Assembly (NCBI GenBank): GCA_022578605.1
Contig: MU394076.1
Coordinates: 372,001-436,000, forward strand
DNA: 64,000 bases
Source of the DNA: Camillea tinctor
Taxonomy: Eukaryota > Ascomycota > Sordariomycetes > Xylariales > Xylariaceae
Direction: 5' to 3'
The notes below the pieces were generated by a model. That model saw nothing but the letters and a program-made list of their open reading frames with translations. It was not told where the DNA came from and did no database searches. This document shows, one piece after another, positions 1 through 64,000 of this stretch. Both the position numbers and the translations under genes were made by a program. Position 1 is the first letter of the stretch. Every line of letters begins with the position of its first letter.

Positions 1-585
1 CACTCGCGTGGCAGCATCATTCGGGCCACGCTATTTGGAGCTATGTACACCCATCGGGTAACCAACGACCCCATGAGTACCCACGCAGTTCGGTACATAC
101 ATACCTACCACCTTACCACCGTCTTAAGTACTAGGTTACCTACATACATAATGTACTGGGTTACCCCAGAATGGTTTTTCTGTAACACGCACAGTCATCC
201 ACAACTTCCACCGAGGATTTTTATTCCTGTCCTAAACAAACCCCTGCTTCACTTCCCACCGTTTATCCCTCTTCCTTGTTTTCCTGCTTTGCTTTGCTTT
301 ATAAGACAAACTTCTTTCTTCCCTCGAGCTTGTATGGATCGATAGATACACAACTTGCTTAGAACTATCTTCTTTCCCCTCTTCCTTCCTCTGTTTGCTC
401 TTTTATTTCCCCAAGTCAGTCCATACATCAATATTCTTCCTATTCGGGCCGCCTAACTTACTCCCCTCCTTGGATCAGATACCCCACAAACACCGATACC
501 GTCAGGGTCTTCTACCCCACTATCACCGCGAGCGCCTACTACTTTGCCCAGAGGCTCACGACGTTCTTTCCACACCACCTCCGCC
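1..585. promoter_or_regulatory. Upstream/leader region of the alanine transaminase gene
   Basis: No protein gene is supported here. The stretch from about 340 to 585 is CT-rich, typical of a fungal promoter and leader. A possible leader intron runs from GTCAGT at 415 to CAG at 476-478, with a CTAAC-type branch site at about 452-457. The reading frame of the downstream enzyme is open from 457 to its ATG at 586 without another ATG. Confidence 0.5.
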
Positions 586-2089
586 ATGACGAGACTCAAC
601 ATTAACAATATCAACCCTCATGTGGTTGAGGCCAAGTACGCCGTGCGCGGCGAGCTGGCTGTCAAGTCGGAGGAATATCGTGCTAAGCTACGAAGAGGTG
701 ACAAGGATTTGCCCTTTTCTCAGGTCGTCAGCGCCAACATCGGCAATCCCCAACAGCTTGATCAGAAGCCTATTACTTTCTTCCGTCAGGTTCTAAGTTT
801 GCTTGAGAACCCCAAGCTCCTAGAGCACGAAGATGTTCTGCTGAACTCGCTTGGTTACAAACCCGATGTTCTGGAGCGTGCTAAGAAGCTCTTGCACGAC
901 GTCGGCAGCGTCGGTGCTTACAGCGCCAGCGCAGGTGTCCCTGCTATCAAGGAGAGCATTGCTAAATTCCTGGAAGGTAGGCTTTTTGATTTATTTCCAT
1001 TTTGCAGAGCGTTCACCTTGCTGACTCACCTCAATAGCACGAGATGGTTTCCCTGCTGACCCGGCCCACATCTACCTCTCGGCCGGTGCTTCTTCCGCTG
1101 TGAATACTCTGCTGCATATCATTTGCGCTGCTCCCAACTCAGGCGTGCTCGTACCCATTCCGCAATATCCGCTATACACTGCATCCCTCTCTGTCCTGAA
1201 TGCTACTTGTGTTCCTTACTACCTTAACGAGCATGAACATTGGGGCACCTCACACGACGCTATCAAGGAAGCTTACACCGCGGCCAAGGCTAACGGAACT
1301 GATGTCCGTGCCATCGTCATCATCAACCCGGGTAACCCCACCGGTGCCTCGCTACCCGAGGAAGATGTTAAGTCCGTCTTGGAATTTGCGGCTGAGGAGA
1401 AGCTTGTCGTCCTAGCCGACGAAGTTTACCAGACGAATGTCTTCATTGGTACTTTCCACAGCTTCCGGCAAACGCTCCACAAGCTCCAGCAAGAAGACCC
1501 GGAGAAGTATGGAGATGTTGAGCTTGCATCGATGCATTCCGTTTCTAAGGGTATGGTGGGCGAGTGTGGACACCGCGGTGGCTATTTCGACCTGGTCGGA
1601 TTTGATAAGGAGGTCGAGGAGCAAATTTACAAGTTTGTTTCCATCACTCTATGCGCACCTGTCATTGGCCAGTGCCTCGTCGAGATGATGGTTAACCCAC
1701 CTAAACCTGGTGACCCATCATGGGAGCTCTATAACGAGGAGTATAGTGGTATATTTAACAGGCTCAGGGAGCGTGCCAACGCACTATACGAGACCTTCCT
1801 AGGGATGGACGGTGTCGAATGTGGTAAGCCCCAGGGTAGCATGTATCTGTTCCCAACAGTCCATGTGCCCCCTAAGGCCGCCGAGGAGGCGAAACGCGAG
1901 GGCCGTACCCCTGACGAATTCTATTGCATGCGTATGCTGGAGGCTACGGGAGTGTGCGTTGTTCCCGGAAGCGGCTTCGGTCAGAAGGAGGGCACGCTCC
2001 ATTTCCGCACGACCTTCCTTGCACCCGGCACTGAGTGGGTAGGCGCCATCCGAAAGTTCCATAACGAATTCATGGAGAAGTACCGATGA
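586..2089 (+). CDS. Alanine transaminase (alanine aminotransferase)
   Basis: PLP-dependent fold-type I aminotransferase that interconverts alanine/2-oxoglutarate and pyruvate/glutamate. Exons are 586-976 and 1038-2089, with a 61-nt GT-AG intron. The join reads FLEARDGFPADPAH, which restores the conserved substrate-domain segment. The protein is 480 residues, normal for the family. Visible signatures are INPGNPTGA, VLADEVYQ and the PLP-lysine motif SVSKG followed by a GHRGGY segment. The ATG at 586 gives MTRLNINNIN, the usual cytosolic start. In frame just upstream lies a basic, serine-rich stretch (RRSFHTTSA) that resembles the end of a mitochondrial presequence but has no AUG of its own. The gene is convergent with the proteasome gene that ends at 2787. 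Identity is very secure; the exact N-terminus of a mitochondrial form is open. Confidence 0.95.
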
Positions 2090-2786
2090 GCCGAGTCTCT
2101 TTTTAAAAAATAAGTAAATGGATAATCAAGAGAAAATATTGGCTGACTGGGGATCTTTTTTCGCGGCGCGCGATATGTTGGTGGACTTGTTAGAATAGTG
2201 CATGACATAGTAAGGGATTGAGTAAGGATCATTTTGTAAAAAAGGATGCATGCGTTCTGTGTTGGAATCAGCAGATGTATCATGTAGCCCTATCCCGTCT
2301 AGATACGAGTGGTTTCCTTCTGGATAGCAATGTACATAGAAGGTATATTGCTGTAGAGTAGAGAGTTCGAGAGATGTGGCGAGCATCGGATCTGAAATTA
2401 GCATAGCCTAGAGGGTCAGAAAAGGGCAAGGGAAAACGGGGGAAAGACAAATCACAACTCTGGTGTACAACAATTCTGGTTCATCTCACAATCCCTTAAA
2501 ACTGTTATACTTCGTTCTTTTCTCTTTTTTTTTTCTCGTTGTCTACTTGCACGTAAATGTTGCTATTTTTCTCCTCCACCCTAAGACGGCGAGAGGCACA
2601 AAATATTAGCCTAGGGGGTTTGGATTTGTTTAAGTCCTTCTCCTTCCCTTCTTTTGTGCTTCTCCCTTTGTTAATGAGATACGTAACTCCAAATCCCTCC
2701 CTCCTGCTTACCAATTTAAAGCAGGTGGGCTAAAATCTGGGTTGGGCTAGGTCAGGTTAAGTTTCCTTGTCTGCACTCCTCTTCGA

Positions 2787-4392
2787 CTACGCTCTCTCGC
2801 TACCACGGAGGCGCACAGCCTGGCCATACTTCTGGAGCTTGGTGATCAGCTGGTCACCCTGCTTGACGACGTCTTGGTACTGCTTATTCTTGTCGTCAGG
2901 ACGGTTCGTCTCGATGACGCCCTTGCCCGTCACGCGGTCAATGGTGCAGGGGATACGACCACCGGCGATGAACTTGGCAAGGTCCCTAAAGTTTGCTGGT
3001 TAGCTAGCTTTAATCAAAGGAATCGTGAATCAAACGCACCGATCTAGGAAATCAACTGTGACACCGAAATCATTGGCCATGCTCTCGAGTCCAACGACGC
3101 GGTAGCTCTGTAGGAGCTGCTGGTAGGCACGCAGGCGCATCTCACGGATGAACCAGCCCTTGTGCTCGTGTAGGTAACGGTCCTGCGTTAAGAATTGCTC
3201 CTCGACCAGGGCCAGTGCCTGGAAGAACAGCTTATAGTGACCATTGTAAAGGCTGTTGACGAGCTGTGCGAGCGATGAGAAGTCGATGGCCATCTCGGTC
3301 TCGGGTTGGTCAATTCCCGTGCCCAGAGTGGCCAGGTTAACAGCAGTCGTGGTCTTGGTCGGGGCGCCCGGCGTGGTGCTGGTCTCCTTAGTATCCTGCA
3401 TCTCCGCGTCTTTGGCCCCGGGCCCGGCCGAGATGGCGCCCGAGAGCGCTAGCAGTTTGTCGTCTCCATCAGCGCCTAGAATGGCCTTGATCTCGGGTGC
3501 ATCCACGACCTTGCTCTTGAAGTCTACTCTCTTGAGCGACACAGAACCGGCGAGGACCGAATACACAACGAGGCTCGAGTATGTGCACAACTCATAGCTC
3601 GTAAAAGTCGAGAGGGAGTCGAGGAGGAGGGGGGCGGCGAGGTTGTAGGATCGGACGGTCAAGAGATGTAGGCCTTCGTAGGCCTTTAGACGGTTGCGGC
3701 GGTCCCAGTCACCTCCGCTATCAACGAGTGTCTTCGCCCGCGCAACATGCTTCTTAACCAGGGCCTTTTCGCCGTAGAATAGACCCATGCGGATTATAGC
3801 GAGGACGAGGTCGATCTTAGTGCCCAGTATGCCTGTCTTCTCGAACACATCCTCGTAGGCTGCTATCGCCTTGTCCTATAAAGGGTGTAAGTACGACCGT
3901 TTAGTAGGGGGGATCACACCAGCTGTGATATACCTTTTCGCCAATCTTAGCAAAAAACTCGGCCCGCTTCCCTCTCGCGGCCATAATTTCCGTATCTCCA
4001 GCCTTTTCAACAGCTTCGTCCTCCTCTTTCTGGAATTCCTCTAGTTCCTTGTCGTTCTCAGCCTTAAGCTTTTGGTAGACTTCCTCGTCCCAAGGTAGGG
4101 TAGGGCCTAACGTCGAACCCTTAGCTACCATACCCGCAGCGCTAGGTTTCCGGCTCGTGGGCCTGTGTTGGGCCGATGCTGACGTCGTCTCGCCGGTGGA
4201 GTTCAGGATGCCTTCAATTGGGTGTGCCAGATACCTGTACAGCGGGGCCATCTTGTGCTCACTGATGGCATCTTGTAGATTCTTAACCGCGGCTTGTTGG
4301 GCTGTTCGGGAGGCAAAGGGGTTCGTGATGGTGAAGACATGCTGGGCTAGAGGTAGCAGAGGCCATTTCGCATATTGGGGATCGGAGCCCAT
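2787..4392 (-). CDS. rpn7: 26S proteasome regulatory particle subunit Rpn7 (PSMD6)
   Basis: PCI-domain subunit of the 19S lid. Exons in transcription order are 4392-3934, 3875-3040 and 2985-2787, with introns of 58 and 54 nt. The predicted protein is 497 residues. The joins read IGEKDKAIAAYEDVFEKTG and FLDRDLAKFIAGGRIPCTIDRVTG, both classic Rpn7 sequence. The middle holds TPR-like helices (KIDLVLAIIRMGLFYGE). The PCI region runs from about residue 330 to the C-terminus (FFQALALVEEQFLTQDRYLHEH). Compared with yeast (429 aa) and human (389 aa) there are Ala/Ser/Thr-rich insertions at about 70-95 and 285-330. The start at 4392 (MGSDPQYAKWP) is preferred over the in-frame upstream TTG extension. 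The gene diverges from the cap methyltransferase gene across about 720 bp. Confidence 0.95.
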
Positions 4393-5113
4393 GTTGGATG
4401 TCAAGTGTTGAGTCGGGTAATGGTATTGTGGAGTGGACAGCAAATAATGGGGTTGGTAATAGCTTCAGAACTAAGTAGGGCTTCGCTGCGTGGGAAGTAT
4501 TCTTCGTATGTGTATTGATACGACGAAATGCAGGGTGGCTGATCAGGAAGGTTGAAGGAAAGAAGGAGAGAGGGAGAGAGAGTTTGGTGGTGAAGCTCTA
4601 GGTTAGACTTGTTTAGAGTTCGGCTTGATTGTTAGAATCCCAGCGATTTACATAGAGGGCAGCTGCAGGCGACCAAAGGTGGACGTAACTTCTCACCAAG
4701 CCGAAGCAGACGGACCAATCATCAGCGATAGATGTGGGGCTATTTGAGCCTCAAGCTAGGTACACTAGGTACCTTTGAATTGTACCATAGTACTATCTAC
4801 CTAGCACTATGCCAGTACTAAACTAACCTAGCTCCCCCAGTCCACATGCCTTTACTACTCCGTACTATCCTCCTACTTACAATACACTCACTACATCTAA
4901 ATCCTCAACAACCTAAACTTTCATCAGCTTTTCCTTTCCTCACTCACCATACCATTCCTCCCCTTTAACCATTCACCACAAACATACAAAAGTCTTCTCT
5001 TCATTTCGCCTCTCTTGAAAATAACAATATAAATCTATAAACTCTTTTATCAAAAGAATTACAACCTCCATCCAACCTACACCACTCCAACTTCCTCCCT
5101 TTTGTCATTCAGA
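4393..5113. promoter_or_regulatory. Divergent promoter region between rpn7 and the cap methyltransferase gene
   Basis: About 720 bp between two start codons on opposite strands, so both promoters must lie here. The right half (about 4840-5110) is strongly C/T- and A-rich, like a fungal 5' leader. TAGGTAC-type words occur at about 4757-4773. No ORF of note is seen. Confidence 0.6.
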
Positions 5114-6601
5114 ATGGCAGGTGACGATACCGAAGATTTACCCCAGCCCTTCGATGCAAAGCGACTCGAACCAGCAAAGAAACGCAAGAACGGCGACTCA
5201 TCAGGCTCCCGCGATATGAATCGCGACAATAGAAGTTCGGCCATGCCTTCAATTGACGAGCTGCCCCAGCCATTTGATGCTAAGAAACTTGAATCGGCCA
5301 AGAAACGCCAACGCTCTACATCGCCGTCCGACCAACCGCGTAAGCTCAAGAGACCAGGTCAGAGGGCGCGCATTTCCAACACAGAAGCTGCCTCTATACG
5401 TCAGCGACAAGAACAACGCGAACGGGATGCCCAACACGCCGCAGTCACCGCCGCTACGCTTGAGCAACGGGGCATCAATGATATCGTGCGACAACATTAT
5501 AACGCTGTACCCGAACGAGGCCGAGATTGGAGGAAGACGGGCAGTCGCATCAGAGGTCTTCGCGTCTTCAACAATTGGGTCAAAAGTACCCTGATCCAGA
5601 AGTTTTCTCCCGATGAGGACCACACTCCCGGCGCGCATCAGCAAGGACGTGACATGGCTGGCGCACACGGGCATGAGTTGATTGTGCTCGATATTGGATG
5701 CGGCAAAGGCGGTGATCTCGGGAAATGGCAGCAGGCCCCTCAGAGGGTGCAGCTGTATGTCGGGTTGGATCCCGCCGACGTTTCTATTGATCAGGCAAAA
5801 GAGCGATATCGTAGCATGAGCCACCGCCCTAGCGGCGGCCGTGGTGGCAGGGGCGGCTTTAGGGGAGGGCGCCAACAACACCTATTCGATGCGCGATTCT
5901 TTGTTAAAGATTGCTACGGCGAATCAGTTGGTGACATAGACGTTGTACGCCAAGTCGGTTTTGATCCTTCGCCTATGGGCAGGAGTGGTTTTGATATCGT
6001 CAGCATGATGTTCTGCATGCATTATGCCTTTGAGAGCGAGGAAAAGGCGCGTATGATGTTGCAAAACGTGTCCAGTGCGCTCAAGAAGGGCGGCCGGTTC
6101 ATTGGCTGCATACCCAACTCGGATGTGATTGGCGATAGAGTCACCAAATTCAACGAGCGCATGGCGGCGAAGAAGAGCGGGTCGGCGGAAGAAAGTGGAC
6201 CCGCAAGTGACGACAAGGAAGAGGGCGAGGCCGAGGAGACGGCGGAGTGGGGCAACGAGCTTTACCGGGTCAGGTTCCCCGGTAAGACACCCGAAGACGG
6301 CGTCTTCCGACCACCGTTCGGTTGGAAGTACAGCTTCTTCCTCGACGAGGCCGTTGAAGAAGTTCCTGAATATGTGGTTCCCTGGGAGGCCTTCAGAGCC
6401 ATTGCCGAAGATTACAACCTCGAGATGCAATACCACCAAAGTTTTAGAGACATTTGGGAGGCGGAGAAAGACGACTACATATTAGGTCCTCTTAGTGAGC
6501 GCATGGGGGTACGTGAGAAAGGTCGGGGGCCGTTGCTGGTGTCCCCCGAGGAAATGGAAGTTGCCAACTTCTACGTGGCTTTCTGCTTTTATAAAGTATA
6601 A
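5114..6601 (+). CDS. abd1: mRNA cap guanine-N7 methyltransferase (Abd1-like)
   Basis: Transfers methyl from S-adenosylmethionine to N7 of the cap guanine in the nucleus. Single exon, 495 residues. The catalytic domain begins near residue 145 with RGLRVFNNWVKSTLI, followed by the SAM-binding motif VLDIGCGKGGDLGKW, then YVGLDPADVSI and FDIVSMMFCMHYAFES. The C-terminal segment FGWKYSFFLDEAVEEVPEYVVPWEAF is also typical. The ATG at 5114 is used; the frame can be read 12 nt further up only through a TTG. The basic N-terminus carries two near-identical copies of LPQPFDAK(R/K)LE(P/S)AKKR at residues 9-24 and 50-65. An Arg/Gly-rich insert of RGG type follows DQAKERYRSMSH inside the catalytic domain. 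Identity is secure. Confidence 0.96.
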   Translation: MAGDDTEDLPQPFDAKRLEPAKKRKNGDSSGSRDMNRDNRSSAMPSIDELPQPFDAKKLESAKKRQRSTSPSDQPRKLKRPGQRARISNTEAASIRQRQEQRERDAQHAAVTAATLEQRGINDIVRQHYNAVPERGRDWRKTGSRIRGLRVFNNWVKSTLIQKFSPDEDHTPGAHQQGRDMAGAHGHELIVLDIGCGKGGDLGKWQQAPQRVQLYVGLDPADVSIDQAKERYRSMSHRPSGGRGGRGGFRGGRQQHLFDARFFVKDCYGESVGDIDVVRQVGFDPSPMGRSGFDIVSMMFCMHYAFESEEKARMMLQNVSSALKKGGRFIGCIPNSDVIGDRVTKFNERMAAKKSGSAEESGPASDDKEEGEAEETAEWGNELYRVRFPGKTPEDGVFRPPFGWKYSFFLDEAVEEVPEYVVPWEAFRAIAEDYNLEMQYHQSFRDIWEAEKDDYILGPLSERMGVREKGRGPLLVSPEEMEVANFYVAFCFYKV

Positions 6602-6968
6602 GCGTCACCCTGCTTGGGAAAGAAAAAAATATCAAATAGTCCTTGATGATATGGCCGAGGGCTTATGATATATGTTATGCGCAATATTCCTATAAATCTA
6701 CGGTATTGGGGGTTATTCTAGCGATTGACGATATCACTTCATTCAGGGGGTATAGATGAGGTTACTACCAACGTAATGCATTAATGCAAAGTTCCGTGCA
6801 TGTCAAGCTCCAAGTATAGTCAAGTCTCTTACATCAAAATTCCCATGGTGCAAATAGAGAGAGGGGAGGTAGATTCAAAAAAGGGCATGTAGGTATATTA
6901 AGGGGAAACCCCTTTTATGACACGTCCTCTTTCTAGTCTCCAAAAAATCAAAAAGGGTAAGAAACGGG
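6602..6968. other. Short intergenic region between convergent genes
   Basis: The 3' flanks of the cap methyltransferase gene (+) and the unknown gene (-) meet here. The sequence is AT-rich. No further gene, hairpin or repeat stands out. Confidence 0.5.
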
Positions 6969-7623
6969 CTAATACCTAATGGTGCCATCCGGGTTATACC
7001 TCTTTTCCGGCCACTCAAAGACGCGATCCTCGTTCTCCCATCGCTTAACGCCTCCTGGATCGATATACTGCTCCGTGTGGAAAGTATTCCCCGTGTTCGC
7101 CTGCGGGTCGACATAGGTATCGGCCGTCTAGTCAAAGATAGGTCAGCGCATATACGATACCAGCCTCCCTCCCTCTCTTTACTGGAGAGCAGTCTTCTTC
7201 TTTTTTCTTTTTCTTTCCCATTATTCTACATTCCTCTCTGAAACAACTTACCTGTGTGCCGATGGAGCGATACCCCGGCTTCACGCCCTGCTGGTAGAAC
7301 GCGTTCTTGTTGCCCGCGTACCCGCCCGTCGTCGCCGCCACGTACGGGGTCTGCTCCGGACTCGTCTCGTACTGTCCGTACTGTACCGTACCCACCTGCA
7401 CCCCCGCGTCTCTGGTCCCCGGCTTCGAGGGCCCCGGCGTCGTGGCCCGAGGCGTTGAAGCCTGGGGCATGGCGGCCCCTGAGTTGCCCCCTGCTGCTGG
7501 TGATGATGCCTGTACAGAGCTGGAAGACGTGCCTGCTCCTACCGATGTCGAGGTAGAGGTTGAGGTTGATGCTGTGGCCTTCTCTTTGCCTTTGCCCTTA
7601 CCTTTGGACTTGCGTGGAGCCAT
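6969..7623 (-). CDS. Small protein of unknown function, Ser/Thr/Lys-rich N-terminus
   Basis: Exons are 7623-7252 and 7127-6969. The 124-nt intron has a GTAAGT donor and TAG acceptor, and the joined protein is 176 residues. The N-terminus MAPRKSKGKGKGKEKA is strongly basic and looks like a nuclear-targeting stretch. Low-complexity Ser/Thr/Pro/Ala follows to about residue 70. The rest is compact and aromatic: VQYGQYETSPEQTPYVAATT, then QQGVKPGYRSIGTQ, and in exon 2 YVDPQANTGNTFHTEQYID and VFEWPEKRYNPDGTIRY at the C-terminus. I recognise no family. The ordered, non-repetitive C-terminal half and clean splice sites argue that it is real. Retaining the intron would read on only briefly before a stop. 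Confidence 0.75.
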
Positions 7624-9664
7624 TACGAGAGAGGTAGACTACGTGCTATGTATATTTGTGTTTTGTTGATTTTTGATGTTAGTGTAAACCTTGCAGGTTC
7701 TCTAGGGGAGAAAGGGGGGTATAATATGCCAGGGCACATAAATTCGAGCCTTTTATATGCTATTCGTCGATTCTGTTGAGTCACCGGTATTATATCGTGG
7801 TCGTGCAAAGGAGTTCACACGCTGTCTATTTTAGTAAGTCGTAAATGTTCACCTTGTAATTACAGTCTCCTAAGGTAACAATAAATACGTCTAGTTACTC
7901 ATTAATTTGTGAATATGTATATTTGATAACAATGTGTGTTAGATCACATCGATATATCACCAACGCATAACATCCGTATACAATATCACGATTCATACTG
8001 AGGTATGTAGAAGATTCCGAGTGGCTAGGTTTACATTATTGTTACATCAGGTGTTACTAAGTGTGGGCAACCCGTTATACCAAGAAACCAGAAGATTTCG
8101 TACATTGACTGACTAGTCATTGTGCCTCATTTCTATACTATATATGTTGCCCCTTGGCTGGGACGTAGGTAACGATTATTCACAGCTAGGTCCAGTAGGT
8201 TAACTCTGACAATTATTGGTATGAGACGATAGCGAGTGAATGGGATGAGGTGTATTACTCTAGGAGAGGGTCTAGAGGGATGCCGTAAGCCCAATATATA
8301 TATACATGTAGCGGTAGTATAACCCCGTATTCTAAAAAGTTCTCATTGCCATGGTTATTTGTCGAATGTTCGCTGACCTGAATTAAACAGGGGAGTGTAA
8401 GGTAATGAGTGCAAGCCATATAGTGAACACAGTTTCCCGGAGGATACCAGCACTCTCTCCGGCTGTTGGGGACACATGGATTATGTCCACCATATCAAGC
8501 ACAGAGATACGACATATTTTCTCACTTATGGTTGTATACTAATATATCATTCTTATTATATATCCTTTGGTCCGTACAGTTCCCCCTTCCATAAACCTAA
8601 TTAATCGAACTTAAAGTTTTCTAAACCCCAAGGGAGCTATAACAAGCTATGCTATTCTTCGTGAGACTGTAGATGCAATACTCCACATTCTATGAGAGTT
8701 CCAAGTACAATAGTGGTTTCTACGTATCAACGTACCTCGGCAAGTTTGGTTAAAACAGACACGTATGCAAGTTGTTTTTCGATAACGTCTAGGCCACGAA
8801 AGATCATTAAAAACCACGAGGGATCACGATACGGTAGAGCCATATACTCATTTAGAAATTGGGCCATATTACCTAACAAATGATAAATCATAAACGAGAA
8901 GCCGAACCATATGTCAATATATTCCGCCTACATAAAGTTCATCGAATCGTTGAGGGTATCGCGGGATCTATGTTTGACCCGAGAGTGGCTAAGGCGCCAT
9001 TCATGTTTCAACCTGAGTACCTGCATCATCTGAGCTTTGCTCATTGGTTTTCGGAGTCTCGATTGATCCATTGTCCCCATGTCTCCACTACGGCCGATCC
9101 CTTGTAGTGAACACGGGCTTCAATTACGGGGCTGGCCGGCCACATCCGCCCACTTCACGGCGCATAAACCGCTTAGTAAGCGCGCCTTCGAGACGGTTGA
9201 TCCTTGGGTCTACCATTACAGATATCCGCGTATACATTCGAACGCTCTCGTGAGGTCTCTATCTGTCCCATTTTGCTGGAGCTTCACCACGTGTATTCAG
9301 GTACAGTATGCTATCGAATAGTTACCACATCGTGAAGAAGACTGGATATGTACTCGCCTCCCTTTCCCTAGTCATCTAGTGTCATGTCGGTATTTAGATG
9401 GGGGGAAGAGGCTGCAGAAGTGGAACTAGCTGGGTTTAAGTTGTGTTACTACAAGGCAAGATTATGTTAAGGGGCGTTCACATCGGTTGCGGTTTCGGTC
9501 CGTAATATCCACCCGATTGCCCGCGGAACAAAAACATCTCGTTGAGTCGTTGGACTATACTGAATGATCAGTGGGATTCTATTGTTAATATAATACTGAA
9601 GCGTTAGTCTCCGGAAGTGATGGCACATAGCACGGGGCTGTTGAATATGAGGCAACTAGCTGGA
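7624..9664. other. Gene-poor AT-rich region
   Basis: About 2 kb with no gene that can be supported. Several overlapping short ORFs exist on both strands at 8690-9320 without family signatures. On the minus strand, roughly 8935 down to 8745, one frame reads protein-like (NMAQFLNEYMALPYRDPSWF...) and ends at a GTACGT donor-like site. It cannot be joined into a convincing gene, so a decayed gene is possible. Confidence 0.4.
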
Positions 9665-9672
9665 TATATAAA
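9665..9672 (+). promoter_or_regulatory. TATA box of the FAD monooxygenase gene
   Basis: TATATAAA lies 108 bp upstream of the start codon at 9780 and is followed by a CA-rich leader. Sequence and position fit a TATA element. There is no experimental support. Confidence 0.5.
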
Positions 9673-9779
9673 GGGGAGGCAGAGAACCTCAAGGCTCAAC
9701 TCGTTCTATCAAACAACCTAGCCAAACTACATCTACATACCAACACAGAAATACCTATATCATTACAACTACATCCACG

Positions 9780-11456
9780 ATGGCCCCTCCATTCTCGAGC
9801 ACTTTAGTAGACGGCGTCCTACGCTACCCACCGACGGGAATCAAAGTCCTCATTGTTGGTGCCGGAGTTGCTGGTATGTTCGCCGCCCTGGAATGTTGGA
9901 GAAAGGGAAACGACGTGGAAATTATCGAGAAGGCTTCCAAGTTCTCGGCCGCAGGTATGCTTTCATCCTGATTTCAGTGTTACGTTGCAACGTATATAAC
10001 TCTTTCTAGGTGATATTGTGCTCATTGGGCCTTCGGCATGGCCCACGCTCCACAAATATCCAAGTATGTTGAAGGAGTACTTGGAAGTTGGACAGCTTCC
10101 CGACCAGACTTTCTACACATTTCACGGCACAAAAACGGCAGGTCCAGCCGTGAGTGAGTGGGACAGACCGAATACCGCCAATCATGCTGCGTATCCACTA
10201 GAAGTACGAGGCTTGATGGGGCGTAACGAAGTATGTGCAATGTTGTTGCACCAGTGCGAGAGATTAAGCATTCCCATCACCTGGGGGGTCGACATCGTTG
10301 ACTATGAGGACCACCCGGCGGCCGAGTATCCGAAAGCCATTGCTGTGGACGGAAAGGTCTACTCTGGCGATGTTATCCTAGCTGCAGATGGAATTGGCAC
10401 GAAGTCACACAAAATTACCCTAGGCCGACCGGTCGAGGCGAAAGACACTGGGTATACATGCTACCGAGTGATGTTCCCAGCTTCGAAGTTGAAATCCGCA
10501 CCTCTCCTGACCAAATTCCTCGAAGAAAACGAGGAACCTAAGGGGAGACTTTATACCGGTGATAACATGCATTGTGTCTTTGTCATTACCCGGAGGCACA
10601 TCACCGTTGTGCTCACCGTGCTAGAGGTTAGTTGCGCACAATAACGTATAAACACAAATATTTGCTTCTAATACTTACTTTACTTTTTTATAGGAGAATG
10701 TGACACGAGATGAAGTCAAGGAATCGTGGAAATCTGGTGCATCTAGTAATGATGTGTTAGCATCTGTGGGCAACACCGATGGTTGGGATCCCCTCTTAGT
10801 CGAAGCTATTAACAACACACCGGAGCAAAGCATCATCAGATGGAAACTGTGTATGCGTGATCCACAGCCGAAATGGCTATCGGACAACGGTCGTCTCCTC
10901 CAGATCGGTGATGCCGCCCACAGTTTCATCCCGACCTCTGCCAATGGAGCCTGCACAGCAATAGAGGATTGCTTGTCTGTGGGAGAATGCCTCCGACTTG
11001 GAGGAGGCAAAGAGGGTGCATCCATAGCGCTCAAGGTCCACGAATTCACAAGGTAAGCGGCCTTGGAGCCATCACCCAGTACCCGATATACAAACTAGAT
11101 GGGATATTGATATTCCGCTTTGCAGGTACCAGCGAGTGACGCTGGTTCAGCGCACCGGCTTTGAAAATCGCCGAATGCTCCACCACAAGACCGACGAAAA
11201 CCAGAAGGAAAACTGGGAGCTAAAAGTCTTCCAAACCGGCAAGTGGCACTGGGGTCATAACGTGGAGCAGTACGCTACGGAAAACTTTCACAAGGCACGC
11301 GCGCACTTGGAATCCGGTGCTCCCTTCGAACACAAGAATCTGCCGCCCGGTCACAAGTTCGAGGAGTGGACTCTGGAAGGTGAGATGGCAAAGGAAAAAT
11401 CTAACCTGAACCTTGCCGCAGACCTGAGATCCAATGGCGACTGGGGTGTTTTGTAG
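9780..11456 (+). CDS. FAD-dependent monooxygenase (salicylate hydroxylase / PaxM-like group)
   Basis: Class A flavin monooxygenase that would hydroxylate or epoxidise a small substrate with NAD(P)H and O2. Exons are 9780-9954, 10010-10626, 10694-11052 and 11126-11456. The introns (55, 67 and 73 nt) are all GT-AG. The product has 493 residues. The N-terminal Rossmann motif is VLIVGAGVAGMFAALE, with an acidic strand end in VEIIEKAS. DVILAADGIGTKS is the middle DG motif. LLQIGDAAHSFIPTSANGACTAIEDC is the FAD-ribityl GD motif. No N-terminal signal or membrane anchor is seen. It stands alone in gene-poor DNA, with no backbone biosynthetic enzyme beside it, so the substrate cannot be inferred. Fold and cofactor are secure. 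Confidence 0.9.
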
Positions 11457-13363
11457 ATAGCCGGGACACCATTTACGAGCCAGCATAAAGGGGAACTTAT
11501 TTTTGTGACCGTGTTTTCTTTTTTCTCGGGAATCTGCCTGTCTACTTATTTTATTTCTAAAAAGACCTTCACTCAGATATATGTATTAGACCATTAGATC
11601 GATAGAATCGAGCCTCCTAGGTTAGACATAGATTTCCACTATTCAGTATTTACGTATAAGTATGAGCGGCTTCCATGTGGAAAGTGTGCAATAGTCAAAT
11701 TCAGTCTATATCTCCAAGTACATCCTAAACCCTGTTAACCTAGTTATATAGATATATCTTTCACTGTGTAGTGTCATCTCATATTTCTAACTCTTTTCAT
11801 AGGCATTTGCCATCTCTGTCGTGTTTGTCTTGGGGCTTGAGCTAGATAACGTTCAGCGTAAACCACAAAATATTACATTTTGTGTTTACATAGCACCTGT
11901 AAGAATGACATATCATGTATCTTTCCAGATATATGTTTTCCTTTCCGGATAGTTCCACCTCTTATCAGATATTTCGACACATTGCTTCGAAACACCGAAA
12001 CCCACCAATCATAGACTATTCCACCTTCCAGAAGTAGAAGGTGGAGAGTCGTCCGAGTGCGTACCCCACGGTAAATAAAAACTTTACATATTTCATTACG
12101 TGGGCGATTTTATTTATCTTTGTTTCTAATTATTAACATATTCGAAGGTACGTCAACGTAGACGCTCAAGGATTTCTGCGTTCTAGGCGTAGGACAAGTA
12201 CTAATTTCCCTATGGCACTATTTCTTTTAAAGATTTCATAAGTTAATAGATGTTATTATAATGTGAAAATTTTATTAACAAATATTAGGAGCTGAATGTT
12301 ATTTAACTCAGGCTGAAAATGTGTGACGCAGATCTAAAGTCAATACTAGTGGAAGCAAAAAAAAAAAGGGGGGGATTGGGGTTCGGGTTAGGGTTGAGTG
12401 TAGATTAAATAGGTAACCTGCTCGAGTAAGATTAGGTTAGGTTTCGAAGAGTTCAAAATATTTAATACTCTATAATAGGTTGCTCTGGTCCATTCTGACA
12501 TCGGTTGCGTATACTGTATAATACTAGTTCTATTGTTAGCATGTTGGTAGGAACAATGAGTTCGCTAGTGGATTATTAACTGCATTCAGCCTTCGATAGG
12601 AGAAAGACCTTAGTAAATTATATAATATTAATGACAATATTGGAATATAGGGTTACCGCCCCGTTATACGGCACTGTATTACTACTACTACTACATGCAT
12701 GTACATATCAGGGCTTCAGTCCTCCTAGACTCTCTCCGGCCGTAATAGACTTTATCATATTCCCTCACAATCTTACTAGTAAGACAATGAATGAAATTTT
12801 GTAGTTGACCCGTACTGGTAACACCTAAGCAGAATAAAGTCCATGGTAGAAGAGATAAACACAGATAGCTCCTTTCCATCCAGCTGATAGTCATAGCGGG
12901 TATCAAGCACAACGGAGCAAATACGAATAGTCGAGGATCGTTGCAAGGCTCCATTTCTAGGTCTATAGTGTAGAGGACTTGAATTTCCATTTGTTACCTG
13001 TTATCCTTAGCCAGACGAGGGAATGATTCCTACGCCTTTCTTCGATATAGGTATGTTTGTTGAATCATTAATATGCTAAAGCCTCCACAACCCCCATCGT
13101 ACATCCTCCTTTTGCCGCCTTGATGTATCTTGCTTAAATTATAGTATCATTCAGTCGTTAATAAGGAAATCGAGGCGTCTGCCAGACAAGAATGTTATCA
13201 TATAACCTACCTGAACCTAGACCGCATACGGCCAGGATTCTGGGGTGGCAACATCCAAAAAGACTAATCCAACTGCTTGACTACCTCCTACCCCCCTTTA
13301 CATTATTTCATCCAATAATCCATGCTCTCGTTTACCAATCCGCCCAAAGTTCAGGATAACATT
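11457..13363. other. Gene-poor AT-rich region with telomere-like words
   Basis: No supported gene. A poly-A/poly-G stretch at about 12357-12374 runs into four consecutive telomere-like hexamers (TTGGGG, TTCGGG, TTAGGG, TTGAGT) at about 12375-12398. A short hairpin with CCACCTTC/GAAGGTGG arms lies near 12020-12043. The rest is AT-rich with only short ORFs. Confidence 0.45.
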
Positions 13364-14477
13364 TCACGCATCACTGGCCGGACTCTGCTTAATATCCTGA
13401 ATATCCTCATCACTATCAACAACGCCGTTGCCACCGTTGTTACTTGGCAATATTCCTGGTCCGGGTCCGGGTTCATGCTCGTAGTTGTAATCTCGCATGG
13501 GCGCGTAGGGCATATCTATACCACCCGTGCTGCTGTTATTATGTCTACTATGTGGTTGGTAGTAGCGTAAAGCCCGGTGAGAATTCGATTGGTGGTCCGT
13601 AGTATACTGAGTCGTTGAAGAATGAGTGCTGAGCGATGGTGCTAACGGAGCACATTCAAGATATGCAGAGCTCGGGGGTCGGGTGTGACTAAAGTTGTCC
13701 GAAGACGCTGCTGTGTGGGCCATTGGAATGTTCCATGGGTAAGAGGCATCTGGTTGAGATGGAGATAGTGTGCTTTTCTCTTTGCTGCTTTTGAGAAAAC
13801 TTGAGTTATGTTATTGCTCACTTGGGGAACAAAGGATTCTGAGTCTGAAACATACCTCTCGTTGTAAAATTGGTAGCCACCGTTTGTTGGAGCACATGGA
13901 TGACTTACTTCGTCTATCGTTTCCATGTCGCTATTGCTGCTGACATGCCTTGTTCCAGTATACGCGGGTGTTACATTATACGTAGATGGCATTGAATATT
14001 GGGCCATCATAGATGACGTTGTGTCAGAACTGGACCAATATATGGCATTGCTACTCGAGCAACTAAAAGCTCGTTTATTGCGCCTCTTGCAATTATATTT
14101 GTGCGTACCCCAACGCTTGAGACGGCCTCTATAGGCACGAGTTCTATCGTCAAGCAAGTCAGTCAGGGAATATTAATACCCAATTGCCCATAATCGATAA
14201 ATAGGGGCTTCCTTACGACGCTGTGAAGTTATATTCTTCACTCATAATCCTTCGGACATCTGCGAGCTTATGCTCGGAATAGAGCCTTTTAACTGTGCCA
14301 GATTTAGGTTAGCCATTGATACACTCGGATCTTTCAAGGTATATAGTAGACCATAGACCGCGAAATTTACACTACTAGGTCTTAGGCAATATCTCCTATG
14401 AGGCAATAACAGGAGAATTCATCAATTAGGGATCAATGCTTACTTGTGGATTCGTGCATTTCCCATGGTTTAGTCAT
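13364..14477 (-). CDS. Clr5-domain protein (fungal DNA/chromatin-associated family)
   Basis: Rebuilt from four exons: 14477-14444, 14292-14217, 14143-13856 and 13784-13364. The introns are 151, 73 and 71 nt. The splices create one continuous N-terminal Clr5 domain of about 60 residues: MTKPWEMHESTIKRLYSE, then HKLADVRRIMSEEYNFTAS, then TRAYRGRLKRWGTHKYNCKR. It keeps the family's Trp at position 5 and the RxYxxRLKRWG end. The total is 272 residues. The remainder is Ser/Tyr/Asn-rich and disordered-looking, with an acidic end (DSDEDIQDI). Clr5 domains are known from fission yeast silencing factor Clr5 and many filamentous-fungal proteins near accessory genes. The exact role is unknown. The third acceptor could instead lie 15 nt upstream (AAG); both choices keep the frame. 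Confidence 0.82.
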
Positions 14478-17400
14478 GATGAATTATTGATCTCACGAAC
14501 AGGAAAGATTCCTGCGCGAGCGACAACTCGAGATTAACTAGATAGCTTAGTAGGTAAGGAAAGCAAAGCAACATAGAGGGAGGGACACGTCCTCATAATT
14601 TTGTACGGGAAATGGTTCAAATGGACGAGTAGGGTACCACAATAATAACGCCAGCGAGGGTTAGTGGGAGCCTTGCAAGGCGAACCTGGGCGAGGTCGTC
14701 AGGGTACATGTCTAGGGTTGTCTAATCAGGAAAGCCATATAGAAATTTTGTTTTTAATACTGAGCATAGAGCCCTTGTGCATCATAATGCAGGCTGTGGG
14801 TTCTTTTTACTGCACCGATGGGATTAGATGTGACTTGGCTGCTATTTGGTGGCCGTAGGACTCAAGCCAGTCTTGTTCTCGGCACACTATACACTTGTGT
14901 CAAGCTTACTCGACGCAACACAAACAATGCGAGGCAACGTATTAGAAACCTTTCCCGATGAGTATATTATCGAGTCTTTCCTCCTTGAGACTACTTAAAA
15001 CCAGAGCCTTGATAGCTATTCATCACTATACCAAGACGAAGGGAAAATACCCATGTCACAGTCACCGCTTTAGGCATATTATATTATCTGTCAGCTGAGA
15101 GGGACTGTTGGACCCCAAATTTCAAGCCTACGTCGAGATCCCATGGTGGCCGGTTACTCGTGGTGGACAACACGTTATGCCACGAGCCGCAAGCCACGTT
15201 TTACGTAGCCTGCCTACAGAGCGCTATCAACCAGGATCAATGTATAAGTGTGATAAGTTGGCAGGGCTCGGCTTGCCGTATACTACGTTTCCCCGAATCA
15301 ACCACAAGGCTATGAATATGAGTGCGTCATTCACCTGAACACCGACAACGCTTGTCTAGGAATTCCGGGTCAGCCACGGCCCTCATAAGACCATGAATCA
15401 CAGAAGAACAAGTTTTCAATAAGATCAGTTGAATACCCCTCCTCTTCCCACCTAGTTGTGAGGTCTTTCCTTTGCCAAGCTGAGGCTGATCAGTGATGAC
15501 AACACCTACACCATCTCTTAATTGATGTCAGTGAATATGATGATGACACCTCTCTACCCAAATATTCGGATAAATGATCCCTATTCGTCGACATAGCATT
15601 TTCGCTATTCCGACCCGAGCACTGATATCGATCTATACTATCTAAATATATCTTCGGCCGCTTAAGCATCTCGGGCAGGAATTAAGCTACCTTATATTTT
15701 CGCAGCATGCGGTACGCTAAGAGACAGACGACACTCATCGGTCCCGAGAATTGGAAATATTGTCCCATTCCGTCTGCGGTACCCCGAGGTTGGGCCACTG
15801 GTGATTGTTGCGACACAGCATCTTTGCAGTGGCTTACCGCTCAAGTGGGTGTAGATACGTTTCTTACATGACTTCGACATAAACTTGCCGAATCGCAGAG
15901 CCGCCTGTCAGATTTGACTTGATTGAATTGATCTCTAGACTGCCAATGGAGTGTCATAATATCACTCAGAACACGAATATCTACGCCCGGCTAAGCTGAC
16001 CAAGGCTAAGTAAAAGGGTGGAAGAGCATAAGCGATCGAATGAGCGGGCTGGATCATCATGCATTCAGCTACTTAAATGCGTTGCATTGCATTATTACGA
16101 CTAACAAAACCTGATGTTCCTTACCTGAAACTGATAGCACTCATGAGGCTCTACTATCCTGGGTTAAATATCTCAGCAGTTGGGTTAAACGCCGCATCCC
16201 GCATGCTCAATAAAAGGGCCAGTTAGGTAGATGATAATGGCAATCACCATCTCCAACTGTTAATACAGAGTCACCTAATTAGACTAGTTGCGAGGGAGCT
16301 ATAATAGTAAGAAGATAGCTATAAGATCACCCCTAACAAAGCTATACTGCTCTCAGCAAACCGATTGGCGGATCACATACACCCGCCCGATGACTGAGGC
16401 TCCTATCTGGATGCTACGACGACGATATTGACAGCATGCTACCCCTGTCACTAGGAAGACACGTGCTCCCACGCATAATAGAAAGGGTATCGATTGTACT
16501 TCCCAAATAAGGGTTTGGCGGAATTCCATACCACTACTCAACGACATAGCTGATGTGTTTCCGACGGACCAGTTACCGTTTCTAGCCATATCGGTCCTCT
16601 TAGATCGTCCAACTATACGTTCCCATCAGAACTTGAGTACCAGGCTATGCTGAAAGATTGATAATACAAATATGTACAGTCATTTTTATATTCTCTTCGT
16701 CACAACTCAGATACCAATGACCTTGCCCTATTGATGGGAGGGGGCGGATTTGGGTCCGACAGCACTACACTGACCTACATATATTACAATACGAGTGTGT
16801 AGGCACAGCGAGTTATGAAACTCCTTTCCCGATCTCTGACCTATAAGCGATGTTCCATGCCTCGCATTGTGAGTCTAACCTCGGTATAGCTCATTGCTCC
16901 CTATTACTTAGATCGGCCATGATAACACATGCCGTGCATTAAGCTCCTATATATTTTGCCACGCCGGTCTCAATCAATGTTATACACCATGTGTACACCG
17001 GCCAGAGCCTAGATGGCTCCGAATACCTATACCTATGATAGGTAACTGACTAGTGACTACTAAAAGTTGACGTGCATATACCCTATGTACATGCAGACGC
17101 ACGCGCACACACCCAGGCACATTCCATGACATATCTACAGTACACACCCCGGATATGTAAGATTTCGAATTCATAGACAAGACCCAAACGCCAAACAAAT
17201 CCCTGACAAAATAAGTTATACACTTTCTCACTATATCCAACCATGAAATATTCATATTGTTTTGCCAGGGTTCAAATAGCTAACCTAGGTTTATAGCAAA
17301 CGGAGGACAGCCTAATAAGGAAATGCAAGAGGGGAGGGTGAATGACCAGAAAGCAATATATGCTATGCTTATGCAGCGGAGATGCAGCCTGCCTTCAAAT

Positions 17401-18930
17401 TATTAGCTGCAGAGCCTCGCTGCCGGCCCCCGCCCCCTCTCATATTACTCATGAGCAAACGGGGAAGCGAATAGGTAGATGTTTCCGGCTTTTTTATATT
17501 GGCTCGAAAGGGGCCTCATGAGGTCCAGATATAGGACATAGCGAAAGCTAAAAAATATGTTCATGTCCTAGTTATTGATTTTCTTTGGGGTTTTATTTAC
17601 TACCCATGATTTCCACTACTATCTATCATCTCTCTCTTCTCATCGCACAACTCCAACATCTCTTTGTAATGTATCCTGCCTTTTTTTTATAACTTCCTTA
17701 CATCTGGAACAATAGAACTATGTGGCTTAACTAGCAGGATATAATGTTTGCGGCTCCCCTTCTGTCCTCCATTTTCCTTTTCTGGGGGAGGACAAGAAAA
17801 ATACCATGCATATATGATGGCTATGCTATGTGGGTTCCACACGTGCCGGTGGTATGAGGAGAAGCAAATATACCGAACTACTTAAGAGATGGATAGGAGA
17901 GAGGAGACGACTAAACAAAAGGAGCAAGAGGAATGTTACTGTATAAAATATCTAAGACAATGCCAATAAGGACATAGGTTAGGCAAATATACAGATGTGA
18001 GCAACCGAAACTTTAGCTCACTCATCGTATATTCCCTTTAGATCTGTCTGGAACCCAGAGAAGCATCAAGCCATAATACCAAATACCAAACCGTTCGTAA
18101 CCCCTTCCTTCGATTCTCCGCTCCCTCTTCCCATATGCGCGGGCGTGAGATACATACATACAGCCAGCCATACATGAGGTATGCATCCACAAGAATCCGG
18201 CACGAGACACCACACAATGCCACCCACCACTTATACCCCCTATCTCATTTTTCTTTTCTTTTTCTCCCCCCCCCCTCTTTTCCCAAATATGAACCGAGCT
18301 TTTGCTTTTTAAGGTTGACCGATGTAAGTACCCGCATGCATCTTTGGTCACGCCTATCTATGTTTTTCTTGTTCTTTTTCTTTTTTTTCCCTCTTTCTGC
18401 CAATCTTGTTGATCTTGTGTTGCCGGAAATCCATGAACAACCGAAAAGAGTGAGAAAATTACAAATTAGAAAAAAAAGCAAAGGAAAAACATTTGTGTAT
18501 TCCCCGGTTTAGATAGATATTCTAGATGGAAAATCAAGGCTTACAGATGTAGTTTTCTTTTTTTTCCCTTTTTCTTCTTCTTCAAGTAATCGACATAAGC
18601 CGAGTGAGATGTAGATCGTACCTCAATTGGTGCATGTATCAAGACCCATCTAGTAGTATACCTATAGTATGTATAGACGTCAATACCCAAAGTAATATGG
18701 ATGCCTAATATCCAGGTTGATTCCTAATAAAATCTACTAACACATGTATCCGTGATTGATAATTTATCTAAAAATTAACATTATCTTGCCTACATGAACT
18801 TACCTATGGTTTTCTCTCCTCCCCCTCCCCTCCCTTTTAGTCTTGTACTCTTCTCCTCAGTTTCTCTTCTTATCCCCTTATTGGAAACCGAAGTGTCTCG
18901 ATGCTGGCTTGCTGTTGGGCTGGCTGGGTT
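14478..18930. other. Long gene-poor region
   Basis: About 4.4 kb in which no gene can be supported. Short ORFs at 15108-15338 (+), 15692-15880 (-), 16353-16589 (-) and 16980-17255 (-) have no recognisable motif and no convincing splice partners. From about 17,600 on the DNA becomes C/T- and A-rich, like untranslated or promoter DNA. Decayed genes or relics altered by repeat-induced mutation are possible but were not demonstrated. Confidence 0.4.
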
Positions 18931-19214
18931 AGCTGACCGGCTTGCTTACTTATTATTACAACCATTCTCATACACATATGCCACACAACAGATTACCACC
19001 TCAACTTACTCTTGCGGGGGGGGGGGGGGGGGGGGGGGGGGGCGGCGCGGGGGCGGGGGGGGGGGCGGGGGGCTGGGGGGGGGGGGCGGGGGCCNNNNNN
19101 NNNNTTTTTGTTCCGGTTTTTTTTATTTTTTTTTAAAAAATTTTAAAAAAAAATTTCCACAAAAAATTTTAACACCACAACATACTTTTTCCCCCCCCCC
19201 CCCCCCCCCCCCCC
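18929..19214. other. False assembly gap: homopolymers, ten Ns and a degraded second copy of the left flank
   Basis: A poly-G run starts at 19016, interrupted by a few C/T bases, and ends at ten Ns (19095-19104). Low-complexity T/A sequence follows, then a 24-base poly-C run at 19191-19214. Sequence 19105-19191 aligns without gaps at an offset of 176 to 18929-19015. I counted about 53 of 87 identical positions, with CCGG, CCACA and the ACCxC...TACT pattern in register. The differences are mostly C or G replaced by a neighbouring base. This looks like a low-quality read tail assembled as real sequence, so the flank is present twice. Any reading frame crossing it is meaningless. Confidence 0.75.
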
Positions 19215-19880
19215 TTTTCAATGAACTTAATCCAACTCAACCAGTCATAGAAGATTTCCCGGCCACGGTGAGCTACATAACCTACATACCTCCTAACGAT
19301 CCAATGGATGGGTGGGTGATACGTACTGATAATCTAGGTTACGTAACATTTTGCCTTGAAGATATTGGAACGGGTCTTTCGCCGTCCCGCCCGTTCTGCC
19401 CGTCCATCTTATCTCTGGTCTATCATATGTTGTCCCCCCGTCCTTCTGGCCCTTGTTCTACCATAATGAAATCCAATTTCCAATTTGCTTTTCTCTCCCC
19501 CAATTAATATGGCCAGGTGCGCAATAGTAATACAAATGATGTGACAAGCATTCCATCTGCCTGATCGAAACCTCACATTTGTTCTTTAGCTCTTCGAATT
19601 TCAAAAAGGGAAGAGAAAAAACTGATCTGAATTTAGTAGGGAAAAGGATGAGAAAAATATTAACTTCAATTACGCGCTCTCCCTGTTCCTATTGCTCTCT
19701 ACGAACCTAAAGGTAAGCAAGGCTTCACTAACTAGGTAGGCAGACTAAACCTCCCCCACCCCCTTTTCCTCCCATTTCTACTCTAGGTAATTAGATATCC
19801 ATAAACTGCCCTGGCTTCCTCTTCGAATCGGAACTAGCAATCTTGCTCCGCCTCCTCGCAGGAACTTGGGTAACAAGTCT
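19215..19880. other. 3' flank of the PH-domain gene
   Basis: AT- and CT-rich DNA downstream of a minus-strand gene. No gene or strong repeat is seen. Confidence 0.4.
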
Positions 19881-21470
19881 CTAGCTCGTGGCCTTCTTCT
19901 CCTCGCTCGAGCCCCCCGCGCCCTCTTTGACCGTGCCCTGTCGGCTGATCGTGGGCGATATGGCCGTGGGGCTGCTTACCGTGTCGCCGCCCGTGATACC
20001 TGCTTCTTGGGCCTTGTGTGCGGCTGCCGAATCGAGCTTCTCCACCTTGCCTGCGTCACTGGACGATCCGGTGCTGCTGGTGGCTACAGGGGGTGCATCG
20101 CTGTGCGACCCGGTGGTGCCAGCTGCTACGCGGATCGCCTCGTACCACTTCTGCGCGTCCGCCGCCGAGTGCGCCTTGAAGGAGAGCTCCGAAGTCCCGG
20201 CAAGTTTGCTGCTAAAGCTTCCACCCTTGTCCTTGCCCTTAACGGTGAACTTATCGCCACTCGGTGCGCTGATAGTCGCCTCGGGGAGGTAAATAGAGAG
20301 CTCGGGTTTAGGATCGTTGCGTAGGTTGTCGTCGTCTTTAAACTCGTGGAGGAATTTGGCCGGGGTGACAACGTAGTAACCAGACTGCGTTCCCCAGGAC
20401 AGCTTGTTCCGCGATTTCCGCTCCAGGCTGCCCTCGATCAGAGGCTTAGTCGATGCGTGCTTCTGGTTCGGGAAGGTAAGGGATTCTACGCTCCGCGGCG
20501 ACTCGTTGGGGTCTACAAGACGGTGGCCTTCCCGAGTAACGAATCCCTTCCATTCAAAGTCTCCCGGGATGCGCTGTGCCGCACCGAGCATATCCGTGTA
20601 GAGAGCCCGCGTTTTCTCGGCCTGTCCACCAGCAACTTCGTTGAAGGCTTCCATCGCCTGTTGGACCACCTGGATTATATGAGCTTCAAACGCTTGGAAC
20701 CCATCCTGTACATGGATGAGATCATTTCGGTGGTTGTTCTCCTCTATGACCTGCTTGTTCAATCTGAATATAACGCCGCGCTGAATAACGTAGGGGTCAT
20801 CGTGCGGGTTAAACTTCCCACCGGTGGACTCGAAGGCGGCAGCTTGCTGGCCGAGGAGCTCGATATGCTTTTGCGTGTTGTTTCTTGCCTTCTCGATCTC
20901 CTTGGCGCCCTTCTCCCCTCCTTGAGACACTTCCTTATGCTTAGCTTTGATCTCCTTGTGTAGTCGGTCGAGAATAGGGAGCACGGTTCCCTTGAGGGTC
21001 TTTTCGGTCTCGGCGTTCGAAGTGATCATAGCCTGTCCAAGTCAGTCTTGACTGTGCTATACGGCGGCGACAGAGCGAAATAGAGGTAAATTTACCTGGG
21101 TGTTGACTCGCATGTTCTCAAAGAAACCTGCGACACCACCAAGGCCCTGATCGAAATGCGCGCCCTCTCTCAGGGGATGAGAGATCGTCTTAAGAACCTT
21201 CTCATAATCCTTCGATTGGGTTTTGTGGATTTTCTCGACAGCCTCTACGTATTCTTCTAGGTATGCCACCGCGTGTTTCCAAGCCTGCAGTCTTTCGGCG
21301 AGTAAACCGGCGGTCTATGGAATGGGCAATTTGGTAAGTAGGGGGCAATTGATAAATAGGAAGGGAGTCGCATCAATCCGACTCACAGTGGTAGGGTCGA
21401 TGTCAGGAACGGCTTCATCGCTAAAAGTTGTGCCCTGCCTGATGGGCATAGTCTTGGAGTCGACGCTCAT
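19881..21470 (-). CDS. PH-domain protein with BAR-like N-terminus (Slm1/Slm2-like)
   Basis: Exons are 21470-21387, 21314-21096 and 21032-19881, with introns of 72 and 63 nt and a 484-residue product. The joins read DIDPTTTAGLLAERLQAW and MRVNTQAMITSNAETEKTL. Residues about 30-270 are a helical, charged BAR/F-BAR-like region (AWKHAVAYLEEYVEAVEKIHKT, VLPILDRLHKEIKAKHKEVS). Residues about 300-410 form a PH domain that starts at IEGSLERKSR, has WGTQSGYYVVTPAKFLHEF, and ends with the hallmark Trp in AADAQKWYEAIRVA. The Ser/Thr-rich tail includes SSPTAISPTISRQGTV, a likely phosphorylated stretch. Yeast Slm1/2 of this architecture bind PI(4,5)P2, mark eisosomes and are TORC2 substrates. Localisation to the plasma membrane is inferred from the family. 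Confidence 0.85.
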
Positions 21471-23369
21471 TGTATCTTCTCTGGGTCCTTATGCCTTGAC
21501 TGGGTCTGGGTTCTACGATTAGGTTGGTATGGTTTTGTTTGGTTTTGTTCGGTCTCGCAATAATGATACCGTATTATCTACTTGCAAGTCCTATTATGTT
21601 ACAGGTCTGGGTTTGCGACCAAGTTGCTTGTCGTATGTTCGGCAATTGAAGAGGGGTCCGTTGAGTGAAACGAGCTGCTCGGGTGGAATTCTAGCAAAAG
21701 GGGTAATGATGTTAACATCTGGCCCATGCGGGCCACGGTACAGAGTAGAAATAGTTCGAGCCATTGCGAACAGGTGTGGATCCCAGTGCCGATCATTCCA
21801 GTCCAAGCTCGAGCTTCTGCCCCTCCACGGATCTGATAATGATGCGAACTACCTGCATGCCGTATCCCGCATCTTGATTGACGGGGGACATAGAACATGG
21901 AACCCCCTCCTTAAAAAAAAGAAGATGACTTACTTCAGGTGATTATAATATTGCAAGTTATAGGATCGATCTTGGATCAGACGCAAAATAAGCTTTGGGA
22001 TGAAATCAAGAAGACTTAGGGAATACTATTGAGGTCATCATCAAAGTGCGGGTCAAAATACCTAGGTGAGCTAGATATGATCATCTCCAATGGCATTGCA
22101 CCTTCGCTAGCTGCTACTATTTGATTGGTGCTTTTTGTTACCTCAAATCAAGAATCAAAAGGAATGATCGATTTAGTGACGTCAAGTAACTTTCATACCA
22201 TACCTAGATAGTACCTAAAGAACCAATACACCTGGGAAAGATAAGGTAAGGTTTTATCAGCGAATACCTAGGTACCTTATATTTAAATCAACTGACGACA
22301 GCTGTCGTAAGTGCCTTGGTAGATAAAGCTAGTTTAACCGTGTAAGACTTGTTTGGAATTACCTACTAACCTACTTAGTAACACTCTTCCAGGTCCATAT
22401 TAATATATTACTTGGACACCACATATCATGATAAATATACCTATCATTTATCCGCATGACTGAGGTTCATCCGATCAATTATGTCTGTCCCGGGCACAAT
22501 CTTGTCTCTCGCACCAGTTCTGTTAAGTAAGCGACCCAACAGGAGAGGCCACATTCACATTGATACTGCATTGCGTCTGCATACATCATACCCTGGATAC
22601 CATATTACCCTCAGACACATAGATCCCCCGGAGACACCGAAGTGTTCTATGTGGGTAGGGAAAAAATAAATCCAATTTTCTTGATTTACCGTGGCAGTTA
22701 AAAAACCTTACTCGTATCCGATATCCCGGTTCAAGCACACGTTTTCGATGTTATCTAGATGTGGCTGCATATCTCTGCGCCCTTATGTAAGACCGAACGT
22801 TGACAGACGCCGGGACAAGGCGAATGCCGAGAGACAATTAATCAATCAGTTAATCACACACAAAAAAAACCGAAAACAGAAGAAATGTAAGAAATGTTTC
22901 TCGCATCCTGCGAGAAGATAAGAGGGTAGATTTGCGTGTAGTAGAGTGAACACATGTTTCTGTATCTAATAAAACATAATTGGGGTATAATTCCGATTTC
23001 TCCAACGTGAGCTGTGCGCGTACGTGTATAATATGTGCTTTTTTTTTCGCCAAGAGATCCCGCCATCCATCCAAGCAGTCGATACTGAAATCCTGACTCT
23101 CAGAGGGTTTTACAAAGAAATCAAATGCGCCGTCAACATGTAACGTGCCCCTCCGTCTAATTAAAAAAAAGTAGAAACAGTTTTCCCCTCCTGCCAATAA
23201 CTGTTAAAACGCCAAAAAAAAAAAAATATTTCCCAAAATCCTCTCGGAACGCCCGGCCTCAATCGTATTTGTGTATTCGTACAGTCGTAGTGCTTATTAT
23301 TTGTTTCGTTCCTAAAAACCCTCGAAACGAGCGGCAAGGAGCATTCAGCTTTTCTTTACCCAGTAGTGA
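21471..23369. other. Intergenic region between two minus-strand genes
   Basis: Holds the promoter of the PH-domain gene (right of 21470) and the 3' flank of the arrestin gene. The 137-residue frame at 21529-21942 (+) has no family signature and lies in promoter DNA, so it is not called. TACCTAGGTA-type words occur at about 22205-22280. Confidence 0.45.
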
Positions 23370-25359
23370 CTAGCTACTGCGCCCCTGAAGCAGCCGAAGA
23401 CGACGCTCGGTATCCGAGAGACCAAGGCCCGGGTGTCCAGTCAAGAAGTTGAATCCAATCACCGAATTCCGGTTGCTATGCCGGTTTCTAGAGGGGCTTC
23501 TCGAGCGTCCATTGGTGCTACCCGTTGCCTCATTGTGCGAACCTTCTGCAATGGTATTCATGGGATCTGTCAGGACTACTCGACTGGGTGAGCCCGGAGC
23601 ACTCATCGCTGTTTGGTAGTCCGGTAGCGCAAGGGGGCCTGTGTAGCTCGGCGTTCTCGGTAGTGGCGCTCTCGTCGCTGTCGTGTAACTTGGCACCTTG
23701 CTCAGCTGCTCCATATCAGGAAACTCGCGGTGTTCCGGCGGCGTATTATGGCCTGACGGGCTCATCCGACCCTCCTCGCTAGGATGCCGGGACAACTCCG
23801 CCGAATGAATTTGCGAGGAGTCTGCCGTGTGATCATGGTCATGGTGGTGGGGCGTAGCTGTTCCCGATCCAGATCCGTTGGCCATATATGCAGGGTTCCT
23901 TTGGGACTCTTCGAGTGACATATGTTGTAGCCTAGACGACAAAGCCGCCGGCGGTACCGCTATGGCGTGAGCCATAGAAGCCAGATTCTCAGTCGATCCA
24001 GATCTCGACAAGGCGTAGAATGGACTGTTGAGACCGCTCTGTGGAGCAGGAGTCATGAGACCACTGGTAGTTATATCCATATCGTCATAGAGCTGGTCGA
24101 GGACGTGCTGTCCATAGCCGGGGGGGGCCATATTTGATTGTTCGTCCGTCCGTTGCTGTTGCTCCCCTGATGTCTCGGGCGCCTGTGAGACAAGGTTCCC
24201 TTCTTCGTCCAATGGCATATTCGGTGAAATAAATATCGTCACTGGTAATGTGGCCCGGAGCTACGGAGACGGGTTAGTACAACTTACGTGATCGGAACAG
24301 GAGCTTGCATGCTATACCTCTGAAATATGCCCATCTGGGTTTTTGAGGCCGACAGTCAACTTGAGCTTGTGCCGAATCTTAATTCCATGAACCGTACAGT
24401 CCTGGATGCACTTGTTTAATCGCTTAGGTAGCGGTAACTCCTTGTTAACAACCCATCCCTCCTGGCCAGTCTCTTCAATATTGTCCTGCCAATTTCGTTC
24501 CCGGTCGACCTCAAAACTCCACATTATAACCTCGCGTTCGTGCTTGTGCATTCTTGTAGCGATGGCGTATCCCGAAACTGTGAATTCTTGAATCTCAATA
24601 AGCTTGACGGTGACAGTGCCCATCTCCAGGCCTTTAAGCAGTGGGGTGAAGCGCATCTCGAGCGGTACATTGCTCCCAAATACAACGGCTTTTTGCGGAA
24701 TGACTACCGAATACTCGATCTTGTTCGGCCAAATATTCTCGACGCTCATTGCATGGTTGAATTCCAGGGCTGCAGGCTCCAACGTTCGGATAATTCGTAA
24801 TCGTTTATAGGCATGGGGGTTTTTGCTGAGTTTCCCACGGTTGACTGTTGCTTTTAGCAAATATGTAATCCCAGTCTGATAGAGGCCCTCTACGCTCTCA
24901 GCCGTATCGCCAGGTAGGAGGAGCTCGAAAGGCCATTCATAGTTTCCGGGAGCAAGAGTGTTATGATGTGTCGTTTCGCCTACAAAAGGGGGCCAAGTGT
25001 GCTTCATGATAGTGACTGTCCTGTCGACCTTCTGGTTGTGGATGCCAGAGGGTGTCTGCTTCCCGTCGAGCCAAGCGATCCGGCAGTTTCCTGATAACCG
25101 CAGGTGCACATCTTCAACTTTCAGGGGGTCCCGCAAGCATAGCACCAACACTCCCTTCAGCAATTGGCCGGAGGCTTCATGCTCACCACCACGGAAAACA
25201 ATAAAGTCATTCTCGAGGCTACGCCAAGACTTAGTAAAGGCTATGTCGTCATTTTATAAAAGGTACTGATCACCAGCCAGCAGCAACAACTTACCGAATT
25301 TCAAACAGAGTACAGGCGTTCCGACTAGCTACCGATGTGAAGGGGTTAAATGACGGCAT
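23370..25359 (-). CDS. creD: Alpha-arrestin ubiquitin-ligase adaptor, CreD-like
   Basis: Arrestin-related trafficking adaptor that links cargo such as permeases to a HECT E3 ligase (Rsp5/HulA). Exons are 25359-25295, 25218-24318 and 24260-23370, with introns of 76 and 57 nt and 618 residues. The joins read LFEIRLENDFIVFRGGEHEA and DGHISELRATLPVTIFISPN. Arrestin-N spans about residues 15-165 (KVEDVHLRLSGNCRIAWLDG; LAPGNYEWPFELLLPGDTAESVEGL). Arrestin-C spans about 180-335 and begins at AMSVENIWPNKIEYS. The disordered tail has PPGYGQHVLDQLYDD, a PPxY HECT-binding motif, a second candidate LPDYQTA, and the family's C-terminal RRLRLLQ. The order of motifs and the length match Aspergillus CreD (about 600 aa). 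Paralogy with ApyA/Rod1 types cannot be excluded. It lies about 6 kb from creC on the same strand. Confidence 0.88.
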
Positions 25360-28300
25360 GTCGTAAGTTTTTTTTTTCTTCAAGTGTAAAGTGTAGGTTT
25401 CCCTTGTAATGTTACGGAAAGGGGATGAAGCTTGGTGGTAAAGCTGTTCGGTGCTCAAAGAGCAAAAACAGCGGGGGTCGCTGTGTTAGAAGGGATAAAG
25501 GTGATGGATAGAAATCATGGACTTGGTTGCGCGCGAAGGTGGGTGGGACGAGGATAATAAAGGAAGACAGACAACGGCGGATCAACCAACCAACAAAAAA
25601 ATGCCAAACAATAATTAACCTGACTAGGCGTGTGGAACAGGTTTTGATTTTAAGAGTAATGATAATGAGCACAGCAAAAGATAAAAAAGATACGAGTAGA
25701 AAAAAAAAGCTTGAGACGGAGTGGGTACAGTTTTAGTTTTATCTAAGGCGAGATATGTATCCAGGAGCACCGTCGTGACAACTACAACTCACATCCCAAT
25801 CAAATGTCAAAAAGGGGAATAGTATAGTAACGTAGTACAAGTCAAGGCACCTCGGGACGTAGGGTAGTGCTAGGTATATGACAGTTTCGATGACGGGCGC
25901 AGGGAATTAAAAGGTACAAGACGGAGTGTAAGAGTCAGCAATAGACAAAAAGGGGGGGTAGATGATGGACAGGAGAGAGAGAGGAGGGGGGCGCAGAGGA
26001 TGGAATATATCCCGGCTGCCGCTCTCGGTCGCTTGGCTTTCTCTCTCTTGGTATCTTTTGTCTAAGATTTAACTTAAAGTAACGGTGTTGGTTTCTAGAA
26101 TCCGACGGTGGTGGCCGGCGTGTTCGGGCTGAGATCTATTTCGGTTGGTTCCCTGTGCACGAATGGTCGAGTCTAAGTACTTGTACCACAACCACCAAGA
26201 GACCAACTGACCCGATAGCCAGACCCGGGCGGACAAGGACCATCAGGTGGACTCTCCGCTAGTGTGGTAGTGTGCTAAAAGAGAAAAAAATAGAGCAAAG
26301 TAGAAAATGGTCTGGTGGCAAGATGGTGGGACCACAGGGCTCCGTTTGGGCAAGGGCAACTTCAAGTGGTTCGGCGCAGGAGTCGCGCGACGGGAGCGGA
26401 GCCCTTTGAGCGGAAACTCTTTCCAATTGTTCTAGGTTTCGCACGACGGATCGTAAGTTTACAAGTGGGAATTTTAGGTGGATGTTTTTTTTCCTATACT
26501 GCTACGACTTACACCTGCATCTGCAGTACCTAGGTACTAAATGGAAGGTTGCGTAGTAATCGTTGTGGCGCCCTGAGTTGTACGCAAGTACCCAGGTAAC
26601 TGACTAACTGAACTGCACTAAACGTGGCTGCGTTCATGCAATTCAGCCATTCCCGCATTCATCTATGTGCGACTCGACCTCTAGACGCACCCATCACATT
26701 CTGTTAAATACTTGACTAAACGGTCTCGAACGCTTACCTGCTTTGGCACCTCCGTCAACTTAAGAACTTGGGAACGGAACGTACTCCCAAGTTCCACAGT
26801 AGATCTACCACTGACGATGTATTTTTCGGATTAATTAATCTACTATCTTAGAAGGACCTCGCTAGAATGCCATATCTAATATCTAACCTAACCTAACCAC
26901 CTAGTAGATTTCGCAATGGCCACCACGGTTTTTCTACATAGATGTAATACATGTGTTGATGTAGTGTATCTTTAAATGTCCCCCACTTCCGGAGCACAGC
27001 CAGCCGCAGCCATGACGAAGTACACTAGATAGCCCTCTATCGTCTGATCTTAGCGCATTGATGATGCCTATTGCACTACATACCAACTTAGGACAATCTG
27101 CAGCTTATCAGTATGCGATGTGAGAAGCGGACAGTAGATATAAACCTGTACTTACTTATGAAATGGGTATTATACCAGTTGACAAGGGATATGGGTATTT
27201 AATGTACAGGTACTAATTAATATATAACCTAGGTAGGTTATGTAAGTATTGAAAACAGATAAATCGATCCTCTACATACTGTAGGTATCCGTTGCAGTAT
27301 CTACGGATACATATCTAAGTTAACCTAGTAAAGTTGTAAGTAGTCAAGCCCCATAAAAAAGAGGATGCATGGAAAAGGTTTTCCCTCTATGTACAAAGTA
27401 TCGGGTAAAGCATCTAGGATGTTGATTCGCTTCGTTCGATTCGCCAGGGAGAAAATTTCCAGATCCGGCTTTGACAGAAAAATCCTTCAAGTTTAAATTT
27501 GCAATCATGAATCCCGATAGCGCAATACTAGGGAGGGCTGATGATGCAACCTGCAAGAGCACAGATCGATATATTAAATGCGTTGTTGTTATTGTTGTTT
27601 CCTTTCACCACTACCCTTTTACATATATCATTTTTCATGGATCAAGATAGTGGAGTGGATGCTGGCGATATCACTTTCTGGGCAGGCGATGCGAAGATCC
27701 TCCGACGTCGCTTGTCTGTCTCTTGGACAAATGCTTACCTTGCAGTATAACTTAGGTTAGGTATTTCTATAGGGAAGAGTAAATAGAACCGCTTTACAAA
27801 ACCATGTAACTACACTATATACATAGTGCCTTCGGGGGACGGCGTCGCACGAAGGGGTCTGCATTGGTGTGGCTCAAATGGGCTGACGATATAAAAGCAT
27901 CTAAAGTTGCAGTGCTACGATACTTACATGCACTGCACAGGTTCCTGAACACTGGAACGTGGCGGCCTGCTCCACGATTTACCAGTACCACCTATAGACA
28001 AAGATTGGATGGTTCTCAAGTACTACCTATATATACATACATATATAACTACTTAAACATACCTTTTGAACAAATTCGGGGAAACAAACAACCGCTAACA
28101 CCGAGAAGTTTCAACAAGTTGGCCAGACGAGAACCTGACCCGGACCTCACATACACCTCACTTACACGTGAAAACTATAGTGGTCGAAGCGCAGCAACAG
28201 TTCAATCTGTCTGCGCATTAATGATGTCATCGCTAATTTGTCTACGAGGCGTGAATAACGAACGGGCCGGATTAAAAACACATACTTTTAGTGGATGATG

Positions 28301-31300
28301 TGGCAGAGGCAATTGCGTAAGGGTTTTCAAACCGTGTCTGGCGAGAACAACAACATTAGTATTTAGGTACAAGATTCAACAGTGCTCAAGGCCTAGCGCC
28401 GCTGATAGAGGATCCCGAAATCGCTACTAGTTTAACCTAACCTAGTTCCAGTTTCCAGTTCAATTCAAACTTCGCTAGGTTATAGAATGAAACACAAACC
28501 ATCCAATACGGTTTAACATGAGAACCACTCTAGAGTTAGATATCTACGAGATTGCAGGAAGCTCGTTTGACTCCTCGAGGCTGTCTGTCTCAAGGGGACG
28601 GACACGTCGCGGAGCGGGAGGCATCCATTCCATAATTGCATGAAAGCTTTGATCGCTTCTGTAGCCTCCGAAGCTCCGCATCGTAAGAGGCATGCATATG
28701 ATTGAAAGGGACGGGTATCCACCGGAGTATCGAAAACCTGTTCGGAAAACCTAGTCTAATACATAGGGTCAAAAAAAAGAACAAGCCAATCCAGATCTCC
28801 GATTCCCTTGAGTCAGCAAAGAAGAAGAAAAAAAGGTGTCCCGGGACAGGGTCTCGAGAGCAACAGCTCCGCTGATCACACAAAACATCACATCCGGCCT
28901 ATAGCCGTTCCCACCATCGAGAGCCTAAGATAGGCCAATAGGACCTCGCCGCGGTTGAGCCTCCCGGGAGAGAGACTCCTTACCTCATGTAGGCTAGGGA
29001 GTCTAGTCACTACCTGGGTCGGGAACATCATGGGAAGGATGCGCCCGTTTATTGGCTGAACGGCGGCGCATATTACTTTCTGCTAGCAGCTCGAAGACCG
29101 AGAGAGATAAGGTCAAGCCGCCACGAGCCGAGCAACCAGAAGAAAAGGGACCTAGTCGTCTCTGCTAGACATGGGCAGCGGGTAGGTAGCGGTACTGGTA
29201 ACCATTAATTTAGCTTAGATCTGACCTGCAGGTTGCCGATGTCAAAGATGCAACTCCTGACGGTTAGAGGATATCCACCGCGCCGCCCAGCTACGCCTTG
29301 ATCAAGCTAGAACCAGGAGCCAAGAGGAAACCCTTACGAAATACAATACGGCTGACTAGAAGCCTCCTGCGGCATAATTAGCTAGCTATTGATGTAGCTA
29401 AGTTAGCTCTATCTTTTCCATCCAGGTTAGCTATTGGGCACATGTGCATAAAGCTATCAAGCGGAGCCCCTTCTAGCTTTAGATCTCTTCGGAGGCATTT
29501 TCTCTCTACCCTGGCCATGACCGTACAGGTTCATATTTGATAAGGAAAATGGAAACCGAAACCCTAGCTAGATACGTTGCTCATGTCTACGTGATAGCGG
29601 GTTTCGTTTTATGTACATCTTACGAATAAATAAGCAAATATGTTTCACATTTTGAAAGGGAATAATAAATAATAATAAAAGAAGGAGGGAAGAGAAAACA
29701 TACGATATACAACAAGCATGTGAAGATCAGAGTGCTAGCTACCTACCTGGGTAAGTAGGCAGCCCGGCAGTTAAGAGATCACCAGATCTAGTTGTTGCTT
29801 AATTCTCCTTACTTTCCGCCCGCCGAGCGGAGCGGAAGAAAAAGGAATTACCGCCTATGGATATTATACATTATATAGACTAGAAAAGGGGCAAAGAAGA
29901 AGAAAAGCTTCGTTGCCGTTTCCTTTAAATCAATCACCTGGATAAGTCACGCAAGCCCAATCTCAAGACTAAGGTGGCGGCGTGACGTGCGCAACTGACG
30001 TGATGGGAGACCACCACGAGAAGAACCCCTATGGTTCAAACACCCCTCCCTTCCCCTCCCTACCTACCAGATCTCAGAACATGTTAAAAACGGAAGAAAA
30101 TCTTCAGATCTACCACCCAGCATGAACATGTATATGCGTGCGTACACAAATTTTTTTAACAGGTAACATATTCGAGATATCTATTCGTAAAAGCAAGTCT
30201 TCGCCACAGAACCCCCTCCCTCCTCCCCCCTGCCCCTCTATCTTTTTGTCCTTCTGCCTCCCTTATTTTAATTTTCCTTGATATCGTAATTGTGGGCATT
30301 TTCTCAAATCCCGTACGCCATAATTAAACCAAAAATGATTTCACCGCCTGGAAGGTGAGAGGGGCTTTTTTGCGTAACTATTACATAGTGTAGAGAACGC
30401 GGTTTTTCCCGAGAAACGGGTATCTTCTTTTTTTTTTCTTGGGCTTTCTTGTAATCCTGCTTTCCTGATAAATTTCGTTGTGGGTACTATAAAGTTCCCA
30501 TTTTTTCTAATTGTCTTTCCGAATCACTTACAACTAAGTCTATGCCGTCAACGATAGAAAAAAAAATACGAACCAACCAGCTGTCATATAAAAAAAAGAT
30601 GCTGGTCTAACCCCCCAGCCCTGTACATACACTACATATGCACATAGCTAGATTTACAATGTAGCGTCCCCTATCTAGTGTATCTATGTAGTGGGGAGGG
30701 GCCAAGGGGAGAGTTACAGCCACGCGCAACATGGTATAGAAGTGAAATACGCTAGCCTTGCTAACTAGAGAGAACGACGAGTCAAAAGCAAAAACCAGGG
30801 GCGAAAATAGAAAAGAGGAAGGGAAAAAGACAAAACTAGTAATTGTCGCGACTGTAGCTTATCGAATTCACGTGGAGAGGGGGGAGAAGTGAAAAGAAGA
30901 TCTTTAACCTAAATGAATTAGTTACCTAGCAGAGCTATCCGATATATATCTATTATTATGATATATTATTTCTTGGTATGTATGGGTACCTACAGTAGTA
31001 ACCAAATTGACCATGCACGCATAGGGCCGAATCAAGTTAAAAAACTTTCGAAACCATTTGAGGCTCTCGATTCATTTTTTTCTCTACTACTGGGCCCTCT
31101 TTTTTTTTGGCTGCAGGACGTTAAGGTGCAATAACGTGCATTGCGGCACATCTAATGGTTACACTTGGTAAACCCAAATTGGAAAAGCAAAAGAAAAAGC
31201 ATGTGCTTAGTTGATGTGAACCAGCCAACCAGCCAACCAGCCAACCAGCCAACTAATCAACCGACTAAACCAGTTCCAGTTGCCTGCCCATTCATCTATC

Positions 31301-31629
31301 ACCATAGACTTTTGTCACTTGCCTGGCTCAGGGGGTTGATGGTGGTAATGATAGGTAGTATAGGCGGCCATCAGTCGACTTTCTTGCCCCAGCCGGAAAT
31401 AATTCTGGACATCAACCTAATCTCACCTAAAACTGCTGAATCCACACTAACACCGAAAAGACTCCGGTCTCGTCTCCGGATCGCCCCGGCATCCCAACAG
31501 TTTGAGGATTGTTCCATCCCGGCATCAACGCTTGATATGACAAAATCATGTCGCTGTAGGCAGTCTCTCATTACTCGTAACTCGTAATTGGCGGCAACTT
31601 CAAGCCGTCTGGCCGCCTAGGTAAAGCTC
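25360..31629. other. Six-kilobase region without an identifiable gene
   Basis: Lies between the start of the arrestin gene and the end of creC. The first kilobase (25,360-26,300) is A/G-rich with long purine tracts and would be the arrestin promoter/leader. Sequence from 26,500 to 28,900 is AT-rich with TAGGTA and CCTAGG words. Sequence from 29,500 to 31,150 has polypurine, polypyrimidine and T-run stretches like untranslated RNA. Apparent ORFs at 27864-28298 and 31165-31587 start at TTG and have no ATG or motif. A long non-coding RNA or extended UTRs would fit but is not shown. Confidence 0.4.
31219..31250. repeat. Tandem octamer repeat
   Basis: Four perfect copies of AACCAGCC, followed by decayed units (AACTAATC, AACCGACT). 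It sits in non-coding DNA downstream of creC. Confidence 0.85.
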
Positions 31630-33831
31630 TCATGAATCCGCCTGCGCTGGAGGGTCCGACGGTCGGCTCCACGTCCTAACATGACCTATATGATATCTCA
31701 GCGTACAGTCATAACTCATCGTCAGTATGACTAAACGTACCTATCTTACAGCTCGTCATGATGGCGTCTTCGGTAAACTCAATCCAACTGAGTGGGTCTT
31801 TATCAGCTACTTTGGTCAGCACTGGCGGCAATATCGCCACTCTCTGTCGCGGCTCGACAGGATGATTGATTATTTTCTCTTCTTCGGCATCCAATACCGA
31901 CACAACAGAATCCGGTCGAATCATGCTTTGCGAAGTGCCCTGCGTCTCAGCCCGCTGTAGCGCAGGCACTCGAGAGGAAACAGATCCGCGTTGTCGACTA
32001 GATGCCTGTTGCCAAGTTTAGCCATAGCACACGGGAATACGATGAGGTGGGGAACGAACCGCCTTTGGTTTGTGCAGCATGCCTACGTTGAAGTCCCAGA
32101 GACACAATCTGCAATCCTCCCCTACGCTGCCAAAACGGTAGTTTCTTTCATCGCATCTCCACGGGTCAAAGGCGACTGCGGTTACCCATGATTGATGACC
32201 CTGACATCGTGCAATAAGGGTCGAATCTTCGGGGCACCAGATGGAAATTAGATCATCTTGGCCACCTGTCAGAACATATTTTCCATCTGGGGACCAGCAG
32301 ACACAAGTAAACCCGCCGTAGTACGCGTTGTATACCCCGAGAAGCCTGTAGTGCCGTCAACATGGAATTTTCTTCACTGAGAGTATCATGGGTACTTACT
32401 CTTCTTTAAGGTAATCAATAATACGCATAGTGCCATCTTCAGACACCACCGCAAGATGGCGGTTGTCCGGTGAGAATTTGAAGGCATTGATACGTTGGTT
32501 CGACAGCTTCCAGACGGCTACGGGATTGCTCTTCTGGTTCTTCGAATGAACCGATTTCAATACAGATATCTCCTTGAAGTGGTCGATGACTTTCGATGGT
32601 GCAGGTTCACCGTTAGGTTTTACCTCCTCTTCCTCCGGGTTAAATGCTGCGTCTTCTTTCTCCTTATCGTACACCACCAACGAGCCATCCATATGAGCTA
32701 CCAGGAAAAGATTCTCTGCCCCAGGGATCCAACGTATCTGCGAGACTGGCGTTTTATTTACCACACCCTGTTTATCGTCAGCTTCTAGCCTGCGGTGATG
32801 TTATAGTTTGCTCACATTCTTATTTAGTCGTGTGTATCTTTGGGACATCGGTTCCCACCAGATAATCTCACCCGTTGAGAACCCCATGATGACATCGATA
32901 TGACTGGAGCTTTTAGTAATTAAGTTGACATCATGGCTTAGGCAATGAGCTTTCGTAAACAGAATCTTAGTCAAGTAATCGGCCTTATTTGCGGATGATA
33001 AATCTAGCCATTGGAAAGCACGATTGATGTTCGCGAAAGCAAATAGGCCATTTCCTGGTCGATCCGAGAGCTTCTTGGAGAGCGTCTCGTTGACGATAAC
33101 ACGCGAAATGAAAGACGAATTACTCTTAGTCATGTTGTTCTTAGGCTTCCGCCGCTTATTGGGGTCCTTAGTCTTTTCTGGCACAAGAAGCGCATTCCCA
33201 TCACCGAAAGCAGGAGCCGAAACTGCGGTCACGGAAGTCGACGGTCCTCCATCACTCACTGATGTGCCTCTACCTTCGCCGTCGCTACTGAGCTTCGCGT
33301 CATTTGAGTATCGCCCCTCGTTAGGATGCTCGGCAATACTGGGAGACAGAGTAGTCATTGACGTCAACTTATAAAAAGCTGGTGGCGGGGCGCGGGGCTC
33401 TATGCTGAAAAGCGAAACTTTCGTGCCGGCCTGGGCTGGCTGGGGAGTGGTAGCCAGCGGATTGGGGTTAACTACCGGGGCTTCTGAGGGATGCGGTGGC
33501 GGCGTTGCAAGAAGTAAATCTTCCTTGAGTACATATGTCCCTGTTTTACAGCTTCAGCATCAGATATGCCAGATGATATGAGGCGGCTGCCAGCAGCTTC
33601 TTACCCTCTCCAGCCAGGAATTGGTCTTCGGGGTTCGATAAGATATTATTGGTCTCGATCATGGGGGTTGCATGACCGGCAGCGACGGCAGCATTATACG
33701 CCGCTTGGGTCGGGTACCGCGGCGGAGGGGGTAGAACACTACTCGCGTGGTCATTAGTGACCTATAAACCACGATAATTGAGGAGTACAGCATATTCCCC
33801 AAACGGGAGGAGATGATAATACTCACAACAT
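31630..33831 (-). CDS. creC: WD40 catabolite-repression protein CreC (CreB deubiquitinase partner)
   Basis: Seven exons: 33831-33827, 33738-33605, 33540-32816, 32767-32400, 32345-32060, 32005-31741 and 31685-31630. The introns are 88, 64, 48, 54, 54 and 55 nt, and all phases agree, giving 612 residues. The first coding exon is only ATGTT; joined it gives [16 protein letters not shown], the expected proline-rich CreC start. Later joins give [55 protein letters not shown] and [15 protein letters not shown]-type blades include [49 protein letters not shown] and [15 protein letters not shown]. The C-terminus keeps [15 protein letters not shown]. In Aspergillus, CreC (human WDR20 homologue) binds and stabilises the CreB ubiquitin protease. 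Very secure. Confidence 0.95.
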
Positions 33832-35028
33832 GGCTATCGATTAATAAGAATTAAGAAGAATTAATTGGGTATTTGAAACCAAAAGACTATGTATATAAAG
33901 CAAGGTGTTCGGGGTAGAAAAGCTGTATCACTATTGCATGTGCCAGGAGTTCCTCCAGCGATATTTATAGAGCTGGAGCAAGAAAAAAGAAAATAGAGGG
34001 AAGGGATGAAGTCAAGTTGCTCGTTCCTCGCGAGACCCTGCACATAGTACAGCACGACTTCCCGATTTTATCGCTAATCGACAGGGATTACAGGCTTTTG
34101 GGGGAAGCAGCTGTGTGGGGTAGGTGCTGTCAGTTCCAATTGCTGAGGGGAAGTTCGGGAATGAGGAGCTGAGCCAGAAAACTTAGCTAAGGAAACAACC
34201 TTGTGATCGTCAGTTGCGTCAGAGCTATACCTAGGAGGTAATACCTACTATGTAGGTAGGTACAATACTATTCAGCTATTACACTTTAAGCAGGTACTAT
34301 GAAGGTACCTACATATGTGAGCATAGGTACACATGTAATATGCAGGTAAGTATTATATAGTAACCAATCAAGACAAGAAATTAATAATAAAACAAAGAGG
34401 GCTAAAAGACCTAACCTAGAGGTGATGAAGTAGACATGATTAGAATTCCATAAAGTTATAAGAAATATACCTAAGATTGACACTTTTGAACAAATTGCAT
34501 GTCGTATTTCCTTGGTACTAAACCATCAACTATTGAATTGCTAATAAGGTCGACTGGTAGGTTACTGCTATACCTAGGTTCTGTGATTTAAGGTTTATGA
34601 GTTGTAAGTGTGTGCTAGGTTAGGTACCTACCCTAGTACATAATCTACGACGTTGTACATGCTTGCCCGCAATTGCCGGGTACCTAGGTATAGTTTTTGC
34701 ACTTCCAATCAATCCCATTCATTCATTCATTCATCCATCCATCCCATCCATCTAACCTATCTCTTTAGCAGCAATCACCTGTGTCATCTGCTCAATAACT
34801 AACCGACCTAACTTGACTTGACCAGTTTCCCCTTCTTTCCAATCTCTACTTATCAATCAGGCATCATTCTAACCTTCCCCGCTTAGTATTTTATCTCTCA
34901 ATCGAATCTTGGTCGTTGAAATTCCCCTATTGCTGTCACCACACTGTCACCACTGTTGCCGCATTTGTTTCCGCACAGGAATGGCACCTCACTAAGAGAG
35001 TTCCGTCACAACTCGGTGCCCAACCAAT
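33832..35028. promoter_or_regulatory. Divergent intergenic region between creC and gem1
   Basis: About 1.2 kb between two start codons. It contains CCTAGGTA/TAGGTACC words at 34230-34265, 34620-34635 and 34678-34692. A short ATTC microsatellite (four units, 34717-34732) continues as ATCC. The 5' leader of gem1 is CT-rich. A five-codon upstream ORF (ATG at 34981, stop at 34995) ends 33 nt before the gem1 start. Confidence 0.5.
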
Positions 35029-36978
35029 ATGGCGACAGGTACGTCTACTTACCTCGATTACCGTCATGCTACCGTCATCTCTAACCGAGACTCTTCTTTT
35101 CCTGCAGTTCGAGTGTGTGTCTGTGGTGATGAGGGCACCGGCAAGTCGAGCCTGATTGCTTCTCTGGTCAAGGACGTCTTTGTTAGCAACAAGATCCAAC
35201 CTGTCCTTCCCCAGATCACCATTCCGCCGAGCATTGGTACTCCCGAGAATGTGACTACCACTATCGTCGATACTTCGGCTCGCCCACAAGACCGGACCAC
35301 CTTGCGCAAGGAAATCCGCAAATCCAACGTCATCCTCCTTGTATACTCCGATCACTACAGCTATGAACGGGTCGCCTTGTTCTGGATGCCTTACTTCCGA
35401 TCCCTCGGCGTCAACGTTCCTGTAGTATTATGTGCCAACAAATCTGACCTGACCGACAACCCTACTCCCCACGTCGTCGAGGAGGAGATGTTACCTGTCA
35501 TGAACGAGTTCCGCGAGATTGATTCGTGCATACGGGCGAGCGCCAGAGAACACCAAAACGTAAACGAGACTTTCTTTTTATGTCAAAAAGCCGTTACTCA
35601 TCCTATTGCGCCCCTCTTCGACTATAAGGAAGGAAATCTAAAGCCGGCCTGTGTTTCGGCCCTGAAGAGGGTGTTTTATCTTTGCGACAAGGATCAAGAT
35701 GGCTATTTGAGTGACCGGGAGATCCAGGACTTCCAAGCAAAGTGCTTCGACAAACCTCTCACGGCAGAGGACTTAGATAACATCAAATTGTCGATTTCGA
35801 AATCCGTTCCTAGGTCGAATCTTGAAAAAGGGATCGACATGAGAGGCTGGCTTCAGCTGAATAAGATATATGCTGAAAAAGGCCGCCATGAGACCATCTG
35901 GATAATTCTTCGCAAATACCATTACAGTGACAGTTTAAGCTTGGCTGACAGCTTTATCCACCCTAAGTTCGAGGTCCCCGAGTATGGCTCTGCCGAGCTT
36001 AGTCCTCTGGGATATCGCTTCTTCATGGACCTCTTCTTACTATTTGACAAAGACAATGATGGTGGCCTGAATGACCAGGAGCTAACTGCTTTATTCGCTC
36101 CAACTCCAGGCCCGCCTCAGTCATGGGTAGAAGCTTCGTTCCCTTCCTCTACCGTCCGAAACGAGGCTGGTCATATTACTTTGCAAGGTTGGCTAGCTCA
36201 GTGGAGTATGACTACGTTTCTGGAGCCAAAAACGACTCTGGAATATCTCGCCTTGCTAGGATTTGAGCCTCCGAATGCCAGGGAAACATTAACGTCGGCA
36301 TTGAAGGTAACCAGACCACGAAAGAGAAGACGGCGTCCTGGCCGGGTCGAACGGAATGTGGTACTGTGTTATATACTAGGTGGAGCAGGGGCTGGAAAAT
36401 CGTCCCTACTAGATTCATTTCTCAACCGGCCTTTCGATGGCTTATACCATCCAACAATTAAACCTCGACGGGCCGTGAACAGTGTTGAGCTTCAGGGAGG
36501 GAAACAGTGTTATTTGATCCTTGAGGAGCTTGGAGAGCTTGAACCTGCTATACTAGAAAATCAAGCCAAACTCGATGCCTGTGACTTGATCTGTTACGCA
36601 TACGACTCGTCGGACCCTGACTCTTTTTCTCATATCGTCGATCTACGAAAGCGGTACCCACAGCTTGATGATCTACCTTCCATATACACTGCACTCAAGG
36701 CGGACAAGGATAAAACAACCCAGCGCAGTGAACTACAACCCGACCAGTACACTTCAAGGTTGATGATGGGTACTCCTGTTCACGTGAGCGTAACGTGGAA
36801 TAGTATTGGCGAGCTCTTCGTAGCCTTAGCTGAGGCAGCGACGAATCCAAGCACCGCATTCCCCAAGAGCGAAGAACCACCGCCTGATAGGACGAGCCTA
36901 TATCTCGCCCTTGCGGCGACTACATGTGCGGCAATGGCAGCTTTTATGATATGGAGGAGATCCACTAACGCGTTCTAA
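35029..36978 (+). CDS. gem1: Mitochondrial Rho GTPase Gem1 (Miro)
   Basis: Outer-membrane GTPase for mitochondrial distribution and ER-mitochondria contacts. Exons are 35029-35038 and 35108-36978, giving 626 residues. The first coding exon is only 10 nt; splicing gives [19 protein letters not shown], the standard N-terminus. GTPase 1 has P-loop [19 protein letters not shown] in place of DxxG, and NKSD. Two EF hands follow at about 195 ([12 protein letters not shown]) and 317 ([12 protein letters not shown]). GTPase 2 begins near 425 with [10 protein letters not shown] single membrane anchor near 599-617 ends in a short basic tail (WRRSTNAF). The 69-nt intron (GTACGT...CTGCAG) is a multiple of three and free of stops. 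An unspliced reading is therefore open and adds 23 residues, but it breaks the conserved start. Confidence 0.96.
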
Positions 36979-38069
36979 TAACGGCTATCTCATTTGACAA
37001 AACAACTTTCGTTGCTCATTCTCTTTTTTTCTTTGTCCCACATTACATTGCATTAGGAGGCGCATAGAGACTTCACACACTTCAAGAGATCAACTCTTCC
37101 TATTTTTTCTTTCCTCTTTTTGTACATGGGACATCACATTCCTATTACTACCCTGATTATGATACCCATCCCCTAGTATTCTACATCATATACACACTAC
37201 AAAATGTATTCATTTACTAGTCAAAACAATTTAATTATCTCATTACCTGGCACTGCGGTTATGGAAATCCCCCCTTCCCTGTCTTCTGGGAGTGTCATGA
37301 GGCGGCTTATGTTATTTCATTGACTCTATGGGGCCCTGGGTCTCTAACAAGCAAATATGGACAAGTATTTCTCTATTACCCAGTTCCATCATGGGGAATA
37401 TGTTAATTCGGTATGTTATATACCTGCCTAAATAACTATCATTAATCTTTCGATATATAAAAGCCCTGGTCGAACATAGGAGCCCCCACCCGAAAGCCAA
37501 CCGGCATCCACGATACCGGGCCGGAAGGGGTCGCGAGTCCAAACTAGACCGGGCCATTCCCGAGACCCGCTCCTGGGACTAGCACACACCAGCAAATACA
37601 CTGATACACAGTAATCATGTCGCGACAAGGTCCACAAGAGTGGACCATGGAGCTGGCAAAAACACGATTAATGACTGATAACGCCATGAGATGACACGAG
37701 TCGGATGCCTTTCACAATTGCCGAGGTTCAGAATATGTACTTAGTTTAGATAGACCCCGGGCGGCTTTGCCAATTTCAAAAAAAAAAAAAAAAAACCCCC
37801 TTTTGTTTTGACCTTCATTCTTTTATCATTCGACCGAAATACATCAGAAATATCTCATCCTCTGGATATTTTTGTTGGAAAGAGAAAAAATAAAGAATTC
37901 CATCACGTTTTTTTTTCGCGCTCACCTTGAGTTGGTTGCGATTATCATCTCCAAACCTTCCCCCTTTTTTCTTCTTCTCCAACTTACCTACCCCAATCGC
38001 AAAACACTACCCCCCAAGTCTCTCAAATATATCATTTACGCTATTTCTATAAACCATAACAAGCAAACA
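36979..38069. other. Intergenic region, 3' of gem1 and promoter of the peroxidase
   Basis: AT-rich DNA with a poly-A run followed by poly-C at about 37779-37800. A CT-rich leader precedes the start codon at 38070. No additional gene is supported; the ORF at 37312-37557 (-) lacks motifs. Confidence 0.45.
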
Positions 38070-39029
38070 ATGGCGCCGCCACCAGCCGCCCCGACCCCGG
38101 CGCAGCTCGAGGAAGTCAAGTCGGCCGTGCGCGCGCTCCTGCGGCAGCCGGACTACGACGACGGCTCGGCGGGCCCCGTGCTGGTGCGCCTCGCGTGGCA
38201 CGCCGCCGGGACGTACTGCGCCGCCACGCGCACCGGCGGCTCCAACGGCGCGGGCATGCGGTACGAGGCCGAGGGCGGCGACCCGGCCAACGCGGGGCTG
38301 CAGCACGCGCGCGCCTTCCTCGAGCCCCTCAAAGCGCGCTTCCCCTGGATCACGTACGCGGACCTGTGGACCCTGGCCGCCGTCGTCGCCATCCGGGAGA
38401 TGGGCGGGCCCGAGGTGGCGTGGCGCGGCGGACGCACGGATTTCGCCGACGAGAGGAGCGTCCCGCCGCGGGGGCGATTGCCGGACGGCGCCCAGGGGGC
38501 CGCGCACTTGAGGGCGGTCTTCGGACGCATGGGCTTCGGGGACCAGGAGATCGTGGCCCTGTCCGGCGCGCATAACCTGGGCCGCTGCCACAAGGACCGC
38601 TCCGGCTTCGAGGGCAAGTGGGTTAACAACCCGACGCGCTTCTCGAACCAGTATTTCCGGCTGCTGCGCGCGCACGATTGGAAGCGCAAGCGCTTGGATA
38701 ACGGGGTGGAGCAGTTCGTGTACGTGGAGGAGGGGGAGGAGGGGGAAGAGGAGGAGAAGCCCGAGGAGCTTATGATGCTGCCGACGGATATGTCGCTGCT
38801 GGAGGATGAGAAGTTCCGCCCTTGGGTCGAGAGGTACGCCGAGGATAAGGAGCTGTTCTTCGCGGACTTTGCGAAGGTGTTCGCGAAGCTGCTGGAGCTG
38901 GGCTTGCGCCGTGACGCGGCTGGGAATGTGATTAATGAGGAGAATGTCACGGATGGGTATAAGAGCGCGCCGAAGAAGAGCGATGCGCCTGGAGCGCCGC
39001 GGGACGGGAAGGTCGCTGCGAAGCTGTAG
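38070..39029 (+). CDS. Cytochrome c peroxidase-type class I haem peroxidase, cytosolic form
   Basis: Reduces H2O2, with cytochrome c as the usual donor in this family. Intronless, 319 residues, no mitochondrial presequence. The start ATG at 38070 follows an A-rich leader; the frame is open further up only from TTG. The distal haem pocket is [13 protein letters not shown] with Arg40, Trp43 and His44. The proximal motif is [12 protein letters not shown] with His168. A Trp equivalent to yeast CCP Trp191 is plausible in [32 protein letters not shown] near the C-terminus is also typical. Odd features are an acidic insert at about 219-233 ([14 protein letters not shown]) just before MMLPTD, and much higher GC than its surroundings, especially at third positions. 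The high GC also produces long antisense ORFs, which are not genes. It may act on cytosolic peroxide rather than in mitochondria (inference). Confidence 0.92.
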
Positions 39030-39398
39030 GAGTTGTTTAGCGGTAATAGATGGAATGAAACTAGATAATTGGGAGAGGGTAAAGGGAAAGAAGCGGTTTG
39101 CACTTAAAAGATATCTAACCTAGATGATAGACAGGCAACCCGCGTTTACAGATAGGGGGGTAGATGGATAGATACTCTCTTCTTCTTTTTTTTGGTAGAG
39201 ATTAGGATAGTCATGGCATTAGAGTTAGACGAGCGACGCATATAGAGCGTAGAACAGATACCTAGAGAGCAGGAGAAAGCCATAATTGGATTGAATAAAG
39301 CTATGCATCTCATCATAAGAACATGCTTCTTTATTATTGATGATTATGACTCTTATCTCTTCTTCCTTTTTTCTCATTCTTCATCCTAACACGGGCTA
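39030..39398. other. Short region between convergent genes
   Basis: The 3' flanks of the peroxidase (+) and nse2 (-). AT-rich, with a T-run near 39186-39193. Nothing else is seen. Confidence 0.45.
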
Positions 39399-40749
39399 CT
39401 AATCTCCGATACTATTTTCAATGTTCTCAATCAACTCACGGCCTCTATCTCTACCCCTACTCGACTTGACCTGCCTGTGCTTGGTCATCTGCATCGATAC
39501 ATCAGCGTCATCCACGCCGGTAACATCTGCACCACTGCCATCATCGTCATCGTCGTCATCTTCAACGTCATATCTTGAGTTGCTAGCTTGTGCTCGCTGG
39601 ATTTTGCGCAGCATAACTTGGTCGGCGTAGAAATCGTCTTTGGAAACTTCCTGTGTGTTTGGTAAGTATATCAAGTTAGCAGGATGGACCGAACACGGGG
39701 TAAACGAGAAAAGGGAATGGAAGAAAGGGGTAAAAGGGGCAGGGGGTTGGCTCTGTCACACATACCTTGCTACATCCTGTCTGCGGACATTGCGCTTGCT
39801 GCTCTGGCTGGCTCTTGAGGAACTCTAGGATCGCCGCCTTTTCAAATGTGTGCTTGCATTTGCGACTTGTATAGGGATCCTGCATCACAACCATGGACAA
39901 CGGGCAGTGGATGCTAATGTGTTCCTCGGCCACAACCAGGTCCTCGTCCTCGTCATCCTCATTATTGTTTCTACCACCACCGCCCTGGGTGAACCACTTC
40001 GACGCGTCCGGCAGCGGTTTCCCATCTGCGCCGTGCACAGCATCGTGCCACATCCCTTTGAACCCAACATAGTCGTTATTCAACCCGTAACGTTCGTACA
40101 GCGTCCTGGTAGCGTAATCCTCTGCTGCCCGGGCTTTAGCATCCTTCAAAATGCGCAATGGGCCCGTAACATCATCCGCCGGGTCGGCCATATCCTCGTC
40201 GTCATCATCGTTATCGCCCTGTCCTTCTTGCCGTCTCCTCGCTGCGTTCGCACTCTCTACTTCCACCCTGTTCACCATCTCCTGCAGCGCCGTGCGCTCG
40301 TCCTCGAGCTCGATCTTAAGATCGATCACATCCCGAACGGCGAGGTCGCACTGCTCTGTCAACCCGGGCACCTCGTCCTTCAGCAGCAGCAGCGCTTTCT
40401 CCTCCGCGCGCTCGCGGTCCCCCTTCTCCTTCTCGTCTCCGCGCTTCTCCCGTATTACCCGCAGCGTCTCCCGCCGCTTTACGTGCTTGTCGTTTATGTC
40501 GCGCACGCTGTTGGTTAGTAGTGTGATGGACTGTCGCAGGTGCTCCTCGTACTTCTTCGTGTCCCGCTCGGTGGTTAGCAGACGCGCGAGGGCGTTGCGG
40601 GAGGAGATGTCGAGGGGAAAGGACGGGGGCTCGTACTCGGGAAGCTGGGCGGGTCCGCGGTTTGGTGTGCCGGAGGTAGCGCGCGAGGAGGCGCCATGCC
40701 GTGCGCGATTGCGTTCGGAGCCAGTGAGGAGCCTATTTCGGCTTGACAT
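39399..40749 (-). CDS. nse2: SUMO E3 ligase Nse2/Mms21 of the SMC5-SMC6 complex
   Basis: Exons are 40749-39766 and 39650-39399, with a 115-nt intron and 411 residues. The join completes the SP-RING: SIHCPLSMVVMQDPYTSRKC, then KHTFEKAAILEFLKSQPEQQ, then CPQTGCSKEVSKDDFYAD. This gives the expected Cys/Cys-His/Cys-Cys pattern with a conserved CPL start. The N-terminal half is a long charged coiled coil (about 60-185: TKKYEEHLRQSITLLTNSVRD ... RVIREKRGDEKEKGDRERAEE), as expected for docking on the SMC5 arm. Acidic stretches occur at about 195-205 (DNDDDDEDMADPADD) and in the tail (DVEDDDDDDDGSGAD). The family acts in the nucleus in recombination repair. The intron interrupts the RING, so an unspliced transcript would lack the last zinc-binding and helical part. 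Confidence 0.93.
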
Positions 40750-41943
40750 ATTGTGTGGATTTGCTGGTGATACTGTTGGTTGGTCGATTGGTGGTTATAA
40801 TAGTATATATAGTAAGGTCAAGTTGTTTCTTCTTCTCTTCTTCCTCTTCTGCTTCGTTCCTGTAATTGCTAAGATGTGTATGAGCAGAGACAGCTCTCGT
40901 TCTCTCGTATGCGATGCAATGGCAGGAAGTGGTCAATTGGTGTTGAATTTGGTAGGTATTTAGGTTATAAAGTCAGGATTAGATAGTAGGGTAAGTAACT
41001 TAAATATTTTAAAAAAAGAAAAAAAAGAAAAAAAAAGGTTAAACGCGTCTTCTCCCTACGCGTTGAGGGGTTCTCTGCGATAAGAGGGGCCTTATCAACG
41101 CTAATTCTCGGCTATTACGATATGCAACATCACACCGACTAGGTACCAAGTTAGGTAGGTTATGTACGTATGCAGGTATGTAAGGCGCATTCCCCAAGCA
41201 CTCCGTACATATTTCCTGCATCACATGCCTACAAGTAGCCCGTCATCGTGCATCGTCAATCTGACAAAGATGATGGGATGGATGGTACGGTGCTTACCTA
41301 TATTTACCTACAGCTGACTGTGTGACATACGAGCAGTGGTCCGTATGATGAGGGGTTTATCCAACATAGTGAGAACATAGTGAGAACATACCTAGTGAGA
41401 TAGGTCCGGCTTCTATATGCTAGCCTTGCTAAGTTTTGCAAAGTAAATGGGCACAAGTAGCCTACCTTGTGCAGCCCTCATTCACATACATGTCTCCAAT
41501 CGGCAGGGTGGTGGTGCATTGAAAGCCTTTTAGATTTGGAAATGCAGAAGAAGCAGGTTCTTATTTTAGATCAATATCTGCCCTTCCATGAACACCCCTC
41601 TCCTACATGTGCTATTGCTACAGTTAGTAGTATTTCTGTAGAAAATACTAGCCCGGTGTAGTGGGTATACTGATAATAATATTCGACATTGGAGAATACA
41701 TTTATGGTTGCATATTCGTGCGTTTCTCATAACAGCGTTATCATATTATAAATTACCATAACTTGGGCTCGTCTCCGACACTATGCTGAGTTGTCCCGGG
41801 CAAAGCACCCATGACCATATCCACCCTCCTCCTTGATGTAAAGTAGTAACGTCAAACAGACCCTCAGTATTAGTAGTAGTAGTAGCAGTAGTAATAATAG
41901 TCATCGTCATACGTCGTAAAAAAAAAAACCCCAGCAAGCGACC
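40750..41943. other. Intergenic region 5' of nse2
   Basis: Holds the nse2 promoter. An 11-bp direct repeat (ACATAGTGAGA twice, 41364-41385) and a GTA-type microsatellite at about 41867-41897 are visible. No supported gene. Confidence 0.45.
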
Positions 41944-43173
41944 TTAATCCAAGTCCTCTGAGTCCAAGTCCCCGTAGTCGCTCTCACTTATCCTTGCGTC
42001 GTGTCCCGTCATTTTATCGTGAATATCGTACAGCGCCTTGAGCCACATGTCTAACATAGCTTCCATGGCACCCTTCTGGTCTTTTCCTAGTTGCATCTCG
42101 CGAACCTGGTCCCGCAGCTTCTCATAAGCTTCTATCATGACCCATATTTGGAGTGCTGAAGTCTCTGTGCCAGGGCGCTGCAGAGATCCCGCCGCTGCCG
42201 ATGACAGTTCCCGGGTCAGGAGATCGAGACATATCTGCAAGCCTGGGCTGTCGGGTGTCTTGACTGGCGAGGGTGGTAACTCTAGCTGCCGGAAATCGCT
42301 GTGAGGCGCCAAGCGTGGGTCTGTCGAAAATGAGACAGGTTTAAAATAAATTGCGTCTTCCTCGAAAGCCACCAGAGTTCCGTCGTCGGATCTAGGGGAC
42401 TCCGTCATGGGTGGAGTGTCCGGAACCTTCTCCTCAGGTCGCACGGGCGCATCACTGTGGCCGTGCCCGTAGCCGATCTCCGGCAGGTCTGCGTTGTCGT
42501 TGAAGCTTTCTTCCATACGCAGGGGGGAGGGCAGAAGGGCTGGCTCGTCCGGCGTGGTGCAGCGAGACTCGAGTAGCGCTCTGTATGACTCGGCGATGAG
42601 CTCAACGCTCGAAACCTTGGTCACTGTATTGTGATCCCGCCCTGGGGGGCATTCGAGTTGGCCAATACGGAACACGGGCGTTTTTGCGTATCTTCTCATC
42701 ATTGAGCTGTTGAGTGACGGAACCGAGGAAGGAAAGCTGCCGGCCTGGCTTGGGGGTTTTCTTGCTTTCTCGTGCTCGACACTGAGGTGCGCAAGCTCGG
42801 GAATGATACTGGTCTGGTATGACCGGGGTTTTGAACGGAGGGGTTCTGTAAATCGCACAGCAGGCTCTGCGGAGCTGAGATAACCACTGTTCTGAAATTG
42901 ATCCAGCCATTTGCCATCATCCAGATCAGATGGTAACGGTAGACGTGGTTGGGCCGGAGGCGATGCCTCATGCCTGGTGAACCTGTTGGGTTGGAAAGCA
43001 TCATTATTAAAGTTCTGGCCTTTGACCTCGGCGGCGTGACTAGAGAGGTAATTTCGGTGGTGGTGTGAAGAGAACTTTTGAAGTTTTCTCCTTAACCTCT
43101 TGCCTTCTGGCTTTGCCACTGGGCAAGCTGTCAGTGACGGGCCACTATATCGATCCATTACCACGCCAGTCAT
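41944..43173 (-). CDS. Conserved-looking fungal protein of unknown function
   Basis: Single exon, 409 residues, ATG at 43173. The N-terminus is basic (GKRLRRKLQKFSSHHHR). The middle (about 60-300) is Pro/Ser-rich and disordered-looking. The C-terminal 110 residues are ordered and helical: SPGLQICLDLLTRELSSAAAG, SALQIWVMIEAYEKLRDQVREM, and KGAMEAMLDMWLKALYDIHDKM. An acidic tail (SDYGDLDSEDLD) follows. That helical block resembles a conserved filamentous-ascomycete domain without assigned function, from memory only. No signal peptide or membrane segment is seen. Ordered composition, good length and an ATG start support a real gene; no function is claimed. Confidence 0.8.
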   Translation of the reverse strand: MTGVVMDRYSGPSLTACPVAKPEGKRLRRKLQKFSSHHHRNYLSSHAAEVKGQNFNNDAFQPNRFTRHEASPPAQPRLPLPSDLDDGKWLDQFQNSGYLSSAEPAVRFTEPLRSKPRSYQTSIIPELAHLSVEHEKARKPPSQAGSFPSSVPSLNSSMMRRYAKTPVFRIGQLECPPGRDHNTVTKVSSVELIAESYRALLESRCTTPDEPALLPSPLRMEESFNDNADLPEIGYGHGHSDAPVRPEEKVPDTPPMTESPRSDDGTLVAFEEDAIYFKPVSFSTDPRLAPHSDFRQLELPPSPVKTPDSPGLQICLDLLTRELSSAAAGSLQRPGTETSALQIWVMIEAYEKLRDQVREMQLGKDQKGAMEAMLDMWLKALYDIHDKMTGHDARISESDYGDLDSEDLD

Positions 43174-44980
43174 GTTAGTGGTATAGACGCACGCAATATG
43201 AGTCGCAAGAAGAATAAGAAATAGTTCCGGTTAACAAAATAGAGCCTTGAAAGGGGAGAGAAATAATAGGTATAGTGAGATGGGTTTCTCTGTTATTTTT
43301 TTTTCAGCAGATGACGTTAGCAGCACTTATTGACGTATCGTGGAATGGGTACATACAACCAGGCCAATACGAAAACAGGATTTTTTTCACAGCCCCCAAA
43401 AAAGCACCCAGCAAGGAATGGCTGGCCTACATATATGAATGTTGGGTTGTACCAACAATGGCGACGCCTACCTATGCAAGGCCAACTGGCGGTCGTGATG
43501 GTGATGGGTCCCTGCAACCATAACGACTAGTCGAACCCAATTTTTTATAAATAAATAAATAAGATAAAGGTAAGGTGATGGTGGTATTACGGTCAAGAGA
43601 GTCGAGAACTAAACCCATGGCGATCGGGCAAGCTCAAAGGGTTGCAGGTCGCCATCCGTGGGGGAGCTAAGGCTAGGTGTTGCTATATTAGTTACCGTGA
43701 CGGAGCCGTCCGACTCAATAGATATAAGGCTAGCAATGCCTTGCTATGTAGTGCGCGCATTTGTATCCATGACAGATGAACAAGCACCATCCGGCGTGCC
43801 GGGTACGGCATATAGGAGATGGGGTTTGCCTTTAATATAAGTGGCTGCTTGTTTATTTATTTATTTTCTATATTACGCATAGACTTAGGTATGTTAATGC
43901 ATCCTAAAGTCAGGTTGATATGAAAAGAAAAGACAAAACACCAGATCCAGGTTTTTTTGGTTAAACAAAGACAACGAAAAGGAGAAAGGAAGAGCGGGGA
44001 TGGGGGGAAAGAAAAAGGTGGGAGGGTTGTTGTTCGTTTGACATGCAAGAAATAATCACGACCAGGTAGGCAAACCCCATTCGGAAGATTCCCTGGTCCA
44101 CGATTGGTCTGATGTTACTTGATCCACCCTCGTGTCCGTAATCCTTGCAGAACTCCAGAACTGATAGACTCTATTCCGACCCACTCGACCTATCCTTCTA
44201 TCCTTCGCCAGGTTAGCACTTTAATTCAACTCTTAACTCTAATCATCGCATCTCTTTCGTATAGCTTTAGTTGTTATAGTTTGGTGTTAGTGGAACTACG
44301 TCTATCCTCAGACGACCCAATCAGAAAAGGTAACGCTTCGTGAGCTGCGGCTGTTTGCATCGCTAGTTCGGGACTATAGGACTAGCAAATCGTCAGACTA
44401 CACATAGGAAAAATGCTTGAGCTCGAGTTACATCAACGAAAACGAGTACCTGCTTCTCGATCGATCGGTATGACCGGCGTGGATAGACAAACCCTACATA
44501 AATCACCAATACTCAACAATACCTACCATATCGATGTTTACTTGTTAGGCGTGATTGGTTAGTCTAGTCCACTGCTGCACATATGGCTTATCACCTAATT
44601 CAGGGCGTAGAACCACTCTTTATACAGTTTATGGTCCAGGCATATAATCTTTTAATCTAGCAAGGATCTCCTATCTCGATATTCTTGAGCAAGCGACATC
44701 TTTCGATAATGCAGAAGGACTTAAAGTAACAACTAAAAACCCGGGGTTCAGAAACAAAAAAAAATTGAAACAAGACATCTCTTTGAAATTTTAAATGTTC
44801 TGTGATGCTCTCTCAAGTGGATCGACGACTAGAGATCGAAAGGCTTGTTGCAGTTTCACATCCTCCTTTGAGTCATTTATAACGTTAAACTGGCCCTCAA
44901 GGCATCTAATCACGACCTAAAAAGAAGATTGAGTCAGTTATTGCTGGAGGCCAAAATGGTGTGAGGGCGTTGACAACGCC
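43174..44980. other. Intergenic region
   Basis: No supported gene. Overlapping frames on both strands at 43275-43530 reflect one low-stop stretch and carry no motif. A/G-rich runs occur around 43975-44030. Confidence 0.4.
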
Positions 44981-45970
44981 ATGCTGTGTATGATGATCCA
45001 TGAGTTCTTGGAGAAAAGTGAATCAAGACTAGTCTTTCATACACGGTATGAGATAACAAGTCAAGAGGAGGAAATAATCTTTATGTCGACGTGCAATAAG
45101 CTGGAACGTAACCTGCGCCAGGCTTTGGGGAAATGGTCAGGACCGGGACCAGAAAGGCAACGGGACAGATTAGAGGCAGATGTCTATCACGATTGGCAGT
45201 GCTTCCAGGGACTCCCATCAGGGAATGGGTTACAGAAACTGCTACTATTCGAACTACTAAGGCTTCAGAATAGCCCACAAAGATTAATAGCATACACCAT
45301 ACTAGGGCAGGAACCAGAGCCAGGGGAGCAACCTCTGAAACACCATGAACAACAATTAGGAGTGCAACTAGTATTACAATATCGCCTGAGACAGATGTTA
45401 TTGCATGAGCTTGAGAAGACCATGCGTTGCGAGCTAGAGGAAAGGTTGGGCTTGCCGAAGTTGAAGAGTAAGACCGGGGAGGCACCTCAAGATGAGCTAC
45501 AGCAAATCCTGCACCGGAGACTATGTCAGGCATTGGAATGCGAGCGGTCACCAGCCTGGCTAATGAATGATCCATGGGTGATAGAGCGTCCATCGCCATA
45601 TATGCGGCGGAGTGATGCTCGAAAATGGATCAATAAAGCCGGTTTCGTATTTACCCCAGAGTCAGTGTTGGGGCCAAAACTGGAAGAGATTATAGACACA
45701 AAGTACAGGTATCTCATACACAAGACCATAGAACGCGCACTAGACAATTTGTGGCAGTTAGAGGGAGGAGGCTTCAAAGAAGATCAACACGAGACAGATG
45801 GGGAGCTGCTCATCAGGCTGGTGTCACACGAGAAGTCACAACTTCAGCGCGTAGAGGACCGGTTGCTATTACACGGAAGGGACATTTCGTCCAACACGGA
45901 GTATTTTTCGAGCATCGGCAGGCTGTATCGCATAAGTGTAGGTGCACCTATGAAGCTTCCACCAATATAA
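44981..45970 (+). CDS. Orphan protein of unknown function, helix-rich
   Basis: Intronless ATG-initiated frame of 329 residues, long for AT-rich DNA. The product is rich in Leu, Glu, Gln and Arg and probably mostly helical (QKLLLFELLRLQNSPQRLI, LQYRLRQMLLHELEKTMRCE, ELEERLGLPKLK). It has a more ordered segment around NDPWVIERPSPYMRRSDARK. I recognise no domain, signal peptide or membrane segment. The stop codon lies inside the left arm of a strong 26-bp inverted repeat, which may mean the C-terminus was created or altered by an insertion or rearrangement. It lies upstream of the peptide-precursor locus, but nothing links it functionally. Confidence 0.55.
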   Translation: MLCMMIHEFLEKSESRLVFHTRYEITSQEEEIIFMSTCNKLERNLRQALGKWSGPGPERQRDRLEADVYHDWQCFQGLPSGNGLQKLLLFELLRLQNSPQRLIAYTILGQEPEPGEQPLKHHEQQLGVQLVLQYRLRQMLLHELEKTMRCELEERLGLPKLKSKTGEAPQDELQQILHRRLCQALECERSPAWLMNDPWVIERPSPYMRRSDARKWINKAGFVFTPESVLGPKLEEIIDTKYRYLIHKTIERALDNLWQLEGGGFKEDQHETDGELLIRLVSHEKSQLQRVEDRLLLHGRDISSNTEYFSSIGRLYRISVGAPMKLPPI

Positions 45971-46036
45971 TATAAAGAACTATAGTAGTTAATGCGCGCG
46001 CACTGATTATTATAGTTCTTTATATTATGTTGGTGG
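45959..46036. repeat. 26-bp inverted repeat (78-nt foldback) at the end of the orphan gene
   Basis: Arms 45959-45984 and 46011-46036 are inverted copies differing at one position (25 of 26). The loop is 26 nt and contains GCGCGCGC. Weaker symmetry continues about 14 bp outward on both sides. The left arm contains the orphan gene's last three codons and stop. It could be a transcription-end hairpin, a foldback element or a small inverted duplication. Confidence 0.85.
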
Positions 46037-47014
46037 CAGCTCTATAGCTTATTATCGTGATAGCACCTCTGATTATTGAAGTGTGACGAGCCCATCTAGA
46101 TGATGGTCTAGATAAGTCATGTGTTAAGTTGTCTTGACTTTAAAGTATGCAGTGAGGCGAGAGTGGCTCAGGATATCTTCAATAAGTGCTCGTCAGAGGG
46201 GTTTCAGGGACCCTGGCCATTGATTTCTAAAGAGAAATAAAGCCTTAGGATTGATAGCTGAAGAATGAGTGACTATAGGAGACATCGCTGACTTATATAC
46301 ACCACAGCCCCGATGGGCTACGGTTACATTCAGCTTCCAGGAATGGTTAGCCTAATAACTACATGTTGGAATACTATGTCTGTAGTTATTTCGTTTCCGG
46401 CTACCTCACAATCAAGTAGGTCGTAACATGATGCAATAAGGCAGCGATAAATCCCAACTTATTTTGTACCATCGATGGTTGAAGGTTAAGTTCAAGTAGA
46501 TTTGTGAAAGTCATATATATAAGCCTATCAAGTGAGCTCATTCCTTTCCTTACACGATAAGAGATAGTTATGAGGTTTTAAGAATACTAAAAGACGATAA
46601 CGGTTTTCTGTTCTAAATATTTGATAAATTCTTGTTAATAATATACGGAAGTTGCGCAACTCGGATGTAAAAATCACTTAAAGCATGCTGTTCACTTATG
46701 TAAGGAACCGACTTATATGTATGAAAAGGCAGAATGCGAGATAGTTTCGAAGTTATAAAGGAGTATAATATTCCCATCAGTTCCTATTTGACAAGACATA
46801 ACACTATTTTTCTTGCTAATAAATCAGAGTTGGGTCTAGGGGTTCCTTGGAGTATTTCCTTTTTTTTAAACATGAAGTTATTGGTTCATCTAGGTTTACT
46901 TATTGGAAAATTAAGTTTAATAGTATTGTCCCCAGGGTAAGACAACACTTCCTGTACTTCTCATAGAAGTTTATAGGAGGCACCCCAATAAGCAGTAACC
47001 ATTACTCGTAAAGA
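46037..47014. other. AT-rich intergenic region
   Basis: 3' flank of the peptide-precursor gene. The 68-residue frame at 46734-46940 (+) has a hydrophobic end but no motif or context, so it is not called. Confidence 0.4.
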
Positions 47015-47382
47015 TTAAGCCTTGTCCTCGCCGTCACGCTTTCCGATGCTATACACAAGAATACTGTAATCTGCACTCTCAACCTCCCGGTTCTCCATTT
47101 CCTTCTTACCGATGCTGTAAACAAGGGTGCTATAGTCGGCGCTCGCATCCTCTCTCTTTTCCACGTCGCGCTTTCCGATGCTATACACAAGAGTGCTGTA
47201 ATCAGCACTTTCAGTATCTCTCTCGACTATAGGTTTCCTAAGTTAGCCTTCGACCTTATAAATAATATAGGCCTCATTATATGGTGCCCATCACAGGCAG
47301 TTAGGGACTTACTGTTCTCGATGGGCTCAGCGAAGGCGCTGGCCACGATTGCTAGGACGACGGATACTTTGGTAAAGAGCAT
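47015..47382 (-). CDS. Secreted repeat precursor peptide, dikaritin/ustiloxin-type RiPP candidate
   Basis: Exons are 47382-47313 and 47226-47015. The 86-nt intron runs from GTAAGT to TATAG, and the product has 93 residues. Residues 1-18 (MLFTKVSVVLAIVASAFA) are a clear signal peptide with an AFA cleavage site. Three perfectly spaced 22-residue units follow. Each has the 14-residue block SADYS(T/I)LVYSIGK(R/K) at 30-43, 52-65 and 74-87, separated by acidic spacers (DVEKREDA, EMENREVE). Dibasic Kex2 sites close the blocks: KR, KK, KR. The invariant YSIG at 38-41, 60-63 and 82-85 resembles the YAIG cores of ustiloxin precursor UstA. The intron separates signal peptide and repeats. The gene faces a UstYa oxidase gene across 1.2 kb, matching known dikaritin loci. 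A repeat hydrophobin-like or pheromone precursor is less likely. Product structure is inferred. Confidence 0.87.
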
Positions 47383-48616
47383 CGTTATGTTTAGAGTTTA
47401 GATAATTTGTAGTATATTGAGTGATACGCAGTAGAAGATTTGACTGTAAGATATGAGATTATATTCTCAAAGGATAGACCTCGATATAGGTGAAAACACT
47501 ATGTATTTGTACCCAAGACTTTTCGGGGCTCGGCTCCGACGTGACCCAGAACCGAGGAACTTCAAGGGGGGTTAAGGGGTAAAGACTATCCATGTAATTG
47601 TGTCGCGAGCGACATTACCTCTTTGGTAGATGTTTCCTCCCCTCCACACAGTTTAAGGACTAGACATCTACAGATTCAATTACATAAAGCATACCAGCTG
47701 ATACATGTGAATCATGGTTCTGTGACTAGGGCTGATTTGCGCAACATTGAGGATGATCCATTCATTTGGTAAGATGAGCAGATAGGCGCCAGCCGGAGGT
47801 GTTCCAAGTATAATACTAGACGCATACTATACTCACTCAGGAAGCTCGTTATGAACTTGTGTTGCCATCTAGACTGCTATAAAACCCTAGGTTTTGCCTA
47901 AGTCCCTAATTAGGCATTGTTTCCTTCTTAGATGATTATGAAGCTAGGGTGACTTCTAACCTACTCACCCAGCGATGTATTAATACGAAAACAATACTAC
48001 GTCCAAAGGGCCAAGCATGTAAACTCAGTATATCCAATATCATATACTTCAACTTAAAGAGATTCTAACGTTTGAACTGATAGGATCTTGGTTGCGAAGA
48101 CACTCTATCACAATTCGGAGAAGACAGAGCGCCTTTAATACAATAATTAATATGGTAATGTAAGATATTGATGCTTATCTTTCACCGAAGGCAAATACAC
48201 ACCCAATCTTTATCTGGAAAATATACTAATAAGTCCCCTATCCCCGGACACGGGTAACAGCCACAAGGATTCTTTTCTCTATAGCGCACTAAAGCTTGGA
48301 ATTCGACTCCTATGCACGAATACGTGCGGTGAAATGCGTAAACACAAGAGAAGAGACTTGTTTAACCTAGTAGATGCGGATTTCGGCATTGGATGTGATT
48401 GATTGGTATAATCTTCATCCCGCACGAAGGATCGTAAAGCTGGCCGACTTGGGTACTAGGTAGCTAGGATTTCGTGAGAAGGTGAAGGGGCCTTGTTATC
48501 CTTGTAGCTTGATCACGATTTGGAATTTGGAGCAATTAAATCGCCTCTTGAAATTACTAAATGATCTAAGCTCATATCAGAATGTAAATTTATTCTTTGC
48601 TTCATACTCAAAAATC
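47383..48616. promoter_or_regulatory. Shared divergent promoter region of the peptide precursor and UstYa genes
   Basis: About 1.2 kb between two start codons pointing away from each other, so both promoters lie here and co-regulation is plausible. No gene is supported inside it. Confidence 0.55.
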
Positions 48617-49599
48617 ATGACTGGCGCTTTTCAAACGTTCACCAAACTCTGGCAACAACAAGACTCTTCTTGCGCAACCAAGGATGAGGCCGAGATAAAG
48701 GAGGCTTTACTTGAGGGCGATAACAATGTCCTTTCATCGAAACGAAAGTCAAGAAAAACACCTCAAAAACGGTGGATCCTTACCCTTCTCAACTTAGTTC
48801 TGTTCGGAGCATCAGTCACCTTTTACATCGCCTCTTGGTCAAAATTCACAGCACGCAATGCCTGTCTCAAGGAGACTTCAGTATATTGTTAGTCTACTCC
48901 TTATGCGCACGATGGCTCCTACTGATGACACTTTTAATAGCCCCTGTTCTCGACGAGATTGACATACACACGACGGAGACCCTTCTCAATGGAAGTCTTT
49001 GGTTGGGAGACAACCCGTCAATCTGGCGTGGGCTTCCCAACTCCGCCGAGGTGAACGAGGCATGGGATAGCTTTGAGCACGTCAAACCTATAGCCCTAAC
49101 CAAGGCACAAATTATTGCTATGGGAAAAGACCCTGACATAGTTGCGAAATTCAACGACGACTACTGGCATCTTGGTGATGATGCCTATGTCGGCGCACTC
49201 GACATGTTTCACCAGGTTCATTGCTTGAACATGCTGCGCCTAGAAGCATTCAGGTACTGGGAAAAAGCAGGCGAGATAGTACCCGAGTGGACGGACATCC
49301 ACTGGATCCACCTACAACATTGCACAGATATGTTGATGCAGCACACGTTATGTAACGCGGACGCCGGTTTCTTAACGTACAACTGGATGGAGCACAGCTC
49401 ACGTCCCTTCCCAGATATGAGCGTTCAAAAGCAGTGCCGTGATTGGCGACAGCTGGTCGAATACCGTGATTCCCACGGGGTTAATCTCACTGCGTATGTA
49501 AACTGGGAGAAACCAGAGGGAGCCGTTGAATTGAAACAGCCCAAAGACTGGTGGGAACATCGTACTGAGCATGATGTATCTCATCAACACGAGGAATAA
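48617..49599 (+). CDS. UstYa family oxidase (DUF3328), RiPP cyclisation enzyme candidate
   Basis: Exons are 48617-48887 and 48941-49599, with a 53-nt intron (GTTAGT...TAATAG) and 309 residues. The join restores VYSPVLDEIDIH, a typical family segment. A cytosolic basic N-terminus (SSKRKSRKTPQKR) precedes one membrane helix at about 53-74. The lumenal domain carries both diagnostic HxxHC motifs, HQVHC at 181-185 and HLQHC at 214-218. Other family-like segments are NGSLWLGDNPSIWRG and CNADAGFLTYNW. Known members (UstYa/Yb, PhomYa, AprY, GigB/C) oxidatively crosslink Tyr-containing core peptides in the secretory pathway. The facing precursor gene is the obvious substrate. A start further upstream is possible only from GTG. 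Only one UstYa gene is visible, whereas ustiloxin uses two plus a tyrosinase. Confidence 0.93.
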
Positions 49600-50501
49600 C
49601 TCATGATATGTGTTTTTTAGGCACATGTTATATTGAAACTCGGCATAATCTCAATGCTCACATCTTCTCGGGGTGGAGGTTCCATATACAGCTCTAGTGA
49701 AATAACTAGCTACCTTCATCACGACTCACCAGGGAGGGAAAACAATGGATGATGTTAGATTAACCTCTTCTGTATTATACATCCTAGTTCGTTTACCAAC
49801 AAAAACGTAGGGTTAGTATAATTGCCAAGCCTGCTGTGCTGTTCAATGTAATGGGAATATTTTCACACGTGAGGTCGTATTTAGTTAATTCTCTAGCTAC
49901 GAGACGTAGTAGGCGCATACACACTACAGTAAGAATAGATCAAAATAAATGGATTCGGCACAGCTAAAGTGAGTAGTTTACCTACGACTTATTACGGTTT
50001 AGAAGAAGCAAGCGTACTTAACATTGGCCCCCCTCTCTCCTTTTTTCATTTTTTTCATTCTGTTAGCTGCCTTTCTTGGCCCCCTTCCATCTAACTGGAG
50101 GTATCTTCTGTGAACCGGAATTAGTGGTCCGGCAAATTATGGGGATTTCTCCATCAATCACGATGTCGGATTTCGCTGGTCTCGGCACGATTTATAGTCT
50201 AGAACAGGTCTCCACAGGCACTTGAACCCCTCTGACGATGGTCCCCGCGGCGACGATGCCGGCGTTGAGTGAGATGATTACTCCATCACAGCTAAAGTAG
50301 AAAATAGATAGAATATAAAACAGGAAAAGAGACAATTCTTTTTTATTATATATTCCGATCTAGTTTCTTCTCATTGAAGTCATTTTTTCTCATTCATAAA
50401 TAACTTTGTCAACTTGTCATTTGGAGAATCGTCTTGCGATTTGTTATATTCTCATCATCGCTATTAGTCAGGGGAGTGGTCTTGACCAAGGACTAGTCAT
50501 A
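49600..50501. promoter_or_regulatory. Intergenic region upstream of L-galactonate dehydratase
   Basis: 3' flank of the UstYa gene and promoter of the dehydratase gene. No other gene is seen; CT- and T-rich runs occur near 50030-50060. Confidence 0.45.
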
Positions 50502-51944
50502 ATGTCAGAAATTACCATTACCGGCTGGAGAACCAAAGATGTCCGGTTTCCGACTTCCTTGGACAAGACGGGTTCAGATGCCATGAATGCGGCGGGGGAC
50601 TATTCATCGGCATATTGCATTCTGGAGACAGATTCTGAATACACTGGTCACGGCATGGTAAGAGCCCCTCGTGTAGAAATCTCGAAAAACTCTACATAGA
50701 AAGAAGACAAGGCGCGTCCTGGGCCAACTAATATGACGATATCCTAGACATTCACGATCGGCCGCGGCAACGACGTAGTATGTGCAGCTATCAATCACCT
50801 TGGAGATCGGCTCAAAGGGCGTACGTTATCATCACTAGTCGAAAACTGGGGCAAGACATGGCGCTACCTCGTTGCCGACTCGCAGCTGCGTTGGATCGGC
50901 CCGGAGAAGGGTGTCATCCACCTCGCTCTCGGCGCCGTCGTCAACGCCGTGTGGGACCTGTGGGCCAAGACTCTCGGCAAGCCGGTGTGGCGCATCGTAG
51001 CCGAGATGAGCCCCGAGGAGTTCGTCCGCTGCATCGATTTCCGGTACATCACGGACGCTATCACGCCGGAAGAGGCGATCGCCATGCTGAAGGAGAATGA
51101 GGCAGGCAAGGCGCAGCGCTTCCAAGACGCTCTCAGCAGCCGCGCCGTGCCGGCGTACACTACCAGCGCGGGCTGGCTGGGCTACGGGGAGGACAAGATG
51201 AAGGGGCTTCTACACGAAACTTTAGCTGCTGGCTATAAACACTTCAAGCTAAAAGTGGGCGGTAGCGTTGAGGCGGACCGGAAGCGTCTGAGCATCGCGC
51301 GGGAGATTATCGGATTTGATAAGGGGAATATCCTGATGGTCGATGCCAACCAAGTCTGGAGCGTGCCCGAGGCTATCGAATATATGAAAAAACTGGCTGA
51401 CTTCAAGCCCTGGTTTATCGAAGAGCCCACGTCACCTGATGATGTCCTCGGACACAAGGCTATTCGCGATGCGCTCAAGCCCTACGGCATCGGCGTAGCC
51501 ACCGGCGAGATGTGCCAGAACCGTGTCATATTCAAGCAACTACTAATGTCCGGCGCTATTGATGTGTGCCAGATCGACGCCTGTCGGATGGGCGGCGTGA
51601 ACGAGGTGCTTGCTGTGCTCCTCATGGCTAAGAAGTTCAACGTACCGATTGTGCCGCACTCAGGTGGTGTTGGGTTGCCGGAATACACACAGCATCTCAG
51701 CACCATCGACTACGTCGTCGTCAGTGGGAAGCTGTCCGTGTTGGAATACGTTGATCACCTGCACGAGCATTTCATTCATCCCTCTGTTATCAAGGACGGG
51801 TACTACCAGACCCCGATGGATCCCGGGTACAGTGTCGAGATGAAGCCGGATAGTATGGAGAGGTTCGCCTATCCTGGAGAGGCAGGCGTTAGTTGGTGGA
51901 AGAGTGACGAAGCAAAACCTATCCTCGAAGGAGAGAAGATCTAG
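50502..51944 (+). CDS. lgd1: L-galactonate dehydratase (enolase superfamily)
   Basis: Second step of fungal D-galacturonate (pectin sugar) catabolism: L-galactonate to 2-keto-3-deoxy-L-galactonate. Exons are 50502-50657 and 50748-51944, with a 90-nt intron and 450 residues, the same length as Trichoderma LGD1. The join reads TGHGMTFTIGRGNDVVCAAINH. Enolase-superfamily catalysis is visible: the HFKLKVGG lysine motif, metal ligands in MVDANQVW, FIEEPTSPDD and VATGEMC, and the general-base His in VPHSGGVGLPEY. The close mitochondrial/bacterial relative is L-fuconate dehydratase (ENOSF1). The MSEITITG start and FPTSLDKTGSDAMNAAGDYS strongly favour the LGD1 group. No other galacturonate pathway gene is adjacent. 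It is a housekeeping-type neighbour of the RiPP locus, not obviously part of it. Confidence 0.93.
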
Positions 51945-53212
51945 AGATTTTGAATGCCTTGAGGATGACTAGAATGGATATGTATACATGGAGAAAGAAA
52001 TGGCGAAAGCTCCTGAACCTCCTGATGATGGCAAGCTAAAATACAAATATAATGAAACTTGTATAACCTAGATCATTAGCCTATATGTCAGTTTTACACT
52101 ACAATCCTCTGATTAAATTTTGTTATGATATCTACCATAAGATAGTGTCACGCGGGAGCAAGCAAGTGCTTAGGTACGTACCCAGGTAATCAATACGTTG
52201 TTGTGAGAGGAACCTAGAATACAGCTACATATGTTACTGTTACATATATGTACATAGATAGCCCCCAGGGCTAAAATAATGTTACATTTTGGAAAGAAAA
52301 AATAGAGTATTCCTATATATACCCCTATGTTCCATTTACACTACACCAACAACCTACCGTGGTGTTAAGCCTCTTTTCAATGTGTAGATGGTTTCAAAAA
52401 AAAAGTTTTGGGTTTATTCTAGTCGCCAAAATCGATATTGTATCCCGTTATAAAGTGGCAAAACTCCCATAATTTAGAAACATTTGAATAAACATACTAT
52501 AGACAGATACCAGGAGTCCCTTGAGGTCCTGAAGGTCCTGATAGGGGCTCATGAGATCATCCCTAGCTAAAATCAAGGATAACCGAAGCACGCAATAAGA
52601 CAACCGTATCATGGGGTATCCCTTTGTTACACACAGATTATTTGGACACGTCTTCAGGGCGAGCGTTAAAGTTGTTTTACGTATCTATTCCGAAGAAATA
52701 GAAGCTGCATAGTTAAAGGCAGGCTAAGCAAAGGCCGGAGATTGTCAAATCATGAAATACGGTAAGATGTACCCATGAAATTATACATAGGGAGTGAATA
52801 TATACTCGTTTAGAGAAATTTACGTCATTGGAATCGGCAACGGAGGTCAGCAGGAATATTATATTAAGGTAAGAAGAGCGTTGACAGACTCCAAACATCT
52901 CACCCATGGGCTATCATCGATGGAAACCATACTTCTATTCTAGTTCGGTGCATCAGATTTCGGTGAACTCAAGTCATGGGATCGTCTCCAACGTATTTAT
53001 ATAATAAAGCAAATCCAGGTCCTAACCTAAGGGTAAATCTATATAAACCATGGATATTGGCAACATTTACTGGCTAGAATACCATCAGATATATTCTAGA
53101 GTACATAAGCACCAAAAGTCTATGAACATACAAGTTTTATATGTTGCGTTGATACTCCCTAAGTGATATATTTACTTTCATTCGTAACACGGCACTAAAC
53201 CTGCATACACTC
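51945..53212. other. AT-rich intergenic region
   Basis: No supported gene. TAGGTACGTACC-type words occur near 52171-52186. Confidence 0.4.
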
Positions 53213-53824
53213 ATGACAATGTCGGAATGTGGCTCGATGATATCAGAGTATAGCCCAATATTGAGCATTATTTGGGACCCAGACACTATTCTCAAATCCG
53301 ATTCCAACAACGCGAGTTTGAGCCTCCATACTAAGCCACCGGATGATACCAAATCATCGGACAATGACGAATCATCAGACACCACAAATGGGGAGTCAGA
53401 TGCCACTCATGTGTTATCCTCTCCTGAGACATCTGATACCGATGTCGACACATCAGATGACAACGGCGGGAAATTGAGCATCATCGAGAAAATGGATAGG
53501 GGATTATGTGAAAAGCATGAATTCTCCAACATAGGGAAGGCTTACGAGCCTATTAAAGCCCTCGTCAACTTCGTGCATAAAATCGACGAAGACACACCGG
53601 TATTTATACGGAACAGCAAGGAGAACAAACCTTACGGCCTATGGTGCCAGCGGGGGGCGCCCGCTTTCTCCAGCGCTCGGCAGTTCGCGAAGTTGAGCGA
53701 CTTCAAGAAGGCCGTCAAGGATCTGTGGGAGGCTTTGCTGAAGGGCGCCACGGGAGCAGAGAACGAGAACCGGCCTGTATACGATCCCAGGACACGCAAT
53801 ACCTTCTGGATAGCCCCTACTTAG
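53213..53824 (+). CDS. Hypothetical protein, acidic N-terminal half
   Basis: ATG-initiated frame of 203 residues without introns. Residues about 30-95 are very rich in Asp, Ser and Thr (DDTKSSDNDESSDTTNGES) and probably disordered. The C-terminal half is ordered: KAYEPIKALVNFVHKIDEDT, PYGLWCQRGAPAFSSARQ, DFKKAVKDLWEALLKG, and RTRNTFWIAPT at the end. No signal peptide, membrane segment or known domain is recognised. It may be a lineage-specific gene or the last exon of a longer one. Confidence 0.5.
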   Translation: MTMSECGSMISEYSPILSIIWDPDTILKSDSNNASLSLHTKPPDDTKSSDNDESSDTTNGESDATHVLSSPETSDTDVDTSDDNGGKLSIIEKMDRGLCEKHEFSNIGKAYEPIKALVNFVHKIDEDTPVFIRNSKENKPYGLWCQRGAPAFSSARQFAKLSDFKKAVKDLWEALLKGATGAENENRPVYDPRTRNTFWIAPT

Positions 53825-54902
53825 TCGCTTTCTCTCGAGGAAACCTCGTCAGTCATTCCGGGTGTCCTCCCCCACCATTCGATATTGTTAGCTAGCTTCC
53901 TTGCTTAGTCCCATCACACTCAAAGCTCCCAGATACGGACGAAAAGCCAAGTACGAAAGTGCGTAAGACTAGCAAGGGATTTCGGTGTTGCTTAGGAAGG
54001 GAGGGAAGCAAGGAGGTAAGGGGTCAAAGAGGAGGAAAGGGTCAATAGAAGCAGGTTTTTATCTGCGGCGAGCCTTTGGTCACCTGCACCTACGCGACGA
54101 AACCCATTACGCGGAATTTCATCGTTGGTTCAAGGGCCCCTACGAGGCGAACAGGTGGGCGTATGACGACGCTCAGCCTTCCACAAGGCTGAGCGACGTT
54201 CCACGAACCTACGCGTCGGGTCGAGTTAGGTACGGGAGCCGAGACAGCTCTGCGGAGGATTTATCTGCCGGTGCGGTAACGGGTGGTACCTGGGCCTCCC
54301 TTCCGCCTGGTGTTTCCTGGGACGTCGCCCCCATATCAGGGAAGCCTTCCAGCCTTTGACCGGTGTGAAGGGTTTTCCGTGGTGCAGGGAAAAGGGAGGT
54401 CAGATGAGGCTAGTTCAACCCCCATGTCTTAACTTGATAGTAGTAAAGGACAAAGAAAGAAACCGATTCAGCGTAGTCAGTATATCAAATCATATGAAAA
54501 AAAAAATGTCCTAAATATCTCATTATGCAGAGAAGGTCGGATCCGAAACGCAAGGAGAAAAAACAGCTCCTTTCATGTTATGATCTTATGGCATCTTCTG
54601 CGTAAGGCTCTGGTTTGCTTACCATGTCGCGGGTCGCCACCATGTAGGCCAACCATTACCACGTAGTTATTAGGAACCATAGGTAGGCTGAAGCAAAGGA
54701 GAAACAAAAAGAGTGGATATAAAGTATATAAAACCCAAAGCCTAGACAAGGCCATTCATCAGGACAACCCATGAAGCAGGCCACTAGAGTTCCATATATA
54801 GTCCTACGCCAGCATCTCGAACCATAACCCTCTCTATACATCGATTAACTCAAAATTTAAAACCACGATAAAGAAAATAGAAAAGAAAAAACCAAAAAAA
54901 AA
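53825..54902. other. Intergenic region with a perfect 11-bp hairpin
   Basis: An open frame at 53985-54359 begins only at GTG and has no motif. Inside it, arms 54170-54180 and 54185-54195 (CGCTCAGCCTT and its complement) form a perfect 11-bp stem with a CCAC loop. The region just before 54903 is A-rich, like a leader. Confidence 0.4.
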
Positions 54903-55340
54903 ATGGCATCCACAACGCCACAGTCAACCGACGATTCCTACACCCTATTGACCAACTTCGAACAACAATGGACCGACGAGTCCCGCAACCTGACGCCCGC
55001 GTTCCTAGGCCTCATGCGCGTGATGAAGTCGCTGCCGGTCAAGTGCTCCAACGGGGTGGTGCTGCACCACGAGCTCCACGAGGGGGGGGAGGACGATGGT
55101 GACCAGATCACGCAGCTCGAGACCGGGGCGGAGCTGTGCGACTGGCTGCGGCAGCAGGCGGGGTTCTGGCTACACGGGCCGCCGGCGTGCTACCGGGAGG
55201 AGAAGGTGAAGCACCGCGGGGTGGTGTTCTACTTCGGGCCCGCGGACCCCGCGGCGGCGACGGAGAGCAGTCGGGCGGTGTCGTTCCATATTGCGCTGAG
55301 GTTGAAGGGGGATGAGGAGATGAGGGGTGGAAAGGAGTGA
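54903..55340 (+). CDS. Small hypothetical protein, GC-rich ORF
   Basis: ATG-initiated frame of 145 residues preceded by an A-rich leader with a good start context. The sequence is soluble-looking, with no signal peptide, membrane segment or known domain. Ordered parts include LTNFEQQWTDESRNLTPAFLGL, AELCDWLRQQAGFWLHGPP and HRGVVFYFGPADPAAA. The GC content is clearly higher than the flanks, which favours coding use. Function unknown. Confidence 0.55.
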   Translation: MASTTPQSTDDSYTLLTNFEQQWTDESRNLTPAFLGLMRVMKSLPVKCSNGVVLHHELHEGGEDDGDQITQLETGAELCDWLRQQAGFWLHGPPACYREEKVKHRGVVFYFGPADPAAATESSRAVSFHIALRLKGDEEMRGGKE

Positions 55341-56090
55341 AAAGGAACAGCAATAGGAGAAAATAGAATAGAGGCTTCTGGAAAGTCGATACCTTTGCTT
55401 AGGAGGGATCATAAATTTCCTGACTATCTTGAAATGGTTAGGGGGGCCATGTGTAGCCCGGTTGGGAAGTTCTCTTCGGTTTACCATATTTTCCTTTTCC
55501 AGGGATTTGAATAAGTCTCGTTGGGGAAGGGAATACGCATTTTCATTTGTCGAACTTAGAATACAAGCATCTGTGCCCACGTTTAGCTTAGAGGTATTGA
55601 GCTATCAACTTATAGAAAACATGATACTTACGTAGCTACGCATCCCCGTTTACCCCTAAACCCACCTCATCAGTGGAATCTTGTTAAACTCGACACAATA
55701 TTCATAAACCAACCTTCCTAGCTACGGAAGTCCTTTTTATGATAACTACACCCTTTCCAGCCCTTTTTTTCTACTGTGGAGCCCAGCGAAAACCCTCACT
55801 CTGAATATATCTTTTCTGCGGCGCCCCACAGTAGAAGAAAAGGGCTGGAAGGGGTGTATAAACCCGGCAGCCACTCACCACCACTTACCCCCTAAGCCAC
55901 AAACACATTCATACGAAGACAGGCATATTACGCAGAGACTACTTCCAAAGATATATTCGTATCGCTAATATCTACACTGAATACATAGCAATTCATTATA
56001 CACTACATACCCCCTCCCACCTCCTTCCCCTCTCCTGTCATGATGGACACATTCTACCAGACCAAATCAGACCAGCGCGGCTTACCCTAC
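55341..56090. other. Intergenic region holding a foldback element
   Basis: 3' flanks of the small hypothetical gene (+) and the flavoprotein fusion gene (-). The only distinct structure is the foldback element at 55747-55858. Confidence 0.45.
55747..55858. mobile_element. MITE-like foldback element flanked by TA
   Basis: Inverted arms of 33 nt at 55747-55779 and 55826-55858 match at 31 of 33 positions and enclose a 46-nt centre. Each outer end is TA followed by CACCC (left), or GGGTG followed by TA (right). This fits a 108-bp element (55749-55856) with about 31-bp terminal inverted repeats and a TA target-site duplication, as in non-autonomous Tc1/mariner elements. It is too short to code for anything. 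A transcription-related hairpin is the alternative. Confidence 0.7.
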
Positions 56091-57908
56091 TCACAGGCGC
56101 TTGATCTTCATCCATTCGCTAGTCCCGAGCCCCAAGTTCAGTCCGTTGCGCGCCCACCAGGTGCGTACGGGCCTTGGATCTCCGATAGCGTCCTCGAGCG
56201 CCTCTTCGATGTCGCACGTCTTGTACTCAACGAGGTGGGTGCGGCCGTCGCCGGCACCCTGCTCGCCGCGCGCGTACTGCTTCCACCATTCCAGCACCTT
56301 GACGTGCCCGTGCTTGGTCGGGGCCACGAGCACTTGCGCATCGAACGAGAGCTTATCTCCTTTCAGCTCACGCCATGCGTTAAGTACACCCGTCTGCCCA
56401 TGTGCGCTCGCGATCTTGCACACCGATTCCCCGTGCGCCACCGGTATACCCGACGTCTCCCACCATCGCAGCACCGCTGTCTGTCCGTGCTGTGCCGCCG
56501 TGAGCAGGCTGCGTCCGGGCTTAAGCAGGATCCTGTCATTCTTCAGGGCGGCGTCTCGCCACCACTCCAACACAAGCAAGTGTCCCTTTGCCGAGGCCGA
56601 CTCGAGAGCTACTTCCGTATATTTAAGGGTAAGCCCAGAGCGAAGCCACCAGTCCAGCACATGAACATAGCCCATGCGTGAGGCATCATCCAATGCTTCG
56701 GCATCGTATTCTTTCTTCAAGAACGACGGGGACGTGTTCCACCATTTAAGTATATCTGTCCGGCCGTATACTCCCGAGGCCTTGTTCGGTATCACCTTTG
56801 CGCTGAAAGATGCCCAGAAAACCTTGCTCATGTGAGTTTCCAGGTAATTTAGGACGTCGACGAGAGAAAATTTAATGATCAGTTTAACGGCGATAAAGGA
56901 TATATAACGTAGCCCCTTAGGGGCTTCTGAGAGCTTTTGGCAGATAGCGGCAGACCCAGGGCACGAGAGGATGAGCCATTCGAGATCATGCATATATATC
57001 TCGATTGGATCGCATAGATTCGCTCGATTCGTCCTCCACTCGACGGGTGCTTTCAGGGTCGTGTATACGTTGAGAGCCGTGGCGAGCTCCCAGTCGCCGA
57101 CGTGTTCGAAGATGATGGTCCATATCTCGGGAGGCAAAGCTTTTGTCGCTCTCTGGGGGCTGGTCGTGTGCAAGGCCTGCTGCGCAGCAACCTCGACATC
57201 GTGACCCAGACTCATCAGCCCTGCCTGGTTCCTGATTATACCGACGAGGTCGTTGAATCCATCCCAAGATACGACACGCTTGTAGGAGCCGGAGCCCTCG
57301 TAATGCCATAACACGGGCGCCATCACCTTAATCCAATTCCACTTCCGTTTTATTTTGCTTAACTGTTTCTTCGTCATGGGGTTTTCCCACATCTGAACCG
57401 ACATGCCTGGAACCAGTAGTATTTTCTTGGAGACATCCCAAGCACGCAGTATCTCCAGCAGGGTGGTGTCGGCAATGCCGCTCATCATCTTGGCAAGATG
57501 GTCGGCATCGATGGGAGCAAGAACAAGCAGGTCGGCCCAGTCCACTAGCTCAAAGGCGGTTTTCCTTGCCGATTCTATAGCATCGCGCGTCCTCTGGTCG
57601 GCGTCGATGGCCACGGTGGCCAGGCTTCTATTCTCCATAACCAAGATATCGTGGGTCAGTCGCAGGGGAACCTCGTCGACCAGGGCTCGGGTCTCGATTT
57701 GCGAATCCTTAAGGAGACGCACGGCAATAGCCTGGGCATAGGCGACATCCCTCTGGCCATTGGCAGCAACCAGCATGCGCAGCTTTCTTGTGCGCGACAT
57801 TTCGTGAAAAGAGGAGCAGGAAGAATTGGAAGTAAGAATACCCGGGGTGCGATCAGCCAAGAGTCGAGGAGGATCGAAAGGAGGGGGAGAATGATTAGAG
57901 GCGGCCAT
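56091..57908 (-). CDS. Flavoprotein (HFCD/PPC-decarboxylase-like) fused to F-box-like and ankyrin-like repeats
   Basis: Single exon, 605 residues, ATG at 57908; a second ATG before SRTRKLRMLVAANGQ could also serve. Residues about 42-235 are an HFCD flavoprotein domain: LRMLVAANGQRDVAYAQ, WADLLVLAPIDADHLAKMM, AWDVSKKILLVPGMSVQMWE and NPMTKKQLSKI. The PASANT- and PAMN-type motifs of PPC decarboxylases appear altered (PIDADHL, PGMS), so decarboxylase activity is doubtful. An F-box-like stretch follows at about 265-300 (ALPPEIWTIIFEHVGDWELATAL). From about 380 on come ankyrin-like repeats marked by a Trp pair (KWW, DWW, EWW, RWW, EWW, TWW). The closest yeast relatives of the first domain are Sis2/Vhs3/Cab3. 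The role is unknown; substrate recruitment to ubiquitin ligase is one inference. Confidence 0.82.
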   Translation of the reverse strand: MAASNHSPPPFDPPRLLADRTPGILTSNSSCSSFHEMSRTRKLRMLVAANGQRDVAYAQAIAVRLLKDSQIETRALVDEVPLRLTHDILVMENRSLATVAIDADQRTRDAIESARKTAFELVDWADLLVLAPIDADHLAKMMSGIADTTLLEILRAWDVSKKILLVPGMSVQMWENPMTKKQLSKIKRKWNWIKVMAPVLWHYEGSGSYKRVVSWDGFNDLVGIIRNQAGLMSLGHDVEVAAQQALHTTSPQRATKALPPEIWTIIFEHVGDWELATALNVYTTLKAPVEWRTNRANLCDPIEIYMHDLEWLILSCPGSAAICQKLSEAPKGLRYISFIAVKLIIKFSLVDVLNYLETHMSKVFWASFSAKVIPNKASGVYGRTDILKWWNTSPSFLKKEYDAEALDDASRMGYVHVLDWWLRSGLTLKYTEVALESASAKGHLLVLEWWRDAALKNDRILLKPGRSLLTAAQHGQTAVLRWWETSGIPVAHGESVCKIASAHGQTGVLNAWRELKGDKLSFDAQVLVAPTKHGHVKVLEWWKQYARGEQGAGDGRTHLVEYKTCDIEEALEDAIGDPRPVRTWWARNGLNLGLGTSEWMKIKRL

Positions 57909-59446
57909 GTTGCTGCATTATATGGACGATTCTGGCGTTCGGGCAGCAATGATTCGCGCTCGTGTTTGGTCCGAGTGCCGTTTAATATCGTCAAGTAAAC
58001 CTAAACAATCAGATTTTCGAGAAAGATGCAGAAATGAATCAACAAATCTTAGGACGGGTACAGAGAGGATGAGGTTGTAACAAGGGGTTTGTTCCTAAAC
58101 TTGTTATCTCGAGGTGGAGAAGAGGGAAAGAATGAAAGGAATATGTTTTGGAAATATAATTTACTAACTATGGAGGTAGCAAGGAGCTTGGCTTTTAGGT
58201 ACAGGTGCTAACCCAGTAGCGGAAGGGAGAGTCGGTGAAGGGTTAAAGGAAAGTTTAAAAAAGGGAAAGAAGGGGGAGAATTACTATGCATGGAAGCAAT
58301 GGAAGCATTCAACCGTAAACCAAAAAAAAAAAAAAACCATATGACACTCCCACCTTGTTAAGTCACTAGTGGGGTCACTTTTCCACTATTGCAGCATACA
58401 TACATACTACATATCTACATACAACTACATGTACTGACCTACTTTAGGTTAGGTAGGAGGACCCGGGGATTATAGAGGTACTTTATACGTAATAAATGAC
58501 ACAATTATAAGAACTAACATTAGAATTGGAAGTGCTGTTTATTGGAGGGTACTACATTTACATAATACATTGTGCGTGATTCGAGCAGTAATGTGATCTC
58601 TACGGAGTAGCCTCATCATTATACGGTAATGATGCCGTGTGTATAATACATAATGCCTTTGTGACATATACCCACACATAACCTATATAGGGTATAAGTA
58701 TAGGTATAGGTATAGGTAGTTGACATCAGCACCACCTTACGTCAAACGATAGGTATTCCCGAAATGCAAATTGACGCTTAGCCACATGGGTATACAGTGA
58801 TAGGAAAACCTAAAGTCATGTTTGTTTGTACGTAGTTGTATGTATATGTGGATTACATTTATCTGTACGGAAAGGAGTGGACTGTAAAATAATGGACCAA
58901 CTATATGTAAATCAATTCCCTACACCCTAGTTACACTATAGCCATGGGATCTCCACCTCTAACTTAGCTACATATGTAGGTAAGGTAAGGTAGTCTAGTC
59001 CATGCACCATTGACTGACTACCTTGCTATCTACTTAAGGTACCTAAGTCTCGTTGCAACAGACCCTGCGCCAAGCATTAGGTAGGGCATATACGTATATG
59101 TTTCTAGTGTAAAGGTATATCCTGACTCCTGAACGAGACAGGTATTGGTAGTATGTGTGAATAAGTGTAAGAAAGAAAAAGAAGAAAGAGAAAAAAAAAG
59201 AACCCCTTCCAAAAGCACCATTTGCCATCACCTCAACTTCCCACCCGAACTAAGCTCAGTCAAGACTATTAGACTACCCAGGTAGGTAGGTCAGCACATA
59301 ACGTATATTGCCCGTAGTTTCGCACGCCTTGGGCAACAAGAATGATGCGGTCGAAAAGAAGATCCCAACTCCAACGCCGTTTCGCTTTGCTTTTTGCTTG
59401 CTTTTTTTCTTTCTTTCTTTTTGAGACGCTCACGTCACGCCACGTA
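57909..59446. other. Gene-poor intergenic region
   Basis: Holds the promoter of the flavoprotein fusion (left) and the 3' flank of the BTB gene (right). A TATAGG microsatellite lies near 58697-58717 and a poly-A run near 58320-58335. No supported gene. Confidence 0.4.
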
Positions 59447-61397
59447 TTAACGCAATCCGATAACGCTCATCTCAAGCGTCCACACTCTCCGAATCCACAC
59501 CTTGAGCGGTCCATCCACACCTTCAACGTTGGCCAAGTCGACACCTTCCCACCAGCAACGTCGTGCCGGCTTTCGCCAGAAAAGCAGGAGCTTCTGTGCC
59601 ATGCCGACAGCATTGTTACCCATCTCGTTGCCACGTATGTCGCTACGTAGGCGCGCAAGAGCCAGACTGCAGACAACCGCCTTGTTAGGTTCTCCAGCTC
59701 GGTGGCCCCACCTATCATCGTGATTGAAACCGCTACGTTGATTGTCAGTACTGCAAACTACCCGCTCGGAAACCAACATGTGGAGGAGCTGCTTACCCAG
59801 CCGTGAGCATTTCAATCAAATGCGCCTCGGTCGTACCGGGCTCGTCACTCCTCTTGAGCCCCGAGAAGATTCCGTCTTGTTTGAGCAGCGCTCGGGCAGC
59901 GGCACGCTTAACCTCAATCATGTCCGCTTGGCTGATATCCGGCCGGGGAGGAATGGCATAGAAATCCAGGTCTTCCCGCAGAACGATGATACCCGCCCTC
60001 TTGCTCCCATCTTCGCTTCGGCCTCCAAGCGAATCAATAGGGACAACCCCTCCATCAGGTGAGGAGGTGGGTGAGGATTCATTGGGTATAGATTGAGCTA
60101 CATTGCGGAAGAAATCTAGCATATATTGCAAGGATGCAGGGTCATACTGGGATGTGAGGTCAGTGAAATGTATATTAATATTGGAGAGAAGATTGCGGGT
60201 GATAGAAGGGCGAGGCGGGGAAAGAGAAGGGGAAACACTAGAAGTGCTAGCAGACACCGTGTAGGCAATGCTCGAGGTAGTCTGCGTAATTTGGGTAACT
60301 AGTTGGTCACTAAGGGTACTAACATCGACTTGCACGGCATCTCCATCGGAAAAGCCACCCATGTGGCCCTCGGGGAAGAGTCCATTGGGGAATAGGGAAA
60401 GGAGAACAAATTCCGGCAGCGTCAACAGCTCATCTCTAGAAAGGACGAAGCGTGTGCCCCTACAAATGGAGTTAGAATCAGCCATGTATTTATTTCAATA
60501 CAGCCAGAAGCATCATGTCTCACCGAAGGTCCATGGTAATCGTCTCATCGGCGCCAACATCTGGATAAACTTGTTAATACTTCCTCATTCGGGCGGTAGT
60601 CACCAATTGCTCACCTCCGATAGCATTGATAGGAGGTCCTCCTTGTTGGACTTGAGTTATTATACTCGATGCACCACCGGCGGCCGCCATTAGATAGGTG
60701 AAAGAGAGAAGTGGGCTATATCCTTCAGAATAGGCAGGGGGTGGCTCGCTTGAATCGTCAATCTTTTGACCTGATGATTCGCCTTTGACGTCTTGCGGAA
60801 GAGCACGTTTGGTCTCGGCGACAGTCTCGTGGAAAGAAGCAGGAGAACCAAGAGAGTGGGTGTCGGTAGAGCTGGAGGCTAGCGGCGCATACGCAGGAGC
60901 AGCGGTAACAGAAGAGGCGCCGGCTTCAGAAGCAACGACAGAAGCAGCGGGAGGAAGAAAGTGCTCGTCGGCAAGGTCCTCGGCTGAGGCGTAAGCGTAG
61001 AGGCTGGAGAAAGGGGGAGGAGCGGGACGAGAAGCAGCAAGCGAGAAAGAAGTTGAGGCCGAAGCTTCAGAGGCGGAATAGGGGTATTGAGGAGGTGGTG
61101 AGCGGGCGCGATTGAGATTGTCGGGCTCGTCTCCGTCACCGTCGCCGTCGCCGTCGTGGTCAAATCTCAAGTTCCCGTCTTCAACTTCAAGATCAGTCGT
61201 TGGGAGCCCGGCGGACACGGAGGGTCCGTGACTATCTTCCTGCGAGTGGGACAACGTGGTGGTGGGATTTGGCGAAGAATAGAATAACAATCTCAGCAGT
61301 CTTGTTCAGAGGTCGGTCGGGCGTTGTCACAAACGGAGGATGATGTCCGTGGGATCGTCTACGCACGGCGGTTGCTTGGCTGGGGTGTCTGTCGCAT
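59447..61397 (-). CDS. Whi2-like BTB-domain growth/stress regulator
   Basis: Model of five exons: 61397-61363, 61300-60615, 60560-60524, 60459-59797 and 59732-59447. The introns are 62, 54, 63-64 and 64 nt; all phases agree and give about 568 residues. Joins read INAIGDVGADETITMDLR, then GTRFVLSRDELLTLPEFV, and EMLTAGGFNHDDRWGHRAGE, all matching the fungal Whi2/BTB group. The BTB-type core includes LLSLFPNGLFPEGH and YDPASLQYMLDFFRNVAQ. The C-terminal domain KAVVCSLALARLRSDIRGNEM to RRVWTLEMSVIGLR is intact. The N-terminal 200 residues are low-complexity, with GDGDGDGDE and PPPAYSEGYSPL. Yeast Whi2 works with Psr phosphatases in stress and amino-acid signalling. The first exon is the weak point: no ATG lies in frame until MAAAGGASS (60690) unless this short upstream exon is used. 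The second acceptor may instead lie at 61291. Confidence 0.83.
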
Positions 61398-62333
61398 ACG
61401 GAGACGGGGAGATAGGCTGGGTAGATGATTTAGATCTGATTAATCATTGGAGTGGGTGTGACTGAACGAGAATGTGGTAGATAATTAGATCATATAGAGC
61501 GGGATTGATAGCTGGGGAATTTTTGTTTTGTTGAAGTTTGGACAAAAGCGAGGAAATAAATTAATAATAAAAAATAAAAAAGGTTGCAAAGATAGTTTAG
61601 AACATTGGACTGTTTGTGAAGTTGAAGAAGAGACCCGGGTCTGATTTCCACAAGGCAAAACCCCCCCTGGGTCACTGGAGATTAATGATGTACAGATGTA
61701 CCTTTCCCACTGATTTTGCGGGCGAAATACCAGTCTAATACCGCCGGGTGGTCACTGCGCTATTACTGGTCCGTTAGCCGCCTGCAGTAAACATGGAGTC
61801 AGGGGTCTCATGTAATAAATCGTGGTCCATCGACTAACACAGTTTTGTACTCGACGCACATCACACTCATCAAACCAAATGGGACTTACTCTAACCTAAT
61901 AACCTGATATATTGTGGTAGATCTATTAGCTACATACCTAGGCTAGGTATATACTGAATGCCTCAACAACAAGGCTATGTATGATGTAGGTAGGTTACAC
62001 ACAGCTAGGTGTAGACATAAGTAAGTAAACAAGAATAATAGATATCTCAATAGTTGTAGCTATTCAAGTTTAGATTGCGCGAAACTGTATTCTATTATGT
62101 ATCACATTTGCTTGCTGTAGGATATCACGTTTTTTTTATCTCATTATTTTTAGTCCTCAAACCACACAAACAAATGGTTACCGTATCTCCCTCTCCTCCT
62201 CCAGTCCTCTTACGAAGTCGAGACTGCCCATGATTCTAAACGCCGGGCTTCATATCGGTTGTCTGCGTCTGCACGTCCCTACCATTTTCTCTATGACAAA
62301 CTCCTACCTAGCTAGCTTCAACTAGCTACCTGC
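61398..62333. other. Intergenic region between the Whi2-like gene and SEC13
   Basis: AT-rich, with CCTAGGCTAGGTA-type words at about 61940-61955. No supported gene; the short minus-strand frame at 61490-61675 has no motif. Confidence 0.4.
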
Positions 62334-63503
62334 TCATTCCTCCATCGTCTTAACGCATTCCCATTCGCCTCTCAGGTTCTCTTTCCATAGCGAAACTTTG
62401 TTGTCGCCGCCGCTAACGGCCAACACATTTCCACTCAGACTCCAGCTGACCCGCCAGACACCCGCATCAAAGTTCAGTGTCTTGGAAGCCCACTGTCCTT
62501 GACTTGTGTTGTCGCTCGTCCAAATCCGTACGGTCTTGTCTTGTGAGGCAGACGCGATATAGCTCTTCTGCAGCACAGTCGGGCTCCATGCCACATCACG
62601 TACCCAATCTGTGTGGCCAGCCAGTGGTTCCCGCTCTTGCTTGTAGCCCTGTGTAGCCGGATCGTATGCCCATATCTTCAGAACATTGTCACAGCCACCT
62701 GTGACAAAGCGACGCTGGCTGAGGGCAGCAGCTCCCGGCGGCGCTGACGAGACAATGCTGCCGGGCGTAGTTGCGGGGGCCCAGGAGACCGAGTTGACAC
62801 CAAGGCCGTGGGCAGGAAAGGAAACGTTCGTAAAATTGTTGTCTTTGAACTCGAGGACAGAAACGTGACCATCGGAGGACGCGCAGGCGAGCAAGCATCC
62901 CGATTCGTGGGGCGACCAAGAAACCATGTTAACGGAAGCTTTGTGGAGGGCAAAGTCGAAGATTCGCTGCCATTGGTTGGACTGCTCGCGCCAGATGAAT
63001 ACTTTGCCATCATAGCCCGCCGACGCGAGGATGTTGCCGTATTTCGGGTGCGCCCAGGAAACACACCATACTGCGCCTTCGTGTCTGTAGTATCCTCTGT
63101 CAACAGCGTTACCCCCAGCCCAAGCGAAGCAACTCATACCCCTTTAGTGTCTCTGTCAATCTCTGTGACTCGCCCTCAATCTCGAATATCTTGATCGTCT
63201 TATCCGAAGAACACGTCGCAAGTCGTCGTCCGTAGTAATCGAGGACAGCATCGTGCTAACAAGTGTTAGTAGTCATTCCATTCCGAATCCCGGTCGTTGT
63301 CTAGCGAATGGCCGGGTGCTCAAAGGCAGTAGCCATAGGTATCCCGCAGCAGGAGGTATAGTGCTGTTCAAAGCAGATCTCGTACTTACAATCATGTCAT
63401 CGTGGCCGGAATTTGATATTACTTGTGCCTATTATCCAAGTTTAGCTATGCTCTTCAGAAGTACGCAAGCTTCTAACATAGATCACCCAGGGAGGTTTAC
63501 CAT
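62334..63503 (-). CDS. sec13: COPII coat / nuclear pore WD40 protein Sec13
   Basis: Exons are 63503-63501, 63428-63390, 63255-63140 and 63084-62334. The introns are 72, 134 and 55 nt, giving 302 residues, the usual Sec13 length. The first coding exon is just the ATG. The joined start [20 protein letters not shown] matches fungal Sec13 exactly in style. Further joins give [20 protein letters not shown]. Six WD blades are visible, among them [56 protein letters not shown] and [13 protein letters not shown]. It acts with Sec31 in the outer COPII cage and in the Nup84 complex and SEA complex. Reading only the large last exon would give a false start (MSCFAWAGG) in intron sequence. Confidence 0.96.
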
Positions 63504-64000
63504 TTTCTCTATATTCCCTGGGTAAGGGGTTGGTATACACAGCTGGTAGTAGAATCCTGGAGCTAACAAAAGAGAAAGGCAATGGGTGGATGGGATTAAA
63601 AGTCAAAGTCGCAGTTGTTTTGATCGATAGCTAGGTCTTCCCTTCTAAAGTCAAGCTGGCCTTGCCAGCAAGCAGCAACCATTTGATTCACCGAGCCAGC
63701 TGTTCACCAGGTGTAGACAGAAACAACAGGAACAACACAAACTCCTTAACCCGGTTTCATCGGATCTAGCCAGTGCCAGACAGGTGGATCCGCAACTAGT
63801 GTCGGGCAGTAGAACGAGACCGGCGGGACTACCTAGGTAATTGCTTATGTAATAAATCAGCACGGGTACCATGTACTCCGTACTGTAGATGGATGTATTT
63901 AAGTACTTGATTAGGTAATCAAGAGGCTGATTTCAGCTCTTGCGTCCGATTGTAGGTACGTAGGTACGTATCTATTGGAATGTCTTGGCCCGTGCGTTAT
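63504..64000. promoter_or_regulatory. Upstream region of SEC13
   Basis: Promoter side of SEC13 up to the window edge. TAGGTACGTAGGTACGTA words lie at 63954-63970. No other gene is seen. Confidence 0.45.

Follow-up and report, generated by a model that had tools for sequence, protein, structure and literature searches.

The window analysed here is a 64-kb stretch of DNA (C26:372001-436000) from the 44.7-Mb, 154-contig assembly of Camillea tinctor, a member of the Xylariales (NCBI taxonomy). It carries two divergent genes, one encoding a repeat precursor of 93 aa in two exons on the minus strand (47382..47015) and the other a UstYa-family protein of 309 aa on the plus strand (48617..49599). In window positions the pair is composed as follows:

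47313..47382, minus strand: precursor exon 1, with the start codon, the signal-like MLFTKVSVVLAIVASAFA and the first leader residues
47227..47312, minus strand: precursor intron of 86 bp, GTAAGT...TATAG
47015..47226, minus strand: precursor exon 2, with three repeats at 22-residue spacing, acidic spacers and the stop codon
47383..48616, no strand: divergent intergenic region, 1,234 bp between the start codons of the precursor and UstYa genes
48617..48887, plus strand: UstYa exon 1, with the N-terminal tail and a membrane helix (residues 53-73)
48888..48940, plus strand: UstYa intron of 53 bp, GTTAGT...AATAG; the alignment with the Biscogniauxia homologue (P0003) is gapless across this splice junction
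48941..49599, plus strand: UstYa exon 2, with the catalytic domain, HQVHC (181), HLQHC (214) and the stop codon

The N-terminus of the precursor, MLFTKVSVVLAIVASAFA, resembles a signal peptide by inspection only and is followed by an acidic leader. The repeat unit SADYS[T/I]LVYSIG-K[R/K] is present three times, with its DY at residues 32, 54 and 76 (spacing 22 and 22). The dibasic end is KR in repeats 1 and 3 and KK in repeat 2, KK being a weaker Kex2 site than KR. A preliminary description of this DNA had read a 93-residue precursor with three equally spaced repeats and dibasic ends, and our two-exon model agrees with it in each of these points. When translated, the model shows 100% identity over 93 aa with a deposited C. 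tinctor protein (F4810DRAFT_243635; P0001), so the splice is also that of the depositors' model. Near-identical repeats at Kex2-type sites, together with an N-terminal signal peptide, are the marks of a Kex2-processed repeat protein (KEP), and the precursor has three such copies behind its signal-like start; the Pfam scan assigned it to no family.

The precursor repeats are coding and constrained, and they are more than a product of chance. In the 13-codon core block SADYSTLVYSIGK repeats 1 and 2 differ by eight synonymous and no non-synonymous changes, and the comparisons of repeats 1 and 2 with repeat 3 add a single residue change, T/I. By comparison, the six other codons compared per 22-codon unit, which in repeat 3 take in the C-terminal end and the stop codon, gave 3, 4 and 5 non-synonymous differences in the three repeat comparisons. 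Moreover, the codon usage of exon 2, with six window genes as the reference, scored +0.254 per codon when read in frame, whereas the remaining two frames of the strand scored -0.172 and -0.124. ORFs with at least three similar 10-residue blocks before dibasic sites were also counted, giving one in the window and none in 60 first-order Markov resamples of 64 kb. This control is weak because real coding DNA outscores Markov DNA anyway, as seen in the two-block form of the same scan (four in the real window, none in the resamples); the codon pattern of the repeats and the codon usage of exon 2 are stronger evidence.

The product of the divergent gene matched PF11807 over residues 46-269 with 171.4 bits (cut-off 25; 3.4e-50) in the profile search that the preliminary description had suggested for 48617-49599. 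Hydropathy revealed one hydrophobic stretch (residues 53-73), and the two motifs are HQVHC at 181 and HLQHC at 214, which bears out the earlier view of a divergent UstYa gene 1.2 kb away (1,234 bp by our count) with one helix and both HxxHC motifs. The residues H181, H184, C185, H214, H217 and C218 are invariant in 39 aligned sequences, comprising the query and 38 of 41 database matches (P0021, P0022 and P0033 were left out). Among the 41 matches up to E 1e-10 none was identical to the protein encoded at 48617-49599, although the adjoining precursor is deposited; the best match, from Biscogniauxia sp. FL1348, reached 78%. The public annotation may lack this gene, or may model it at a different length which the search passes over. 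A sequence search for relatives of solved structure gave nothing credible, with one match at E 0.75. The region 47383..48616 presumably holds the promoters of both genes. It includes a CGG-N9-CCG motif at 47524, which we rejected as regulatory evidence given 11 such motifs in the 64-kb window.

We consider the pair, with a probability of roughly 0.7, to be a small dikaritin-type RiPP locus in which Tyr-rich cores of a Kex2-processed precursor would be cross-linked by one copper-dependent UstYa, on the model of asperipin-2a. We favour this reading because of the PF11807 match, the invariant HxxHC motifs, the signal-like start, the three Kex2-spaced repeats and the constraint on the core. The preliminary description had assigned the locus to the same class, a Kex2-type repeat precursor beside a UstYa gene, and the assignment gains support from the family search, the splice model, the repeat constraint and the leader and Tyr conservation in Biscogniauxia mediterranea described below. 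Counting against it, repeat 2 ends in KK, and a tyrosinase, a second UstYa and a tailoring methyltransferase were not found adjacent.

In the proposed pathway the precursor would enter the ER by its signal peptide, a signal judged by inspection. Kex2 would then cut after KR or KK in the Golgi and, as the sites suggest, release peptides with ...DYS[T/I]LVYSIG and basic residues at their C-terminus. Trimming of basic residues by a carboxypeptidase occurs in such pathways and would be expected to remove them here as well. A requirement for KexB has been reported for ustiloxin B (PMC4740483). The single UstYa would be membrane-anchored and dependent on copper and O2, with a binuclear copper site built from the two HxxHC motifs and, by analogy with CctR, a lumenal catalytic domain. 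CctR is a DUF3328 protein described as a membrane-associated homodimer with copper- and dioxygen-dependent activity, in which the two HxxHC motifs constitute a binuclear copper site and Ala substitutions in these motifs abolish activity; copper and dioxygen dependence was reported for the cyclase AprY, too (PMC12435403). The UstYa of the window would oxidatively link one or both Tyr side chains to nearby residues, which would yield a mono- or bicyclic peptide for secretion. By analogy, it might tie residue 3 of YS[T/I]LVYSIG to the first Tyr or join the two Tyr-bearing halves, in either case in the secretory pathway, and the likely cross-link sites would be the first Tyr, the Thr/Ile two positions further on and the second Tyr at +5. 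Given the genes, their motifs and the constraint, we infer cleavage, cross-linking, secretion and UstYa activity from characterised systems, in which case the two genes would act together and a cyclic peptide would be made. The computed [M+H]+ values are 1002.5142 for linear YSTLVYSIG (-2H 1000.4986; -4H 998.4829), 1014.5506 for linear YSILVYSIG (-2H 1012.5350; -4H 1010.5193) and 1275.6103 for linear SADYSTLVYSIG (-2H 1273.5947; -4H 1271.5790).

A relative of the precursor was identified in B. mediterranea (P0002; 88 residues), with three repeats VDYGIIEYSR[G/E]KRD that keep both Tyr in 3/3 cases. The alignment of the two proteins has 55 of 93 columns identical; the leader is identical in 23 of 27 columns and the three 9-residue cores in 12 of 27. 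Judged from these two sequences, this is the conserved-leader and variable-core pattern of RiPPs. A single-sequence search of the protein database found no relatives outside Camillea and Biscogniauxia (2 of 85 candidates matched), and a two-sequence profile again returned P0001 and P0002 only (2 of 181 candidates), both searches working on annotated proteins with shared 5-mers. In the 44.7-Mb assembly the exon-2 peptide had no second copy up to E 10, its single match being itself. By these comparisons the precursor either evolves fast or is young.

Relatives 61-65% identical to the UstYa occur in 12 other species, whose genera we take to be Hypoxylaceae, and Zasmidium and Pseudocercospora have relatives at 47-50%. 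Within its own genome, the closest paralogue at the loci compared shares 35.5% identity with it over residues 91-272. Since the Hypoxylaceae relatives are so much closer than this paralogue, the window UstYa is best placed in a distinct lineage. A survey of the Hypoxylaceae describes an ustiloxin-like RiPP cluster in Hypomontagnella, H. rubiginosum and H. pulicicidum (PMC8403587). On the sequences compared, the wide occurrence of the UstYa together with the failure to find precursor relatives in the same species weighs most against a fixed partnership. The UstYa may therefore act on a different substrate, or precursors may have diverged beyond the reach of the search. The Biscogniauxia matches to the two genes come from different isolates, sp. 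FL1348 for the UstYa and B. mediterranea for the precursor.

The same distribution would agree with an alternative in which Kex2 does process the precursor as a repeat protein but its peptides are secreted in linear form as signals or effectors, and the neighbouring UstYa acts on another substrate. The Pfam-scanned ORFs revealed no further tailoring gene next to the pair, and 6120 of 7878 KEPs have been listed without a DUF3328 gene within 15 genes (PMC7329392). However, the precursor and the UstYa gene directly adjoin each other in divergent orientation, and Tyr is kept in all repeats of two genera. Besides, a signature of the Trp/Cys type, which marks pheromones, was not seen by eye in the precursor. 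Tyr was reported in 65.6% of DUF3328-associated repeated sequences compared with 38.2% (PMC7329392), and on the whole we regard secretion of linear peptides as unlikely.

Within the preferred interpretation as a dikaritin-type locus, a more specific product can be imagined. One UstYa acting without a tyrosinase would make a bicyclic peptide, the 9-residue core with its tandem ustiloxin-like Tyr-x-Ile/Thr elements (YS[T/I]-LV-YSI-G) would carry two aryl-alkyl ether rings, and the substrates of the Hypoxylaceae orthologues would be precursors that change fast and are yet to be discovered. In B. mediterranea the second element reads YSR and not YSI, which argues against this proposal, and we hold it to be rather doubtful. 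If true, bicyclic peptides made by a single enzyme would form a widespread family in the Xylariales.

The neighbourhood of the pair was examined by a Pfam scan of 24 other window ORFs and two past the right end of the window, which holds 43 ORFs of at least 150 aa, many of them overlapping; genes split into exons can escape such an ORF scan. Among the scanned ORFs there was no transporter or peptidase family above the cut-off and no tailoring methyltransferase, the only methyltransferase being an mRNA cap enzyme 41 kb away. The families matched include an MR_MLE enolase-type enzyme, a peroxidase, a Miro-like GTPase, an Nse zinc finger, WD40 and a flavoprotein domain. Several of the Pfam-matching genes at 1025-6598 and 34996-63143 are housekeeping-like (aminotransferase, RPN7, mRNA cap methyltransferase, Miro-like GTPase, Nse, WD40). 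A search for MFS transporters, in which 9 of 452 candidates were scored, cannot show absence. Between 32 and 64 kb, hydropathy indicated two ORFs with at least three hydrophobic stretches, one of which is antisense to the Nse gene. The other, ORF 45084-45629 (minus strand; 182 aa) at a distance of about 1.4 kb from the precursor, has four hydrophobic stretches and lies antisense to a 345-aa ORF at 44933-45967 (plus strand). Neither has a Pfam match above the cut-off, and neither is coding-like in its codon usage per codon (-0.05 for the former, -0.007 for the latter). Apart from the ORF 45084-45629, the preliminary description is sustained, as far as tested, in allowing for a minimal pathway with no MFS transporter adjacent, the 24 other window ORFs showing no transporter family above the cut-off.

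It had also noted neither a second UstYa nor a tyrosinase next to the pair, and the search of the whole assembly is in keeping with both statements. PF11807 gave 25 exon-level matches, which we grouped by contig into 13 loci, and no second match on the contig of the window. Tyrosinase (PF00264) gave 21 exon-level matches genome-wide, of which a single one lies on the contig of a UstYa locus, namely that of the window (C26:53141-53815), about 365 kb off. All 13 UstYa loci were scanned for repeats over at least about 3.5 kb on each side, by a method blind to intron-split repeats and to repeats without an exact four-residue word. The scan returned eight rows, three of them other frames of real repeats and one low-complexity. 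Repeat precursors or remnants lie at four of the 13 loci (window, C5, C16 and C21), which means that 3 of the 12 other loci have precursor-like repeats, two intact-looking and one decayed-looking:

C5:986898-999318: cluster with a precursor on the minus strand (L009 6898-7583), seven NNVDAAATRSGWLYIK repeats and five PF11807 genes within about 12.5 kb
C16:433465-434337 (L014 4465-5337), minus strand: precursor, signal-like at its start, with 21 YAIR repeats, 19 of them with DYAI
L023 5299-5640, minus strand: C21 repeat ORF with WSxKR repeats and no ATG at the expected place
L023 6510-6737, plus strand: C21 partial UstYa match beside the WSxKR repeat ORF

The seven repeats of the C5 precursor (...AAATRSGWLYIK) end in SGWLYIK, and the five UstYa genes there are our own grouping of PF11807 matches; C5 is a second, larger candidate cluster of the genome. 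Between its UstYa genes we noticed an ORF (C5:995133-995831, plus strand; L010 5133-5831) with a hydrophobic stretch and, by eye, HRAHC and HTVHC. Scanned from L010 5211, it gave no PF11807 match up to E 0.1, and it possibly encodes a divergent DUF3328 protein. The C16 precursor gene is divergent from the one UstYa gene there (about C16:435.9-436.8 kb), and its repeat YAIR resembles the ustiloxin core YAIG. Like the window locus, C5 and C16 combine a signal-like start, repeats and a nearby UstYa, whereas the cores differ. The repeat and UstYa remnants at C21 probably represent a decayed locus. A stricter repeat scan gave seven rows, four of which we judged non-precursors (one in L022, three in the window). 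The rest were two real precursors (window and L009) and one L014 row that is another frame of the C16 precursor; the YAIR repeat itself was absent here and was found in a separate scan.

The decayed-looking locus at C21 lends some colour to the idea that the window pair is likewise a relic, left from a larger ustiloxin- or phomopsin-like cluster after the loss or relocation of its tyrosinase, methyltransferase and transporter, with a truncated product or none. A contig with one UstYa, with no tyrosinase near and no tailoring gene recognised around the pair, would fit as well. Nevertheless, both frames are intact, the catalytic motifs are strict and the repeats are under constraint, and the asperipin-2a pathway is described with a single DUF3328 protein, too (PMC7329392), which makes a relic improbable. 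The notion that the repeat ORF arose by chance or is non-coding, as its shortness and the missing Pfam family might suggest, can practically be discarded in view of the identical deposited model, the homologue in a second genus, the synonymous divergence of the cores and a codon usage that fits the frame.

Among characterised loci, those of the ustiloxins and phomopsins share with the window Kex2-spaced repeats, a core start of the form D-Y-x-[I/T] and the UstYa HxxHC motifs, and their signal peptide has a signal-like counterpart in the window precursor. The asperipin-2a core is aromatic, FYYTGY, and to our knowledge its locus has no tyrosinase; the window core YS[T/I]LVYSIG is a different sequence. 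Similar to the window, the asperipin-2a locus of Aspergillus flavus (AprY) has a repeat precursor and a single DUF3328 protein, so the single-UstYa arrangement is not unusual (PMC7329392). Four genes were used for the heterologous production of asperipin-2a (PMC10512285) compared with two recognised adjacent in the window. The ustiloxin and phomopsin pathways, in contrast, are reported with two and five DUF3328 proteins, respectively, and require a tyrosinase (PMC7329392), whereas we found one and none. The DYSI of repeat 3 and the DYGI of B. mediterranea resemble the EDYXI of ustiloxins and phomopsins (PMC6339444), while repeats 1 and 2 have DYST. Dikaritin products are side-chain cross-linked cyclic peptides. 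Under the five-gene definition of dikaritins by Ding et al., which also lists a methyltransferase and a transporter or peptidase, the window locus falls outside on tyrosinase and on multiple DUF3328 proteins; under a later definition, in which DUF3328 with two HxxHC is the class-defining enzyme, it is a dikaritin candidate (PMC12048977). Cyclobiscognioxin A of Biscogniauxia papillata, cyclo-(Phe-Leu-Leu-Leu-Ile), was rejected as the product since it has no Tyr (PMC12783183).

In the survey by Umemura (2020), 1758 of 7878 KEPs have DUF3328 genes within 15 genes and the count peaks at the next gene (PMC7329392). The window pair shares this pairing of KEP and DUF3328, and its core sequence was not seen in the text passages of that survey consulted (PMC7329392). 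Neither the papers listed in the literature searches nor the passages and abstracts consulted gave a description of the window locus or its core. The architecture is known, and the locus is a credible further example of a known pairing, not a new mechanism. As a two-gene candidate with a constrained core, it would offer a convenient test of the minimum needed for such a peptide, and the relative with a different core in a second genus would allow a test of how a single UstYa keeps pace with a core that changes. Only five dikaritins were reported by 2022 (PMC10512285), in contrast to 1758 predicted DUF3328-linked precursors, and the window pair is one further candidate among many.
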